A DNA stretch of 64,000 nucleotides from an uncultured Sulfurovum sp. GTDB taxonomy: Bacteria; Campylobacterota; Campylobacteria; Campylobacterales; Sulfurovaceae. The notes under the pieces are model-generated. The model was not told the DNA's origin, made no database searches, and worked only from the letters and a program-made list of their open reading frames with translations. Shown piece by piece: positions 1-64,000 of the stretch. The DNA lies in the NCBI GenBank assembly GCA_913055205.1, contig CAJXJN010000010.1, forward strand, positions 1-64,000, in the 5' to 3' direction. The position numbers and the translations under genes were made by a program. Position 1 is the first letter of the stretch. Every line of letters starts with the position of its first letter.

Positions 1-793
<793 letters not shown>

Positions 794-810
794 AAATGAA
801 ATGGTTTGAA

Positions 811-938
811 CCATTGTCAAAGAATCACTTAACTATTTCTAATTAAGTTTAATCTTTATTCCAGTTTTTTAAAAACTGGCAAAATTAAATCTCAAATAGA
901 CGTTGATTTGTTTACTTATATTTGGTTGTCAAAGATCA
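811..938 (-). promoter_or_regulatory. rrn leader with two boxA-like motifs and a hairpin
   Basis: Read on the minus strand, the leader carries TGATCTTTGACAAC (925-938) and TGATTCTTTGACAATGG (811-827). Both resemble the antitermination boxA of E. coli rrn leaders (TGCTCTTTAACA). Between them lies a hairpin with 9-bp arms, CCAGTTTTT/AAAAACTGG (861-879). I infer an antitermination and/or precursor-processing role. The repeat itself is seen directly; its function is not proven. Confidence 0.55.
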
Positions 939-993
939 TTCAATAACACTCTTTCTAGCAACTCGCCAGCCGTCCATGTGTTGTTGGACGCGT

Positions 994-1022
994 ATTATAG
1001 CACCGAACTTTATTCTTGTCAA
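994..1022 (-). promoter_or_regulatory. Consensus sigma-70 promoter of the rrn operon
   Basis: On the minus strand TTGACA (1017-1022) and TATAAT (994-999) are separated by exactly 17 bp, a perfect match to both hexamers. The DNA just upstream of the -35 box (about 1023-1080) is very A/T rich and could act as an UP element. A 6-bp hairpin (CGTCCA/TGGACG, 971-990) lies just after the expected start point. Confidence 0.9.
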
Positions 1023-1080
1023 GGATTTTTGCGAAAAATATGAAAATTTGTTGAAAATATTTTTTACTTACATTAAATAT

Positions 1081-1255
1081 GTAAAAATTACTAAATGTAA
1101 GCTTATTTGATCTTACATAAAGCAAGAAGAACAGAAGATTTATTGTTCAATAAATTACAGGAAAATCTTATAAGAAAAGAAAAATAGTATTTGAAGTAAA
1201 AACAATACATGAAAATATAAAATTGGAAAAGTATAAAGAGGAAATAGATATAAAA
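1081..1255. other. AT-rich gap without a gene
   Basis: Between the rrn promoter and the acl terminator I see no credible coding frame. The only structure noted is a 7-bp inverted repeat ATGTAAG/CTTACAT (1095-1101 and 1112-1118) upstream of the rrn promoter, of unknown meaning. Confidence 0.5.
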
Positions 1256-1258
1256 ATG

Positions 1259-1284
1259 AGAGGGGTAAGCAAAGTTACCCCTCT
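1259..1284 (-). terminator. Rho-independent terminator of the acl operon
   Basis: A perfect 10-bp stem AGAGGGGTAA/TTACCCCTCT with a 6-nt loop lies just downstream of the aclA stop codon. On the minus strand it is followed by CATTTTTATA, a short T-rich tail. This is the expected end of the aclBA transcript. Confidence 0.85.
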
Positions 1285-1304
1285 TAAATAGGTAAAAATT
1301 AAAA

Positions 1305-3119
1305 CTAAATTTTTTCGGCTACAGGAACATCATAAAGGATGTCATCCATTGGGTGTCTATACATAGGCATAGCAAGACGTTTTTCATCAAGTACGTGACC
1401 GATGAATCCGATGGATCTACCAACGATGAAGAATGCATTCAATGTACCTGACTCGATAAACTCATTGATCTCTTCTTCAGAGTAGCCTAATGCTCTCCAC
1501 ATATCAACCATAAGGATACCGATAGTACCGTCAACGTTAAGAATGAGGTTCTCTTTCTTAGATGTAGTCAACTGCTCAACTGTCAATGCATAGTCAAGAA
1601 GCGGTGTTGCCGGGAAATACTCTTTAGCAAACTTCTTAAGTCCCTCAACTCTAAGGTCCGGGTTTTTAAGAGATTTAATACGGTGACCGATACCTGGGAT
1701 CGGCACACCTTCGCCTTTCATATATTTCAAGAATGCTTTCGGATCAAGATTATTGTCATCTGCATATTTGAAGTACTTCGCTGCACCATCAATAGCACCA
1801 CCGAATCTTGGTCCAATAGTAAGAAGACCTGTTACCAATGCTTCAACTACTGATTTACCAGCTCTTGCTGTTACTTTTGCATTGTGTGCACCTGATACTG
1901 CCGGTCCATGGTCTGCAACTGTTTTGATCACTGTTTCAATGAACTGTGTAGCCCACTCCGGATACTGTTTTTTGAACCATAAAAGTGAGATAACATCACC
2001 GATACCTTTACCTGTATCCGGTGTTGCCACTGAAGAGATAGGGAATCCGGCATATGTTGCTTCTTCACCTCTGTCATCAGAGATCGTACAGATGAACTGC
2101 TTAGATCTTCTTACTTTAGGTACGACATTAAGTGCCGGCTCTTCGATATCTTTAATGATGCCTTCTGCATGCAACTCTTTATATACACCGTTAATTACTT
2201 CCGGAAGGTCGTTGAATGATGCCGGTACATGGATACCTGCTTCAGCCATTGCTTTGTTTTTATATTCAGCTGTTTCAGAGTCAGCATTTGCAGATGCACC
2301 TGCGTGACCGAACTGAACACCTGAGTCGTAATATTTAGCGATCGTACCGATACACCATGCGATCACTGGTTTAGTGATTCTTCCGTCTTTGATCGCTTCA
2401 ATTACTTTATACTCTTCAGTACCACCGACTTCACCAAGAAGGATCATATATTTAACATCCGGGTTCTCTTGCATTCTAAGAAGGTTGTCAATGAATACCG
2501 AACCGACGAATCTGTCACCACCGATCGCAACACCCTCAGCAATACCGTCTGCATTGATAGCAATGATATTTGAAAGCTCATTGAAAAGACCACCTGATCT
2601 TGTTACAAGACCACAAGAACCAGCTCTATGGAGTTTAGAGTTGATAATGTTATCGATAGTACCACCGATGTTCGCGATCTTGAATGCACCTGGAGCAATG
2701 GCACCAACTGTTGCCGGTCCGATCACTGTTACATTCTTTTCTCTGGCGAATGCGTTCATACCACGAGCAAGTCTTTCAGGAATACCTTCTGCTGTGATCA
2801 TGATCGTTTTGAATCCACCAAGATTCAATGCTTCCATTGTAACATCATATGCTGTTCTGAATGATGCAAAGTTAAGAAGAACATCTGCTTGAGGCTGAGC
2901 TGCTTTTGCTTCAGCTGTACTTTTGTAAAGTGGTACCATGATCTCATCAGCACCCCAAAAGAATTTTTCAAACTTATTACCACTTGTAGGAGCAACGATT
3001 CCCGCTACTGATGGTGTTTCTCTTTTGATCGTATAATCATAATCCAGCATTCTTTGGATAGCAGTTTTGTTGTTATTCCAAAAAATGGCTTGTGTATCTT
3101 TAGTAAATAATTTTGACAT
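1305..3119 (-). CDS. aclA: ATP-citrate lyase, large subunit
   Basis: Together with AclB this enzyme cleaves citrate with ATP and CoA to acetyl-CoA and oxaloacetate, the key step of the reductive TCA cycle. The 604-residue length fits the bacterial large subunit. The N-terminal two thirds are a succinyl-CoA-synthetase-alpha-like ligase with the phospho-histidine motif GHAGA (His272). The C-terminal part is citrate-synthase-like, with HGPAVSGAH (401-412), GIGHR (476-480), NVDGTIG (528-534) and YRHP. His404, His479 and Asp530 sit where citrate-synthase-fold catalytic residues are expected. It follows aclB after 10 nt and ends at a strong terminator. In a Campylobacterota background it marks an autotroph. 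Confidence 0.97.
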   Translation of the reverse strand: MSKLFTKDTQAIFWNNNKTAIQRMLDYDYTIKRETPSVAGIVAPTSGNKFEKFFWGADEIMVPLYKSTAEAKAAQPQADVLLNFASFRTAYDVTMEALNLGGFKTIMITAEGIPERLARGMNAFAREKNVTVIGPATVGAIAPGAFKIANIGGTIDNIINSKLHRAGSCGLVTRSGGLFNELSNIIAINADGIAEGVAIGGDRFVGSVFIDNLLRMQENPDVKYMILLGEVGGTEEYKVIEAIKDGRITKPVIAWCIGTIAKYYDSGVQFGHAGASANADSETAEYKNKAMAEAGIHVPASFNDLPEVINGVYKELHAEGIIKDIEEPALNVVPKVRRSKQFICTISDDRGEEATYAGFPISSVATPDTGKGIGDVISLLWFKKQYPEWATQFIETVIKTVADHGPAVSGAHNAKVTARAGKSVVEALVTGLLTIGPRFGGAIDGAAKYFKYADDNNLDPKAFLKYMKGEGVPIPGIGHRIKSLKNPDLRVEGLKKFAKEYFPATPLLDYALTVEQLTTSKKENLILNVDGTIGILMVDMWRALGYSEEEINEFIESGTLNAFFIVGRSIGFIGHVLDEKRLAMPMYRHPMDDILYDVPVAEKI

Positions 3120-3129
3120 TCTCTTCTCC

Positions 3130-4470
3130 CTACTTCTCTTCTAGTGCCATACGTACAATATCTGTTACGTGTGTTTCTGGACCATATACTTCAATGGAAA
3201 GACCAAGTCTATCAGCTGCTTCTTTGATATCTTTAAGACCTTTTTCATAGTTTGGCCCTCCACGTCTTACATAGATCTTGATACCAACTTCTTTCATCTT
3301 ATCTGCATACTCTTCAAATGCCTGGATGATCCCTGTAAATGTTTTCGCAACATCTGTAAAGTTAGCGATAGCACCACCAATAATAAGGATCTTGTCTCGA
3401 CCTTGAGGATCTTTCTCTCTTGTCATAAGATCTAAAATAGTCTCTGCATAGAACTTCGTCTCACCTGTTGTTGGCCCACCTGAATACTCACCATAGTTTG
3501 CAAGGTCTTCAATACCGGCAAAATCGGCAATAGTGTCAGCATATACAACTGAAGCACCACCACCGGCAACCATCGTCCAGATACGTGCCTCTGGTTTAAG
3601 AAGTGTCAATTTAAGTGATGCACCTGTTTTTGAATCTGCTTCTTCGATCGCTTCTACTTCCGGAGATTTAGATTCCATACCGAATGCAGTTGGGTATTCT
3701 ATATCACCCCACTCATCAACCATCATAAATCCGGCAGTATCATCTAATTTTGCCACCATATCAAGAAGCTCTACTTTCTTACCTTGAAGTACGAACGGGT
3801 TGATCTCAAGGTATGCAAAATTAAGATCTCTGTATGCTTTAAAGAAACCAATAGCAAACTCAGCAAATGCTTCTTTATCTTTATCTGCTACATCTGCAGG
3901 GATATTTGCTTTAATTTTTGCTTCAATCTCTTCTTCTGTGTCAGTAATCTTGAAAGCAACTTCTGTTACTTTTTCATCCCATCCCTCTTCTACTTCCATT
4001 CCACCTTCAGCAGACATATAAAGCATATCATTATCACCTACACATGTAGCAGAAATATAATACTCTTCTTCCTGTGTATGTGGAGTAAATGGCTCAACAA
4101 TAAAGTGCGTCAGCATATCTACGGATGGCTCACCGGTTGGTGTGTCTCCATCAAATGAAAAATAAACTTTTTGCTCAGAACTTGACTTTTCATCAATCCA
4201 AGACACAGCTTTATCTAAAGAAACATCACCTGGTTTGGCGTCTTTAAAAAGTACCAAACCATTTTTACCTCTTTTACCAAAAAGCATATCCGGTTTTACA
4301 ACCAAAGGTTTTTCAGTTAACCATTTGTGTGTTTTTGCAGCTTCTTTAAGTTCTGTTCCATTTTGAACCAGTACTGTTTCATATGCATATGTAAAGCCTG
4401 GGAAGTACTTATCCCAGTGCTTTGCCAAGATTGACTTTGCGTCATATTCTCTAATCGCCTTTTGAGCCAT
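3130..4470 (-). CDS. aclB: ATP-citrate lyase, small subunit
   Basis: This is the ATP-grasp, succinyl-CoA-synthetase-beta-like subunit of ATP-citrate lyase, 446 residues. It shows the ATP-binding VVKPDMLFGKRGKNG (57-71), the metal-binding EINPF (222-226) and a glycine-rich VAGGGAS followed by GGPTTGETKFY typical of the CoA-ligase domain. The start is preceded by AAGGAGA at good spacing. It is the first gene of the aclBA operon, in the order known from chemolithoautotrophic epsilonproteobacteria. Confidence 0.96.
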   Translation of the reverse strand: MAQKAIREYDAKSILAKHWDKYFPGFTYAYETVLVQNGTELKEAAKTHKWLTEKPLVVKPDMLFGKRGKNGLVLFKDAKPGDVSLDKAVSWIDEKSSSEQKVYFSFDGDTPTGEPSVDMLTHFIVEPFTPHTQEEEYYISATCVGDNDMLYMSAEGGMEVEEGWDEKVTEVAFKITDTEEEIEAKIKANIPADVADKDKEAFAEFAIGFFKAYRDLNFAYLEINPFVLQGKKVELLDMVAKLDDTAGFMMVDEWGDIEYPTAFGMESKSPEVEAIEEADSKTGASLKLTLLKPEARIWTMVAGGGASVVYADTIADFAGIEDLANYGEYSGGPTTGETKFYAETILDLMTREKDPQGRDKILIIGGAIANFTDVAKTFTGIIQAFEEYADKMKEVGIKIYVRRGGPNYEKGLKDIKEAADRLGLSIEVYGPETHVTDIVRMALEEK

Positions 4471-4593
4471 TGAGTTCTCCTTTTATTAAGTTCTTATAAT
4501 TTTAGCATTAGATGGGTTTATCTTTTGTGTAAGTAATCTAAACTATAAGCAGAAAGTAGAGATTGTGTATTTTAGAAACAAGTTGGAGAGGTT

Positions 4594-5691
4594 TTATTTT
4601 TTGTTCATACAGGGGTGAATACCATAGTACATTAACTGGTAGCGTTCACGCCCTTGTACATGGTCATAACAATCAATACCCTCTGCTTTCAATTGTTGAG
4701 ATAGAAGATATGGCTTATAGATACGATTTGCAAAATGTCTATTTTTATCAGACGAGATATAAAACAACACTTGATGAAAAACGATTACCAGAACACTTAG
4801 GAACAACAATACCATTACTATATAAAAGCCCAGTTTATAATGCTTTTGGAACTCAGGCAAACGAACACGTAGACTATGATTATACACATCCAACATCAGT
4901 ACAATAGCAATCATCACATATGGAGCAAAATCTGTAATATACACACGCTGCCTAAGAGAAAGGAGGAGAGAAAAGGCAAATGCTGTAAAGGAGATATACC
5001 AAAGGAGTGTTTTTTTCTCTCTGAGTAAAATACGATACATCGCATAAAAGAAATAGAGAAACAACAAGGGAGAAAAAACCGTTGCATAAAAACCAAATAT
5101 CTCTGCAAAATGTCCTGAAGGTCTTCCCCCTATCTCAATACCTTTTGCCAAATAGATAAAAGCAAGAAGAAAGGCAGAGGAACTCATAATAAGTTTTTTA
5201 TCTTTATGGATCACGGCATAAAGCAGCACTGCAACAAAAAAGATGATTGAAGCTTCATGAATGAAAAAGAGTGCAAGCATGATAAAAGGTAACACCACAA
5301 AATAACCTTTTTCATAAAGCAGTACAAAAAGTAACACCAGCGGTAATACGATAATAGCTACATTAACCAATGTTGTGGCAGTTAGAATACCAGGTAAAAA
5401 CATAAAAATAACGGTAGCAAGATACGCATCTTCCTGTTTATCAAAATATCGCCTGCTTAATTCGTAAAAAAGCCCTATGGATAAAAAACCAAAGAAGATA
5501 AAAAAGAGTCTCAAGCCTAAAAAACCGGAGGCAGTACTCTGCCCCCATTTCATTAATGTAGCTACAATATCTTGAGAGGTGTAAAGAATTTTTGCCTCAT
5601 GGGGGCTGATAGGAGTTGTGGCGGCCAAATAAAAGACAGCAATGGCATAGAAAGGGAGTGCTAAAAAAAAGTACTGTTTCTTCATTGCCAA
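4594..5691 (-). CDS. Multi-pass membrane protein, possibly a GT-C-type glycosyltransferase
   Basis: The protein has 365 residues and about nine to eleven hydrophobic segments from the N-terminus to about residue 315, then a short soluble tail with two cysteines. An early loop reads TTPISPHEAK. GT-C glycosyltransferases (ArnT/PMT type) carry an acidic motif after their first membrane helix, and here the equivalent would be HE. That resemblance is weak and no donor or substrate can be named. It starts 10 nt after trpG/pabA and is probably co-transcribed with it. An unknown integral membrane protein is an equally good description. Confidence 0.6.
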   Translation of the reverse strand: MAMKKQYFFLALPFYAIAVFYLAATTPISPHEAKILYTSQDIVATLMKWGQSTASGFLGLRLFFIFFGFLSIGLFYELSRRYFDKQEDAYLATVIFMFLPGILTATTLVNVAIIVLPLVLLFVLLYEKGYFVVLPFIMLALFFIHEASIIFFVAVLLYAVIHKDKKLIMSSSAFLLAFIYLAKGIEIGGRPSGHFAEIFGFYATVFSPLLFLYFFYAMYRILLREKKTLLWYISFTAFAFSLLLSLRQRVYITDFAPYVMIAIVLMLDVYNHSLRVRLPEFQKHYKLGFYIVMVLLFLSVLVIVFHQVLFYISSDKNRHFANRIYKPYLLSQQLKAEGIDCYDHVQGRERYQLMYYGIHPCMNKK

Positions 5692-5701
5692 GCCTTAAAA
5701 T

Positions 5702-6271
5702 CTAGAGCTTTAAAAAGTTCTCTAACATTTCATGTCCATATTCACTCATAATGGATTCAGGGTGAAACTGCACACCATAAATAGGTTTATCTTTAATCTG
5801 GAGCGACATGATCTCATCATCATCTTTACTATGTGATGTTGCAATGATACACTCTGGAAGCGTCTCTTTTTTTACGGTTAAGGAGTGATAACGTGTCGCT
5901 CTAAACTCGTTTGGCAATGCTTTAAAAATAGCTGTTTCTTCATCTACAACGATCTGAGAAGTCTTACCATGCATCATATTTTTTGCTCTGACCACATCTC
6001 CGCCAAATGCCTGGGCAATACTCTGATGTCCTAAACAAATACCAAAAATAGGTGTGGTATCTGCAAATTCTTTAATGACATCCAGTGTAACACCTGCATC
6101 ATCCGGTGTAGAAGGTCCCGGAGAAAGAATAATTTTTTCAGGCTTAAGTGCTTTGATCTCATCTATGCTCATCTCATCATTACGTATGATCTTCAAATCT
6201 GCACCGAGTTCTCTACAATACTGCACTATATTGTAAGTAAAGCTGTCGTAGTTGTCTATCATTAATACCAT
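5702..6271 (-). CDS. trpG/pabA: Glutamine amidotransferase subunit of anthranilate / aminodeoxychorismate synthase
   Basis: This class I glutamine amidotransferase supplies ammonia to anthranilate synthase (tryptophan) or aminodeoxychorismate synthase (folate). The nucleophile is Cys79 in GICLGHQ, and the His170/Glu172 pair lies in FHPES. I chose the ATG giving MVLMIDNYDSFTYN (189 residues) because GGAGGAG precedes it and family members start here; an upstream ATG would add 16 unrelated residues. No trpE or pabB is adjacent, so the pathway cannot be fixed from context, and one protein may serve both. Confidence 0.93.
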   Translation of the reverse strand: MVLMIDNYDSFTYNIVQYCRELGADLKIIRNDEMSIDEIKALKPEKIILSPGPSTPDDAGVTLDVIKEFADTTPIFGICLGHQSIAQAFGGDVVRAKNMMHGKTSQIVVDEETAIFKALPNEFRATRYHSLTVKKETLPECIIATSHSKDDDEIMSLQIKDKPIYGVQFHPESIMSEYGHEMLENFLKL

Positions 6272-6450
6272 AAAATTTTTTCTCCTCCCTAAACCCTCTT
6301 TTAAAAGGCTTAACCACATATTGTAATTTAGACTTTTTCAAACTATTTCTCATCATAGATCAAAATATATAACTTTCTATTCTATGTTTTATATGAATAT
6401 AAAAAATTTAGTCATTATATCTAAAGTTCATACATCTTCTTTTTATTTTC

Positions 6451-6507
6451 AAAAAAAACAGAGCATATTTCTATAGAAGTCAACCTCTATTAACGAGATT
6501 GGCTCTT
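6451..6507 (-). terminator. Probable terminator after the GGDEF/EAL gene
   Basis: On the minus strand an AGAGC...GCTCT outer pairing encloses a smaller ATAGA/TCTAT hairpin and is followed by a run of eight T residues. It lies about 25-80 nt beyond the stop codon of the upstream gene. The stem is modest; the T-run is the stronger part of the evidence. Confidence 0.45.
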
Positions 6508-6532
6508 ATTGGGAAAAGTTATTCACCAACAC

Positions 6533-9223
6533 TTACTGCAGTAACTTGATAAAACTCTCTTCATCCACTGCTTTACTAAAATAGAATCCCTGGTACTTCC
6601 CAACTCCGCTTTCCTGTATGAAATGTAATTGAGATTCCTCTTCTATACCTTCAATGAGTACCTCTATGTTAAATGTTTTTGCAATATCAATAATTATCTT
6701 TACTAACTCTTTATTCTTATCATGAGATAAATTCAACATAAAATATTTATCTATTTTCAACGTATTTACCGGTAATTTTTGAAGGTAGGTGATCGATGAA
6801 TATCCCATACCAAAATCATCAATTGCGAATTTAAGTCCAAACGCTTGAAGTTTTTTTATTTTACTGACGGCAACATCAAAATCTTTCATTAACTCATTCT
6901 CTGTTATTTCCAGTTCTATTTTCGAGGGGTCTACAGCATAATGTTCAATAATAGATATAATCTCTTGTTCAAATGCAGGATGAATTAATTCACTTAAATT
7001 AATGTTTATAGCCAAAGAGCCTTTGAAAATGTGACTATTTACGCTTAAAAATTCACAAGCGGTCTGTAGAGCTAGTTTTGTTATTTTAGGAGTCATTCCA
7101 ATCTCTGAAGCAATATCCAAATATGCATCCGGATAGAGTATCCCCTTTGTTGGATGCAACCATCTGAGAAGCATTTCTGCACCTGTTATTTTATTGGTAC
7201 AGGTATCTACTTTAGCCTGATAATAAAACTTAAATTCCTCATTTTCATAAGCATGAGTTAATTCTTCTTTTATCAATGTAAACTGTTTTAATTTTAGTTC
7301 AATCGCTTTATCAAAAAAGGCAAAGCGATTTTTTCCTTCTTTTTTAGCTTTGTACATTGCAGCATCAGCATGTATAGCAACCTCTTTACTGCTTTTTTCA
7401 TTGGTTGGGAATAATCTAATACCAATACTGGCACTAATATTTAATTTGTATTCATTCAGCAAGAATGGTTTTGATATTTGATTCAATAATTTTGTACATA
7501 TTACCTCAAGATCTTTTGCAGCCTCAGAAGTATCTTTATCTATATTTAGTATCATAATAGCAAATTCATCACCACTTATTCTTGCTACAACATCTTCTTC
7601 TCTTAAAACAGATTTCATCCTCGCAGCAACTTTTATAAGAAGTTTATCACCAATGTCATGTCCATAATCATCATTGATATTTTTAAATTTATCCAAATCT
7701 ATAAATAGATATGCATGTAAAAAATTACCTCTTTTTGCTTTTCTAAACTCTTCCTTTAATCTTTGCATTAACGACTTTCTGTTTAAGAGTCCCGTTAAAA
7801 AATCACGACCAGCTTTGTGTTTGATTTTTTCTTGTTCTTTTTTAATATCTGAAATATCTGAAAATTGTGCAATATAATTTGTTGTAATACCCTTATCATT
7901 TTTTATAGCTGTTATAGAGAGTTGTTCAGGATAAATTTCGCCATTTTTACGTTTGTTGTATATCTCACCCCTCCACATTCCAACAGTATGCAACTGATGC
8001 CACATCTTTTTATAAAACTTCCTGCTATGTTTCATGGATTTTAAAATCTTATGATTTTTCCCGATCACCTCAGATGCTTCATATCCTGTAATCTCTGAAA
8101 AAGCTTTATTTACTCTTATAATAATTCCATTTACATCGGTTATAGTTATAGCTTCATGGGAATCAAATGTATATGCGGCAATTCTTAGATCTTGTGCATG
8201 CTCTTTCTCTTTTTCAAGCAAAACTTTTACAATATAGCTAAGCACTGCTAATGCTATGAGAGAAATAATCCATAACAATGTGGCTAAATAGAGAGATCTT
8301 AAAGCATCAGTATAGACAGATTTTGTATGATGAATATATGAATTTAAAATTTCTGTTGATATTTTTTCAAGTCTGTCAATACGAACTGTTGTCAACTTAA
8401 ACCACTGTTTGGCATAAGTGCTGTTTAGTGTATGTTTATAAAAAGATTTTCGAAATTCTTCTATCTGGTTAAGTATTTTAATATCCATAATATCAGTATA
8501 CAACATGGTTGATTTTATCGAAGCCTCTGAAAAAAACTCTTCTTTCATAATATCCTGCTGCAACTGAAGCTCTTTGATTTTTTCGATTTCTTCAAGCTTA
8601 AAGGTATTGGATAAAAGTTGATTATACAAATAAGCTCTTTCCAATCCAGCTTTTTCTTTTAATTTCTGAAGATTAAAAAGTGAAGCACTGTCATAATTTT
8701 GCCAACTTAACAGTACGGTATATATTTTGATAGATCCAAGAAGGTTATTGTTTATATCAGTATAGTATCTCATTTCATCGTTAAAAGTTATTTCTGAATT
8801 TAAAACCTTTGCTCTTATCGTTTTGATACGGTGTAATTTTTGTATAATCTCTTTTTCAATAGAAGCATTTTTGAACTGTATCAACTGCTGGAGTTCTCTT
8901 TTATTATGAGAGTTCAAGTTAACAAAATATAAAAAATCGTTATAAGACTTATCTGTCTTTTTGAACTGTTTTTTCAAGCTGGAAATATAGGAAGATTTAT
9001 TATCATCATCCGCAATCATGCCTGCACACAAACCTCTTTCTAACTGAAGATTATGAAGTAGTTTAGTTAAGCTTTCAGTAACGTCTGCTGAAAGCTTATA
9101 CATAGAACTGTTATTAAGATCATGGTACTTGGAGAGAACAAATGCAAAAGAGAAGTAAATCAATGTAATGACAGAAATAATAAATATGAGTATTGTCTTC
9201 GGTTTCAAGGTTATCTTTTTCAT
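6533..9223 (-). CDS. NIT-PAS-GGDEF-EAL cyclic-di-GMP signalling protein
   Basis: An inner-membrane protein of 896 residues. A helix at about 11-31 is followed by a periplasmic all-helical region with the LERGLCAGM motif of NIT (nitrate/nitrite-sensing) domains. A second helix (about 312-337), a PAS domain (about 350-460), GGDEF (about 470-635) and EAL (about 640-895) follow. The GGDEF signature reads SGDEF, which is usually still active. The EAL signature reads EML, but NLSE, ELEITENE, DDFGMGYSS and EGIEEE look intact, so phosphodiesterase activity is plausible. It probably couples an oxyanion signal to cyclic-di-GMP turnover. It is flanked by gaps of about 210-260 bp, so it is likely transcribed alone. 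Confidence 0.9.
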   Translation of the reverse strand: MKKITLKPKTILIFIISVITLIYFSFAFVLSKYHDLNNSSMYKLSADVTESLTKLLHNLQLERGLCAGMIADDDNKSSYISSLKKQFKKTDKSYNDFLYFVNLNSHNKRELQQLIQFKNASIEKEIIQKLHRIKTIRAKVLNSEITFNDEMRYYTDINNNLLGSIKIYTVLLSWQNYDSASLFNLQKLKEKAGLERAYLYNQLLSNTFKLEEIEKIKELQLQQDIMKEEFFSEASIKSTMLYTDIMDIKILNQIEEFRKSFYKHTLNSTYAKQWFKLTTVRIDRLEKISTEILNSYIHHTKSVYTDALRSLYLATLLWIISLIALAVLSYIVKVLLEKEKEHAQDLRIAAYTFDSHEAITITDVNGIIIRVNKAFSEITGYEASEVIGKNHKILKSMKHSRKFYKKMWHQLHTVGMWRGEIYNKRKNGEIYPEQLSITAIKNDKGITTNYIAQFSDISDIKKEQEKIKHKAGRDFLTGLLNRKSLMQRLKEEFRKAKRGNFLHAYLFIDLDKFKNINDDYGHDIGDKLLIKVAARMKSVLREEDVVARISGDEFAIMILNIDKDTSEAAKDLEVICTKLLNQISKPFLLNEYKLNISASIGIRLFPTNEKSSKEVAIHADAAMYKAKKEGKNRFAFFDKAIELKLKQFTLIKEELTHAYENEEFKFYYQAKVDTCTNKITGAEMLLRWLHPTKGILYPDAYLDIASEIGMTPKITKLALQTACEFLSVNSHIFKGSLAININLSELIHPAFEQEIISIIEHYAVDPSKIELEITENELMKDFDVAVSKIKKLQAFGLKFAIDDFGMGYSSITYLQKLPVNTLKIDKYFMLNLSHDKNKELVKIIIDIAKTFNIEVLIEGIEEESQLHFIQESGVGKYQGFYFSKAVDEESFIKLLQ

Positions 9224-9432
9224 TAGTGCAGATTATATCAGAATATTGAATAAGACAAGATATAGAAATATTGCAATTGTGAATTTTAAACCGATAATAA
9301 CCCAAACTTACCGGACAGAAAGTATCGCAAATGAATAAAAAGACAAAGCTCCATTATTCTTCTCTCATTAAATTGAAGGAATGATTATGAACATTCCGAC
9401 TGCATCATTGTATTTAAGATTCAGGTATCTGG

Positions 9433-9885
9433 TCAGGGTGCCGATAATAAATCTTCAGACCAAAAAAATTCAATCCATTTATCAGCTTCTTGCGCATACC
9501 AGTCCGGAGCTACTTTAGCACTTTTCTTATAAAAAAGTGATGCTGTTTTAAATATAACTTTAGGATATTCTTTCCGCAAGACTGCTAAAACTTCTACCAA
9601 GGTATCACCGCTGTCTACAATATCATCTATAATTAATACTGATTTAGCTTCTTTAAGTTCCGGTAGATTAAAAACCTCAACACTCTCAAGTTTTTTAGTA
9701 TGGTCATATCCAATAGTATTGATACTATACACTTCTCTGATATTATAATATTCTCCAAGCAATTGGGCCAGAGAAAGCCCTCCCCTTGCAATAGCGATTA
9801 TAGCATCAAACTCCCACTCTATCTTCTGTGTCAATGTTTTTGCATCAGCTAGAAAATCCTCATAGGGATAATAACGTTTTTCCAT
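9433..9885 (-). CDS. Purine phosphoribosyltransferase, xanthine-guanine type
   Basis: A type I phosphoribosyltransferase of 150 residues that should convert a free purine base and PRPP to the nucleotide. The PRPP loop is VLIIDDIVDSGDTL (83-96) and the upstream AIARGGLSLA (31-40) is also typical. The C-terminal WYAQEADKWIEFFW resembles bacterial Gpt-type enzymes. It starts 1 nt after the mqnE stop codon, so the two are translationally close. Base specificity (guanine, xanthine or hypoxanthine) cannot be read from the sequence. Confidence 0.85.
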   Translation of the reverse strand: MEKRYYPYEDFLADAKTLTQKIEWEFDAIIAIARGGLSLAQLLGEYYNIREVYSINTIGYDHTKKLESVEVFNLPELKEAKSVLIIDDIVDSGDTLVEVLAVLRKEYPKVIFKTASLFYKKSAKVAPDWYAQEADKWIEFFWSEDLLSAP

Positions 9886-9886
9886 A

Positions 9887-10960
9887 TCAATAGGCTTTTA
9901 ACTCATTATAAAGGCTATCACGCTCTATAGGCTGAAAGCCGGAGTTTTTAATGAGTGCTACAAAATCATCAAGATTCATACCATGAGAACTTGCAGCCCC
10001 CGCAGCAGACTGAATGGACTCTTTTTCTATGGTCCCGTCAAGATCATCTGCACCAAACTCTTGTGCGATCAATGCAAGGTTAATAGAAGCTGTTACCCAA
10101 TATGCTTTTATGTGAGGGATGTTATCTAGCATAATGCGGCTAATGGCATAAGTCTTAAGTATCTCTTGCCCTGATGGGAACTCTTTTACTTTCAGAAAGT
10201 TGTTATCTCTTTGATACACCAGAGGGATAAAGGCATTAAAACCACCTGTTTTATCTTGTAGATCACGCAGGCGTATCATATGGTCTATGCGGTGTGCTCT
10301 TGTCTCTACATGTCCAAAAAGCATCGTGGCGTTACTTTGTCTGCCTCTTTCATGCCATTTTTGATGTATCTCTATCCATTGGTTTGAAGTCACTTTGCCT
10401 TTACATAGATATTCACGTACTTCTTCATCAAAAATTTCAGCACCGCCACCTGGCATGGAGTCTACCCCATTCTCTATCATAAGGTCTAAGACCTCATCGT
10501 AAGAGATGCCATACTCTCTGGTTAAAAAATCTACCTCTGCGGCTGTCATCGCTTTGACATGTAAGTCCGGGAACTGCTCTTTGATCTTTCTAAAAGCTCC
10601 CATATACCACTCTACCCCATCATTAGGATTATGTGCAGAAACGATATGCATCTCTTTCGCCCCTATCTCTTGCGAGTGTTTTACAATCTCTAAAATTTCT
10701 TCATGGCTCATCGTATACTGATTAGGGTTTTTTCTGCTTGCGGAGTAGGCACAAAACTTACAAATATCTGCACAAACATTGGTAGGGTTGATATGACGGT
10801 TGATGTTAAAATAACTTTTTTTACCGTACTTCTCCTGGCGTATCTCATCTGCCAGTTCACCCAAAGTATAAAGGTCTAAATCATAGAGTGCCTCACCTTC
10901 TTCCTGTGTGAGTCTTTCACGGTTACGTACCTTCTGTATCAAATCCATATTGTTATCCAT
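9887..10960 (-). CDS. mqnE: Aminofutalosine synthase (radical SAM)
   Basis: This radical-SAM enzyme makes aminofutalosine in the futalosine route to menaquinone, the route used by Campylobacterota. The cluster motif CX3CX2C is at Cys63, Cys67 and Cys70 (CADICKFC), followed by the family's NPTN and PGGGAE segments. The C-terminal DDLDGTIEKESI fits MqnE better than MqnC. At 357 residues it is full length. The N-terminus may start at Met1 or at Met5; no clear Shine-Dalgarno distinguishes them. It is divergent from glnD across 47 bp. Confidence 0.92.
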   Translation of the reverse strand: MDNNMDLIQKVRNRERLTQEEGEALYDLDLYTLGELADEIRQEKYGKKSYFNINRHINPTNVCADICKFCAYSASRKNPNQYTMSHEEILEIVKHSQEIGAKEMHIVSAHNPNDGVEWYMGAFRKIKEQFPDLHVKAMTAAEVDFLTREYGISYDEVLDLMIENGVDSMPGGGAEIFDEEVREYLCKGKVTSNQWIEIHQKWHERGRQSNATMLFGHVETRAHRIDHMIRLRDLQDKTGGFNAFIPLVYQRDNNFLKVKEFPSGQEILKTYAISRIMLDNIPHIKAYWVTASINLALIAQEFGADDLDGTIEKESIQSAAGAASSHGMNLDDFVALIKNSGFQPIERDSLYNELKAY

Positions 10961-10974
10961 ATAGTAAATTTCGG

Positions 10975-10981
10975 TATTATA
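10975..10981. promoter_or_regulatory. Overlapping divergent -10 boxes of mqnE and glnD
   Basis: The near-palindrome GGTATTATACC (10973-10983) supplies TATAAT on the minus strand (10976-10981), upstream of mqnE, and TATTAT on the plus strand (10975-10980), upstream of glnD. No good -35 hexamer is visible for either direction. Sharing a -10 would make the two promoters mutually exclusive. Confidence 0.5.
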
Positions 10982-11007
10982 CCACTAAAAGATTATGGAG
11001 TCTCATA

Positions 11008-13473
11008 GTGGACAAGTTAAAAGCAGAAATTGAAGAACTTCTATATCATAATGCAGCAGATTTTGAGATAGCCAAAGTCCTTAAAAAAGATATCAAAACC
11101 TATTTTGACACACTTGAAGAGACTTTTTTTCACTCTGGAGGAAAAGACTTTCTTGTCAAACATACCAAGAAAATAGACAGTATTCTTAAAATTGTCTATA
11201 GGGTCGCACTCAGAGAGATGTTTAGAGATTATGCCCCTATGAAAAATACTCTTCCACTCGCATTGATCGCACTGGGGAGCTATGGACGAGAACAACTGTG
11301 CGTACACTCTGATATAGACTTGATGATAGTCTACAAAGAGGTTCCCGGATATAACCTCAAAGAGATGATAGAGAAAATACTCTACATCCTTTGGGATACA
11401 GGTCTGAAACTTGGGCATCGTGTACATACGGTTGAAGAACTGTATGAGGTTTCCAAGACAGATATCACCATAAAAACAGCACTGATAGAGTCTCGTATGA
11501 TAGAGGGTTCAAGTTTTATCTGGACTGAGACGCAAAATGCGATCAGTCAGATACGACATGATGATCCTAAAACGTTTATACGGTTAAAACTGGAAGAGCA
11601 AGCAAAAAAACATACAAAATTTCCTCTGACTATGGAACCTAATCTCAAAGAAGGCGTAGGTGGTTTTCGTGATGCCAATCTTGTTTTTTGGATAGGTAAG
11701 ATTTTCTATAATGTAGATAATATCAAAAACCTTCCTGTCGATATTGTCGATGAAAAAGAGTATCGTTCCTTTCGTATAGCATTGGAGTTTCTTTTCCGTG
11801 TACGTTCTGCCCTGCATCTGGCAACACATAAAAAAGAGGATAAATTACGTCTTGATCTTATCCCGGCCATAGCCAAATTACTTGGATATAAAGAGAATCA
11901 ACAAGGGCATATGAAGTTTGCCAAAAAAGTAACAGAAAGTCTTAAAATCATTAGACTCTACAGTACGATCTGGTTAGATAAACTCACTAAAGAGTATATT
12001 ACAGTAAACCCTGAAAAAAACACTATTTATCCTAAAGAAAAAGATTTTAATGGTCTGTTAAAACAACTATGCAGACATGCTGACAGACCTTTTCATGCAC
12101 ATCCGACATTTCTTCAACAACTCATTACAGCAAGTAAACCCGAACGTCCGGATGAAGCACTTTATGAGACCATTGCAAATATTTTTCAACAGCCTCATTG
12201 TTCATGTATTTTAAGTACTCTCTCTTATGCCAGACTTTTAAAATATACCATTTCACCTATTAAAAAAGTAGTTGATCTACCTCAATTTGACGGGTATCAT
12301 AAATATGCTGTAGATATTCACTCCTTGCGTTGTATGTTTCACCTTGAAAATATAAAAGATGATTTTATACAAGGACTTTTTGATGCACTCACTTCAGAAG
12401 AAAAAGCATTGATGAGGCTGGTTACTTTTTTACATGATGCAGGAAAAGGACGTAAACGGGATCACCACTTTGTAGGAGCATCACTTTTTAAAGTCTTTGC
12501 CAAAAAACTTCAACTGGATGAAACACTTATTAAACAGGGTGAAACACTTATCCTTTACCATACACTTATGAGCAATATCGCTCAACGGGAAGATCTTTAT
12601 AATGAAAAAACCATTTTTAAATTTGCTTCACATTTTAAAACAAAAAAACTTTTGGATATGATCTACATCCTTACTTATGCAGATATGAATGGGGTAGGTA
12701 ACGATATTTATAATGCATTTAACAGTCGGTTGATCAAAACACTTTATACACAATCTTTAGAGGTTCTAAATCAGACAACGATGCTGGATGAAGCTTCGAA
12801 GCGTTTAAAAAAGGAACAAGCTTTAAAGCGACATCCTTTATTTAACGCACTCACCCGTACACAACAAAAGAAGATATTACAGATCCCGTCTGATCTTCTT
12901 TTTTTACGGTATCACCCAGAACAGATACTCACTATTACGGAACAGGCTTTTAAAACAAATACCTATGAATATACGATCAGTAATGAGGAAAATCTAACCA
13001 TTGAAATTATCAGAGTAAACCCATTTAATCTAGGTTATCTTCTTAACAAACTTGCCAATCTTGAATTGGTCAATATGGATATATGTAAATTATTTAATGA
13101 TCTTAAATATTTTAAAATTGATTTTGCAAAGAAAGTTTCAACTGAAGAGATAGGGTTTATAGAAACGTTTATCCATGATTCATTTGAAGATAAATACGAA
13201 ACGATACCTTATAGACCCGTCATTGCAAAAAGTGAGCTAGAGATAGACTGTGATCATTCACAGACATATGCTATCATGCACTTAAAAAGTAAAAACCAAA
13301 AAGGCTTACTTGCTTATATCATCGATATGTTCGATGAAATGGATATAGACATCGTAACTGCCAAAGTACATACATTGAAAAATAGAGTCAGAGATATGTT
13401 TCTCATCGAAAAGAATGGAAACTTTTGTCATAATATAGATAAAATCATAGATAAACTTACTAGGAAAAACTAA
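11008..13473 (+). CDS. glnD: Bifunctional uridylyltransferase/uridylyl-removing enzyme GlnD
   Basis: GlnD senses glutamine and adds or removes UMP on the PII protein, steering nitrogen assimilation. Domains in order: nucleotidyltransferase with GSYGR and DIDL (Gly90-Asp104), GlnE-like helical domain, HD phosphohydrolase with LHDAGKGRKRDHH near residue 475, and a C-terminal ACT region. The length (821 residues) is slightly below the 850-900 of enterobacterial enzymes. The start is a GTG behind TATGGAG; no nearby ATG fits better. It is followed after 1 nt by glmS. Confidence 0.93.
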   Translation: MDKLKAEIEELLYHNAADFEIAKVLKKDIKTYFDTLEETFFHSGGKDFLVKHTKKIDSILKIVYRVALREMFRDYAPMKNTLPLALIALGSYGREQLCVHSDIDLMIVYKEVPGYNLKEMIEKILYILWDTGLKLGHRVHTVEELYEVSKTDITIKTALIESRMIEGSSFIWTETQNAISQIRHDDPKTFIRLKLEEQAKKHTKFPLTMEPNLKEGVGGFRDANLVFWIGKIFYNVDNIKNLPVDIVDEKEYRSFRIALEFLFRVRSALHLATHKKEDKLRLDLIPAIAKLLGYKENQQGHMKFAKKVTESLKIIRLYSTIWLDKLTKEYITVNPEKNTIYPKEKDFNGLLKQLCRHADRPFHAHPTFLQQLITASKPERPDEALYETIANIFQQPHCSCILSTLSYARLLKYTISPIKKVVDLPQFDGYHKYAVDIHSLRCMFHLENIKDDFIQGLFDALTSEEKALMRLVTFLHDAGKGRKRDHHFVGASLFKVFAKKLQLDETLIKQGETLILYHTLMSNIAQREDLYNEKTIFKFASHFKTKKLLDMIYILTYADMNGVGNDIYNAFNSRLIKTLYTQSLEVLNQTTMLDEASKRLKKEQALKRHPLFNALTRTQQKKILQIPSDLLFLRYHPEQILTITEQAFKTNTYEYTISNEENLTIEIIRVNPFNLGYLLNKLANLELVNMDICKLFNDLKYFKIDFAKKVSTEEIGFIETFIHDSFEDKYETIPYRPVIAKSELEIDCDHSQTYAIMHLKSKNQKGLLAYIIDMFDEMDIDIVTAKVHTLKNRVRDMFLIEKNGNFCHNIDKIIDKLTRKN

Positions 13474-13474
13474 T

Positions 13475-15283
13475 ATGTGTGGAATTGTTGGATATTTAGG
13501 TAAAAAAGAGAAAAAAGAAATACTGCTGGATGGTTTACAAGAGCTTGAGTACCGTGGATATGACTCTGCAGGTATTGCTATTATTGAAGGAGACAAACTT
13601 TATAATTTTAAAGCTATTGGTAAACTGAAAAACTTAAGAGAAAAAACCAAAGCGTATGAGAGTGAAGGTTTTGGAATCTCTATTGGTCATACCAGATGGG
13701 CAACACATGGTAAGCCTACTGAACTCAATGCACACCCACACTTAGGTGCATACTCTTATGTAGTACACAATGGTATCATTGAAAACTATCAGGAGATTAA
13801 AGAGGAGTTGCAGGCAGATGGTGTCAACTTTTTAAGTCAAACCGACACAGAGACCATCGTACATCTCTTTGAAAAGAACAATAAATATGAAAATTCTGCA
13901 TTTGCAGCATTTGAAAAAACGATTCAAAGACTTAGGGGGGCATACGCAACACTCCTTATCACAGAGTCAGCACCAGACACTATCTTCTTTGCCAAAAATG
14001 GTTCACCTATGCTCATTGGCTTCAATGGCGATGATATCTATTTTGCCTCTTCAGATACACCTATCATCGGTAAAGCAACTGAGGTTTATTATCTTGAAGA
14101 TGGTGAGTACGGCTATGCAAAAGAAGGTGAAGTAAAACTTTTTGATGGTCAAGGCAAAAAAAACTTTACTAAGCAAGCACTTACTACAGATAAAATCTCC
14201 GCTCAAAAAGATGGTTATAGATTCTTCATGGAAAAAGAGATTTATGAACAAAACCATGTCATGAGTGAAACTATGATGGGACGCGTACTCGATAACAGTA
14301 TAGAATTCAATGAGCTGGATGCAAACTTTTTTGATGGCATCTCTGCCATCAAAATATGTGCTTGTGGAACAAGTTACCATTCTGCACTTACTTCTGCTTA
14401 TCTTTTTGAACGTATAGCTAAAGTGAGATGTGACGTTGAAATAGCTTCAGAATTTAGATATAAAGAGCCTCTTCTTACGGATGATACACTGTTTATCACT
14501 ATCTCCCAAAGTGGTGAAACAGCTGATACGCTTGAAGCCCTAAAAATGGCAAAAAGAGCCGGGCTCAAAAGTCTTAGTATCTGTAATGTTGACAACTCTT
14601 CCATCGTACGTGAAAGCGATGCTGCCATCCTTACCCGTGCAGGCATAGAAAAAGGTGTTGCAAGCACAAAAGCTTTTGCTACACAAACTATGGTGCTTTG
14701 GATGCTGGCACTCTATGTGGGTCAAAAGCAAAAAACTATTTCGGATGAGATACTCAAACGAGAGATAGATGCGATGCTTCAGACTCCCAAAGTATTAATA
14801 GTAACCGAGAAGCTGCATGCAAAACTCTATAGACTGTCCAAACGTTACTTGCATGGACATGGTTTCTTCTTCATAGGTAGAGATATCTTCTTCCCTCTTG
14901 CACTAGAAGGGGCACTCAAACTTAAAGAGATAAGCTATCTCCATGCAGAAGGATACCCGGCAGGAGAGATGAAGCACGGACCTATAGCACTTGCGGATAG
15001 TGAACTCTTTACCATCGCACTAATGCCAAAAAGCATGCATTATGACAAAATCAAATCAAATGTAGAAGAACTATCTGCCAGAGATGCTACTATCTTAGCT
15101 ATCTCTCCAAAACCTTTTGAATTGGCTGATGATTTCATACAGACTGCGTATGATTCTCATCCTATGTTAGAGTTTTTTGAAATGATGGTAGTTACCCAGC
15201 TCTTTGCACTTGAAATTTCTATAAGACTTGGAAATGATGTGGATATGCCTAGGAACTTGGCTAAGAGTGTGACGGTGGAGTAG
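13475..15283 (+). CDS. glmS: Glutamine-fructose-6-phosphate aminotransferase
   Basis: GlmS makes glucosamine-6-phosphate for peptidoglycan and lipopolysaccharide. The N-terminal nucleophile is Cys2 (MCGIVGYLG), followed by the class II amidotransferase domain. Two SIS sugar-isomerase domains follow, with SQSGETADTLEAL and the C-terminal DMPRNLAKSVTVE that is invariant in the family. It is 602 residues, full length. The start codon lies directly after the glnD stop, so the pair is likely co-transcribed, linking nitrogen sensing to amino-sugar synthesis. Confidence 0.97.
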   Translation: MCGIVGYLGKKEKKEILLDGLQELEYRGYDSAGIAIIEGDKLYNFKAIGKLKNLREKTKAYESEGFGISIGHTRWATHGKPTELNAHPHLGAYSYVVHNGIIENYQEIKEELQADGVNFLSQTDTETIVHLFEKNNKYENSAFAAFEKTIQRLRGAYATLLITESAPDTIFFAKNGSPMLIGFNGDDIYFASSDTPIIGKATEVYYLEDGEYGYAKEGEVKLFDGQGKKNFTKQALTTDKISAQKDGYRFFMEKEIYEQNHVMSETMMGRVLDNSIEFNELDANFFDGISAIKICACGTSYHSALTSAYLFERIAKVRCDVEIASEFRYKEPLLTDDTLFITISQSGETADTLEALKMAKRAGLKSLSICNVDNSSIVRESDAAILTRAGIEKGVASTKAFATQTMVLWMLALYVGQKQKTISDEILKREIDAMLQTPKVLIVTEKLHAKLYRLSKRYLHGHGFFFIGRDIFFPLALEGALKLKEISYLHAEGYPAGEMKHGPIALADSELFTIALMPKSMHYDKIKSNVEELSARDATILAISPKPFELADDFIQTAYDSHPMLEFFEMMVVTQLFALEISIRLGNDVDMPRNLAKSVTVE

Positions 15284-15294
15284 AAGGGTTATAT

Positions 15295-16041
15295 ATGTAC
15301 CTTATTAAACTATTATTACTATTTTTTATTACAACACATTGTTATGCTGATATTAATATCAAAAACAATCATAGCTATATCTATATTCTAAAAAAATATG
15401 GTCTAAATCAAAAAGATATTCAAAATTATATGATTGAAGCAGATATGAAATTTCTTGGATGGTCAAAAAATGGATTAATTGCATATATAATAAAAGAACC
15501 TAACGAAGCTAGAGATTTTGAAAATGTAAACTTAATTATTCAAAATATAATTACTGATAAAATTAAGATTGTTGAAAAATGGAGATTTATAGAAAAAGAT
15601 AAAAAATCTTTTAGTAAATCAATAGAGTTATATAATGACAAAATTTATCATATAATGCAAAAATATCATATAAATAGTAACAACTTTAAACTTCAAGAGT
15701 TTCCAATAACATTAGATAAATCTAAAAAAATTACTATTAATAAACAAGCTGCATATGCAACATATTCAGATTTTAGTGATAATGAAAAATTTTTAACTAA
15801 AATCACTTTTTCTTTACAAATTGAAAAAAATTATCATTTATGGAAAAAGAAAAAAATTTATCAAAAAAATTTTAAACCATCAAATGGATATTATGATTTA
15901 ATAACTTTAGGATACATTCAATCTCCATATCAAAATAAAATTGCTATCCTTGTAGCCAAAGTTTATAGAGGATGGGAATATAAACCACATGTGATTGATT
16001 TACAATTTATAGGAGCTTCCTTAACAAAAGCATTTAAATAA
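15295..16041 (+). CDS. AT-rich exported protein of unknown function
   Basis: The 248-residue product starts with a hydrophobic signal peptide (about residues 1-18, probable cleavage after CYA). The mature part is rich in Lys, Asn and Ile, with no cysteine motif or domain I recognise. The coding sequence is visibly poorer in G+C than glnD and glmS on one side and the thi genes on the other. It lies 11 nt after glmS and ends before a REP pair. Composition and the lack of a recognisable family suggest recent acquisition or rapid divergence. Confidence 0.6.
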   Translation: MYLIKLLLLFFITTHCYADINIKNNHSYIYILKKYGLNQKDIQNYMIEADMKFLGWSKNGLIAYIIKEPNEARDFENVNLIIQNIITDKIKIVEKWRFIEKDKKSFSKSIELYNDKIYHIMQKYHINSNNFKLQEFPITLDKSKKITINKQAAYATYSDFSDNEKFLTKITFSLQIEKNYHLWKKKKIYQKNFKPSNGYYDLITLGYIQSPYQNKIAILVAKVYRGWEYKPHVIDLQFIGASLTKAFK

Positions 16042-16168
16042 TGCCAATTATATATCATACAACAAGGATAAAATCTTTATCTCATTCAACAGCTCCCTGC
16101 TGTTGAATCCCCTATCAGACTCTAAACCCTATATATCTTCTCATTATTCAAAACAAATATGGATTTTT

Positions 16169-16305
16169 GTAGGTCGGGTTGTCCTCATCCCGACAATAAT
16201 TTGAATACGATAAAAATGAAACACCAATCATACAACGTGACACTATGAAAATTCAATTTTATTTGTTGTTTATATTTACGTCGGGATGAGGACAACCCGA
16301 CCTAC
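16169..16305. repeat. GTAG-headed REP-like inverted pair (BIME-like)
   Basis: A 26-bp sequence beginning GTAGGTCGGG and ending CATCCCGAC (16169-16194) recurs exactly as its reverse complement at 16280-16305. Each copy folds by itself (GTCGGG/CCCGAC stem) directly after a GTAG tetranucleotide. The GTAG ends face outward, with about 85 bp of AT-rich DNA between. This is the architecture of REP/BIME elements mobilised by Y1-type REP-associated transposases. The TAG in the right copy is the stop codon of the adjacent kinase gene. Confidence 0.8.
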
Positions 16306-16997
16306 GGATTATTTATAAACCATTCCTCACACAAAACCCTATATATTATTTTATATGCTTCTAACTTTTCAATATAAAATTTCTCATCCTCAAAATAAAC
16401 ATTTAAAAATACCTCTCTCTTCTCATCCACTAACTCAAACTCCACACAAATAGAAGCCAGATCAAAATACCTGTCATTCACACCTGCATATTCCCAATCT
16501 ATAAACTTTACATCATCAGCAAAAAAGATATTTTGTGGATTTGGGTCGTTGTGACAGAGGACGTACTCTTTTGGGTATGTATCTATTGTTTCAAAAGCTC
16601 TCAAGACTTCATCTGTTTTATTTTCTATAGATAGCTCTATAGGTTTTGCATCTATGCTGATACTATGTAGTTTTCGTAAAGTTTTAGCCAAAAATTCTAG
16701 CTCATTTTTAGAAAGTGTATTCTTATGCTTACCCTCTAAAAATGCAAATACCATAAAACCATTCTCTTCATCAAAAACCAATGGCTCTACTGTGATACCT
16801 TGCCTAAATGCCAAGTTTTGCACTCTCCACTCAAGTGCTCTATCTATATCATCTCGCAACAATTTTCGGACGATATATTTAACCCTATCAACCACCACAA
16901 GAAAGTTCTCATTGCAATATCCTTGATTTTCCAAGCGCACACAGGACTCAATGGTCTTAGTAGCAAAAAATGAATGGGCGTTAAGCGTTTCTATCAT
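16302..16997 (-). CDS. Thiamine-kinase-like phosphotransferase (choline kinase/APH fold)
   Basis: A small-molecule kinase of the aminoglycoside-phosphotransferase/choline-kinase fold, 231 residues. The catalytic loop reads CHNDPNPQN and the metal-binding motif FIDWEYAG. Its start overlaps the thiQ stop codon (ATGA) in a riboswitch-controlled thiamine-uptake operon. I therefore infer that it phosphorylates imported thiamine, like ThiK of E. coli. The fold is well supported; the substrate rests on gene context. Other members act on choline or ethanolamine. The stop codon TAG lies inside the neighbouring REP element. Confidence 0.75.
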   Translation of the reverse strand: MIETLNAHSFFATKTIESCVRLENQGYCNENFLVVVDRVKYIVRKLLRDDIDRALEWRVQNLAFRQGITVEPLVFDEENGFMVFAFLEGKHKNTLSKNELEFLAKTLRKLHSISIDAKPIELSIENKTDEVLRAFETIDTYPKEYVLCHNDPNPQNIFFADDVKFIDWEYAGVNDRYFDLASICVEFELVDEKREVFLNVYFEDEKFYIEKLEAYKIIYRVLCEEWFINNP

Positions 16998-17635
16998 TGC
17001 TCTGTCAGTTGATGGTCTTTCATAAGGTAGACCCTGTCGGCAATACGTTCACAATCCTGCAGTTCGTGTGTGACCATAACCGTATGCAGATCATTCTCTC
17101 TGCTGATCTTTTGTACCAGGTCCAGCATCTCCATCCTTGTTTTCGCATCCAGGCCGGTAAAAGGCTCGTCCAGCAGGAGTATAGGCTCCCGTCTCAGCAG
17201 GACACGTGCCAGTGCAACCCTCTGTTGCTGTCCTCCCGAGAGTGATGAGGCTAAAGTATGTTCGTATTTTTCCAAGCCTACCTCTTTGAGTATCTCCTGT
17301 ACTTTTGCAACATCTTCTCTACTGCTTTTAAGTGTCCTGCTCACTCCCAGAAGAATGTTCTTCTGTACAGAGAGATGCTCAAAGAGATTATGCTGCTGGA
17401 AGAGTATACTGACAGGTCTTTTTTCTACAGGCAGAGCAGCCAACTCCTTTTCATCCAGTTCGATACTTCCGCCTGAAGCAGCAAGAAAACCTGCAATGAG
17501 ATCAAGCAGCGTAGATTTCCCGCTTCCACTTTCGCCTAGTATCGCTACGATCTCCTGCGGCTTTACGGAGAGTGTATAGGTATAGACATCATCAATGCTT
17601 TTGTATCGGTACTTCAGATCAGTTATTTTCAGCAA
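16994..17635 (-). CDS. thiQ: Thiamine ABC transporter, ATP-binding protein
   Basis: ABC-transporter ATPase of the ThiBPQ importer. It has a Walker A GESGSGKST, the signature LSGGQQQRVALARVLL and a Walker B ILLLDEP. About 213 residues is the normal size for ThiQ. I chose a TTG start that gives (M)LKITDLKYRY, matching the usual N-terminus, 5 nt after GGAG. An upstream ATG at 17674 would add 13 unlikely residues inside thiP. Overlaps with thiP and the kinase gene indicate tight coupling. Confidence 0.88.
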   Translation of the reverse strand: MLKITDLKYRYKSIDDVYTYTLSVKPQEIVAILGESGSGKSTLLDLIAGFLAASGGSIELDEKELAALPVEKRPVSILFQQHNLFEHLSVQKNILLGVSRTLKSSREDVAKVQEILKEVGLEKYEHTLASSLSGGQQQRVALARVLLRREPILLLDEPFTGLDAKTRMEMLDLVQKISRENDLHTVMVTHELQDCERIADRVYLMKDHQLTEQ

Positions 17636-19250
17636 CACGACTCCTAAATAGTTTTGGCAAGAGGATGAATACACTCAACGTGATCGCAAGAAGTATAAGT
17701 GCAACACCTGCTGCATCACTGGTCCTGTAGGAACCCATCAGCTGATAGAGATACCAGGGCAGCGTAGAGAATTCATCCGAACCGAAAAGTGCTATGATAC
17801 CCAAATCTCCCAGTGAAAAACAAAAAGCCAGAGCAAAAACATACCCCAGGGGCGACTTCAAATAGGGATACTCGCAATAGACCCATCGCTGTAAAGACGT
17901 AAGGTTGAGCGAGAATGCCAGCTTGTCGTAACGTTGTGCCGTTTTCTGCATGACAGGGGCAAGTACGGAGAGAGCAAAAGGCATGGACATCAGTACATTT
18001 GCTGTAAGCACGGCTGCCGTAGGCCAAAACAGCATGGGAGCTTCATAATTTTGGGAGAGCAGAAAAAAGCCCAGGCCCATAACAAGAGAAGGAACAGCAA
18101 GATAGAGATTACCTGAAAAAGAGACAAGGATACTGAAAAATTTTGAAAATACATTGTCTGCCAAACGGGTTTGCAGTACAAAATAGCGTTTGGCATCACT
18201 TAAAAGTAGTGCGAGAATAACAGTGATCAGACTGGAAACCGTCGCCAGAATCAGACTGGTAACAAAAGACTTGATGAAAAGTTCCTCTTTCACAATGCGT
18301 CCGAAATCCGCTCCCATACCGTCAACGATGATCACCAGCAAAGGTAAAATGAAGAAGAGTGCAAAGAGTACGATAACCGTTCTCTGAACGGCAGTGATAT
18401 GTTTTTTCTCTTTCCACGGAATGTGCAGTTCACCAGTCTTCAGGTTGCTTAAACCTGTTCTGAAACTTGAAGAAAATACCACAAGCAACGTGGAGACTGC
18501 AAGCTGTATCAATGCCAGTTTCAGGGCCATGGCAATGTCAAAATCAAGTCTCACCGCTTCGTAAATGGCTACTTCCAGCGTGTTGTAGGAAGGGGAACCT
18601 CCCAGGATCAGCACAATGGCAAAGGAGGTAAAGCACAGAAGAAATATGGTCGAACCTGTACTCAACAGTGTGGATCTCAGTGCCGGCAGTTCAATATAGA
18701 TGAACCTTTGGAATATCGTAAAATTCAGACTTTTTGCAAGTTTGTACTTCTCTTTGGGGATACTCTCAAAACTATGCAGCAAAGCGCGTGCAGCAAAAGA
18801 AGCATTCAGGTAGGTATGTGCCAGCAGTATACCGAACAGACCATACAGGTAAGAGCCAAAAGAGTGGTCAAAAAGAGAGAGACTGAACTGGTTGATCCAT
18901 CCGTTACGCCCATATACACCTATGAGCCCGAATGCAACGATGAGCGTAGGCAGGACCAGAGATGAAGAGAAGAGCGCAACCAGAACAGACCGGCCTTTAA
19001 ACTGTGATTGATGTGCCAGACTCCATGCCAGTACAATGCCTACAGCCAAAGAGAGCAGCGTAGATAAAAAAGCCTGGTAGAGCGTGAATTTCAGGAGACT
19101 GTAAACCCGTACATCAAGCTGTGTTACCGACGCAGGGTCCTCTGCCAGAAAAAGCGTGAAAAAGAGTACAAAAGCAAAACCCAGCAAAAGCATAGAGACA
19201 AGAAGTCCCGGCAGCAATGCGCTTTTAAATCTGGACAGATGCTTGAACAT
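17619..19250 (-). CDS. thiP: Thiamine ABC transporter, permease
   Basis: A fused two-repeat permease of about 543 residues with about 12 membrane helices. Each half carries a binding-protein-dependent transport EAA-like loop, for example EAVRLDFDIAMALKLALIQL and the segment around YDKLAFSLNLTSLQRW. This is the ThiP architecture. The ATG at 19250 has GGAAG 5 nt upstream; a GTG at 19256 overlapping the thiB stop is the alternative. It moves thiamine or its phosphates from ThiB across the inner membrane. Confidence 0.9.
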   Translation of the reverse strand: MFKHLSRFKSALLPGLLVSMLLLGFAFVLFFTLFLAEDPASVTQLDVRVYSLLKFTLYQAFLSTLLSLAVGIVLAWSLAHQSQFKGRSVLVALFSSSLVLPTLIVAFGLIGVYGRNGWINQFSLSLFDHSFGSYLYGLFGILLAHTYLNASFAARALLHSFESIPKEKYKLAKSLNFTIFQRFIYIELPALRSTLLSTGSTIFLLCFTSFAIVLILGGSPSYNTLEVAIYEAVRLDFDIAMALKLALIQLAVSTLLVVFSSSFRTGLSNLKTGELHIPWKEKKHITAVQRTVIVLFALFFILPLLVIIVDGMGADFGRIVKEELFIKSFVTSLILATVSSLITVILALLLSDAKRYFVLQTRLADNVFSKFFSILVSFSGNLYLAVPSLVMGLGFFLLSQNYEAPMLFWPTAAVLTANVLMSMPFALSVLAPVMQKTAQRYDKLAFSLNLTSLQRWVYCEYPYLKSPLGYVFALAFCFSLGDLGIIALFGSDEFSTLPWYLYQLMGSYRTSDAAGVALILLAITLSVFILLPKLFRSRVAENN

Positions 19251-19252
19251 GA

Positions 19253-20257
19253 TCACTTCCGTATGGCATCAAGCCATTCGTTTATGTATGCCTTTCTATT
19301 TTCTTCTACCGTTCTGCCATCCAGCAGAAGCATTTTGGAAGGTGTATGCAGCAGTTCAAAGGCTTTGGGAAGTCCCTGTTTTGTTTTTACTACAGGGTAT
19401 GCCCAGTTGGTCGCAGGGATGATATCTGCAAAGGTCTGAGAGTGCATGAATGCCAAAAACTGTTTTGCCAGTGCTTTGTGCCTGGAAGATCTCAGCATAG
19501 CTGCCACTTCTATCTGTCCGTAATGTCCCTCTTTGAAATTCGCACTTTGAATATTTGTCCTGTTCTCTTCTATCATATGATATGCAGGTGAAGTGGTATA
19601 AGAGAGCACCATGTCTGCCTCACCTTTGAGAAAAAGTCCGTAAGATTCCGACCAACCTTTGGTAATGGTCAGAATGTGGGGAGCAAGGCGTTTCCAGTAC
19701 TCCCCTGCTTTATCACCGTAGATCATCTTGATCCATAAGAGCAATCCGAGTCCGGAAGTGGATGAACGCGGATCCTGGATTACGATCTTGAAATCTTTGG
19801 GCATGGCTGCCAAGGCTTCAAAGGAGTCGGGGACTGTTTTAAGTTTATCCGCATCGTAAACAAAAGCAAAATAGCTGTAATCATAGGGTACAAAATTCTC
19901 ATCGGCATAGGCTACGGGAAGCTCCGGCATTGATGTATTGAGATCATGCTTTGCAAAAAGATCCGTTTTGTTCGCTACTTGGGCAATACTTGTATCAAGC
20001 CCTAAAAGTATATCCGCTTTGGTATGTCTGCCTTCAAGCTGTATCTTCCTCAATACCCCTATGGAACTGGACGCAGAAACGAATTTCAGCGTACAGTTGC
20101 ACTCTTTTTCAAACGCCTCTTTTATCCTGGGAGCTGCTCCCCATGATGCAGTGAAGGAATCATAGGTATAGATGGTGAGTATGGGTTTCGTACCCCCTGC
20201 AAATGCAGGGATACTGAGAATAAAGGTGAAGAGTAATAGTTGTACTGTTTTAAACAT
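19253..20257 (-). CDS. thiB: Thiamine-binding periplasmic protein
   Basis: Periplasmic receptor of the thiamine importer, 334 residues with a signal peptide (about 1-20). It agrees with my recollection of E. coli ThiB/TbpA over its length: LTIYTYDSF near the N-terminus, CNC, GLGLLLW, TKGWSESYGLFLKGEADMV and VLSYTTSPAYH. It lies 18 nt after the TonB-dependent receptor and directly before thiP, so it shares control by the TPP riboswitch at 22405-22482. Confidence 0.93.
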   Translation of the reverse strand: MFKTVQLLLFTFILSIPAFAGGTKPILTIYTYDSFTASWGAAPRIKEAFEKECNCTLKFVSASSSIGVLRKIQLEGRHTKADILLGLDTSIAQVANKTDLFAKHDLNTSMPELPVAYADENFVPYDYSYFAFVYDADKLKTVPDSFEALAAMPKDFKIVIQDPRSSTSGLGLLLWIKMIYGDKAGEYWKRLAPHILTITKGWSESYGLFLKGEADMVLSYTTSPAYHMIEENRTNIQSANFKEGHYGQIEVAAMLRSSRHKALAKQFLAFMHSQTFADIIPATNWAYPVVKTKQGLPKAFELLHTPSKMLLLDGRTVEENRKAYINEWLDAIRK

Positions 20258-20275
20258 ACAGGATTATATCATAGA

Positions 20276-22336
20276 TTAAAAGTCATATGAAACTGTAAGT
20301 CCTATGGTTCGTGGTGCACCTTTTTGGGTGTATAGTTCCGGGACATAACCATTTCCAGGATCGTTAGGGAAGTAGAATCCTCTTACATAATACTCCTCAT
20401 CTGTGATGTTCCTTACCCATAATGATGCTACCCAATTATCGGTGTTATAGGATAAACTTGCATTCCATAAAGCATAAGCATCAGATTTTTGATCATGTGT
20501 ATTGGAAAAGTAGTAACTTCCTTTTCCTTCTACATTGGTTTTCAACATCCAATTCTCAAGAAAAGTATAATCCAACCCTACATTATACTGATATTCAGGT
20601 GATTGAGCGGGAGTTCTTCCTTCCAGCTCTGCAGTATACTCATCAAACTCAGCCCTGAGCAATCCAATACTTGAGAAAAGATGCAGTACATCATTCGGAT
20701 AGTAGTCCAGTTGAGATTCAAGCCCATAATAGCTGCCTTTAGCAGCATTGGAAAGATAGTCTGTAAAACTGTGTGTATCTTCCTGGTACAGTTTGACCTG
20801 CATATCTTTGCGTTTTCCATAGAAAAGATTTAGTCTGCTTTTTAACCTGTTATCAAAGTGAGAAGAGTTTAACCCTGCATCAAGGTTCCATAATGTCTCT
20901 GTAGCAAATGTCTTATCCTCTTCACTGAGTGTCGTACCGGCATTGACCCCACCTGGTTTATAGCCTCTGGAGAGTGTTGCATAGTAAAGTTGTGTATCGG
21001 TGTATTGATAGTTCACTCCTATTTTTCCACCTACCATCACTTCATCATTGTCTATGTTCACATCATGCGAATCACTATACTCTGCATCCCATTTTTCAAC
21101 TCTAAAACCACTGACAAATGTAAACTTCTCATCAATATGCGTATCCAACTGTGTATAGAGTGCGATATTCTTTGACTCATAACTGCTGTCAAAATAAAGC
21201 TCTGCACCATAGTCTGTCGGGTGGTATCTGTCTAGTTTCTCATCAAACTTTTTAGCATATGCGCCTATGGTCCAATCTGTTTTACCACCAAAGATACGGC
21301 CATTTTCATTTGAGATCAAACGAACATCTATATCTGTCTGTTTTTGCTCTCTTTTATACTCATCAAACCCCATATATGGCCACAATGAAGCATCAAACTC
21401 ACCTACATAGCTCCAATCTTCATCATAACTGTAAGTCATATCTGAGTTTGAGTGACTGATCTTTGAGATCAGTCTCATTTTATCAAACTCATACGTTGAC
21501 TTGAGTGCAAAAGCATTGGTTGTTTGTGTATCTTGTCCAGGTTGGTCTGAATGAGAATCCCAACTGTTATCCAGTGTAAATGCATCATAGCCGTTATCTA
21601 TATCAACATGTATTAAATTCAGATCGATCGTGTGCTTATCACTGGCAAACCACTTTAAGTGCGCTTTTGCTGTAAGCTCGTCTATATTATTTGTATCATC
21701 ACGGTCTAAATAACTGTTTTTCATAAAACCGTCACTGCTGTTCTTATAGATCGAAAACCTTCCTAAAAGTGTATCATCTATGAGTGTACCGCCTACAGCA
21801 GCACCAAATGCCTTTGTATTATAGTTTCCAACGGTTGCTTCTATGTGTCCCTCTGTCTCTTTAGTCGGTTCATTGCTTTGCAGGCTTACAACCCCTGCGA
21901 GTCCATTTGCTCCGAATGTTGTCCCTTGCGGTCCTTTAAGTACCTCAACTTGCTTCACATCAAAGAGTGTAGCACCCAAAGTGGCATGAGAAAAATCAAT
22001 ACCATCTATCATGATCCCTACTGACGGGTTAATTGGGGTTTCAAACTGGCTTCTCTCCCCTATTCCTCTGATCTGGATATATTTTGCTTTAGAGGCACCT
22101 GCTGTAAAGTTTACATTTGGTGTACTTGATAATACTTCAATAAAAGGTTCTGAAGCTTTGTCAGCAATCTCTTCTTCTCCTATAACAGTCACACTGTTAC
22201 TTGTTTGTGAAAGCTTCTTCTCCCTAAAGTCAGAACTGACTACAATAGGATCAAGTGTCACTTCATCTGCAACAGCAGGCATGTTCAAAACTGCATATGC
22301 AGCCATACATGATAATGTTAAGTGTTTGGATATCAT
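20276..22336 (-). CDS. TonB-dependent outer-membrane receptor, predicted thiamine transporter
   Basis: A 686-residue outer-membrane barrel with signal peptide (cleavage near residue 23), a candidate TonB box (DPIVVSS), a plug domain with VEVLKGPQGTTFGANGLAG, and a 22-strand-type barrel ending in Phe (TVSYDF). Its mRNA leader holds a TPP riboswitch and the next genes are thiBPQ. It is therefore predicted to bring thiamine across the outer membrane using TonB energy. The ligand comes from regulation and context, not from residues. The Shine-Dalgarno AAGGGA is built into the riboswitch expression platform. Confidence 0.9.
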   Translation of the reverse strand: MISKHLTLSCMAAYAVLNMPAVADEVTLDPIVVSSDFREKKLSQTSNSVTVIGEEEIADKASEPFIEVLSSTPNVNFTAGASKAKYIQIRGIGERSQFETPINPSVGIMIDGIDFSHATLGATLFDVKQVEVLKGPQGTTFGANGLAGVVSLQSNEPTKETEGHIEATVGNYNTKAFGAAVGGTLIDDTLLGRFSIYKNSSDGFMKNSYLDRDDTNNIDELTAKAHLKWFASDKHTIDLNLIHVDIDNGYDAFTLDNSWDSHSDQPGQDTQTTNAFALKSTYEFDKMRLISKISHSNSDMTYSYDEDWSYVGEFDASLWPYMGFDEYKREQKQTDIDVRLISNENGRIFGGKTDWTIGAYAKKFDEKLDRYHPTDYGAELYFDSSYESKNIALYTQLDTHIDEKFTFVSGFRVEKWDAEYSDSHDVNIDNDEVMVGGKIGVNYQYTDTQLYYATLSRGYKPGGVNAGTTLSEEDKTFATETLWNLDAGLNSSHFDNRLKSRLNLFYGKRKDMQVKLYQEDTHSFTDYLSNAAKGSYYGLESQLDYYPNDVLHLFSSIGLLRAEFDEYTAELEGRTPAQSPEYQYNVGLDYTFLENWMLKTNVEGKGSYYFSNTHDQKSDAYALWNASLSYNTDNWVASLWVRNITDEEYYVRGFYFPNDPGNGYVPELYTQKGAPRTIGLTVSYDF

Positions 22337-22341
22337 TTTAT

Positions 22342-22370
22342 TTCCCTTAAATATTTTGTAATAAGGGGAA
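22342..22370 (-). promoter_or_regulatory. Expression platform of the receptor TPP riboswitch (SD sequestration)
   Basis: On the minus strand TTCCCCTTA (22362-22370) can pair with TTAAGGGAA (22342-22350), which contains the Shine-Dalgarno of the receptor gene. The same CTTCCC stretch can instead pair with GGGAAGA at the 3' edge of the aptamer (near 22405-22411). These mutually exclusive pairings fit translational OFF control when TPP is bound. Confidence 0.6.
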
Positions 22371-22404
22371 GAAGGTATATAAAAGTAAAATCTTATATAT
22401 AATG

Positions 22405-22482
22405 CTCTTCCCTACGCCGGTATTAACCAGATCAAGTTCAACGGGTTTATTATCTCAGCTGAGAATTCAGCACCCCGAGAGT
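22405..22482 (-). promoter_or_regulatory. TPP riboswitch upstream of the TonB-dependent receptor
   Basis: The minus strand carries the thi-box consensus in order: CTCGGGGTGC, CTGAGA, GTTGAACTTGATCTGGTTAA and TACCGGCGTAGGGAAG. This is an almost textbook aptamer. It controls the receptor-thiBPQ-kinase operon. The promoter is not clear: only about 45 bp separate the aptamer from the thiD stop, so read-through from the thiC operon may contribute. Confidence 0.95.
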
Positions 22483-22526
22483 ATTGAGAAGAAAAATATA
22501 CTTAAATAAGATAAATTTTTCCTTAA

Positions 22527-23348
22527 TTAAAAAATAGGCTCTTTTCGACTTACCTGGTCGTGATGATACGGTAACTGAAAATGTACGCTGTCCTGTAGCT
22601 TTTTATAAAGGAACTTTTTAGCATACTCCACACTTTGAGGCATACTGAAACCTTTTGCCAGATAGGTCGCAATAGCTGACGAGAGCAGACACCCTGTACC
22701 GTGAGTATGAGTAGTTTCTACCCTTGGACTGCTAAAACTTTGATATATCAATGATTTCTCAACCAAATAATCTATGGCTTGTTTCTCTTGACTATGGCCT
22801 CCTTTGATCAGTACATTATTTGCACCCAACTCAAAAAACGCCTCTGCTACCTTTTCCACCTCATCTTCTTTACCCATATAATTACCCTCTAAAAGGCTAT
22901 TGATTTCAGGAAGATTTGGAGTAATCAGATCAACTAAAGGGAAAAGCCTCTCTATCATACAGGCTATAGCATCCGATTCTAACAGTACTCTACCGCTTGA
23001 ACTTATCAGTACGGTATCAAGTACAATATTTTTGAGTTTATACTTCTTAATCGCTTCTGCTACAACCCCAATAATCTTGGCATTGGCAAGCATACCGATT
23101 TTAACTGCATCTACCTCTATATCATCCAGTATGGTGTGGAGTTGCAGTCTGAAATGTTCAACGGGTGTAGGCAGCAGACCTTTCACTCCTGTAGAGTTCT
23201 GAGCAGTAAGCGCTGTAATAGCTGTAAAGGCATACGCACCTAAAGCATGTATGGTCTTAGCATCTATCTGGATACCTGCACCACCGTAATTATCTGATCC
23301 TGCTATAGTGAGTACTGTCGGAGTATAGCTAGTTACCATAGGTTTCAA
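22527..23348 (-). CDS. thiD: Hydroxymethylpyrimidine / phosphomethylpyrimidine kinase
   Basis: ThiD phosphorylates HMP and HMP-phosphate to HMP-pyrophosphate for thiamine assembly. The protein has 273 residues and begins with the family's VLTIAGSDNYGGAGIQ. It has AITALTAQNSTGV, the KIGMLAN motif and the C-terminal THGTGCLLSSAIA with the ribokinase-type catalytic Asp region replaced by the Cys form typical of ThiD. It overlaps the 3' end of thiE by 20 nt (start at Met1 or Met4). Confidence 0.95.
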   Translation of the reverse strand: MKPMVTSYTPTVLTIAGSDNYGGAGIQIDAKTIHALGAYAFTAITALTAQNSTGVKGLLPTPVEHFRLQLHTILDDIEVDAVKIGMLANAKIIGVVAEAIKKYKLKNIVLDTVLISSSGRVLLESDAIACMIERLFPLVDLITPNLPEINSLLEGNYMGKEDEVEKVAEAFFELGANNVLIKGGHSQEKQAIDYLVEKSLIYQSFSSPRVETTHTHGTGCLLSSAIATYLAKGFSMPQSVEYAKKFLYKKLQDSVHFQLPYHHDQVSRKEPIF

Positions 23349-23964
23349 AATCCTCTATTAGTGCCACTACTCTGGCCTTGGATATCTCACCGTTTTCCAA
23401 AACATCTGAAATCATCGCTATCCCCGAGGCTGCTTTGGTCTTGACCACTGCTTGAATATTCTCAATGGTTATCCCACCAATCGCTACTATAGGATACTCT
23501 ACATTTTTAGCCCAGCGTTTTAAATCTTCAATACCTACAGGATCATAAGTGAGCTTTTTAGAGATAGGTTCATAGATTGGACCTATCGCTAAGTAGGAAG
23601 GTTCAAACCCTAAAGCAATCTCTATCTCTTTAGGGGTGTGGGTACTAATGCCTAACCTTATGCCTGCTTCTAAAATAGCCTCTACATCTGCCTCTTGGAT
23701 GTCTTCTTGTCCTAAATGAATACCATAGGCTTTATGTTTGATGCCTAGTTCCCAAAAATCATTGAGGAAAAAACGTGCATTATAGGCTTCTGAGATTTTA
23801 ATGGCTTCTACTACTTCATCTTCGAGTGCTTGACCGGAAAATGCATCTTTGGTTCGCAGTTGGGCTGTGGTGATACCACACTCATACAGAGGTCTTAATT
23901 TGCAGGCTCTGTCTACTACGGGGTAGATGCCTAGTGGTGTTTCATCACATTTTGTGAATTTCAT
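23329..23964 (-). CDS. thiE: Thiamine-phosphate synthase
   Basis: ThiE joins HMP-pyrophosphate and thiazole phosphate. The TIM-barrel features are visible: QLRTKDAFSG, FFLNDFWELG, GIHLGQEDI, STHTPKEIE, AIGPIYEP and AIGGITIEN. Some motifs (QLRTKD, ISTHTPKE) differ slightly from E. coli, as is common in Campylobacterota, where TenI-like paralogues exist. I start at the ATG giving MKFTKCDE (212 residues), preceded by AAGGATAA. An ATG 33 nt upstream would translate part of the REP element. Confidence 0.88.
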   Translation of the reverse strand: MKFTKCDETPLGIYPVVDRACKLRPLYECGITTAQLRTKDAFSGQALEDEVVEAIKISEAYNARFFLNDFWELGIKHKAYGIHLGQEDIQEADVEAILEAGIRLGISTHTPKEIEIALGFEPSYLAIGPIYEPISKKLTYDPVGIEDLKRWAKNVEYPIVAIGGITIENIQAVVKTKAASGIAMISDVLENGEISKARVVALIEDFETYGN

Positions 23965-23974
23965 ATTTATCCTT

Positions 23975-24077
23975 GTAGGGTGCGTTTGCCAACGCACCTT
24001 TTATACATTATGCCTTTTAGTAAACTTTTTATTTTATACAACTTTTATCACATGGTGCGTTGGCAAACGCACCCTAC
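23975..24077. repeat. GTAG-headed REP-like inverted pair inside the thi operon
   Basis: A 24-bp sequence GTAGGGTGCGTTTGCC... (23975-23998) recurs as its exact reverse complement at 24054-24077. Each copy has an 8-bp stem GGTGCGTT/AACGCACC just after GTAG, with GTAG ends outward. The pair fills the thiG-thiE gap. Its TAG forms the thiG stop codon, and its other end lies 10 bp from the thiE start. The layout matches the pair at 16169-16305 although the hairpin sequence differs. Confidence 0.82.
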
Positions 24078-24892
24078 GAGAACTGGTGCCAAAAAGGCGT
24101 TCCAACCGTAGGTGTAGAAGGAGAGGCAAACTCCCTTTGTTGCATTGCACCCGACTCATAGCCTAAACGCCCGGCTTCCACAGCATATTTAAATGCATTT
24201 GCCATCTTTACCGGATCTTGTGCCAGTGCAATAGCAGAGTTCAGCAATACTCCATCATAACCCAACTCCATCGCCTGCGCAGCATGTGACGGTTTTCCTA
24301 TACCTGCATCTATAATCAGTTTCAGCTCCGGGAACTTCTCTCTGATCGCCTTCAGTTTAGAAGGATTCATCAAACCTTTTCCTGAACCTATCATTGACCC
24401 CCACGGCATGATGATCTTACAACCAACATCTGCCAATTTTTTTGCAACTACCAAGTCATCAGTCGTATAAGGGAAGACTTCAAATCCCTCTTTTATAAGT
24501 ACTTCTGCTGCTTTTACTGTTTCAAACGGATCCGGCTGCAGGTTGTACTGGTCTCCAATGACTTCGAGTTTTATCCAGTTGGTTCCAAAGACCTCTCTTG
24601 CCATTTGAGCCGTGGTAATCGCTTCTTTAGCAGAGTGACAACCTGCTGTATTGGGCAGGACATGAATATTTAAAGATTTAATAATCTCCCAAAAGTCCCC
24701 GCCGGCTTTGTCTCCGGCTGCTTGACGGCGAAGTGCCACAGTCACGATCTGTGCTTCAGAGGTTTTAATCGCTTCTTCCATATTGGCAGGAGAAGGATAG
24801 AGTGCAGAGCCAATGAGCAGTCTGCTGCTTAACGTTTTTCCGCCTATTTCCCATGTGTTGTTTTCTTCTATTGTATGTAACTTTTTTGTCAT
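24074..24892 (-). CDS. thiG: Thiazole synthase
   Basis: ThiG builds the thiazole ring from DXP, dehydroglycine and ThiS thiocarboxylate. The protein has [39 protein letters not shown] and the glycine-rich [12 protein letters not shown] and [25 protein letters not shown] segments. I chose the ATG at 24892 (272 residues) with AAGGTGG upstream, 1 nt after thiS; a GTG at 24901 would overlap thiS. The stop codon is contributed by a REP element, so the extreme C-terminus may have been altered by its insertion. Confidence 0.95.
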
Positions 24893-24893
24893 A

Positions 24894-25097
24894 CTATCCA
24901 CCTTGTACCGGAGCGAGTATTTCTATGCTGTCATTGGCTTGAATGGTTGTTGATTCATACGATTTCAAAGCTACAAATGTACCGTTAAGTGCCACTGCAA
25001 ATCCTTCTTTCGTATAGTTGAGTTCTTTGATCATCTCTTTGATATTTATACCATCACTAACAGTCTGTTTCTCACCATTGACAATAATTTCTATCAT
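24894..25097 (-). CDS. thiS: Sulfur-carrier protein ThiS
   Basis: A ubiquitin-like carrier of 67 residues ending in the required GG (APVQGG), whose C-terminal thiocarboxylate donates sulfur to ThiG. It overlaps thiO by 4 nt and abuts thiG, the usual arrangement. No thiF adenylyltransferase is present in this operon, so activation must rely on a ThiF/MoeB-type protein encoded elsewhere. Confidence 0.95.
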
Positions 25098-26194
25098 TTT
25101 AACTCCTTATTAATACCTTCATTTAATGCCTTTTCAACTATAGCAGGAGCAAGCAAGTACCCATGTCTGTAGAGTCCGTTGATTCGTGTTAATTTCTCAG
25201 AATTCTCTATGCGTGGTAAATTGTCTTTAAAAGCAGGACGGCAGTTTGTTTCTGTGTTGACAATGCGTGCCTCTCCAAAACCTGAATGAACAGAAAAAAC
25301 CGCTGAGAGAAGTTCCAGACTGGAGCGTACAGACATTGGACTGGTATCTTCACTCTCTAGTTCTGTTGCGCCCACCACATAACGTTTAGTTCCCGGTCTT
25401 TGTGATATTTTACACTCTTGACAATACTCCAGATCCATACCCTCACATCCATTCTCACGAGGCACAATGTATATTTTGTAACGAGGATGAAGCAGTCTGG
25501 TCGGACGTGTAATATTGATCTCTGATGATTCAAGCCAGAAAACTTCACCTCTTACCCCGCGCAGATCATCAAAATGCTCTTTGGCTCCCAAACCTCTGGA
25601 GTCAAATACCCAATCAAAACTTTGCTCTTTATCACCATAATACACCTTTCCGGACTCGATCTTATCTACTTTAGTATATTCCATCCAAGTAATATTCGGA
25701 TCCATATCCAAAGTGGTAGTAGAGAATGCCATGAATCTTTGTGAATCCACTTGCCCCTCATCTTTCAGATAAAAGGCTTTACTATGATGGGCAAGATCAG
25801 GCTCCAACTCTGCCAATTCTTGACTGCTGAGCATCTCTATCTCTTTGGCTTCTTCTACTTTATATCGAAGTGAGCCAATAAAATGTTCAAGCTCTGACAT
25901 ATCTTGAGGGTGTGCCGTAATGATCGTCCCTTTAAGCTGACAACCATCATACACACCTGCCTCTTTCAACAAATCAGGCCAAAGTTCCATAGAGCGTCTG
26001 CCATGTTCAAAAATAACCGACTCCGCTGTTTCCAGTTCCGCAAACGGTGCCAACATCCCCGCAGCGGTAAATCCTGCTGCATCGGTTCCCTCTTTGCTGC
26101 TTTTGTCAAAAAGTGTTAAGGTATGTCCATCTCTAAGCAGGTTGAGTGCCAAAACTCTACCTACCAGACCGGCTCCTACAATTGCTATGTTCAT
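25094..26194 (-). CDS. thiO: FAD-dependent glycine oxidase with an unusual Cys-rich insert
   Basis: ThiO oxidises glycine to the imine used by ThiG. It begins with the FAD-binding IAIVGAGLVGR and has the C-terminal GLYRHGYLLAPA of the family. No thiH is present, so ThiO supplies dehydroglycine, which implies oxygen or another electron acceptor. Between YIVPR and RYVVGATELE, where relatives as I recall them have only a few residues, there is an insert of about 24 residues (about 247-270) containing three cysteines, two of them as CQEC. It may be a translated repeat insertion. Confidence 0.88.
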   Translation of the reverse strand: MNIAIVGAGLVGRVLALNLLRDGHTLTLFDKSSKEGTDAAGFTAAGMLAPFAELETAESVIFEHGRRSMELWPDLLKEAGVYDGCQLKGTIITAHPQDMSELEHFIGSLRYKVEEAKEIEMLSSQELAELEPDLAHHSKAFYLKDEGQVDSQRFMAFSTTTLDMDPNITWMEYTKVDKIESGKVYYGDKEQSFDWVFDSRGLGAKEHFDDLRGVRGEVFWLESSEINITRPTRLLHPRYKIYIVPRENGCEGMDLEYCQECKISQRPGTKRYVVGATELESEDTSPMSVRSSLELLSAVFSVHSGFGEARIVNTETNCRPAFKDNLPRIENSEKLTRINGLYRHGYLLAPAIVEKALNEGINKELK

Positions 26195-26234
26195 TATTTC
26201 CCTTTTTCTGACTTATTTTATATAACTTTGTGTG

Positions 26235-28124
<1,890 letters not shown>

Positions 28125-28225
28125 TTAAAATTAATGATGTAATTTCGTTGGGAAGAGGTGTAAATAAGTAGCGATGGATTCTATAATGAAATACATTACG
28201 GATCATCAAAGTAGTTATATACAAG

Positions 28226-28314
28226 TCTCTTCCTTACGCCGGTATGATCCGGTTCAAGTTCAACGGGTAGGCTTTTTTGGCCTTCTCAGCTACTTTCGTG
28301 TAGCACCCCGAGAG
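28226..28314 (-). promoter_or_regulatory. TPP riboswitch upstream of thiC
   Basis: The minus strand reads CTCTCGGGGTGC, a variable P3 hairpin, CTGAGA, ACCCGTTGAACTTGAACCGG and TACCGGCGTAAGGAAGAG. This is a complete thi-box with a 4-bp P1 (CTCT/AGAG). Downstream, CTCTTCCC (28150-28157) can pair with GGAAGAG of the aptamer edge or more weakly with GGGAA of the thiC Shine-Dalgarno, suggesting the same translational design as the second riboswitch. Confidence 0.95.
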
Positions 28315-28420
28315 GTTGATATTGCACTATATGTTAAATAGGGTAAAAAATACCTTAATTAACTAAAGAATGGAAATTTTCCATTCATCATGTGTTAAAA
28401 TGATAAAAAATCACTCCTCA
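28315..28420. other. Gap upstream of the thiC riboswitch with a perfect palindrome
   Basis: No gene is seen. It must hold the thiC promoter, but no convincing hexamer pair was found; TATAGT near 28325 is a weak -10 candidate. A 19-bp palindrome GAATGGAAA-T-TTTCCATTC lies at 28368-28386. It could be an operator or a terminator of the upstream gene, but it lacks a clear T-tail. Confidence 0.4.
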
Positions 28421-28506
28421 GTTTCGCCTAGATGGCTACGCATACGCTCCGACCATTTCGGTTTCAAAGCTATAAACGATAAGCAGTTATCGTTTATTCT
28501 ACGCTT
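28421..28506 (-). repeat. Single diverged copy of the GCAG-loop hairpin repeat
   Basis: This segment aligns with the 81-bp unit of the array at 36810-37207. Shared features are a GGCT...ACGCTCCGACC part, a CGGTTTC part and an 11-bp perfect stem ATAAACGATAA/TTATCGTTTAT around an invariant GCAG loop (28472-28497). Four stem positions differ from the array and all four are compensated on the other arm. It starts inside the end of the small gene at 28494, whose TAA stop is in the stem. Confidence 0.7.
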
Positions 28507-28751
28507 TTCATCTCAACAAGTTCAGCTAAAAGTTCTTCTATTTCATCTTCTTCCAGCTCATTGCGTCCAAGCTCTTCAATAATGGCGAAACACTCTGTAC
28601 GCATCTCACGCATCTCTTCAAGATCATCTTTTTGTTCTTTGGATGCTGACTTAGCTTTGTCTATGGCTTCAAAAAGTTCATCTATTGCTGCTTCCAGGTC
28701 TGGAATAATTTCTAATTCTAAAAGATTTTTTAATTTGTCTGCTGATGTCAT
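28494..28751 (-). CDS. Small acidic coiled-coil protein of unknown function
   Basis: An 85-residue, strongly acidic, almost entirely helical protein (many Glu, Leu and Ile in heptad-like spacing) with a single cysteine and no signal peptide. The start is supported by an AAGGATAT-like stretch upstream. I do not recognise the family. It lies upstream of the thi operon in the same orientation, separated by the hairpin repeat and the thiC leader. Confidence 0.65.
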   Translation of the reverse strand: MTSADKLKNLLELEIIPDLEAAIDELFEAIDKAKSASKEQKDDLEEMREMRTECFAIIEELGRNELEEDEIEELLAELVEMKSVE

Positions 28752-28828
28752 AAGGATATCCTAATATGTAATATTTTTTGTATTGTATCTAAATTGGGAT
28801 TATGAGTGAATAGGGGAATTGAATTGTG

Positions 28829-28890
28829 GATCCCCGGGTGCCGTGACCGCAGGGAGGAAATACCCTTGGGTGCAAACCCGAGGATGACGA
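28829..28890. repeat. GTCATCCT-family palindromic repeat, single copy
   Basis: An intergenic imperfect hairpin runs from GGATCCCCGGGTG to CCCGAGGATGAC. It carries the GTCATCCTCG...GGGGATCC ends seen in the elements at 33451, 39031 and 41421, with a different middle. It lies between mrp and the small acidic gene and may act as a 3' transcript end. It is not coding. Confidence 0.55.
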
Positions 28891-28913
28891 AAAGTCAACT
28901 TATAATTAGTCTC

Positions 28914-30092
28914 TTAGCTACAGCCACATCCTCCACCTGAGTGTGAATGTCCTTGCTCTGGAGCTGCACCGCTTGCACCACCTGTACTACATGCACTTAC
29001 ACCTGGAGGTGTGGTTGGTTGGATCGCTTGATTATCTGCACCACCTTCTGCATTGACCTTGTCTATAAAGGCAAGAAGATCAGATGCAGCTTTCTGGTAA
29101 CGTTTAGCTGTCTCTGAGTCTGGTTTATGGTATGTCACTGGCATACCTGTATCACCACCTACTCTAATTGCCGGTTCTATCGGTATACGAGCGATCACGT
29201 TTGTATCATACTCTTTTGCTACAGATTCAGTTGTTCCCATACCAAAAATGTCAGACTCTGTATCACATGAAGGGCAGATAAATCCACTCATGTTCTCAAT
29301 AATACCTGCTGTTGGGATATGAAGCTTTTGGAACATATCAAGTGAACGTCTAGAGTCATCAAGAGAAACCTCTTGTGGTGTTGTTACCGTAATACCTGCT
29401 GTAACCGGTACAGACTGTGCAAGTGTAAGCTGTGCATCACCTGTTCCAGGAGGCATGTCGATCACTAGTACATCCAGCTCTGACCAAAGGATGTCTCTGA
29501 GGAACTGCTCGATCGCTTTCATGATCATCGAACCTCTCCAGATAAGAGATTGCCCCGGCTCCATAAGTGACCCCATAGACATGATCTCAACACCATATGC
29601 TTTCAGTGGAAGTACTTTGTTTCCTTGGATCTCTGGTTTTTGATCTGCTACACCCATCATACGAGGGATATTCGGTCCATAGATATCCGCATCAAGAAGA
29701 CCTACTTTTTTACCCTGCATTGCCATAGCAATAGCAAGGTTTACTGATGTAGTTGATTTACCAACCCCACCTTTACCTGAACTTACCATCACGAAGCTCT
29801 TCACGTGTGGAGCGATATTTTTACCACTCATTGTGTTAGACATCTGCTTTGGTGCCTGTGGTGCTTTGATGTTGATTGCTATATTTTCAAAACCAAGCTT
29901 TTTAAGCTCTGTTGTAGCTTCATCTGTAAGCTGTGCTTTTACCTCATCCGCTGATGATGTGATATCGATGGTCAATGATACGTTTGTTCCGTCCACTACC
30001 ACGTCTTTTACAAATCCAAAAGTTACGATATCTTTCGTAAATCCTGGATACGTTACGTTTTTCAACGCTTCTAATACATTTTCTTGTGTCAT
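28914..30092 (-). CDS. mrp: Mrp/ApbC-family iron-sulfur cluster carrier ATPase
   Basis: A P-loop ATPase that binds and transfers Fe-S clusters in the cytoplasm. An N-terminal MIP18/DUF59 domain (about 1-80) is followed by the deviant Walker A GKGGVGKSTT (106-115), DADIYGPNIPRM, and the cluster-binding pair in ICPSC. The C-terminus is Gly/Ser/Cys rich and ends GGGCGCS, with an additional cysteine in VSACSTGGASG. That tail may bind metal. At 392 residues it is full length with this extension. Confidence 0.93.
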   Translation of the reverse strand: MTQENVLEALKNVTYPGFTKDIVTFGFVKDVVVDGTNVSLTIDITSSADEVKAQLTDEATTELKKLGFENIAINIKAPQAPKQMSNTMSGKNIAPHVKSFVMVSSGKGGVGKSTTSVNLAIAMAMQGKKVGLLDADIYGPNIPRMMGVADQKPEIQGNKVLPLKAYGVEIMSMGSLMEPGQSLIWRGSMIMKAIEQFLRDILWSELDVLVIDMPPGTGDAQLTLAQSVPVTAGITVTTPQEVSLDDSRRSLDMFQKLHIPTAGIIENMSGFICPSCDTESDIFGMGTTESVAKEYDTNVIARIPIEPAIRVGGDTGMPVTYHKPDSETAKRYQKAASDLLAFIDKVNAEGGADNQAIQPTTPPGVSACSTGGASGAAPEQGHSHSGGGCGCS

Positions 30093-30262
30093 AATATCAT
30101 TTCCTGAATTAATAAAATTTTGTATAAGAGTTATACCACCCTAAATCTTAAATTAGATTGAAATTATCTATTTTCTTTCAAATAGGAGAAATTTTATCTG
30201 ATTAAAGAAACTATCAAGCTAGCTGAATGTATAATGCGTTACTTTATGACACACAGGGATCT

Positions 30263-31387
30263 ATGTTGCTAGACACGACTTTAATACTTTTAGGAGCAGG
30301 AAACTCCACACGATTTAAAAGCAATGTTAAGAAACAGTGGCTCTATACGAAAGATATACCTTTATGGTTATATGTATCTGAACGCTTTGAGACTATTGCC
30401 GATTTCACACAGATCATTATTGTCTCTTCTGCCGAAGATATCACACTTATGAAAAAATTTGCCGACTATACCTATGTTGAAGGCGGAGATTCCAGACAGA
30501 CTTCACTGAGTAATGCTCTACGGCATGTTACTTCGGACTACGTACTGGTAAGTGACATTGCCAGATGTTGTGTACCTCAAGATATGATAGAACGTATCCT
30601 GGCTGCAAAGAAAAAAGCAAGCTGTATTGTTCCCGTACTTTCTGTTGCAGATACACTCTATTTGGATAACTCCCCCATAGACAGGGAAAAAGTAAAGATC
30701 ATTCAGACACCTCAACTGAGTGTTACCAAAACACTCAAAAAGGCCCTGGAGACTGAACAACTCTTTACAGACGACAGTTCAGCAGTTGCTTCCATAGGTG
30801 AAAAAGTACATTTTGTAGAGGGTTCTGTAGAGGCTCATAAACTTACTACCATTGCGGATCTGCAAAAACTATCCTGTATCCAGGCACCTTCAGCCAGAAC
30901 ACTTACCGGTTTTGGTCTGGATATCCATCCTTTTGAGGAGAATAAAGAGATGTTCCTATGTGGGGTAAAAATTGATATTGACTGCGGATTTAAAGCACAT
31001 AGCGATGGAGATGTCGCTATACATGCACTCATCGATGCTTTACTGGGTGCAGCAGGTATGGGGGATATTGGTGAACTCTATCCTGATACAGATGAAAGTT
31101 ATGCAGGTATAGACTCCAAAAAATTACTCACAGATACAGTCAACAAACTCAAAACACATGGATATGAGATCGGTAATATTGATCTTACTATTCTGGCACA
31201 GGCACCCAAGATACTTCCCTATAAAAAAGAAATGCGTAAAACAATCGCTTCTTTACTGGGTATCAGACAAAACTTTGTAAACATCAAAGCCACTACAGCT
31301 GAAAAACTCGGCTTTGTAGGACGAAAAGAAGGTGTGACCGTTCACGCCGTAGCAAATTTAACTTATTTTAACTGGAAACACATATGA
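30263..31387 (+). CDS. ispDF: Bifunctional IspD/IspF isoprenoid enzyme
   Basis: One polypeptide carries two steps of the MEP pathway, as in other Campylobacterota: cytidylyltransferase (IspD) and MEcPP synthase (IspF). IspD shows LLGAGNSTRFKS and KKQW. IspF starts near residue 214 with GFGLDIHPF, then AHSDGDVAIHALIDALLGA, ATTAEKLGFVGR and EGVTVHA. I start at the ATG giving MLLDTTLILLGAG, behind AGGGA. The in-frame ATG at 30227 would add 12 unlikely residues and overlaps a TATAAT (30230-30235) that could be the promoter. It overlaps the next gene by 4 nt. Confidence 0.93.
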   Translation: MLLDTTLILLGAGNSTRFKSNVKKQWLYTKDIPLWLYVSERFETIADFTQIIIVSSAEDITLMKKFADYTYVEGGDSRQTSLSNALRHVTSDYVLVSDIARCCVPQDMIERILAAKKKASCIVPVLSVADTLYLDNSPIDREKVKIIQTPQLSVTKTLKKALETEQLFTDDSSAVASIGEKVHFVEGSVEAHKLTTIADLQKLSCIQAPSARTLTGFGLDIHPFEENKEMFLCGVKIDIDCGFKAHSDGDVAIHALIDALLGAAGMGDIGELYPDTDESYAGIDSKKLLTDTVNKLKTHGYEIGNIDLTILAQAPKILPYKKEMRKTIASLLGIRQNFVNIKATTAEKLGFVGRKEGVTVHAVANLTYFNWKHI

Positions 31388-32265
31388 AAATCATCATTGT
31401 AGAAAATGAACTTTACTTGGCACAAAGTATCGCATCCAAACTTGGCGAAAATGGATTTGAAACAGAAATCTTCAGCTCTATAAAAGAGTCAATGAAGAGT
31501 AATGGTGATATCTATCTGCTCTCAACAAATCTGCCGGGACAGAACACTGCACCACTCATCACACAATTTAAAGACAAAATTATTATTTTAATGGTAAGTT
31601 ACATCAATAATGATACTGTAGGTGAACCCTTAAAGCTTGGAGCAAAAGACTACATCGTTAAGCCATTTATGATAGAAGAGTTATTACGTAAGATCGAGCA
31701 CTATCAGGAGTACCAGGATCTTAAAAAGCATACACTGCTTTATCAGGAATATATGAAAAATCTACTTCAAGAGATAAAAACAGATTTCAATTCAGAAAAA
31801 CTCACTACCCCTCTTGTGATCCAAACCAATTACCAAAGACTTGTTGATAAAATAGTCTTTGAATATGCACAAACCAACAACAAACTTTTAACCTTTGTAC
31901 CATTGGGAGATAAAGAGTGGAGAGAAAAGATACATAAAGCCGATGCTAAGTCACTCCTTTATATCACTGAAATCCATACCCTTAAGAAGACGGACAGAGA
32001 ACAACTTTTAGCAATGTTAAACAGTTATGACTTTATTTTATGCAGTACTTCTGAACTAGAGACAGATTTCACAACGATCACACTCAATACCGACTCTAAA
32101 CTCTATGATCAAAATGAGATCCTGACCATAGATGATTATGTCAAGTTCATAGTCAACAGTTTCCAGTATAAATTTCCCGATACGGAACTCTCTAAAAAAT
32201 TAGGTATCTCAAGAAAAAGTTTATGGGAAAAAAGGAAAAAGTATGGCCTCTTTAAAAAGAAATAA
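31384..32265 (+). CDS. Orphan atypical response regulator, HP1021/Cj1608 type
   Basis: A 293-residue regulator with a receiver-like domain (1-110), a middle domain resembling a degenerate NtrC module without Walker motifs, and a C-terminal Fis-like helix-turn-helix (ELSKKLGISRKSLWEKRKK). The phospho-acceptor Asp is missing: the equivalent site reads LLSTNLPG (Ser47), while Lys93 (IVKPF) remains. It cannot be phosphorylated in the usual way. The place between ispDF and a Sat-like gene matches HP1021 of Helicobacter and Cj1608 of Campylobacter, known to me as regulators of DnaA/oriC and redox or metabolic genes. Confidence 0.88.
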   Translation: MKIIIVENELYLAQSIASKLGENGFETEIFSSIKESMKSNGDIYLLSTNLPGQNTAPLITQFKDKIIILMVSYINNDTVGEPLKLGAKDYIVKPFMIEELLRKIEHYQEYQDLKKHTLLYQEYMKNLLQEIKTDFNSEKLTTPLVIQTNYQRLVDKIVFEYAQTNNKLLTFVPLGDKEWREKIHKADAKSLLYITEIHTLKKTDREQLLAMLNSYDFILCSTSELETDFTTITLNTDSKLYDQNEILTIDDYVKFIVNSFQYKFPDTELSKKLGISRKSLWEKRKKYGLFKKK

Positions 32266-33442
32266 AGATCATAAATCTCTCTATATCGATACCGAAGCAC
32301 TCTCTACACTGGCACTTGTACAAGCAGGGCTTATCTCTCCGGTAGATAAACTTATGAATGAAGAAGAAGCCAAAGAGGTCGATAAGACGCAAGTCTATAA
32401 AGGGGTACCTTTCCCTTTTTCTTTTGTACTTGCTCCAACAGGTAAACGAAACCACAAGACACTCCTAAGTCTCAAGCAGGGTGAAGTTGTCGATCTTATT
32501 AATGAAGGTCAAAAAGTAGGTGAACTTATCGTAGAGGACACCTTCTCCATTGACCCTGTTCAACGCCTTCACAATATCTATGGTACGGCTGACCCTTCTC
32601 ACCCTGGTGTAAAAAATACGATAACAAGACTAGGTGAGATAGCAGTATCCGGTGAGTATAGTGTAGAGTATCCTCTTATAGAGGACAATATCAGACGTAT
32701 CAAAAGCATGATTACTAAAACCGGTGCGAAATTTGTCAGCTCTATGATGCTCGCTGCCAATCCACTTAACCGTGCCCATGAGAGAATGATACGTCAAGCC
32801 ATCAGTACTTCTGATTTATTGGTGATCTTCTTACGTAAACCTTTCACCTCAAAAGGACTGAGATATGATATACGACACAACGCTCTGTCTACTTTTGTTG
32901 ACAATTTCCTGCCGCGCAACAAAGTCATCATCGTCCCTTTTGAAAACTCCTATATCTTTGCCGGGTTCAACGAACTTATCTTGGATGCTCTTCTAGCCAA
33001 GAACTATGGATGCAGTCAACTTGTCGTCGGTAAGAACCATGGCGGCTTAGGACTTTACTATGATCAAAACAGACTCAATTCTGTCTTTGACCATTGTAAA
33101 GATATCAATATAGATATTAAAACCATTGATGAGTATGTCTATTGTGATACCTGTAAAACACTGGTGAGTACACGAACCTGTCCTCACGGGCAACACCATC
33201 ATGTCCACTACCATTCAGAGTCCATTATGAAACTGATACAAGGTGGCATAATACCTCCTTCAATCCTGGTAAGAAAAGAGGTCTCAGCAAATATCCTCGC
33301 TGCACTTTTCCCTGAAAGATTTGAAAATCTGCAAGAGTTACACTACTCTCTAATGCCGGGATCCGGGCTACTCGAACAACAAAGCGAAGAGCAGTTTTAT
33401 TTGAAATTGATAGAACTCTATCAGACATCATCACTTACATAA
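32243..33442 (+). CDS. Sulfate-adenylyltransferase homologue with degenerate active site
   Basis: The 399-residue protein has the overall plan of a monofunctional ATP sulfurylase: N-terminal PUA-like domain, nucleotidyltransferase domain and a zinc motif with Cys301, Cys304 and Cys313 plus a His-rich stretch. The catalytic motifs are lost. The family's QTRNPLHRAH is LAANPLNRAH (170-179) and GRDHAG is GKNHGG (263-268). Enzyme activity with sulfate is therefore doubtful. It overlaps the HP1021-type regulator by 23 nt, as its Campylobacter counterpart Cj1609 is adjacent to Cj1608, so a conserved different role is likely. Confidence 0.85.
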   Translation: MASLKRNKDHKSLYIDTEALSTLALVQAGLISPVDKLMNEEEAKEVDKTQVYKGVPFPFSFVLAPTGKRNHKTLLSLKQGEVVDLINEGQKVGELIVEDTFSIDPVQRLHNIYGTADPSHPGVKNTITRLGEIAVSGEYSVEYPLIEDNIRRIKSMITKTGAKFVSSMMLAANPLNRAHERMIRQAISTSDLLVIFLRKPFTSKGLRYDIRHNALSTFVDNFLPRNKVIIVPFENSYIFAGFNELILDALLAKNYGCSQLVVGKNHGGLGLYYDQNRLNSVFDHCKDINIDIKTIDEYVYCDTCKTLVSTRTCPHGQHHHVHYHSESIMKLIQGGIIPPSILVRKEVSANILAALFPERFENLQELHYSLMPGSGLLEQQSEEQFYLKLIELYQTSSLT

Positions 33443-33450
33443 AAATCCTT

Positions 33451-33480
33451 GTCATCCTCGTGCCTGACACGGGGATCGAC
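33451..33480. repeat. GTCATCCTCG-family palindromic repeat, single copy
   Basis: A 30-bp element GTCATCCTCGTGCCTGACAC...GGGGATCGAC folds on itself (ATCCTCGTG against CACGGGGAT). It belongs to the same short-repeat family as the sites at 28829, 39031 and 41421. It lies between the Sat-like gene and pgpA in the same transcription unit. Confidence 0.6.
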
Positions 33481-33501
33481 AATATAAACGGAGAATAAAT
33501 T

Positions 33502-33993
33502 ATGACCATTCAAAAACTTTTTTTAACTTTTTTTGGTGCAGGACTCAGCCCCAAAGCCCCCGGTACTGTAGGTACACTCGCTTCACTACCTGTTGGACTT
33601 GCTGTCCTTTATTATCTCGGTATGGAGTCACTCTTCATGCTTACCCTTGCCATCACCATCATCGGTATCTTTGAGATAAACAAATATGAAAAAGCCACCG
33701 GCATCCACGACCAACAAGAGATCGTCATCGACGAAGCAGCAGGCATGTGGCTCTCACTCATGATAGCCTACTCTACAGCTATCACTATGAACTACCCCTA
33801 CGTAGAGATACTCGCCATCATCTTCAGCTTCGCTGCATTCCGCCTCTTTGATATCTGGAAGCCTTCTACCATAGGTTGGATAGACAGAGAGCTTAAAGGT
33901 GGTCTTGGTGTGATGCTTGATGATGTACTTGCCGGGATCGCGGGTGGGCTTTTAACTGTTGTCGTTTTGATGGGGATCGGGAAGTTGGTTTAA
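33502..33993 (+). CDS. pgpA: Phosphatidylglycerophosphatase A
   Basis: Inner-membrane phosphatase that makes phosphatidylglycerol, 163 residues. The start region LSPKAPGTVGTLASLP and the acidic VIDEAAGMW and FRLFDIWKP motifs are diagnostic of PgpA. There are about three or four hydrophobic segments. GGAG lies upstream of the start. It ends the ispDF-regulator-Sat-like-pgpA group that is also seen in Campylobacter jejuni (Cj1607-Cj1610). Confidence 0.93.
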   Translation: MTIQKLFLTFFGAGLSPKAPGTVGTLASLPVGLAVLYYLGMESLFMLTLAITIIGIFEINKYEKATGIHDQQEIVIDEAAGMWLSLMIAYSTAITMNYPYVEILAIIFSFAAFRLFDIWKPSTIGWIDRELKGGLGVMLDDVLAGIAGGLLTVVVLMGIGKLV

Positions 33994-33999
33994 ACTTCC

Positions 34000-35397
34000 T
34001 TATTTCTCTATCATCCTCTCTAAAACACCCTTGATCAACCCTTCATATTCGGCTAATTCTTCAGCTTCCATTTCCTTACCCGAGCGAAACTTTTTATGAT
34101 ACTTCTCTAAGGCTTTACGTAGATCATCTCTGAGCCATTTCTCTTTAAATGTACTGTCCATATCTATATCTATGACACCACGCAAGGCATGAGAACGATT
34201 GGCTATTTGGGTGGTGTGGTAGATGGCACGTCCCAGTAGAATATAGGGGAAATTTCTGTTTTCCATCGGTCCCATCTCCAGGTAGCGTTTACCTAGTATT
34301 TTTCCCAAAACTTTTACTTCAGAGAGTTCATTGAATCCAAAATATGCACCTACTCCACCCACTACAGCTCCGACACCTGCACCTAAAAGCAGCGTATGCC
34401 CTGCAAAGAGCAGATCCACCCCTGCACCTGTCACCGCACCACTGGTAGCAGCCGTAATCAAAAGTTCTTTTTTTGTAAGCCCAAACACGGATGCCGTCTC
34501 TTCGGAAAACAGATCCATCCCCTCAAAGGCCAGCAACTTTTGCTCTTTTTTAAGATGGTCATGATTCCATATCTGTTCTATTTTCTTCTGTGTAGATACT
34601 TCTAACTCACGTAATTTATCTTTATAGTTACGCGCTATCTTCTCTTTCTCTTCTTTACTCGCTTCTTTTGAAGAGAAAGAGAGTTGTTCTACGGTAGAGA
34701 CTGACTCATACAGGAGTCTTGCTATGGCAGCACTGCTTCGCTCTATCATCTGTTCTTGATACTTTTCAAAAAGTTTGATGGAAGCTTTTACCGGAGCGAT
34801 CCACTCCTCTTTAAGTTGTGCCATACTCTCCAAGATAGAGATATGCTGTAAACGCGTTGTCTCCATAGGATTAAATGTACGCACCATCTTGAAGTAGTGC
34901 CCCAATGCTCTTTTCCACTCTATACTGTAGTCAGTCTCATCAATATGGTTGATGAGTGCCATAGAGGGTTGTCCTGTCCATCGAAGTATCTCCATCTCTG
35001 CCTCATACTCTTCACCATACGGTTTAGAGCCATCTACCACATAGATAATCCCTGCACCATTCATGATGGGTTCAAGCAGTTCTATCTCATCACTGAAACG
35101 TACATCCTCTTTATGCTCGTTAATGAACATTTGTACCACTTCATGTTTCTTGTCAGCAGGGACATCATGCTGCTCTAACCAAGATAACACTCTTCTGGCA
35201 CGTTGAAAACCCGGTGTATCAAAAAGCTCATAGAGTATCTTCCCATCTACTTTAAGTGGAAAACTACGCTTCTTTGTTGTTGTACCCGGAGTATCTGATA
35301 TTTGTACACTGTCATCTAAAGCCAGTGATGAGACGATGGAACTTTTCCCTTTATTTGGGTGCCCTACTACGGCAAACATTGGATGTGCTGTATTCAT
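34000..35397 (-). CDS. GTPase with DUF3482 domain
   Basis: An Era/TrmE-like GTPase with G1 GHPNKGKSS, switch region DTPGTTTKK, G3 LFDTPGFQ and a G4 that reads NHID rather than NKxD. The C-terminal half has coiled-coil and a glycine-rich hydrophobic stretch (GAGVDLLFAGHTLLLGAGVG) that may insert in a membrane, fitting the DUF3482 family. I start at the ATG overlapping the upstream stop (ATGA, 35397). In-frame ATGs at 35409 and 35448 are alternatives. It is coupled to a DUF2868 protein, a pairing I know from other proteobacteria, with no settled function. Confidence 0.8.
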   Translation of the reverse strand: MNTAHPMFAVVGHPNKGKSSIVSSLALDDSVQISDTPGTTTKKRSFPLKVDGKILYELFDTPGFQRARRVLSWLEQHDVPADKKHEVVQMFINEHKEDVRFSDEIELLEPIMNGAGIIYVVDGSKPYGEEYEAEMEILRWTGQPSMALINHIDETDYSIEWKRALGHYFKMVRTFNPMETTRLQHISILESMAQLKEEWIAPVKASIKLFEKYQEQMIERSSAAIARLLYESVSTVEQLSFSSKEASKEEKEKIARNYKDKLRELEVSTQKKIEQIWNHDHLKKEQKLLAFEGMDLFSEETASVFGLTKKELLITAATSGAVTGAGVDLLFAGHTLLLGAGVGAVVGGVGAYFGFNELSEVKVLGKILGKRYLEMGPMENRNFPYILLGRAIYHTTQIANRSHALRGVIDIDMDSTFKEKWLRDDLRKALEKYHKKFRSGKEMEAEELAEYEGLIKGVLERMIEK

Positions 35398-36785
35398 CTT
35401 TTTAACCATACTTTCTTGTGGTTTAATGTAGAGAGTTTTCTTGCCCATACCTCTACCTCTTTACTTTGGGTTTTATAATGTTCTTGACTCGTACCCACAG
35501 GATAAACTATTACTTTATCTACTCTTCTAATGAGTTCTTCTAGAAAATCAACAAAGTCCATGGTCGGTGGTTCCCATGCTTTTACGTAAAGCAGTACCTC
35601 ACCATGACTTTTATTGATGATCTCACTGTCTTCATCCAAAGTGTTTCCACCCCCTACTTCAAAAAGTTTAGGAGAGATGACCTGCATACTATCACTTATC
35701 ACCACCAACTGCGCTTTAGGGATGGCCCAGCCTTGCACTACATCATATGAGGTATCCAAAGAGCTTACTACTTGTATATAACTATCATTATTCGGCATAA
35801 ATTTCTTTTCATCTCTACTTGAATGCGTAGAAATGATAGGCTCATTCATTTCGCTAAGCAATCTCTTTACACCATTTAGTGTTAAAAATGATTTTTTAAT
35901 CGCTCTTTTTAAACCAAACACTGACAACAGATATATCCCAAAACGTAATATAATGGCATAAAAAATGGTAGCAAAAGCCAAAAATTTCCACCACTCTCCA
36001 AGTTTGGAAGCATTGGTTATCATCTCCTCACTTAGTTTGTCTCCAAGTCTAAAGTATTGACTCTGTTCGATGAGTTCAACAGAGGGGACCGCTGAGGGAT
36101 AATACTCTCTCCAAGAAAAAGCTACAGTATTTAAAAATCTATGAAAACTCTCAGGGCTAATGCTAAGCGTAGTACTCCATGCAAAAGCGATATCTTTCGT
36201 CGCTACCATACCCAAAAGTGCAAGTAGTAATCCAAATGAAAAAGCCAAAGCAATGATCTGGGAACGCATGATCACTATCCAGTTTGTAAGTAGTGGATTT
36301 ATCTTTACTTCTTTTAGGTTCTCCTGCATCTTATGAGGTAAAAAGTATAATATCTTCTCCATCCAAAAAGCAGGTGAGATATGCACCAGCAGACTCTGTG
36401 CAGTATTGGCTCGTATCATTGAGATAAGGGTCAAAGTCATTGTAAATAGAGGAAAGAACACCACCATCACCATAAAATAGATAACATTCACTGGTTCATG
36501 TCCACTGTAACTTAACAAACCTACCCCGGATAAAAAACCCAGAACAAATGCGATGAGGGTCAGTGTCAGCGTCACACCATAAAGATAGCTGGAAAAAGTT
36601 TCACTCAACAGTGGTTTTTTTAATTTTGCTCTATGCTCATTCACCCATGCTAAAAGTTGCTCTATGGGTCTGTTTTTCACTACTACATGTGTTAATCCAA
36701 ATGCACGGTTCTCTTCCCGTGTAGTAGTATCAGTTTGTAGTAGCTCGTAAAGGTCTAGATAAGATTTTAAGTTCATATTCTTCAA
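35394..36785 (-). CDS. DUF2868-family membrane protein
   Basis: A 463-residue inner-membrane protein with about four helices (two near 68-130, one near 170-195, one near 265-290) and a soluble C-terminal domain. It is the usual partner of DUF3482 GTPases and overlaps that gene by the ATGA arrangement, so the two probably work together. No catalytic motif is recognised. Upstream lies the tandem repeat array. Confidence 0.78.
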   Translation of the reverse strand: MKNMNLKSYLDLYELLQTDTTTREENRAFGLTHVVVKNRPIEQLLAWVNEHRAKLKKPLLSETFSSYLYGVTLTLTLIAFVLGFLSGVGLLSYSGHEPVNVIYFMVMVVFFPLFTMTLTLISMIRANTAQSLLVHISPAFWMEKILYFLPHKMQENLKEVKINPLLTNWIVIMRSQIIALAFSFGLLLALLGMVATKDIAFAWSTTLSISPESFHRFLNTVAFSWREYYPSAVPSVELIEQSQYFRLGDKLSEEMITNASKLGEWWKFLAFATIFYAIILRFGIYLLSVFGLKRAIKKSFLTLNGVKRLLSEMNEPIISTHSSRDEKKFMPNNDSYIQVVSSLDTSYDVVQGWAIPKAQLVVISDSMQVISPKLFEVGGGNTLDEDSEIINKSHGEVLLYVKAWEPPTMDFVDFLEELIRRVDKVIVYPVGTSQEHYKTQSKEVEVWARKLSTLNHKKVWLKR

Positions 36786-36809
36786 TCATACATAATTTTT
36801 ATATAGTCG

Positions 36810-37207
36810 TAAGCTATGGCTTTGGCATATACGCTTCGTCGTGCGTGAATACAAACGACAAACCATTGTCATTTGCTCAACCCCTTGCCTGCACGGCTCC
36901 ACTTCGTTCCGACCGTTACGGTTCCGTAGCTACAAACAACAAGCAGTTGTTGTTTGCTTAACGCTTTGCCTGCACGGCTCCACTTCGTTCCGACCGTTAC
37001 GGTTCCGTAGCTGCAAACAACAAGCAGTTGTTGTTTGCTTAACGCCTTACCTGCACGGCTCCACTTCGTTCTGACCGTTACGGTTCCGTAGCTGCAAACA
37101 ACAAGCAGTTGTTGTTTGCTTAACGCCTTACCTGCACGGCTCCACTTCGTTCTGACCGTTACGGTTCCGTAGCTGCAAACAACAAGCAGTTGTTGTTTGC
37201 TTAACGC
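36810..37207 (-). repeat. 81-bp tandem repeat array of GCAG-loop hairpins
   Basis: Four near-identical units begin at 36888, 36969, 37050 and 37131 (period exactly 81 bp; the last is cut at 37207), preceded by a diverged fifth unit (about 36810-36887). Each has a stem GCAAACAACAA/TTGTTGTTTGC (11 bp, loop GCAG) and a GACCGTTACGGTTC hairpin. The array fills the gap between the DUF2868 gene and maeB and touches the maeB stop codon. One plus-strand frame stays open through part of the array only because 81 is divisible by three; I do not consider it coding. Confidence 0.9.
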
Positions 37208-38481
37208 TACTCATCTTCAGGACATCCATATATGATGCATCTCAGGCGTTCTTTATAGGCTTCATCATCATAACTGTCTACACGTGCAACACCCTCTTCA
37301 AATGCTGTTCTGGCAACAGCAGAGGCAACCCATATAAGTGCTTCTTTATTGAATGGTAATGGGATGATATGCTCTTTCCCGTACTCTATATGGTCATTAT
37401 GATAAGCTGCTTTTACATAGTATGGTACAGGCTCTTTTGCCAGCGTTGCAAGTGCTTTGGCTGCTGCCATTTTCATACCTTCAGTGATCTTCTTCGCTCG
37501 TACATCCAGTGCCCCTCTAAAGATAAAAGGAAAACCAAGTACATTATTTGTCTGGTTAGGATAGTCGGAACGCCCTGTTGCAATGATAGCATCATCTCTT
37601 ACCTCTTTTATCTCCTCAGGGAGTATCTCCGGTACAGGGTTTGCCAAGGCAAAGATGACTGGTTCAGGTGCCATCTTGGCTACCATCTCTTTTGTGAGCG
37701 CTCCTGCAACACTCAGTCCCAAGAACATATCTGCCCCTTCTATGGCTTCATAGAGTCTTGTTGCTGCCGTCTCTACGGCAAAGGGCATTTTGTACTTGTT
37801 AAGGTCTGTTCTATTGGTATTGATCACCCCTTTAGAGTCACACATGATAATATGTCTTACACCTAAAGCCTGATACATCTTCGCACATGAAATACCTGCT
37901 GCACCTGCTCCATTAATGACTATTTTGATCTCATCTACTTTTTTGCCTGTCAGTTCTAAAACATTCATGAGTCCAGCCGTAGTGATAATAGCTGTACCGT
38001 GTTGGTCATCATGAAATACAGGGATATCCAGTTCTTCTTTAAGTATGCGTTCTATCTCAAAACATTTAGGTGCTTTAATGTCTTCAAGGTTGATACCGCC
38101 AAACGTAGGAGCAATGGCTTTACATGTAGCAACTATCTCCTCCACACTGTGTACATCCAACTCTATGTCAAAGGCATCCACATTGGCAAACTTTTTAAAG
38201 AGTACCGATTTCCCTTCCATCACAGGTTTGGAAGCAAGCGGACCGATGTCTCCAAGACCCAGTACTGCTGTACCGTCAGAGACGACAGCAACAAGATTTG
38301 CACGGTTGGTATATTCAAAAGAGAGGTTTTCATCTTTGGCTATCTCAAGGCAAGGTATAGCTACCCCGGGAGTGTACGCAAGGGAAAGTTCATATTGGGA
38401 GTCACAAGGCTTAGTCAGGTCTATACCTATCTTTCCCTGTTTATGATATGCTAATACTTTTTCTTTGGTTATTTCTGACAT
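37207..38481 (-). CDS. maeB: Malic enzyme
   Basis: Oxidative decarboxylation of malate to pyruvate with NAD(P), or its reverse, linking the reductive TCA cycle to pyruvate. The 424-residue length is the short bacterial form without the phosphotransacetylase domain. It has SLAYTPGVA, the VSDGTAVLGLGDIG motif, DDQHGTA, a GAGAAGI nucleotide-binding motif, GRSDYPNQTNNVLGFPFIFRG and the catalytic-type GPLASKPVMEGK lysine. The stop codon abuts the tandem repeat array. Confidence 0.95.
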   Translation of the reverse strand: MSEITKEKVLAYHKQGKIGIDLTKPCDSQYELSLAYTPGVAIPCLEIAKDENLSFEYTNRANLVAVVSDGTAVLGLGDIGPLASKPVMEGKSVLFKKFANVDAFDIELDVHSVEEIVATCKAIAPTFGGINLEDIKAPKCFEIERILKEELDIPVFHDDQHGTAIITTAGLMNVLELTGKKVDEIKIVINGAGAAGISCAKMYQALGVRHIIMCDSKGVINTNRTDLNKYKMPFAVETAATRLYEAIEGADMFLGLSVAGALTKEMVAKMAPEPVIFALANPVPEILPEEIKEVRDDAIIATGRSDYPNQTNNVLGFPFIFRGALDVRAKKITEGMKMAAAKALATLAKEPVPYYVKAAYHNDHIEYGKEHIIPLPFNKEALIWVASAVARTAFEEGVARVDSYDDEAYKERLRCIIYGCPEDE

Positions 38482-38544
38482 AGATTACCTTGTAATTATA
38501 GATAAACTATTATACATCAACTATGTTAAGGGGAGCTCTATATC

Positions 38545-39015
38545 CTACTCAAAATACTCTTCTATAATTTGAGGGAAGAGCTTCATTGTTTTTTGTGCTT
38601 TGTCTATCTTAGGTTGAAACACTTCTTGGCTTGCCGGGAAGTTAGTCATAAGCTCTGTATAGATAGCGATCTTCTCTTCCATATGATTTTCCAATGCATC
38701 AAGTACTGCTTGCATATTTTCTTTGCTTGTTGCATACTTCATAAGAAGTTCAAACATACGTTTACGAGGGTGTATAGCCATAGAGTCACCTGCTGCAAGA
38801 GCGATCTCTTTGATATCCCAGCGTGAAATGTAAATACCACTTACATGTGGGGCGATGAGCTTCGCATAGAGGGCTTCTGTGTAAGAAGGGTAATCTTTCA
38901 GGTCTACCTCTTCATCACTCTCACAAGAACCATCTGCACAAAATGCCGGGTTACCGTTAAAATTCTTAGAGTTAAACTCTTCAAACTCTTTTCTTAAATC
39001 ATCCATATCTCTCAT
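38545..39015 (-). CDS. Conserved-looking helical protein near a molybdoenzyme cluster, function unknown
   Basis: A 156-residue cytoplasmic protein, mostly helical, with two cysteines in a short acidic N-terminal region (FCADGSC). AAGGAAA precedes the ATG. I do not recognise the family. The size, helicity and position downstream of TorD-like and ferredoxin genes are compatible with an assembly factor for the molybdoenzyme, but that is only context. Confidence 0.6.
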   Translation of the reverse strand: MRDMDDLRKEFEEFNSKNFNGNPAFCADGSCESDEEVDLKDYPSYTEALYAKLIAPHVSGIYISRWDIKEIALAAGDSMAIHPRKRMFELLMKYATSKENMQAVLDALENHMEEKIAIYTELMTNFPASQEVFQPKIDKAQKTMKLFPQIIEEYFE

Positions 39016-39030
39016 TATTTTTCCTTTATT

Positions 39031-39116
39031 CGTCGTCCTCGTACTTGATACAGGGATCCATTAACTTTAATAATAGCCTAAATTTGTAGATTCCCGTGTC
39101 AAGCACGAGAATGACA
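39031..39116. repeat. Inverted pair of GTCATYCTCG-family repeats
   Basis: The left copy (39031-39060, CGTCGTCCTCGTACTTGATA...) and right copy (39088-39116, AGATTCCCGTGTCAAGCACG...) are imperfect reverse complements about 27 bp apart, and each is itself palindromic. Together they can form a long hairpin between two minus-strand genes and might attenuate transcription. Confidence 0.7.
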
Positions 39117-39123
39117 GGCTAAT

Positions 39124-39594
39124 TTACATTCCAATCAACAGTGGAATATCATCCACATCTATTTTGGCATCATACCATCTGTTTGCTATGAGCATCATCT
39201 TTGCCACAAAAAGTATTTGGTCATCTAAAAATTCCGGTTGATCAAAAAGTGCTTTTGCCTCATCATCTAAACAAAATCCTTTGACCTTACCCTCTTGGAC
39301 CTCTATGAAATCCACTCTACCTTCTCGTTGGCTTACTTCATCCAAACTGTCACAGTAAGAGACAGCTTTGGTCTGAAACTCTCTTTCTATCATCATTTTA
39401 TCAACTTTTGACTCTCCTACATTTGTCATTGTAAAATCAAAGTGTTCATCGGTAATATTGAGAGCAATTGCCGTTGCATTGATACTATTATGCTTCATGA
39501 TCTTGTTAAAATACTTTCGCATATACCCAGTTTGTGCATTATGCCCAAGGATAGTACAAAGACCTGTATCAGGTTTAATTTCATGTGGTTGCAT
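39124..39594 (-). CDS. Unknown protein, faint resemblance to the shikimate-dehydrogenase N-terminal domain
   Basis: 156 residues, no signal peptide. The opening TGLCTILGHNAQTGYM...NKIMKHNSINATAIAL recalls the substrate-binding start of AroE-like proteins, but no NAD(P)-binding domain follows. The name should therefore not be transferred. It lies within the molybdoenzyme accessory cluster, downstream of the ferredoxin gene. Confidence 0.55.
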   Translation of the reverse strand: MQPHEIKPDTGLCTILGHNAQTGYMRKYFNKIMKHNSINATAIALNITDEHFDFTMTNVGESKVDKMMIEREFQTKAVSYCDSLDEVSQREGRVDFIEVQEGKVKGFCLDDEAKALFDQPEFLDDQILFVAKMMLIANRWYDAKIDVDDIPLLIGM

Positions 39595-39617
39595 CTATAT
39601 CTCCCATTTCACAAGGG

Positions 39618-40733
39618 TCAAGGCTCACTGCTTTCCCCTCTCATTCTCTTCGCATTGTTATGTAAGAACATCGCTTCTTCCTCTTCCACCAAACAGCGTG
39701 GACAAGCCTGTTCTCCACCTGTGTAAGTAAAGTTATTACCACACTCATTACAGCGTTTGATGTTGAAAGTTGCCAGTGTTCTTTGTCTCGGTTCAAAAAA
39801 CTCTTTTATTTCAAATCCACTTTGAAGTTGTATGGAGTTTGGTTCACATACATCATGACAAAGATGACACTTCACGCAAAGCATCGCATCAAAGTTGATA
39901 AGTGAAAATTTACCATTTGAACTCAATGCTCCTGTCGGACAGATACGGTAACAGATCTGACAGTTCGTACAGCTGTCATCTACAAACTTTTGAGAGACAA
40001 AGCTTACCTCTTCCTGGGGCAATACTTCAAAGGTATCAGGTACTCCTGCACGTTTCAATGTAGTAAAAAGTATCTTTCTTTTATCAGGCAGATGTTTATC
40101 TTTGATCTTGGCAATGACAGAAGCATCTATCTCAAAGTGTTGCAATTCTTCTGCATCTACTGCATCATCAAAGGCTTTTTTATGTTTAATAGCACCTTTT
40201 ACAGAGGCAGCACTTAAAAAATCTCGTCTACTGCTGACCGTTTTCTCTTCAGAGACTTTTGTATCAGTTGTCTCTTCTTCTACATGGTTGGTCAAAAGTA
40301 CCTTATCACAAAAGCTTGAGAGTACAAAGTTTGCCTCTTCTATACGGTTCTCGATCTGTTCAAAAAGGTGTGTACCTTCCTCATAGCCGTTCAGATCAAT
40401 AGTAATAGGTTCATCGCTTGCCAAAGCCAAAGAGAGTAGATGCTCTACACTCAGAATAGAGATACAAGGCACATTGATCTTCGCGGAGATCAACCTTACT
40501 TTTGACTCAAGAAACGTAAAAAAGAACTCTGTTACAGAAAAGTCTGAAAGGGCAAAAGCTTCAGTAGGACATACCCCTACACACGCAGCCGCTTCTACAC
40601 CTGTAGAGAGTGCAAAACTTGGTAAGTTCTCTACTATCTGTATAGCATCAGGGCAGGCATCCACACACTTGGTACACTGTGAGAATTTACTTGTTGCTCG
40701 TACACAAGAGGCAACATCAAAATGTAACTTCAT
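39618..40733 (-). CDS. Multi-cluster ferredoxin-like protein with an internal twin-arginine motif
   Basis: A 371-residue iron-sulfur protein. The N-terminal part has CTKCVDACP (20-28) and CVGVCP (51-56). The C-terminal part has CTNCQICYRICP and CVKCHLCHDVCEP, then a zinc-ribbon-like CNECG...CPRC. Between them, at 167-181, is SSRRDFLSAASVKGA, which resembles the start of a Tat signal but lies in mid-protein. The gene may descend from a fusion. It is 3 nt from the TorD-like gene and probably delivers electrons to, or helps mature, the molybdoenzyme. Confidence 0.75.
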   Translation of the reverse strand: MKLHFDVASCVRATSKFSQCTKCVDACPDAIQIVENLPSFALSTGVEAAACVGVCPTEAFALSDFSVTEFFFTFLESKVRLISAKINVPCISILSVEHLLSLALASDEPITIDLNGYEEGTHLFEQIENRIEEANFVLSSFCDKVLLTNHVEEETTDTKVSEEKTVSSRRDFLSAASVKGAIKHKKAFDDAVDAEELQHFEIDASVIAKIKDKHLPDKRKILFTTLKRAGVPDTFEVLPQEEVSFVSQKFVDDSCTNCQICYRICPTGALSSNGKFSLINFDAMLCVKCHLCHDVCEPNSIQLQSGFEIKEFFEPRQRTLATFNIKRCNECGNNFTYTGGEQACPRCLVEEEEAMFLHNNAKRMRGESSEP

Positions 40734-40736
40734 TGA

Positions 40737-41390
40737 CTATCCAACACTAGGCTCTGTACAATGCTCTGTCAGTTTTGCCGTCACATACTCAAAATCACTC
40801 AGCAAGAACTCTAAGGTAAGCTCTGCACCATCATGATAGAGTGGTGTACGAGACTCACGTTTGGCATTGATAAGAAAAAGCGGTGTCCACTCAAGAAGAT
40901 GCTCTTTAAGGAAAGCTCTTTGCACTTCAAGTAACTCACATACACCCTCTTTGTCTTCTGCTTCTAAGGCTTTTTGCATCGCTGTACAGAGCATATACAT
41001 GAACTCCAACTCCACACCGATATGGTCAGCACTCACTACTCTGGCAGAGTCTAACTCTACACGGAAATCAAGGTCATTGTAGAGTTCAACAACAGGGTTG
41101 TCTCCTCCACTCTCTATCATTTGATCATCTCTGGTATAGAAACTCTCATAGGGCACAAGGTGCATTAAAAAGAGATTGGTAAAATCTACATTATAATACT
41201 GTTCTATCAGCTCACTGCGTGAAAGCTCTTTACGCTTAGCCCAATCTCTATAGTTAGGGAAAAATGAAAGCAGCGCCTCATCTTTCTCAATATTTTCTAA
41301 AAATTCTTCATCTACTTCTACTAACATCAATCTTGAGATCAATGCATAGATCGCTATACGGTTTTCTATCTCTTGTTTCATTACATTCAT
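40737..41390 (-). CDS. TorD/DmsD-like molybdoenzyme chaperone
   Basis: All-helical chaperone expected to bind the Tat signal of the molybdoenzyme until cofactor insertion. Family hallmarks are YNVDFTNLFL...PYESFYT, ADHIGVELEFMYMLC and FLKEHLLEWTPLF. I start at MNVMKQEIENR (217 residues). The frame is open further upstream to 41459, but those residues (EILHQVQDD) are translated palindromic repeat. The Shine-Dalgarno is poor, and Met4 (41381) is possible. Confidence 0.82.
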   Translation of the reverse strand: MNVMKQEIENRIAIYALISRLMLVEVDEEFLENIEKDEALLSFFPNYRDWAKRKELSRSELIEQYYNVDFTNLFLMHLVPYESFYTRDDQMIESGGDNPVVELYNDLDFRVELDSARVVSADHIGVELEFMYMLCTAMQKALEAEDKEGVCELLEVQRAFLKEHLLEWTPLFLINAKRESRTPLYHDGAELTLEFLLSDFEYVTAKLTEHCTEPSVG

Positions 41391-41420
41391 ATTGTTTTTT
41401 ATACCCTTATCTATGTATCT

Positions 41421-41507
41421 GTCATCCTGAACTTGATGCAGGATCTCTTTTTGTTTCAAGATTACTTTTGAATCTTAATGGGATTCTGAATCAAGGTCAG
41501 AATGACG
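41421..41507. repeat. Inverted pair of GTCATYCTGA-family repeats
   Basis: GTCATCCTGAACTTGATGCA... (41421-41447) and the imperfect reverse complement of the same type (41480-41507) face each other about 32 bp apart. This family is common between genes in many bacteria. Here it separates the molybdoenzyme operon from its TorD-like gene and extends the apparent reading frame of that gene. Confidence 0.75.
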
Positions 41508-41588
41508 TACTGTGTTATTTGGTGAACTATACCACTTTCAAGATAAATAAATCATAAGGAAAATTAGTTATCTGGAAAATCGTAGTGT

Positions 41589-41612
41589 GTAGTGTGGGCA
41601 TTCCTGCCCACA
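41589..41612 (+). repeat. Solitary GTAG-headed hairpin
   Basis: GTAG is followed at once by a perfect 8-bp stem TGTGGGCA/TGCCCACA with loop TTCC. A second GTAG lies 7 bp upstream. The plan is that of the REP elements at 16169 and 23975, but it is unpaired and has a different stem. It lies 15 bp beyond the molybdoenzyme stop codon and could also help end that transcript, though no T-run is present. Confidence 0.6.
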
Positions 41613-41626
41613 AAATTGATATAAAG

Positions 41627-44600
41627 CTATTCTGTAATTTTTACAGAATACGCTTTATGAGACAATGGCACAGCTGGACGTTTAATGTGCTTAGGTCTTC
41701 TTAATGTATCGCTACTGTCAAGTGGACGAGTCAATTTGTCTCTCCATGCTTGATAGACTTTCATGTTGTTTTCATAGTTCACATAAATATCACCGATCTG
41801 ATCATCATTAGACGCAAGCTCAATGCTTACTTTTTGGTGCCAAGCGTGGTTACCTGCGATCGGATCCGGATGTGAAGGTGCTACAGCATTCTGCCATGAA
41901 CCACTCAACCCATCCCACCAGATGTTATCGAGGTCTTTGTTGTACTCTTTGAACTGCCATGTATCTTTACGTGCCTGCATACCTTCATTAAGACCTTGAG
42001 TTGGTTTAAGTGTACCTACTTTACCATCCATAGTCATATCATAAAGTGGTGCACCCAGCCCCATAACACCAAGCTTATGCTCAAATCCTGGGATCTCTAC
42101 TGCATTTTTGAGTTTCCATCTACCGGCATGGTGTGAACACGCAAGTACACCTGGCATTGTACCTTCAGTTGGTACAGCCATCGCAATAAAGTAACCTGAT
42201 TCAAGACCGGAAACCGTATCTGTGATAGTTACTTTGATCGCATCTCCTCTTTTGATACCAAGACGTTTTGCATCTTCAGTATAGATCCAAACCGGGTTAT
42301 GGTTTTGTGAGATCTCCATAAGGTGTTTAGAGTTTACCGAACGTGTATGAATATTGTATGGCAATCTAAATACCGTGTTCAATGCAAAGTCATTCTCTTT
42401 TTCCATGAAATCATGGTGTACCTGTGTCACCAAGTGCGTCATTTTCTTTCTATCTTCTTTGTTTGTCGGATAGATAGGTATAGCATATTCAGGCCATTTC
42501 CACTCTTTAAACCACTCACAGTAGAACTCAAGTTTCTTGGAAAGTGTATGGAAACCTTGCATGATCTCACCATCGATCTCAATACCGATCGCTTTTTTCT
42601 CCCCATGTTCATGCTCAACAAGAAGTGTACCAAACGCATCTTTTTCTACTTCACTCTCATCATACTCATGACCGTGAGCAATGTATTTAGTTCCCTCTTT
42701 TCTAAGTGGTCTCTCTTGTGGTTTAAAGATGTTATCTTCTTCCAACCAAGTACCTCTGTCTCTCATCATCTCATAGTTAGGATACTTAGAGTCAGGGTAT
42801 GCTGCTTTTGCTGCTTTTCTAAGGTTAGGAAGCTTGTCAAATGCTGCCTGATACCACTCTGGGATCGTTACAGCTCTTGTTGGATCTTCTTTAGAAGCCC
42901 AATACTTTCTAACACCAAGAGAACCATCCGGATCTACATAATGAGTCATGATATTTGCCCAGAACTCTACCTCTTCCCACACTTCACCAAGACCAGCTTT
43001 AATGTGTGCTTCAAGTGTTGCTCTGGTTGGATCTTTTGGTTTCCAACCCATTTTTTCCAAAGCAACTCTAAGTGCCGGGTTACGGAAACTTAACCATCTT
43101 GACGGCTGTGTTGCTTCTGAGTGTTGGTCATGTCTCTCACCTGCAAGACCTACAGGAAGAATAAAGTCACAATACCAGTTCGTCTCAGACCATGTAGGTG
43201 AAAGGTTAAATGAGAGTTCAATTTTATCTTCTCTTTTAAGTGCTTCGATCCATCTGAATCCATCCGGGTTGATCCATACCGGGTTATACATACGAGGGAT
43301 CCAAACAGCCAATTTCTCAGGAACTTTAAGTCCTTTAGAGTTCCACTTGTTTCTCCACTCATCATCTAAAAGAAGGTGAGGCATAATATGACTCATCTCA
43401 TAAGAACTTAGTGGATACTCAGGTGGCCAGGCGATCTCATTCCATACATCTACTTTTGGTGGTCTTTCTCCAGCTTGTGCTGCTGCATCACCTTTACCGT
43501 TGACAGAGATAACATGCCAGTGGTGTAAGCCTACTCCACCTTTATCCCCAGCCATTGCACCACGAAGAACAAATGGTAGGAATCCTGCTCTCGCGATCAT
43601 CCATCCGCCTTTGTGACCGATCGGTCCTGCTCTCCAGATGTATGTTGCTACTCTGGCACCTGCATCGATGAACATGTCATAAAGTTTCTCTACGATTCTT
43701 TTCTCGATACGACACTCTTCAGCTACAAAATCAAGTGTATAAGGACTATACATCTCAGCGATCATCGTAATGAAGTCTTCATATGTATCACCCTGTGGCA
43801 CAGATTTGATATACTTTTTCTCTACAAGGTATGCAAGATACTCTCTGTCTGCCATAAGTCTGTCCCAGTTCACCCAGTTTTTCACAAACTCGTGGTTCAC
43901 CAGGTCTTCACCATTAAGACCTTTTTCATTCAGAATCCTGTTTGCAAGGTAGAGATAGAGTGCTGTCTCGGTCCCTGGCCAGCAAGGTACCCATAGGTCT
44001 GCCATACCGGCAGAGTTAGAGAGTCTTGGATCCATAACAACAAGTTTTGCACCTTTTTTACGTGCATCAGCGATACGTCCCGCTGCCTGTTGGAAGTAGT
44101 GACCTGCATCTGCTGCATGAGAAGATTGAAGGAAGATCAACTTCGCATTAGACCAATCCGGAGAGTTTCTATCATCATTCGACCACTGGATCGTACCTTG
44201 TCTCGCACCTGCAGAACAGATGTTTGTATGAGAATCATACCCGTCAAGGCCCATAGAGTGTGGTACACGGTGACCGAAACCATTTTCGTTTGGGCGACCA
44301 ACATGATACATGATCGATTTTTTAGAGATCTCATCACCTTTTTTAAGTGTATCGTGCATTTTCTGCCCGATCTCTTTCATCGCTTCATCCCAAGTGGTTC
44401 TTACCCATTTACCTTCACCTCTTTTAGAACCTGGCGCTCTTTTAAGTGGGAAAGGGATTCTGTCAGGATCGTACATTTGTGACTGAGTTGCATAACCCTT
44501 CGCACAGTTTCTACCACGGCTACCTGCGTGAAGCGGGTTACCCATGTATTTACGAACCGCAAGTTGTCCACCTTTTTTATAAGTAGAAAGGTCAACCCAT

Positions 44601-44959
44601 GCAGTCAGACCACATGATGCTTCACAGTTTGAACATGATGTAGGAACAAGCATATATTCAGTAGCTTTGATACCTTCTGGATTTGCTTCACTTTGTACAC
44701 CATTTCTACCTGTACCACCTCTTTTCCAGTCATTACCATCTAACTCAGTAAAGCTATCCCACTCTTCAAGTGGCGGATAGAATGAAAGTGTCTTAGGTGT
44801 AGGTGTAAACTTGCTGTCCGCAACAGCCGGTGTATCCGCTACAGTTTTAAATACACCTGCAGCAAGCGTTGCACCTGCTACAGAGTAGACTGTACCTTTT
44901 AGAAAAGTTCTTCTACTCTCTACAAAAGAAGGTTGTTCATTATTCATTGATTTTGTCAT
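41627..44959 (-). CDS. Tat-exported molybdopterin oxidoreductase, Psr/Phs/Soe-like catalytic subunit
   Basis: A DMSO-reductase-family enzyme of 1110 residues with a Tat signal (SRRTFLKG, 15-22) and a [4Fe-4S] motif Cys109, Cys112, Cys116, Cys152. The likely molybdenum ligand is the cysteine in TNICSAGAR. With the next two upstream genes (four-cluster ferredoxin and NrfD-type anchor) it forms a periplasmic membrane-bound complex. Candidates are polysulfide or thiosulfate reductase and sulfite-oxidising Soe-type enzyme; the sequence alone does not decide. The neighbouring sox operon favours a sulfur substrate. Confidence 0.82.
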   Translation of the reverse strand: MTKSMNNEQPSFVESRRTFLKGTVYSVAGATLAAGVFKTVADTPAVADSKFTPTPKTLSFYPPLEEWDSFTELDGNDWKRGGTGRNGVQSEANPEGIKATEYMLVPTSCSNCEASCGLTAWVDLSTYKKGGQLAVRKYMGNPLHAGSRGRNCAKGYATQSQMYDPDRIPFPLKRAPGSKRGEGKWVRTTWDEAMKEIGQKMHDTLKKGDEISKKSIMYHVGRPNENGFGHRVPHSMGLDGYDSHTNICSAGARQGTIQWSNDDRNSPDWSNAKLIFLQSSHAADAGHYFQQAAGRIADARKKGAKLVVMDPRLSNSAGMADLWVPCWPGTETALYLYLANRILNEKGLNGEDLVNHEFVKNWVNWDRLMADREYLAYLVEKKYIKSVPQGDTYEDFITMIAEMYSPYTLDFVAEECRIEKRIVEKLYDMFIDAGARVATYIWRAGPIGHKGGWMIARAGFLPFVLRGAMAGDKGGVGLHHWHVISVNGKGDAAAQAGERPPKVDVWNEIAWPPEYPLSSYEMSHIMPHLLLDDEWRNKWNSKGLKVPEKLAVWIPRMYNPVWINPDGFRWIEALKREDKIELSFNLSPTWSETNWYCDFILPVGLAGERHDQHSEATQPSRWLSFRNPALRVALEKMGWKPKDPTRATLEAHIKAGLGEVWEEVEFWANIMTHYVDPDGSLGVRKYWASKEDPTRAVTIPEWYQAAFDKLPNLRKAAKAAYPDSKYPNYEMMRDRGTWLEEDNIFKPQERPLRKEGTKYIAHGHEYDESEVEKDAFGTLLVEHEHGEKKAIGIEIDGEIMQGFHTLSKKLEFYCEWFKEWKWPEYAIPIYPTNKEDRKKMTHLVTQVHHDFMEKENDFALNTVFRLPYNIHTRSVNSKHLMEISQNHNPVWIYTEDAKRLGIKRGDAIKVTITDTVSGLESGYFIAMAVPTEGTMPGVLACSHHAGRWKLKNAVEIPGFEHKLGVMGLGAPLYDMTMDGKVGTLKPTQGLNEGMQARKDTWQFKEYNKDLDNIWWDGLSGSWQNAVAPSHPDPIAGNHAWHQKVSIELASNDDQIGDIYVNYENNMKVYQAWRDKLTRPLDSSDTLRRPKHIKRPAVPLSHKAYSVKITE

Positions 44960-44970
44960 ACATATACTCC

Positions 44971-45918
44971 TTAACTCAACGGTAGCATTTGTGGAATTTT
45001 AAGCCATACATCTTTTGCAAGATACAGCCCTACCAATGCTAATAATGCTGCGAATCTAAGCAGCGTTTTATTGTCACTCTTCATATTGCTTACTGCTAAG
45101 AAGAATGGGATGATAAATCCAAGTACCATACCGAACCAAAATTCTACATTATACTCACCACCTGCATGTACATATGCCAGCGTTGCTTCTGCTTCAGCTG
45201 ATTTGAATGAGAAGAAATACTCACCCATATACATCATAAAACTAAAGAATGTGGCAATGGCTAAAACAAGTGCCAGATCTTTTCTAGTCTCTTTACTCCA
45301 AGAGCCAGACACAAAGATCAATGCTGCGGAACCAGCCAAAAGTGCTGCCCACATCATTTGCATAACTTCTGCCGGTGCCTGCCATAACTCTCTTGCACTT
45401 GACTCAGCCATAATGATCGCTGTATAGAGTGTCACCGGGATCGCCAGGAAAACAACAAACGGGAAGATTTTCTCATAAAAACCGCTTATCCCTCTTACTG
45501 ATTTTCCAATAGCACAGTTCTTTCTGAAGTCAGGGAATGCATCAAATCCACCGATAAGCATCATCACTGTTACAAGTCCTGTAAAGAGTGAAGCCATCCA
45601 TGCACCTACGGTGATCGCTGAAGTCCAGTGCGGGTGCAAGAAAATGTTGATCATTCTATACGGTTGGTGAAGATCCACCAAAGTAAAGAGTAGGAACACA
45701 TTCAAAGCAATGAATGAGATAAGAGGCATGATCCATCTAAGGTTCGGCATTTCCTCTTTTTTATGTCTATAAAGCAAGAATGCTCCTACCAGGATAACCC
45801 CGGTACCGATACTTTTTGCCCACATATTGAGTGTGATCATCCAACCCCAAATAATACCCGGAAGTGCAACATCCAATGTTACAACAGCTTGTGTTGCATG
45901 TATTGTATTTTCTACCAT
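44971..45918 (-). CDS. NrfD/PsrC-type membrane anchor subunit
   Basis: About 315 residues with eight or so membrane helices and no heme motif, as in NrfD/PsrC quinone-reactive anchors. It exchanges electrons between menaquinone and the ferredoxin subunit. I start at MVENTIHATQ, preceded by GGAGGTC and directly after the ferredoxin-gene stop; the in-frame ATG at 45966 would overlap that gene by 47 bp. Confidence 0.88.
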   Translation of the reverse strand: MVENTIHATQAVVTLDVALPGIIWGWMITLNMWAKSIGTGVILVGAFLLYRHKKEEMPNLRWIMPLISFIALNVFLLFTLVDLHQPYRMINIFLHPHWTSAITVGAWMASLFTGLVTVMMLIGGFDAFPDFRKNCAIGKSVRGISGFYEKIFPFVVFLAIPVTLYTAIIMAESSARELWQAPAEVMQMMWAALLAGSAALIFVSGSWSKETRKDLALVLAIATFFSFMMYMGEYFFSFKSAEAEATLAYVHAGGEYNVEFWFGMVLGFIIPFFLAVSNMKSDNKTLLRFAALLALVGLYLAKDVWLKIPQMLPLS

Positions 45919-45919
45919 C

Positions 45920-46678
45920 TTAGTGACCTCCCTCTTCTTCATGAGATTCATGTGCGTTATTGTCAAAATTCATGAAACTTTTATTATCATGTTCACCATG
46001 TGATGTAAACGGTGCCAAAAATCTATCCAGGACACCATGGTTCTTATCACCTACTGCATCAAGATGTGTAATGTTGTTAAAGAGACTGTACCCTTCGATT
46101 CTTTCATGTGCCAAAGGATCAAGTGTTTGTGTACCACCACCCACATAATAGTGTTTAGGGTTTGTATGTTTTTCAGGTTTACGTACCTGAACAGCACCTT
46201 GATGCTCCATGATGTATTGTGAAATGTGACTTGTATCATCTTCCACATCTCCAAAGATGTTCGCTTCAACAGGACATGCCACTACACATGCCGGCATCAT
46301 ACCACTCTCGATACGGTGTGCACAATACGTACATTTGTCTGCTGTATTTGTCTCCGGATCCATATAGATCGCTCCATAAGGACATGCCATCATACAACCT
46401 GCACATCCGATACATCTTGCACTATCAACATTCACAATCCCATTTTCAAGATAATGTAATGCAGATACCGGGCAGATACGCTCGCACGGCGCAGATTCAC
46501 AATGATTACAACGTAATGGAGTAAAAGATCTTGATGTATCCGGGAATGTCCCGATATCAATATATTTTACACGTAAACGCCAAGAACTAAGTGGTACATC
46601 GTTTTCCACTTTACAAGCGATCTCACAACCTTTACAACCCATACACAGGTTAAGGTCAACTAAGAAACCTAGTTTCAT
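45920..46678 (-). CDS. Four-cluster ferredoxin subunit (PsrB/DmsB-like)
   Basis: A 252-residue electron-transfer subunit with four cysteine groups: CMGCKGCEIAC, CNHCESAPCERICP, CIGCAGCMMACP and CTYCAH...CVVACP. No signal peptide is present, so it would be co-exported with the Tat-dependent catalytic subunit. The C-terminal about 60 residues are His/Asp rich and lack cysteines. It is the first gene of the three-gene operon. Confidence 0.9.
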   Translation of the reverse strand: MKLGFLVDLNLCMGCKGCEIACKVENDVPLSSWRLRVKYIDIGTFPDTSRSFTPLRCNHCESAPCERICPVSALHYLENGIVNVDSARCIGCAGCMMACPYGAIYMDPETNTADKCTYCAHRIESGMMPACVVACPVEANIFGDVEDDTSHISQYIMEHQGAVQVRKPEKHTNPKHYYVGGGTQTLDPLAHERIEGYSLFNNITHLDAVGDKNHGVLDRFLAPFTSHGEHDNKSFMNFDNNAHESHEEEGGH

Positions 46679-46709
46679 ATTTCCTCCTTGATATTAATTA
46701 TCAGTATAT

Positions 46710-46774
46710 ACTTATTGCATTAAATAAGTTTTTTGAATACATCACAATTATATTATATAAACTGTTAACTTCAA
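46710..46774 (-). promoter_or_regulatory. Candidate promoter and dyad upstream of the molybdoenzyme operon
   Basis: In the 255-bp AT-rich gap TTGAAG (46769-46774) and TATAAT (46747-46752) are 16 bp apart on the minus strand. Downstream of the expected start is an inverted repeat ACTTATT/AATAAGT (46710-46716 and 46723-46729). AT richness makes chance matches likely. Confidence 0.35.
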
Positions 46775-46933
46775 ATGATTTTTACAATAAATGATATTTT
46801 TTATACAATTCTGAGTAGAAATGAATATTTTTATTTAAATTCAATACAATACTTCAATCATTCTCATAGCTCTGATAAAAGAAATGAATGTTTTTATCAA
46901 TATCACCCTGTTTAGGATGATATATCTAGCAAG

Positions 46934-47902
46934 TTATTCAACAAGACCCGTTAAAATTTTATGCATACTTTCCTGAGCCTCATTAAGTACCTCTAATGAA
47001 TCCTTATCTTTTATTGCCATTGAAGAGATCCAGTTATAGACAGAGGGAAAGGCTAAATGCATATTTTTATCACCTTTCTTTTTATACATATAAAGGGAAC
47101 AAGGCGCATAAGCACCTGCTTCCGGATGTACTTTGGCAACAGTATAGATCACAGGAAGCTTACAGATGGAATAGACATCATAAAAATCATAGGCTTCATA
47201 CTTGCTTTCGTCAAAATCATAGTTCAGATCATTAAACCCCGCCATGACAAAACCATTTGGAGCGAGTGTTCCCTCAAATTCCATTTGAAATTCTTCTTTC
47301 TCATCTTCCCACTCTTCAGGATCCATCTCCATTTCATAACTTGACACCAATGGACCTATTGGTTTTTGTACCGTATATGCTAATGTTTCAAACTTACCTT
47401 CAGGCATTGCACTTTTAAGTGCTTCTTTTACCATCTTTCCTACTTTAACCAATGCCTTGTTATCTGCAGGAATCTTTAGGATCTTTGCCATTGCTTCAGT
47501 GGTAAGTAATGCAATTGATATTTTCTTATCTCCTTTTTTCGTATAGATAGACATACTCATCGGTGAAAACAGCCCTATATTGGGATACTCTTTCACCAAT
47601 GCCAAAGTTTGTTTTTTACTATAAAAAGTAAAAAGATTATAGACATCAAATGTTGTTTCTTTAAACTGTTTTTTAAATGGACCATTCATATCTCTGTTCG
47701 CAGAGATAAAAAAACCTGCTTTTTTAAACGCTTCTTCAATCGTCGCCGGAGTGATCTTTCCATCTAAATTGGGCGAAGTAAATATCTGAATATCTTGTGT
47801 TACTGCTGCAGAAGCAACGACTTTTTCCTTACTCTCTTCTTTTGCTAACAATCCTGTTGCAAGTAAAGAGGTTACAAGCAATCCTTTTATTATATGTTTC
47901 AT
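46934..47902 (-). CDS. Periplasmic protein with two DUF302-like domains
   Basis: A 322-residue protein with a signal peptide (about 1-20). It contains two related segments, one around FDVYNLFTFYSKKQTLALVK...MSMSIYTKKGDKK and one around YDVYSICKLPVIYTVAK...CSLYMYKKKGDKN. Both look like DUF302 domains. No function is established for the family, although it is frequent near sulfur and redox genes. It is the last gene of a three-gene operon with DsrE-like and cytochrome-thioredoxin genes. Confidence 0.75.
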   Translation of the reverse strand: MKHIIKGLLVTSLLATGLLAKEESKEKVVASAAVTQDIQIFTSPNLDGKITPATIEEAFKKAGFFISANRDMNGPFKKQFKETTFDVYNLFTFYSKKQTLALVKEYPNIGLFSPMSMSIYTKKGDKKISIALLTTEAMAKILKIPADNKALVKVGKMVKEALKSAMPEGKFETLAYTVQKPIGPLVSSYEMEMDPEEWEDEKEEFQMEFEGTLAPNGFVMAGFNDLNYDFDESKYEAYDFYDVYSICKLPVIYTVAKVHPEAGAYAPCSLYMYKKKGDKNMHLAFPSVYNWISSMAIKDKDSLEVLNEAQESMHKILTGLVE

Positions 47903-47928
47903 TTTTATTCCTTTGTGTTAAATTTGGC

Positions 47929-48375
47929 TTATGGGCGTATATACGTCCAACCACTCTTTTGACGCTCTATCAACTCTACGATACCGGCAGTCACTACTTC
48001 TACTCCTCCGAGTAACTCTTTCTTATCTATTTTATAGGTGACCATTGTATTGCCACATGCAATGAATTCTACATCATATGTCATCAATGAACGCACTCTT
48101 TTTTGAATATCCTTATCAAAAAAATACGCCTTTTTTAAAAGCGTTTTTATTCCTTGAGAGTAACATACAATGACTATTTCACATTTCTCCGGTCCATAAA
48201 ACTTCATTACGTTACTTGCTGATGAAAGCACATGTGAGATTTCATGTTCATCTCCTGAGGTAATAGGAAAAATAAACTGCCTTGGATTCTCTAAGCTAGG
48301 TTTTGGATCTGCAAATTGGGTATCTGCTGCCATAAAACTACATATAAATAAAATGCTTAATACTACTCTTTTCAA
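47929..48375 (-). CDS. Periplasmic DsrE-like sulfurtransferase-fold protein
   Basis: 148 residues with a signal peptide (about 1-16). The fold and the motif YDVEFIACGNTM around Cys107 match the DsrE/DsrF-like family, whose cysteine can carry persulfide sulfur. The same motif occurs in the gene at 57794. Export to the periplasm is unlike classical cytoplasmic DsrE. It overlaps the upstream cytochrome-thioredoxin gene by 4 nt. Confidence 0.8.
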   Translation of the reverse strand: MKRVVLSILFICSFMAADTQFADPKPSLENPRQFIFPITSGDEHEISHVLSSASNVMKFYGPEKCEIVIVCYSQGIKTLLKKAYFFDKDIQKRVRSLMTYDVEFIACGNTMVTYKIDKKELLGGVEVVTAGIVELIERQKSGWTYIRP

Positions 48376-49160
48376 TTGTGTCTCCTTTTTACTGTTTTTG
48401 CCTCTTTGAGTATCTCTAAAAAGTCCTCTTTGTTCCAGGCGCCGGGTATACGCTTTACTTTTGTTTTATCTTTATTAGGAAAGATAAAAAAGAACGTAGG
48501 TGTCATACTTGCTTTAAGTCCCAAAGGTAACTTTTCTTTTCCTACATCAACAGAAACAGAAATAAAATCTTTTTGAAGTGCTTGAACTACTTCATCTTCT
48601 ACCAATACTTCTCTATCCATTTTTATACAGAAATGACAATGTGCAGAAGTGGCTTTAATCATAATGATTTTATTCTCTTCAGCTGCCCTTTTCAAGGCTA
48701 CATCAAAAGCTTCATACTTAATACTCTTCTCTTTTATCAATTGATTTTCATAATCATATAAAAATTCACTTACCGCTTCTATCTCATCCTTACTTAGCTG
48801 ACCTTTCATACTTGGCATCGTTTCAAAATATTGAATCACTTCTGGTATACAGATACTCTTTTGTTTATCCGGATACATAAGATAATCTGCAATAAATACT
48901 CCTACCTCCATACGATGTATATCTTCATCGCCTTTAGGGTCACCGATTTGCTGTTTGAGTCTAAACGAAATTTGATTGAGCGAAGGTGCTTTAAGATGCA
49001 GAAGTGTGTTATTCTTTTCCATAAAATTTTCCATTAATGTCTCTACTGGAATAAATGCTTCATGACAAGAAGCACACTTTTTTTGATACACTTCTTCTCC
49101 TTCTCTTCCAAGAACTGAAATGATACTGAACAAAAACAGTAATACGATCTTTTTTATCAT
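48372..49160 (-). CDS. Exported cytochrome c - thioredoxin-like fusion
   Basis: 262 residues from the ATG behind GAGGAAAC; an in-frame ATG at 49241 adds 27 residues without a signal character. After a signal peptide comes a monoheme cytochrome c domain (Cys29-Cys32-His33, possible Met ligand near PSM 116-118). From about 150 it has a thioredoxin-like domain with CHFC (175-178), of the SoxW/DsbD-C-terminal type. A heme and a dithiol on one chain suggest electron transfer to or from protein-bound sulfur. It is coupled to a DsrE-like gene. Confidence 0.82.
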   Translation of the reverse strand: MIKKIVLLFLFSIISVLGREGEEVYQKKCASCHEAFIPVETLMENFMEKNNTLLHLKAPSLNQISFRLKQQIGDPKGDEDIHRMEVGVFIADYLMYPDKQKSICIPEVIQYFETMPSMKGQLSKDEIEAVSEFLYDYENQLIKEKSIKYEAFDVALKRAAEENKIIMIKATSAHCHFCIKMDREVLVEDEVVQALQKDFISVSVDVGKEKLPLGLKASMTPTFFFIFPNKDKTKVKRIPGAWNKEDFLEILKEAKTVKRRHN

Positions 49161-49243
49161 GTTTCCTCTTTTTCTCTGCCAAGCAGATACTTTTTTCATA
49201 ACCTTATTTATTCTATCAAAAAAACATCTTTTAGACTGCATTG

Positions 49244-49266
49244 TGCCAACAGTTGACCTGTTGGCA
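49244..49266. terminator. Strong hairpin between porin and cytochrome-thioredoxin genes
   Basis: A perfect 9-bp stem TGCCAACAG/CTGTTGGCA with a 5-nt loop lies 10 bp past the porin stop. The plus-strand side is followed by TCTCTTTTATTT; the minus-strand side, which the porin transcript would use, lacks a T-run. It may reduce read-through or protect the porin mRNA 3' end. Confidence 0.5.
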
Positions 49267-49276
49267 TCTCTTTTAT

Positions 49277-50470
49277 TTAAAATTTAAATTGGTACTGAAG
49301 AAGAACAGCATCTTCTGCATAGAAAGCACCAGCATCTAGCTGATCAAAGTCTGAGGTATCACCACTTGCCAATACGTAGTTAACCTGAATACGGTGTCTG
49401 TTTCTAGCTCTTCTGCTTTTTCTGTCCATTTTATTATTTTTAGGATTGATATAGTAGTTAAGTCCAAGGTATATGTTACTAGCATCCGCACTTAAAGTAC
49501 CTTTGTCTCCGGAACCACCAATATATTTAACTGCTGCTTCAAGAGTATCCGTTAGATAATATGTACCTGTTAATGCTAAAGTTTGCATATCCCAACCTTT
49601 CACACCTCTGATATTTTCAACATCATAATACTCCGCTTTTACATTGGCTCTATCAAAGTGGGAATCAATACCTGCATTGAATACTTTATAATCTTCACCG
49701 GTTGTACTATCATTGTCACCATCCGCATTTCCTGTAACACCGTAAGATACTTCTGCATGCAACTCTTGACCCCAGTCATACATTAAACGACCCATATACG
49801 CATTACTTTGATTTGCTTTTCCGGGATCATTAACTGCACCGGATCTACCAGTTGCACCAGAAACCATCAAATCATATCCAAACCCCTTCCAAGGTCTCTC
49901 GTGACCCATTTCAAGACCGTCAACTTTTCCGTTGTTTCCATATCCAATATCACGACCTGATAGCATAAGACCAAATGCACGTTCAAATGCCAATTTTTTG
50001 TCAAAACCACGCTTGATGACATCAAGATTCCATCCAGGAATCGTAAAACCCATACCTACCGGAGTTTTGATCACACCTGCTTTAAGTACAGCAGCATCAT
50101 CAAATTTATAAGAGATAAATGCATCTTTTACCAAGTCCGGAACACCAATTCCACCATTGTCCGTACCATCTTTTGCAAAATCCAAAAATACTTTAGCTGC
50201 TAATGGGCCGGAAAAGTATTTCCACCCTAAACGAATACGATCTGCTTCAAACCCTATTTCAGCATCATCACCTAATTTAGCCCCATCACCAAACTTGACA
50301 CCGATCTGTGAAAAACCGAAAAATTTATGTTTACTTGTCCAGTCCACTACTTTTGCTGGTTCTTCCGTATATACAACCGGCTCCATGATATCACCCCCTG
50401 CTACTGCTGCTGTGTTCATAAATAGTACTGCTGCTGTTGCTACTCCGATTTTAATTGTTCCCTTGTTCAT
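49277..50470 (-). CDS. Outer-membrane porin, OprP/OprO-like
   Basis: 397 residues with a signal peptide (cleavage near residue 24) and alternating amphipathic strands ending in Phe (LLQYQFKF), typical of a 16-18-strand beta-barrel. Phrases such as KAGVIKTPVGMGF resemble phosphate-selective porin-type proteins, but selectivity cannot be inferred. It sits between the sox operon and the cytochrome-thioredoxin operon and could pass anions such as thiosulfate, which is speculation from context. Confidence 0.8.
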   Translation of the reverse strand: MNKGTIKIGVATAAVLFMNTAAVAGGDIMEPVVYTEEPAKVVDWTSKHKFFGFSQIGVKFGDGAKLGDDAEIGFEADRIRLGWKYFSGPLAAKVFLDFAKDGTDNGGIGVPDLVKDAFISYKFDDAAVLKAGVIKTPVGMGFTIPGWNLDVIKRGFDKKLAFERAFGLMLSGRDIGYGNNGKVDGLEMGHERPWKGFGYDLMVSGATGRSGAVNDPGKANQSNAYMGRLMYDWGQELHAEVSYGVTGNADGDNDSTTGEDYKVFNAGIDSHFDRANVKAEYYDVENIRGVKGWDMQTLALTGTYYLTDTLEAAVKYIGGSGDKGTLSADASNIYLGLNYYINPKNNKMDRKSRRARNRHRIQVNYVLASGDTSDFDQLDAGAFYAEDAVLLQYQFKF

Positions 50471-50530
50471 TCCATTTCCTTTTTTATATTTGTCTATCTT
50501 TATAAAAAGATAATATTTTGCTATAATTTC

Positions 50531-50549
50531 GATGTGATATTACATCACG
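50531..50549. promoter_or_regulatory. Dyad-symmetric candidate operator upstream of the porin
   Basis: GATGTGATATTACATCAC contains two overlapping dyads, GATGT/ACATC (6-bp spacer) and GTGAT/ATCAC. It lies about 60 bp upstream of the porin start, next to TATAGC/TATTAT -10 candidates. It resembles a CRP/FNR-type half-site pair (TGTGA...TCAC) but with a 7-bp spacer. Confidence 0.4.
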
Positions 50550-50559
50550 ACCATGAGTG

Positions 50560-50612
50560 CCCCATCTTTTTTTAAGAAGACTTGCAACGTTCTTTAGACA
50601 AAAAGATGAGGG
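50560..50612. terminator. Long imperfect hairpin after soxB
   Basis: CCCCATCTTTTT and AAAAAGATGAGGG flank about 27 nt, forming a bulged stem in the gap between the soxB stop and the porin promoter region. It is a plausible end of the sox transcript, but the T-run is on the wrong side for a classical minus-strand terminator. Confidence 0.35.
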
Positions 50613-50629
50613 ACAGTTTTAATTTAGCG

Positions 50630-52405
50630 TTAGCACTTGGCACCTTTGGATGGACATCCGCAATCATAATCCAATACTTTCACATTCGATGTCATGCTGA
50701 TATCCACAACTTTTTTCTTACGAATATAATCACTGACCACTTCATAGACAGCTCGTATCTTCTTTTCATCTAAGTTTTCACCTGCATTTTGCAAGTTTCC
50801 ACCCCATGAAGATACTTTATAGATCTTTTTAAGATCAATCGGTTTACCTCCTATTTTGAAATCTGAAATACGTTTCCCTGACGGTGCCGCAACTTTAATG
50901 CTATAACTTGCACCAGTCAAACGACTCATATCCCCACCCTGCTGAAGCAGTGGATTCTCATTAAAAACATTATCAGCGATATCTTCCATAAGATTGGCTA
51001 TCACTTCACCTTGAAGATCAAACGTATACACTTCAGGATAAGTGATCGCAGTCATCTCATAGACATTGTCTTTGAGTATCTTATCCCCCGGTAGAAGTGT
51101 AGTTCCCCATCTATACCCGGGAGTAAAGACAATATCACTTCCCATTTCGGCCTGGATCGCCTGACCTATGAGTGCATCAAATGTAGAGTAGAATGTATCT
51201 CTCTTATACAGAAGTCCCTTGGTTGTACCGAGTACTTCATTGAGCTCTTTGTCAAACGGTTTATAGGCTTTGGCTACCAGATCTTCACCCGCTTTATCGG
51301 CAGGGATAAGATTTGAAGCTACAGGCATAAGCTTAAAGCTGTAATCAACTACTTTTTTATCTTTGATATCCAGATCCAATCTACCAACATACTTACCATG
51401 ACTTCCAGCGATCAAAATCACTGTATCATTCACGATGATAGGTTTAGGACTTGGGTCATGTGTATGTCCGCTTAAGATAAAGTCAACACCTGTTACCTTT
51501 TTAGCCAACTCTTGGTCCACAGAGAAACCATCATGACTGAGTACAACGATACAGTCTACTTTTTTCTCTTTACGAAGCTCATCTATAAATCCTTGAAGTG
51601 ACTCATGTCTCAGAGCAAAACTCCAACCCTCAGTAAACTTTTTAGGATTTGCTGTAGAGGTGAACGGAAATGACTGTCCGATAATACCGATCTTTGCTCC
51701 ACCTATCTCTTTAATGGTATATGGAGGGAAGATAAGCTCTTCAAACTCATCTGAAAAAGGATCATTATCGATCACATTTTGAGAGATGAACTCACCGTCA
51801 AGCATCTTGATGAGTTCCATCACACGTTCTTTACCATAGGTAAATTCCCAGTGTCCGACCATCACATCCACACCTAGATAGTTTTGCGCTTCAACGATAG
51901 CCGCACCATCTGTTTTAAGTGCTACTGCTGTTCCCTGCCAGGTATCACCACTGTCCAGGAGAAGTACGTTTTTCTCTCCTCTCTCTTTTTTAACGTGGTC
52001 TATAATAGGTTTCATATGGGCGATACCACCCATCTTACCAAACTTCTCTGCCAATGTTTCAAAGTTGTTATGTGTATCAAAATACTGGTCTAACGAACCG
52101 GGCTCGATACCATAATAACTCTCAAAACTATCCCCGCAGATAAACCCTGGTGTTCCAACCAGGTTTTTTGCGGAGATCAACGTAGAAGGCTCACGCCAAT
52201 AAAGCGGCTTGATATGTGCATGTAGATCACAAATATGCAATATGGTAGCTTTACCCTTTGCTTCAAAATCAACTATATCAGAAAAGCTAAGCTTTTTAAT
52301 ACGTTCTTTCCCAGCTTCACCTGCAAAAAGATTTGTCCCTCCAGTTGCACCTAACAAACCAAGTGCTGCTGCGATCTGAAGGAAGTCTCGTCTATTAATA
52401 TCCAT
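50630..52405 (-). CDS. soxB: Thiosulfohydrolase SoxB
   Basis: A dinuclear-manganese hydrolase that releases sulfate from the sulfonated SoxY carrier in the periplasm. The Tat signal is RRDFLQIAAALG. Metal-site motifs are DLHAH, DSGDTWQG, GHWEFTYG, LSHDGF and SGHTHD, in the order of the 5'-nucleotidase-like family. Length 591 residues is normal. The C-terminus ends in a Cys-containing tail (DCGCPSKGAKC), which is unusual and might bind metal or form disulfides. Confidence 0.96.
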   Translation of the reverse strand: MDINRRDFLQIAAALGLLGATGGTNLFAGEAGKERIKKLSFSDIVDFEAKGKATILHICDLHAHIKPLYWREPSTLISAKNLVGTPGFICGDSFESYYGIEPGSLDQYFDTHNNFETLAEKFGKMGGIAHMKPIIDHVKKERGEKNVLLLDSGDTWQGTAVALKTDGAAIVEAQNYLGVDVMVGHWEFTYGKERVMELIKMLDGEFISQNVIDNDPFSDEFEELIFPPYTIKEIGGAKIGIIGQSFPFTSTANPKKFTEGWSFALRHESLQGFIDELRKEKKVDCIVVLSHDGFSVDQELAKKVTGVDFILSGHTHDPSPKPIIVNDTVILIAGSHGKYVGRLDLDIKDKKVVDYSFKLMPVASNLIPADKAGEDLVAKAYKPFDKELNEVLGTTKGLLYKRDTFYSTFDALIGQAIQAEMGSDIVFTPGYRWGTTLLPGDKILKDNVYEMTAITYPEVYTFDLQGEVIANLMEDIADNVFNENPLLQQGGDMSRLTGASYSIKVAAPSGKRISDFKIGGKPIDLKKIYKVSSWGGNLQNAGENLDEKKIRAVYEVVSDYIRKKKVVDISMTSNVKVLDYDCGCPSKGAKC

Positions 52406-52415
52406 CTGTTACCCC

Positions 52416-53180
52416 TTATCTTTTCAAACCGGGGATAGCGATAGGTTGTTTCTTGTCTTGTGCAAGTGTTGAAACATAGACTTCAAGCCCTACCATCTCT
52501 TTAGAACCTATAGGGATCACTTTAAGCAATGCATTTTTCATACATCCCTGAAATCTTCTTTGCAGTGTTCTAAGACTGGATTTTGTCATACGATATGCAG
52601 GCCATGTAGCACCTGCTCCTGCTTCACCCAGGTCTGGAAGAGGCTGTGTTCTAAGCACCATCCCTACGATATCTTTACTATGACAACTTAAACAGGAAAG
52701 CCCTCTTCCGCCTCTTGCGGTTTCAAATGTTTTTTTACCAAGATCATAAGATGCTTTAATATACTTATCCGCATTGATATCGATAGCTATCTGTTCATCA
52801 TTGGCAAGTGATTTTACATATGCCAACATAGAGAACATTTTTTCGCTTTTAAGTTTATATTTCTCTTTACCTTGTTCTACCTGCATTGCCTGAAGTACTT
52901 GATCAATCCCTACGACATTACCAAGTTTTTTGATATATCTTGGAAAACCGGCAATATATTTAGGTAACTCTTTTTCACTCACACCTAAAAACTTAGCAAG
53001 TGCTGCTTCACCACCCAATTGTTCTTCAAGCAATTCACCACCCTCTTCTACATAAATATCAGCAGGGTTGTTTTCTAACATCTCTTTATACATAGCTCTG
53101 TCTGCATCACTCATGGCAAACTGCTCACCTGCAGTTGCCATCGTCAGCAAGAGAACCACTGGAAGTATTACTCTTTTCAT
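52416..53180 (-). CDS. soxA: SoxA cytochrome, single CXXCH form
   Basis: The SoxAX complex couples thiosulfate to the SoxY cysteine. This 254-residue SoxA has a signal peptide (about 1-17), one heme motif CLSCH, and the conserved active-site cysteine in RRFQGCMKNA, which serves as persulfide heme ligand in known SoxA. The N-terminal second heme of the diheme class is absent, so this is the monoheme type. It is 3 nt downstream of soxZ. Confidence 0.93.
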   Translation of the reverse strand: MKRVILPVVLLLTMATAGEQFAMSDADRAMYKEMLENNPADIYVEEGGELLEEQLGGEAALAKFLGVSEKELPKYIAGFPRYIKKLGNVVGIDQVLQAMQVEQGKEKYKLKSEKMFSMLAYVKSLANDEQIAIDINADKYIKASYDLGKKTFETARGGRGLSCLSCHSKDIVGMVLRTQPLPDLGEAGAGATWPAYRMTKSSLRTLQRRFQGCMKNALLKVIPIGSKEMVGLEVYVSTLAQDKKQPIAIPGLKR

Positions 53181-53183
53181 CCC

Positions 53184-53528
53184 TTATCCTTTAGGCTTAA
53201 GTTTCTTGCTTTTGCTGTTTTTTTCACCGGTATTGTCTGTATAATCTACAGTGATCTTTCCTTTGCCAGTTACTTTATAGTTCACTGAAAAGTAAGGGTT
53301 CGTAGAAACTGTTTCCCATACCTTCATAGTAGTAAATGGTTTACCGTCAAAACTAAATGTAATGTTATCTATGTAATGTGCCGGCTTGATCTTTCCAGTT
53401 TTTTTGTCTTTTAACAAACCCGTCTCCATAGGGTGAATTACAATAAAGTCTACCTTTACGATATCACCTACTTTGTACTTTTTAGGTTTGATTTTTATCA
53501 TTGATTTTCGTGCTTCTTTTTCTGCCAT
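53184..53528 (-). CDS. soxZ: SoxZ, partner of the SoxY sulfur carrier
   Basis: 114 residues. The Ig-like SoxZ protein binds SoxY and has no signal peptide, travelling through the Tat system with it. Recognisable segments are KPKKYKVGDIVKVDFIVIHPMETGL and HYIDNITFSFDGKP (split motifs seen at about 14-75). It lies 60 nt after soxY in the soxXYZAB order. Confidence 0.93.
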   Translation of the reverse strand: MAEKEARKSMIKIKPKKYKVGDIVKVDFIVIHPMETGLLKDKKTGKIKPAHYIDNITFSFDGKPFTTMKVWETVSTNPYFSVNYKVTGKGKITVDYTDNTGEKNSKSKKLKPKG

Positions 53529-53588
53529 CTGTTATCCTTTTTATACTTTTAATTATTTATATTGCTTAGGTTGCCGGATTGACGAAAA

Positions 53589-54065
53589 TCAACCACATCC
53601 ACCGATCGTTACTTTGACACTTTTAGCTGCTTTAATAAATGTTCCATCACTTAACTCAGCTAAACCTACAACTTCTTGTGTAGTACTGAGTTTGATTCTT
53701 GTTGCAAAGTATCCTTTACCGTTTGCCGGGGTCAACATCACATCCACACATCTTACATTTCCATTTTTTGTACTGAGTACATGGATCGCTTTGACATAGT
53801 TTGACTCTTCCATAGGATGATCTATCTCTACTTTTACGGGTACAACTGCACCATTTTCTGCGATCTCAGGTACAGTGAGTTTTACTTTCTGGCTATCTTT
53901 AACTTCTTTGCCACCGGTAATAGCTTCGACTGCTGCTGCATAAGTTAAGTCATTTGGACCTTTTCTCTTGGCTTTAGCTGCTTCTTCTTTCCCCATCAGT
54001 ACCATAGGTGTTGCAACTACTGCTGATACTGCCACCATACTTTTAATAAAATTTCTTCTTTTCAT
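53589..54065 (-). CDS. soxY: SoxY sulfur-substrate carrier protein
   Basis: 158 residues with a Tat signal (KRRNFIKS near the N-terminus). The C-terminus is the invariant GGCG swinging arm (TIGGCG), whose cysteine holds the sulfur substrate during oxidation. Located 22 nt downstream of soxX. Confidence 0.96.
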   Translation of the reverse strand: MKRRNFIKSMVAVSAVVATPMVLMGKEEAAKAKRKGPNDLTYAAAVEAITGGKEVKDSQKVKLTVPEIAENGAVVPVKVEIDHPMEESNYVKAIHVLSTKNGNVRCVDVMLTPANGKGYFATRIKLSTTQEVVGLAELSDGTFIKAAKSVKVTIGGCG

Positions 54066-54087
54066 TCTCTATTTTCCTTTTTACTTT

Positions 54088-54657
54088 TTACTTTTTTACA
54101 GAAACAACATATGATGCAAGATCACATATCTCTTGCTCATTAAAGAGTTTTGTTGTAAGGTTTACTGTCATATGCGTCTTTGGGTTATCTACTCTCGGAT
54201 CTGCAATTTTTTGATATACAAACTGATTATCTCTTACTTTCGTATCGATAAACATTGCCTTATATCCAGTCAAATCCGGACCGATGTTTCCACCGCCTTT
54301 GGCACCCTCAATGTTATGACAGGCAACACAGTTACCATACTGCTTAGGTTTCTTTTTTACTTTGCCGTCTTTACCTTTTACCTCAATGAATCTAGCCAAC
54401 CCTTTTGGTGGTGTTTGTTTGGCCTTTTTACCATTAAGATTATGGAAGATAAACTCTCCTCTTGCAATAGATGTTGCATCTGAAGAAATACACCCTTTGG
54501 GCATGGTATATGTTTTTGCTGGTGCAAGTAGATCTTTCTCGATTAGTTTACTTGCATTTGGCATCTCGTATGCTTTGGTCAAATCTGCTGCATTCACTAA
54601 TGATGATGTTGATACCAACATCGCTGCAAAAGTTAAAAGTTTGATTTTTCTTTGCAT
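54088..54657 (-). CDS. soxX: SoxX monoheme cytochrome c
   Basis: 189 residues with a signal peptide (about 1-23) and one CVACH heme site followed by GGNIGPDL and a downstream Met ligand region (THMTVNL). It accepts electrons in the SoxAX complex. It is the first gene of soxXYZAB, with GGAG in AAAGGAGTGTG before the ATG. The operon lacks soxCD, usual for the first of the two sox clusters of Campylobacterota. Confidence 0.95.
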   Translation of the reverse strand: MQRKIKLLTFAAMLVSTSSLVNAADLTKAYEMPNASKLIEKDLLAPAKTYTMPKGCISSDATSIARGEFIFHNLNGKKAKQTPPKGLARFIEVKGKDGKVKKKPKQYGNCVACHNIEGAKGGGNIGPDLTGYKAMFIDTKVRDNQFVYQKIADPRVDNPKTHMTVNLTTKLFNEQEICDLASYVVSVKK

Positions 54658-54687
54658 TCACACTCCTTTAATATAGTTTCAAGAGCG

Positions 54688-54719
54688 ATCTTAACAAAGA
54701 AGTGTAAAGAAAGTGTAAA
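54688..54719 (-). promoter_or_regulatory. sox promoter with tandem TTTACACTT sites
   Basis: On the minus strand TTTACACTT occurs twice (54711-54719 and 54700-54708) with an 11-bp period, then 6 nt, then TAAGAT (54688-54693) as a candidate -10. No -35 hexamer has correct spacing. This looks like a promoter activated by an OmpR-type regulator binding direct repeats on one face of the helix. The same layout precedes the gene at 57794. Confidence 0.6.
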
Positions 54720-54750
54720 AATTAAAATATGTAGTTATAAAAATTTATTA

Positions 54751-55905
54751 TTATTTATAAAAAGTATAACGAAAGGTTGCACCTTTGCCTAAAGTGGAAG
54801 TTACATCAAGTAAAATATTCTCTTCGTCTGTGATCTGCTTGACGATATTGAGCCCTATACCAAAGCCTCCTTTGGCTTCATTTTCTCTATAGTATCGAGA
54901 AAATATTTTATGGACATTCTCTATACCGACACCATAATCTTTTACTTTAAAGACAATATTCCCATATTCAACTTGCAACATAATATCAACATGACTATGA
55001 TCATGACTGTATTTAATGGCATTAGAAAGTGTGTTATCTACGATACGCTGCAGTTTCGTTTTAGAGCAATGGTACTTCAATCCTTCTACAATATGGGTAT
55101 TTAATGTAATATTTTTAAGATTGGCAACCTCTTGAAAATAATCTACCCTATTTTGGATGAACTCCCCAAGATCAATGATCTTTTTTTTATGCTCCACACG
55201 TCCTTGTTTTACAAGATAATCCATATCATTATAAATGGTCGCTAGTGTCTTGGAAGCAGATTTGATACGCCTTAGATATTTATTTTCACCATACTTGTTG
55301 GCAAAAAGATCTGCATTGAGATTAATAATGCTCAATGGTGTATTGATCTCATGCATAGAATCCTTGATAAAATCATCTAACTGTGTATTAAGTTTTTCAA
55401 AGGGTGCAGAAAAGTTTCTTAACAGCAAAAGTGAAAATATAAACAATGCGATCACTATAGCTATCATTACAGAAAAAGCAAAAAGATAAATATCACTTGA
55501 AGTATGGATTGTCCCTACTAAAAGATACTTTGCACCAAAATAATAACCATCAGGAGGAAGTGGATAGATATAATAATATCGATTACCTGCATGATGAAAG
55601 CCTTCTGTAAAAGAATCAGGTTCAAAATCCAAAGTGGAAAAAACCGTTTGATACTTATTATTATAAAGAGCTGCCTTATACTCTTTGTATCTTGGGAAAT
55701 GATACACTTTATCACTGTTTTTATACCGTTGCATAGAGACAATAATTTTTTTGGCCTGTGACTCAAGAGAAAGTTTTACTTTTGCTTCATCTATTTGTAA
55801 GAGTAAAAGTACATAGATGACAAGCGGCACGATCAACAGGACTGCCAATACAGAGGTATAGATCAGGGCATATTTACGGGCAAACTTTTTAGGATCAAAG
55901 ATCAA
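54751..55905 (-). CDS. Sensor histidine kinase of the sox-linked operon
   Basis: 384 residues, two membrane helices (about 12-36 and 138-162) around a small periplasmic domain rich in Tyr. The dimerisation box has His185 in SMHEINTPLS, and the ATPase domain has DNTLSNAIKYS, DYGVGIENV and GFGIGLNIV. It overlaps the regulator gene by 11 nt. It would phosphorylate that regulator in response to a periplasmic signal, perhaps relayed by the Cache-like protein encoded first in the operon. Confidence 0.9.
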   Translation of the reverse strand: MIFDPKKFARKYALIYTSVLAVLLIVPLVIYVLLLLQIDEAKVKLSLESQAKKIIVSMQRYKNSDKVYHFPRYKEYKAALYNNKYQTVFSTLDFEPDSFTEGFHHAGNRYYYIYPLPPDGYYFGAKYLLVGTIHTSSDIYLFAFSVMIAIVIALFIFSLLLLRNFSAPFEKLNTQLDDFIKDSMHEINTPLSIINLNADLFANKYGENKYLRRIKSASKTLATIYNDMDYLVKQGRVEHKKKIIDLGEFIQNRVDYFQEVANLKNITLNTHIVEGLKYHCSKTKLQRIVDNTLSNAIKYSHDHSHVDIMLQVEYGNIVFKVKDYGVGIENVHKIFSRYYRENEAKGGFGIGLNIVKQITDEENILLDVTSTLGKGATFRYTFYK

Positions 55906-56554
55906 TACTATACCCTACACCACGAATATTTTTAATGAAATCCTGTTTAAGTTTTTTACGCAAGGTGCCCACTTGCACCCTTATGTTGGTTGGATCTATC
56001 CACTCTCCCCACACCTCTTCCCAAAACATTTCATAACTTACGACACACCCTCTTTGCTTAATAAGCAATTCTAAGATCTTGGCTTCTGTTTTTGTAAGTA
56101 TTGTATCTTCATTCTCAAATGTAAGTTTCATCTTTTTAATATTGTAGCTATAGCCAAACGGAAGTACAATACTTTCATCTACAGAAGAGAAACAATGCAT
56201 TTTGATCACTTGTTCAACACGCAACTTTAATTCTGCAAGATCAAACGGCTTACGTATATAGTCACAGGCACCACACTCATACCCACGGCTCAGATGATCT
56301 ATGTCTGTTAAAGAGGTAATAAAGATCGCAGGTATCATCACTCCCTCTTCACGTAACATTTCAAGCATTTCAAACCCATTCTTTTCACCTAATACTTTTA
56401 CATCCAGAAGTAACAGATCATACACTCTGTCATAGATAGCATCATAGGCTTCTTCTGAGTGAGAATAGCAGCTTACTTCATATCCACAATCTTCTAAATA
56501 CTCTTGTATACTTAATGCTAGCATGGATTCATCTTCCAAGATAAGTATTTTCAT
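55895..56554 (-). CDS. OmpR-family response regulator
   Basis: 219 residues: a receiver with acceptor Asp51 (LLLLDVKVLG) and conserved Lys in IRKPF, and a C-terminal winged-helix DNA-binding domain ending with IRGVGYSI. It overlaps the sensor protein gene by 4 nt and the kinase gene by 11 nt. The tandem 11-bp repeats before soxX and before the DsrE-like gene, on either side of this operon, are the natural candidate binding sites. Confidence 0.93.
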   Translation of the reverse strand: MKILILEDESMLALSIQEYLEDCGYEVSCYSHSEEAYDAIYDRVYDLLLLDVKVLGEKNGFEMLEMLREEGVMIPAIFITSLTDIDHLSRGYECGACDYIRKPFDLAELKLRVEQVIKMHCFSSVDESIVLPFGYSYNIKKMKLTFENEDTILTKTEAKILELLIKQRGCVVSYEMFWEEVWGEWIDPTNIRVQVGTLRKKLKQDFIKNIRGVGYSIDL

Positions 56555-57657
56555 TCTATAACCCCGATCTTCTTTTCATTATGTTCATTTGAAAGGATAA
56601 TGTCTATCAGCTCATCCTTGGTATATTCTTCAAGTATCTCTTTTGCCTCAGATTCCAACTCTATTTTATCTTTTTTAGTGAGTTTTGGAAGAAGCCCGAT
56701 CAAATCTTTATCATATCCACTGCGAAAACTACCATAGGGATGTTCCCAGGATGCAACAACCTGCTCTATATCCGCATCTGAAAACTGGGTATAAAATGAA
56801 ACATTTTGATTGACCTTTTCATATTTTTTCAGTGCTTCACTGGAAAGAGTGAGCAGATAAACCCCTATCTTTTCCCCTTCTCCATTATACATAGGTTCCA
56901 AAAGATACAGTCTGTCATCTTGATATACATAACACTTAGACAGTAAAGTATTCCAGTCTATTTTTTCTATTTTATTTTTGAGTTGTTGATTAAAGTTTTG
57001 GTTGACTATCACATGTTCATGCAAAAGTGGAAAATCACGCATCAACTCTGCCTGTTTCAAATAATGTTCATCCATCAATGCAAAAAGTTCTATCCCTTTT
57101 TTGTGCAGTTTAGCTGCAAGTTCATCTACAAATTTAATCACTTCCAGATATCCCAACAACTTCCTCCCACTTCGTATAGGGATCGTTGCTTTGAATGTAA
57201 GTAATCTACCTATTTCCATACCTACTTTAGGCTGCTTATTACGTTTGAGCCTTTGAAGGTCATCCCTAAACCACCAAATAGGCATTCCCTCAAAACCTTC
57301 ATTCCAACTACGTGCAAATATAAAAAAGTCTGGCGTAAGGACTTGAATACGCAGTGATTTAAGATGCGTATATTTTTTAAAACGTTGTGTGATCTTACTA
57401 AGGATGCTATATCCTTTTGACTCATCATCAGATATCAATGCATTTTTAAGCTCACCATCTTCAGAGAGAGCCAATGAAAAAGAGAGCAGATCTGCCATCT
57501 CATAAGCAAGCCCGGCCCTAAAGTTACTTACTATATGATCACTTAAGCTTTCCAACCTGTCTTCCTTGCTCTGTTTACTAAAGAAAAAAACAGAGGCAAG
57601 AAGCATAACTAACACAAAAAAAGTGACCCAAAGAGAAATTTTATTAAATTGTTTCAT
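56551..57657 (-). CDS. Membrane-anchored periplasmic Cache-like sensor protein without kinase
   Basis: 368 residues with one N-terminal membrane helix (about 8-28) and a long periplasmic domain with Cache-like features (FRAGLAYEMADLLSFS, then a second half around IPIRSGRKLLGYLEVIKFVDE). No second membrane helix, kinase or methyl-accepting domain is seen. As first gene of a sensor-regulator-kinase operon it may bind the ligand and signal to the kinase. Divergent from the DsrE-like gene at 57794 over 136 bp. Confidence 0.75.
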   Translation of the reverse strand: MKQFNKISLWVTFFVLVMLLASVFFFSKQSKEDRLESLSDHIVSNFRAGLAYEMADLLSFSLALSEDGELKNALISDDESKGYSILSKITQRFKKYTHLKSLRIQVLTPDFFIFARSWNEGFEGMPIWWFRDDLQRLKRNKQPKVGMEIGRLLTFKATIPIRSGRKLLGYLEVIKFVDELAAKLHKKGIELFALMDEHYLKQAELMRDFPLLHEHVIVNQNFNQQLKNKIEKIDWNTLLSKCYVYQDDRLYLLEPMYNGEGEKIGVYLLTLSSEALKKYEKVNQNVSFYTQFSDADIEQVVASWEHPYGSFRSGYDKDLIGLLPKLTKKDKIELESEAKEILEEYTKDELIDIILSNEHNEKKIGVIE

Positions 57658-57729
57658 AGACGAATCCTACGAAACAAAGACTATATTTTTGCTTAAGTAC
57701 TATCTCTAAATAATTTATTATTATCATTT

Positions 57730-57761
57730 TTTACATTTTTTTTACATTGTATTGCTATTAT
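57730..57761 (+). promoter_or_regulatory. Promoter of the DsrE-like gene with tandem TTTACATTN sites
   Basis: TTTACATTT (57730-57738) and TTTACATTG (57741-57749) repeat with an 11-bp period, followed after 6 nt by TATTAT (57756-57761). The spacing to the -10 is the same as in front of soxX, and the repeat differs by one base. The site also lies upstream of the divergent sensor operon, so autoregulation is possible. Confidence 0.6.
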
Positions 57762-57793
57762 ATAAAATTATAATATAAAATAAAAGGACATTT

Positions 57794-58261
57794 ATGAAAA
57801 AATATATCATCATCCTACTGATAAGTCTAGGCATGGCACAGGCAGAAGAAGCATCAGCCAAGGTGGTCTATGATCTGACTACCAAAGATTTAACAAGCTT
57901 TGAACTCAGGATTTTAAAAGGTATCGTAGCCAATAAAGCACATTATGAAGGCTCTTTAAGAGAACTGGATGTCGTTGTGGTCATTCACGGTGGAGCATAC
58001 AGGTTCTTTACCAAAGATCCTGCACACTCTAAGTTCAAAGATGATAAAGCACTCATAAAGACATACAAAACACTGGCAAAACGTATTGAGTCCATGGTAA
58101 AAACCTATGATGTAGAATTTCTCATGTGTGGTGCAGCCATGCCTAAAAATGAACTTAAAGCGAAAGATGTGTATAGTTTTGTAAAGATCATACCCAACTC
58201 AACCATCGGGTTGATAGATAAACAAAATGAGGGATATGCCTATATCCCTATTAGAGATTAA
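57794..58261 (+). CDS. Periplasmic DsrE-like protein, second copy
   Basis: 155 residues with a signal peptide (about 1-17) and the DsrE-type core; Cys112 lies in YDVEFLMCGAAM, nearly the same motif as in the protein at 47929. AAGGA precedes the start. It stands alone on the plus strand among minus-strand signalling genes, and its stop overlaps the end of the convergent kinase gene by 11 bp. Its promoter shares the sox-type direct repeats, so it is probably expressed with thiosulfate oxidation as a periplasmic sulfur carrier. Confidence 0.82.
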   Translation: MKKYIIILLISLGMAQAEEASAKVVYDLTTKDLTSFELRILKGIVANKAHYEGSLRELDVVVVIHGGAYRFFTKDPAHSKFKDDKALIKTYKTLAKRIESMVKTYDVEFLMCGAAMPKNELKAKDVYSFVKIIPNSTIGLIDKQNEGYAYIPIRD

Positions 58262-59273
58262 ACGAAAAAGTCGATCCTTCATCTTCCTTACTTTGGATCT
58301 CAAGTTTGCTTTTATGCAGAGTAAGGATGGTTTTAACGATGGAGAGACCCAGCCCCATGGAGTTGTCCCAGTTATGGGTACCTGAACGGTAAAACTTTTT
58401 GGTGACCTTGTCCAGATCTTTTTGACTGATCCCCACACCTTTATCTGTTACAGATATGCTCTCAGGACCGATCTGTACGATGACTTCATCTTTCGAATAC
58501 TTCAGTGCATTTTCTATAAGATTTTTAAGTATGACCTCTATAAGAGTACGGTCAGCATCTACAATACGGGAGCTTCCTTCTATACGTATCTCCCTGTTCT
58601 TGTATGACTCTTCCAGGGCAAGCTTTACTTCTTTGGCTAAAGTATAGATGTCAAAAGGGTTTTTATGCAGTGTTGCTTCACCACTTTCAAACTTGTTCCA
58701 GAGTATAAGACGACTTAGAAGTGATTCTATTTTATTACCATTGTTATAGATTTTACTTAAAAACTTCTCTTGTAATGGCTTAGGGATATCCGGATCATCC
58801 TGTAAAGTTTGTGAATATCCCATAATGGAAGCAATAGGATTTCGAAATTCATGTGCGATAGCTGAGAGCATATCGGAACGTTGTCTGTTTTTAAGTTTAA
58901 GTTTTGCATTATAACGCTGCTTAATATCTTCTCTTTTTTTAGCATTTTTAAGTGCCTTGATAAGATTTTGGTTTATCTCTTCAAACTCTTGTGTAAAAAA
59001 ACGTGCCTGATAGTCGATCTGATCTATCTTTTCAAGCTTTAATAGATATTTATTCACTATAGTTAACTCTTTTTCCATACGTTTTGCACCACGATTAATA
59101 AAAAAAATAAAAATAGAAAAGGCCAAAGCAAGAAGGGTAATAGGTAAAACTGTTTCTTGTCCATCAGAAGAGAGAAGTACTAAAAGTATAGAAAAAGAGA
59201 TAAATAGAAGTATGGCTATCGTCACTAGTCTGGCCATTACATATTCTGTAAAGTGTGGACGCTTAAAGATCAT
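58251..59273 (-). CDS. Orphan membrane sensor histidine kinase
   Basis: 340 residues with two adjacent membrane helices (about 13-36 and 41-60) and almost no periplasmic loop, then a coiled coil. His141 is in AIAHEFRNPIAS, with NLIENALKYS, DKGVGIS and GLGLSIV in the ATPase domain. No response regulator is next to it. It follows two thioredoxin-like genes with a 2-nt gap, which suggests sensing of membrane or redox state and a distant or shared regulator. Confidence 0.88.
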   Translation of the reverse strand: MIFKRPHFTEYVMARLVTIAILLFISFSILLVLLSSDGQETVLPITLLALAFSIFIFFINRGAKRMEKELTIVNKYLLKLEKIDQIDYQARFFTQEFEEINQNLIKALKNAKKREDIKQRYNAKLKLKNRQRSDMLSAIAHEFRNPIASIMGYSQTLQDDPDIPKPLQEKFLSKIYNNGNKIESLLSRLILWNKFESGEATLHKNPFDIYTLAKEVKLALEESYKNREIRIEGSSRIVDADRTLIEVILKNLIENALKYSKDEVIVQIGPESISVTDKGVGISQKDLDKVTKKFYRSGTHNWDNSMGLGLSIVKTILTLHKSKLEIQSKEDEGSTFSFNL

Positions 59274-59275
59274 AT

Positions 59276-59767
59276 TTAAAAACCATCTTCGGCTATCTCT
59301 TTAATGTAGCCCAAAAAATCTTCTGTTTTATAATATCCTGCCAGTTTATCTATAAACTTTTTGTCAGCTGTGAAAAAATGAAAACTGGGGATCGGACCTC
59401 TGAGTCCCGGTAAACTCTCCATACTGCTCTTATCACTTCTTTCTATCTTGAGCAAGACATATTCCTGAAGATGCTTTTGCACTCTTTCATCGGAAAGTGC
59501 TCCTTCTTTCATCTTGACACACCATCTACAATTGGGGTCTTCAACCATCACCAACACACTTTTTTTCTCTTTCTTTGCCAATGTAAAAGCAGCTTGAACA
59601 TCATCCAGCCATACAAGTTCCAGTTTTTGAGTATTTGGCTTCACAGCTTCTTTTAGCTTACTTTTCTCTATTTTTGAATTTTCACGGACACTTTTTTTTG
59701 AATCACCATAAGCACTTAATGATACCACCAGGATACTAAGCAATATACTCAAAAAAATATTTTTCAT
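59276..59767 (-). CDS. Exported thioredoxin-like protein with CRWC, first copy
   Basis: 163 residues; signal peptide (about 1-20), a Lys-rich linker and a thioredoxin-like domain with CRWC (Cys80, Cys83) and GPIPSFHFF as the cis-Pro region. It is similar to the next gene upstream, from which it likely arose by duplication. A role in reducing periplasmic cytochrome or Sox-type cysteines (SoxW-like) is inferred. Confidence 0.8.
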   Translation of the reverse strand: MKNIFLSILLSILVVSLSAYGDSKKSVRENSKIEKSKLKEAVKPNTQKLELVWLDDVQAAFTLAKKEKKSVLVMVEDPNCRWCVKMKEGALSDERVQKHLQEYVLLKIERSDKSSMESLPGLRGPIPSFHFFTADKKFIDKLAGYYKTEDFLGYIKEIAEDGF

Positions 59768-59772
59768 CTTAT

Positions 59773-60192
59773 TTATTTTTTACTTTTTTCTTTTTTCTTT
59801 TCTACATCACTGATATAACTTAAGAAATCTTCAACATTAAAATATCCGACCACAGTCTCGATCAGCTCTTTTTGAGGTGTCATAAAAAAAATCGTCGGTA
59901 CTCCATCTATCATAGGTAAATCTTTTACAGCATCTTCATCTTCTCTCATAACCTTTACTGTAATGTATGACTCAAGTTTTTTTTGTACATTTTCATCAGC
60001 CAAAGTACGATGTTTCATTTTTTTACACCATCTACAGTGCTCCCCCTCTACCATGATCATTACTGTTTTTTGTTCTTTTTGTGCCAGTTTAAAAGCACTG
60101 TTGATATCTTTTATCCATACCATCTCTCCTGCAAAGAGACTCATAGAAAAAAATGTTCCCGCGACTAAAAATATACCTAATAATTTTTTCAT
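59773..60192 (-). CDS. Exported thioredoxin-like protein with CRWC, second copy
   Basis: 139 residues; signal peptide (about 1-21) and a thioredoxin-like domain with CRWC (Cys53, Cys56) and GVPTIFFM as cis-Pro loop. The shared ENV/DER-QKxLE and GYFxVEDFLxYI segments show it is a paralogue of the downstream protein. It begins 9 nt after dapE. Confidence 0.82.
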   Translation of the reverse strand: MKKLLGIFLVAGTFFSMSLFAGEMVWIKDINSAFKLAQKEQKTVMIMVEGEHCRWCKKMKHRTLADENVQKKLESYITVKVMREDEDAVKDLPMIDGVPTIFFMTPQKELIETVVGYFNVEDFLSYISDVEKKKEKSKK

Positions 60193-60201
60193 CTTTATCC
60201 T

Positions 60202-61302
60202 TTAACGATTAAAATTTTTGATCAATTCACTGAATACATGATACAGCTTGTCTACTTCTTCAATGGAAGTTCTTTCATTGGGTGCATGAATCGTATCATT
60301 GATCACCCCAAACTCGATCACATCTATGCCATAAGCTGCAATGAATCGTGCATCACTTGTTCCCCCCGCAGTGGAGTGTTTAGGAGTAATGCCACATACT
60401 TTTTGAATACTTTCATCTATGGCATGTACCACAGGACGGTCAGTCTCTGTCAAAAAAGGTTTTGCTGATTGGCTCAGTTTAAGATCATAATTCATACCAC
60501 TGAAATACTTATGGACAAAATCTTCCACATCTTGAAGAGAGGTCTTGGTAGAGTTGCGTACATTGAACATCATTTTTAGCTTACCGGGTGTCACATTAGT
60601 GACTTCCATACCCGCACGTATATCAGTGATGACAAATTGGCTTGGTCCAAAGTATGCATCACCATCATCAAGATTAACCCCTGCCATTGAAGGCAAGACC
60701 TGTGCTACTTTGTGAATAGGGTTGATTGCTTTCTCAGGATACGCTGCATGTCCTTGCTTACCATGCTTTTCTATCACACCATTGATGGAACCTCTACGTC
60801 CCACTTTGATGGCATCACCAAAGATCTTCTCACATGTCGGCTCTGCTACGATACAACTATCCGGTAAAAGATCGATCTCTTTGAGATGTTCGAGCATAAT
60901 TTGTGTACCATACTTTGCATCACCTTCTTCATCTGAAGTAAGCAAAATAGAGAGTCTTCCTTCAAAATGATCTGCGTTATAACATGCCTGTACAAAAGCT
61001 GCCACCCCGCTTTTCATGTCTTGTGTACCACGTGCATAGATTTTACCCTCTTTGATGACAGGAACAAAAGGATCGGTTTCCCAACCATCACCTGCAGGCA
61101 CAACATCAACATGTCCTGCAAAGCAGAGGTGTGGACCCTCAGAGAACTTTTTAGTCAAGAAAAGGTTTTTTACCCCCTCTTTATTGACATAGATAGCTTC
61201 ATATCCATCAAGGTACTCTTCTATAAACTGTAAAGACCCGGCATCATCAGGTGTTACAGATTCAAAACTTAATAGTTTTAAAAGTAAGTCAACTACATGC
61301 AT
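60202..61302 (-). CDS. dapE: Succinyl-diaminopimelate desuccinylase
   Basis: An M20-family zinc hydrolase in the lysine/diaminopimelate pathway, 366 residues. Metal-binding motifs are [23 protein letters not shown] and LTSDEEGDA, with GGTSDARF near the C-terminus, all typical of DapE. It lies between a rhodanese and thioredoxin-like genes in one tight run, an odd location for a biosynthetic gene. Confidence 0.95.
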
Positions 61303-61305
61303 ATT

Positions 61306-61650
61306 TCATCTTTCTATCTCACCGCAATAAGAGACAATACCGCCGGAATGATTGATCACACGCGGATGTCCATTACTTCTAAAAATATTTTGAACTTGTC
61401 CGCTTCTGCTGCCTGTACGACAAGTAAAAATGACTACTTTATCTTTGGTCTGTTCAAAAAGTTCTTCTGCCCATGCTTGAAAACGTGAAGTAGGTTTAAG
61501 CATATCAACCCCTTTAAGGTGCCCCATCTCATACTCCGTATCTTCTCGCACATCAACTAAAAGAAAATCTACTTTACCCTCTTCTCTTGCCTTTAAAAGT
61601 ATTTCAAGATCTTCAGAATTGATATTGTCTCTTGCTAATAATGTCTGCAT
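61306..61650 (-). CDS. Single-domain rhodanese
   Basis: 114 residues without a signal peptide. The active-site loop is CRTGSRSG with its catalytic cysteine, and VDVREDTEYEMGHLKG is the family's CH2-type motif. It should transfer sulfane sulfur in the cytoplasm. It is 3 nt upstream of dapE. Confidence 0.9.
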   Translation of the reverse strand: MQTLLARDNINSEDLEILLKAREEGKVDFLLVDVREDTEYEMGHLKGVDMLKPTSRFQAWAEELFEQTKDKVVIFTCRTGSRSGQVQNIFRSNGHPRVINHSGGIVSYCGEIER

Positions 61651-61702
61651 CTATTGCTCCCCCCCTGACTATAAAATAGTCGCTTATTATAGTCATAAAT
61701 GA

Positions 61703-62050
61703 TTATGATTTGCTGTAAGAGGCAACATATTCCGGTGTACAGAAGATACCACAATGACATTTACCCTCTTCCGGGATCTCTTTTTCAATAGCCTGAGTGC
61801 AGGGGCAAACTCTATTATCAGTACTTTTGAATTTGCCTGGCTTAGCTTCATCTGGTTCTACCATAAAACATGGACAAAATCTTTTACCATAAAGCACTTT
61901 ATGTCTTGCCAGTCCTAGTGTAACCCCCTCATTTACATCTTCCATCGGATGATATTCCCAACCAAACTGTTGACAAACTTTATCTGTAAATTTTTTTGTT
62001 TTTTCCAACTCTTCTAAAAACTCTGGTGAACTCATATCTAATTGTTGCAT
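61703..62050 (-). CDS. Ferredoxin-thioredoxin reductase catalytic-subunit-like protein
   Basis: 115 residues with the FTR cysteine pattern: FCPCF, VCPCT and CHCGIFC, which bind a [4Fe-4S] cluster next to a redox disulfide. It would pass electrons from ferredoxin to thioredoxins or other disulfides. No variable subunit is nearby. As first gene of the run leading to rhodanese, dapE and two exported thioredoxin-like proteins it fits a thiol-redox unit. Confidence 0.88.
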   Translation of the reverse strand: MQQLDMSSPEFLEELEKTKKFTDKVCQQFGWEYHPMEDVNEGVTLGLARHKVLYGKRFCPCFMVEPDEAKPGKFKSTDNRVCPCTQAIEKEIPEEGKCHCGIFCTPEYVASYSKS

Positions 62051-62138
62051 TATAAATTATCCTTTAAGCAGTTTTAATTCGTAGTTATATCTTAAACTAA
62101 ATTAATATATAATAAGAAAAATCACTTTAGGGTATATA

Positions 62139-62429
62139 ATGCAAATAGATCATACTGTCTTGACTAAATTAGAAAAACTTTCTCATCTGCGTATAGATGA
62201 ATCAAAAAAAGAAGAGGTCATGAAACAGCTTTCAGGCATACTTTCTTATATAGACAATCTTAATGAACTTAATACTGATACACTGGATTCCTCGTTTTCA
62301 ACACTCGAAGGAGGGACACCACTAAGAGAAGATACCGTACGCCAACCTGATGATATAGCAAAAGATATCCTCTCACATGCACCAGAGAGTAAAGATGACT
62401 TTTTTATAGTTCCGGCAATTATTGAGTAA
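62139..62429 (+). CDS. gatC: Aspartyl/glutamyl-tRNA amidotransferase subunit C
   Basis: 96 residues, the small subunit that stabilises GatAB for forming Gln-tRNA or Asn-tRNA. It has LTKLEKLSHLRIDE, LSYIDNLNELNTD, LREDTV and the C-terminal FFIVPAIIE. In Campylobacter jejuni gatC, cvpA and fur are neighbours, matching the order that appears here with two extra genes in between. Confidence 0.95.
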   Translation: MQIDHTVLTKLEKLSHLRIDESKKEEVMKQLSGILSYIDNLNELNTDTLDSSFSTLEGGTPLREDTVRQPDDIAKDILSHAPESKDDFFIVPAIIE

Positions 62430-62439
62430 TACACATTAG

Positions 62440-62793
62440 ATGTTAAAAATTTATGGGATCAAGAACTGTGATAGTGTTAGAAAAGCGATCAAATATCTCA
62501 AATCTCATAATATACCTTATGAATTTATAGATTTTCGTGAAACACCTGTTAATGAACAGAAAATTAATGAATGGCTCAAATCTACTGACATTAAAACACT
62601 GTTCAATACCAGGGGAACGACTTACAGGACACTCAAACTAAAAGAACTGAATCTAAGCGACAACGATAAGAAAACATGGTTAAGTAAAGAAAACATGCTC
62701 ATTAAACGGCCTGTTATTACATGTGACAACAATGTTATAGTTGGGTATAATGAATCAGAATATCTAGAAAAACTACAAACATCCAAAGGATAA
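62440..62793 (+). CDS. ArsC/Spx-family (YffB-like) protein
   Basis: 117 residues of thioredoxin-like ArsC fold. The opening KIYGIKNCDSVRKAIKYL has a single cysteine as CDSV, as in YffB-type proteins, and RPVITCDN near the C-terminus. The second catalytic cysteines of arsenate reductases are not evident, so arsenate reduction should not be assumed. It lies 10 nt after gatC and 2 nt before pilT. Confidence 0.8.
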   Translation: MLKIYGIKNCDSVRKAIKYLKSHNIPYEFIDFRETPVNEQKINEWLKSTDIKTLFNTRGTTYRTLKLKELNLSDNDKKTWLSKENMLIKRPVITCDNNVIVGYNESEYLEKLQTSKG

Positions 62794-62795
62794 AT

Positions 62796-63863
62796 ATGGC
62801 TACTTTTGATATAAAAAAATTACTTCAAAGCGTTGTTGCCCACGGTGCCTCGGATTTACACCTTGTAAGTCGTACAGAACCACAAATTAGACTTGATGGT
62901 GCACTCAAGCCGGTAAATCTTCCTAAGCTTACAGGGGAAGATATTGAAGAAATGTGCTACTCTTTAATTACCGAGAAACAAAAACAACATTTCGAAGAGT
63001 ATGATGAACTTGACTTTGCACTTTTACTCCCTGGTATTGGTCGTTTTAGAGCAAATTACTATCGTACTTTGGGTGATACAGCTGCTGCTTTCAGGATTAT
63101 TCCTATAGATATACCTTCACTTGATGATCTTGGAGCACCAGAGATCTATAAAAAGCTTATCCGAAGGGAAAAAGGACTCATTCTGGTAACAGGTCCGACA
63201 GGTTCAGGTAAATCAACCACACTTGCTGCCATGCTGAATGAAATTAACCTACATGAACAAAAACACATTGTAACGGTTGAAGATCCGGTCGAGTTTATCC
63301 ACCAGAATAAAAAATGTATTTTTTCGCATAGAGGCGTTGGTGAAGATACAAAAAGTTTTGCTATTGCACTTAAATATGCAATGCGTCAAGACCCGGATAT
63401 CATCCTCATCGGGGAGATGAGGGATAAAGAGACCATAGAAGCCGCACTTACAGCTGCTGAAACAGGGCACCTTGTTTTTGGTACACTTCACACCTCGTCA
63501 GCTCCCGGTACAATCAACCGTATCATTGATGTATTTACAGGCGAAGAACAAGCACAAATTCGAGCCATGATCTCATCATCACTTGTAGCAGTCATCGCTC
63601 AGGCACTTCTCCCTAAACTTGGCGGTGGACGTATAGCTACCTCAGAAATCTTAGTTACGAACCATGCTATCTCCAACCTTATTCGTGAAGATAAAGTACA
63701 TCAGATCTATTCACAAATGCAGCTAGGTCAAGACAATACAGGTATGCAAACACAAACACAGGCACTATTGAAGTATCTTAAAGAGGGTAAAATCAGTCGT
63801 GATGTTGCTTTACAATATGCGAATAAAGCAGATGAACTGTCAAAAGCTTTACAAATTTACTAA
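62796..63863 (+). CDS. pilT: Type IV pilus retraction / twitching ATPase PilT
   Basis: A 355-residue hexameric secretion ATPase. It has a PAS-like N-terminal domain, Walker A GPTGSGKSTT, Asp box EDPVEFIH, Walker B IILIGEMRD and the His box TGHLVFGTLHT, plus a C-terminal AIRNLIRE-like segment reading AISNLIRED. No pilin genes are in the window. Confidence 0.93.
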   Translation: MATFDIKKLLQSVVAHGASDLHLVSRTEPQIRLDGALKPVNLPKLTGEDIEEMCYSLITEKQKQHFEEYDELDFALLLPGIGRFRANYYRTLGDTAAAFRIIPIDIPSLDDLGAPEIYKKLIRREKGLILVTGPTGSGKSTTLAAMLNEINLHEQKHIVTVEDPVEFIHQNKKCIFSHRGVGEDTKSFAIALKYAMRQDPDIILIGEMRDKETIEAALTAAETGHLVFGTLHTSSAPGTINRIIDVFTGEEQAQIRAMISSSLVAVIAQALLPKLGGGRIATSEILVTNHAISNLIREDKVHQIYSQMQLGQDNTGMQTQTQALLKYLKEGKISRDVALQYANKADELSKALQIY

Positions 63864-63927
63864 AAAGCATTTTTGGTAATATTTATAGATACAATACGAA
63901 AAAACTAGTAAATTAAAGAGGAAATAT

Positions 63928-64000
63928 ATGGAAAATTTTTCAATGGTAGACTTTAACTATTTTGATATCACAATCGGAGCCATTGTACTTATTTTGGGTA
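63928..64000 (+). CDS. cvpA: CvpA-like membrane protein, 5' end only
   Basis: The ATG behind AGAGGAAA opens a frame that starts MENFSMVDFNYFDITIG and runs into hydrophobic sequence at the window edge. This matches the start of CvpA (colicin V production) proteins, and the position after gatC fits the Campylobacter order gatC-cvpA-fur. Only 24 codons are visible. Confidence 0.7.
   Translation, partial: MENFSMVDFNYFDITIGAIVLILG

Follow-up and report, generated by a model that had tools for sequence, protein, structure and literature searches.

The repeat unit at position 28421 of the window (the whole stretch of 64,000 nucleotides that was analysed, from an uncultured Sulfurovum sp.) belongs to a family of ~83-base folded insertions that was found only in the Campylobacterota and is apparently previously undescribed. 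Our leading explanation, in which our confidence is evenly balanced, is that these are non-autonomous REP-like insertion elements that are probably transposed as a single strand, land 3' of TGAG and are retained as folded 3'-UTR RNA. A sequence-only reading of the window had proposed, from a comparison of this unit with an array of similar units 8 kb away, that either selection on a folded structure or mobility requiring a hairpin was at work. The first proposal is supported by covariation in 99 distinct units and in same-gene copies across species, and the second by a clean pair of filled and empty sites at the 28421 locus itself.

Anatomy of the element

The sequence at 28472-28497 is ATAAACGATAA-GCAG-TTATCGTTTAT, an 11-bp stem with a GCAG loop just as first described, and a pattern search found it once in the window, with 0 matches expected. 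The inner hairpin of an array unit is GCAAACAACAA-GCAG-TTGTTGTTTGC. Exactly four pairs differ between the two 11-bp stems, all of them compensated as had been claimed, yet four changes between one pair of copies are insufficient evidence taken alone. The likeness extends beyond the stem, and the concern that the loci might be similar only there does not hold: BLASTN of the 111-bp region against its own genome returned four other copies with 84-85% identity over ~85 nt (E 2.8e-20 to 3.5e-16). Alignment of 20 units from this genome gave a repeat unit of 84-85 nt (Table 1), including an outer stem and a second hairpin that the sequence-only reading had missed.

In gene-sense orientation, which for the element at 28421 is the minus strand, the consensus begins TGAG NNNC GTTAAG (10-bp stem) CTGC (10-bp stem) TAG NNNC and continues GRAACC G-A YGG U C GGA RY NNN RY GNA G CCR YGNAGGC. 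The outer 5-bp stem is joined to the inner hairpin across an asymmetric internal loop, and the second hairpin is separate.

Table 1. Coordinates in the window of the element, its parts and its neighbours
Feature	Position	Strand	Basis or remark
Element proper, inserted 83 nt	28425..28507	-	removal restores GAGATGA+AAACTGAGGAGTGA; same 83-nt insertion and same junction in G013
Covariance-model unit, host TGA included at left end	28426..28510	-	93.4 bits, E 2.0e-19, for a unit that belonged to the model's training set
Host bases of left target motif ANRTGA (here AGATGA)	28508..28513	-	present in empty relatives
Outer stem, 5' arm AAAGC	28503..28507	-	unit alignment, covariation
Outer stem, 3' arm GCTTT	28466..28470	-	unit alignment, covariation
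Inner hairpin, 11-bp stem, loop CTGC (GCAG on + strand)	28472..28497	-	sequence match, covariation
Second hairpin: CC/GG base, YGG/CCR stem, GGA/GUA internal loop, RY..RY tip	28427..28461	-	covariation
Host gene, 85 aa, AF0941-like, PF14591	28494..28751	-	TAA stop 28494-28496 inside element
Displaced native end of the 85-aa host gene, AAACTGAGGAGTGA	28411..28424	-	junction comparison
Separate intrinsic-terminator-like hairpin, downstream of element	28368..28386	-	
Array of the element in tandem: four full units of ~81 nt, then a 3'-truncated fifth	36850..37213	-	behind malic-enzyme gene 37207-38481

No known RNA family accounts for the element, as Rfam 15 at the gathering threshold returned only TPP riboswitches and 16S rRNA over the window, and a permissive Rfam search of the array gave only sub-threshold, implausible matches. 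The two TPP riboswitches (RF00059) lie on the minus strand at 22392-22487 and 28214-28320; the latter precedes thiC (26235-28115) and sits just downstream of the element and the terminator-like hairpin. The 16S rRNA gene is partial, at the edge of the window (1-793, minus strand). We rejected an intrinsic terminator because there is no T-run after either hairpin and a separate terminator-like hairpin lies downstream. A conserved peptide or read-through was likewise rejected, since the GTTAAG loop varies in length (5 or 6 nt) and these indels break any reading frame.

Structure and covariation

Among the 20 units from the element's own genome, 97.7% of pair cells were standard, 16 of the 24 pairs had changed on both sides, and the covariation score was 0.467 compared with 0.185 in shuffles; RNAalifold, run unguided, predicted a nearly identical structure. 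We extended the analysis to 99 distinct units, and here covariation, which the sequence-only reading had suggested examining over all copies, was strong in all three main helices. Overall, 97.6% of cells were paired and 20 of the 24 pairs showed changes on both sides, with 98.1% paired and nine of ten pairs doubly changed in the inner stem, and 95.4% paired and five of five doubly changed in the outer stem. Doubly changed cells numbered 377, against 100 in shuffles, and sliding the pair partners abolished the signal. These 99 units were aligned by fitting to the covariance model and kinship among the sequences inflates the cell counts, although the margins are large. They derive from 78 loci that were chosen on hairpin 2 alone, so that hairpin 1 constitutes an independent test.

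G-U pairs (100) outnumbered A-C mismatches (40; p = 4e-7), which indicates that the folding strand is the gene-sense, or mRNA-sense, strand. In the minimum-energy fold of the 28421 copy by itself (z = -2.5) the inner hairpin is kept and the rest is rearranged; the predicted consensus structure rests on the alignment and not on the fold of a single copy.

Hairpin 2 occurs in several forms. Variants with extended tips were found at L067, L085 and L371, and a second class, YGGUGGARYNNNRYGACCCR, at L063, L065, L086, L089 and L093, with a G-C pair and GA/GA in place of the C-G pair and GUA loop. In the copy L028 (G000 C1:53202-53318), the second hairpin is interrupted by an insertion of ~35 nt (CTACCCTGACCGAAGGGAGAAAATCCCCTTGGGTA); similar sequence at 28830-28880 of the window indicates that this is probably yet another dispersed repeat.

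Insertion site

The 85-aa host gene has orthologs in more than 20 relatives, nearly all of which end natively without the element, mostly in ..GAGATGAARACNGAR..stop. Among the orthologs inspected, the element was present only in our genome (G000) and in one relative, G013. The G000 junction reads GAGATGA, then the 83 nt, then AAACTGAGGAGTGA; removing the 83 nt restores GAGATGAAAACTGAGGAGTGA and with it MKTEE-stop, the native gene end of the relatives, and in G013 the sequence after this junction is AAACAGAAGAAGAATAG. The element entered the coding sequence just before the stop and gave the gene a new end, MKSVE-stop, whose last codons are element-encoded, while the old end was left downstream. 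Comparison of the junctions at this locus revealed no target duplication.

The left flank of 88 bare copies conforms to A-N-R-T-G-A-(G/A), with TGAG in 64 of the 88 non-MITE copies and TGAA in 13; the right flank shows no conservation. A sense stop codon fell within the first 23 nt (-1..22) in 17 of 38 bare single copies from long loci, compared with 4.2% at random positions; an antisense stop fell in the same interval in two. The element offers stops in all three frames (TGA at 0, TAG/TAA at 4-10, TAA/TGA at 8-20), a property that would make it tolerable at gene ends. The sequence-only reading had placed the start of the element at the stop codon, as in the array, with TAA inside the stem. 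This holds approximately, but the offset of the stop varies by locus (0, 4, 8, 10, 14, 20), and although the TAA at 28494-28496 does lie inside the inner stem, the stop of the array, TAG at 37207-37209, lies in the outer stem.

Distribution

Far from being the single distant copy first supposed, the element occupies about 40 places in the genome: a search with an array unit found about 20 more places, and the covariance model found 40 at E <= 0.1. The model detected at least one copy in 41 of 60 related genomes, with counts of 0 to 37 among genomes of the genus and lower counts in the order's other families. A DNA pattern covering only hairpin 2, scanned against 84,980 species with one genome for each, matched 78 loci, all in Campylobacterota (Sulfurovum, Nitratifractor, and Campylobacteraceae and Arcobacteraceae MAGs), and from these the covariance model recovered 103 units with both hairpins, 99 of them distinct. 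The phages searched contained no match, and one copy is on a plasmid, a Sulfurovum mangrovi megaplasmid, in a MITE-like context. Our searches of the open literature found no published account of such a repeat. No near-identical bare copies were seen inside one genome, and thus there is no sign of recent activity; decayed solitary copies are few in the element's own genome.

Copies of the element also ride in several short inverted-repeat elements that have different ends and related interiors and have been amplified within single genomes. These carriers include L346-L358 (G009), L365-L366 and L369 (G036), with the interior CAAACATGAG-element-GCCGCCCT..GGGTTGAGTGC..; in an example from G009, GGTTTCACTCGAT...ATCGAGTGAAACC surrounds an element copy. 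At L096 (~1586-1612), a fragment resembling a tRNA 3' end adjoins an element copy downstream of a complete tRNA-Thr, an arrangement like the end of an integrated island.

Copies at the same gene in different species

We searched for eight upstream genes in 14 relatives and compared the gene ends. Filled and empty states occur at the same position behind nuoD, ruvC, der, genes for an RND pump, an MBL hydrolase and a T2SSE ATPase, and others; no element follows the malic-enzyme gene, which precedes the array, in the relatives inspected. Where different species have a copy at the same gene, conservation of the copy often exceeds that of the neighbouring coding sequence. At the 28421 locus, the G000 and G013 elements are 96% identical, the preceding 300 nt (mostly coding) 75%, and the following 84 nt 47%, which is the level of unrelated DNA; a similar contrast between element and neighbours was seen at the MBL, RND and SQR-like loci. 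Same-gene copies across genomes were 0.774 identical, compared with 0.71 for paralogs of one genome (0 of 1000 permutations), and 18 ortholog comparisons yielded 48 compensated, 14 wobble and 13 broken pairs, or 26, 9 and 7, respectively, with each unit taken once.

These observations bear on a tentative alternative, in which we have distinctly less than even confidence: that the element is first and foremost a structured RNA with a regulatory, processing or ribozyme-like function in the 3' UTR, its insertion history incidental and its copies held by host-level selection. That same-gene copies can exceed adjacent coding DNA in conservation and change by compensation speaks for this alternative, as do the conservation of unpaired positions (GTTAAG/TA loop, GRAACC, GGA/GUA), the scarcity of decayed solitary copies and the identity of the folded strand with the mRNA sense strand. 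However, copy number ranges from 0 to 37 among congeners, 11 of 13 relatives lack a copy behind nuoD, the stop codons lie at varying offsets in the element, and copies ride within inverted-repeat elements. Moreover, the upstream genes (malic enzyme, nuoD, ruvC, tsf, tig, SQR, htpX, RNase Y, NosL) form no regulon.

If same-gene copies instead arose by repeated independent insertion of a moving pool into one preferred target (homing), their conservation in situ would be illusory. A specific target motif and a patchy distribution across species are what homing would produce, and several same-gene pairs are only 0.58-0.70 identical, no closer than unrelated copies, so that for these pairs independent re-insertion at favoured targets is possible. 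Other pairs, however, are up to 0.96 identical and share odd features, such as an extra hairpin-2 base in G000 and G013 at the 28421 locus, no similar donor copy was seen in either genome of such pairs, and the permutation result for ortholog identity also argues against homing, which we consider improbable. A mutational origin of the compensated arms, through hairpin template switching ('quasipalindrome correction'), a known mechanism in which one arm is overwritten with the sequence of the other, would account for perfect inner stems that have no function but is disfavoured and most improbable. An asymmetric loop (4-7 nt, mostly 5-6, opposite 2-3 nt) separates the covarying inner and outer stems in each of the 188 distinct full units, and the loops enclosed by the covarying 2-4 bp helices of hairpin 2 are non-complementary; copying between arms would erase both features.

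Relation to known repeats

We regard the element as a variant of the REP-like insertion repeats, notable for its readable insertion sites, strong covariation and missing enzyme. Like REPs and REPtrons mobilised by TnpA-REP (RAYT), it is a small dispersed hairpin repeat, mostly intergenic and at gene ends, with a strand-specific fold (PMC8266576, PMC3733652) and a tetranucleotide immediately 5' of the hairpin; REP ends, too, can provide stop codons for flanking ORFs (PMC3733652). In contrast to REPs of 20-50 nt, it has 83 nt and two different covarying hairpins, a TGAG motif that is on the host side in place of GTAG, about 40 copies per genome and not hundreds, and head-to-tail arrays of ~81 nt, and it does not lie beside Y1 transposase genes. 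Directly 5' of the hairpin we found neither GTAG nor CGTC but ANRTGAG, and no associated Y1 transposase gene flanked by the repeats was found.

The IS200/IS605 family and its non-autonomous derivatives share with the element a left-only target tetranucleotide, subterminal hairpins near both ends, a fixed orientation and a folded strand that has the target at its 5' side (PMC6006769). In our copies, insertion is likewise 3' of a fixed tetra- or pentanucleotide, with subterminal hairpins at both ends of the active strand. Insertion without target duplication, as seen here, is a property of this family, whose Y1 HUH transposase excises and inserts through an ssDNA circle with guide pairing. We found no transposase gene bounded by ends of this kind, and the likeness to IS200/IS605 and REP is one of working, not of membership. 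A pure guide model, in which an arm of the element pairs with the host target, is retained as an idea only, as the whole 5' arm at 28421 can be element-derived.

Dispersed CGTC-tagged palindromes occur in the same genus, in Sulfurovum sp. NBC37-1 and others, also with no associated transposase, but are a different sequence class set apart by the tag (PMC3733652). An inverted pair of another dispersed repeat in the window (33450-33482 and 39084-39116; TGTCATCCTCGTGCCTGACACGGGGATC...) is possibly of this CGTC type. ERIC (RU-1) and other MITE-like enterobacterial repeats are, similarly, non-autonomous, ~100 bp and intergenic or at gene ends (PMC2759123, PMC2229807), whereas the bare element lacks terminal inverted repeats, shows no duplication at the 28421 locus and has a strict orientation and a TGAG target; the true inverted-repeat elements that contain some copies are a different object. 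An integron attC array was rejected, as the units stand head to tail with no cassette and with one GTTRRRY-like box each (by eye), where paired R''/R' boxes are required.

Search for a transposase

Y1_Tnp genes are present in the element's own genome, but a RAYT-driven REP was rejected. Across 37 same-genus genomes, copy number did not correlate with the number of Y1_Tnp genes (Spearman 0.03, p 0.84), just one Y1_Tnp locus among the 13 sampled had an element copy nearby, and the nearly complete genomes G020 (100%) and G029 (99%) have nine and eight copies, respectively, and no Y1_Tnp. By copy-number correlation, proximity and presence across genomes, no transposase linked to the element was found. 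The Y1 gene at C4 of the element's own genome is flanked by a different, GTAG-type palindrome. A 27-nt inverted repeat in the window (23972-24080; GTAGGGTGCGTT...AACGCACC) looks like a GTAG-tagged REP, and palindromes like it flank the L037 Y1 transposase gene of this genome.

Discussion

The explanation that we favour, a REP-like element retained as 3'-UTR RNA, starts from what the comparisons show: the 83-nt unit is inserted in fixed orientation, without target duplication, directly 3' of ANRTGA(G) near a gene end, and it folds in the mRNA-sense strand, the fold being maintained by compensatory changes even in same-gene copies across species. This points to a structure still in use by the cell. 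We propose that the unit would spread as folded single-stranded DNA, through an HUH-type enzyme (IS200/IS605- or TnpA-REP-like) cutting 3' of TGAG, and would accumulate at gene ends where its three-frame stops do least harm. Replication of a circular intermediate beyond a single round would account for tandem arrays that end in a 3'-truncated unit, as would ordinary slippage. Once transcribed, the folded 3'-UTR RNA may protect or process the mRNA end or serve as a protein-binding site, a role that would account for the persistence of intact old copies. Conservation in situ needs more than selfish spread, and an mRNA 3'-UTR role of the fold is the simplest proposal.

REP-type repeats are usually regarded as selfish or as accidental stabilisers of mRNA. 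The combination of orthologous copies, readable insertion sites and compensation makes it possible to test whether the fold is the reason for which a small insertion element is kept. In the Campylobacterota, an unannotated structured element defines both the C-terminus and the 3' end of housekeeping genes, including those for NuoD, RuvC, malic enzyme and a sulfide:quinone reductase-like protein, and poses the puzzle of which enzyme moves it. More speculatively, and in our estimation unlikely, these copies may represent a new class of mobile structured RNA/ssDNA whose fold is needed first for insertion behind stops and later in the host mRNA, and whose enzyme is not RAYT. If this were true, a selfish repeat would have become a 3'-UTR device common to a phylum.
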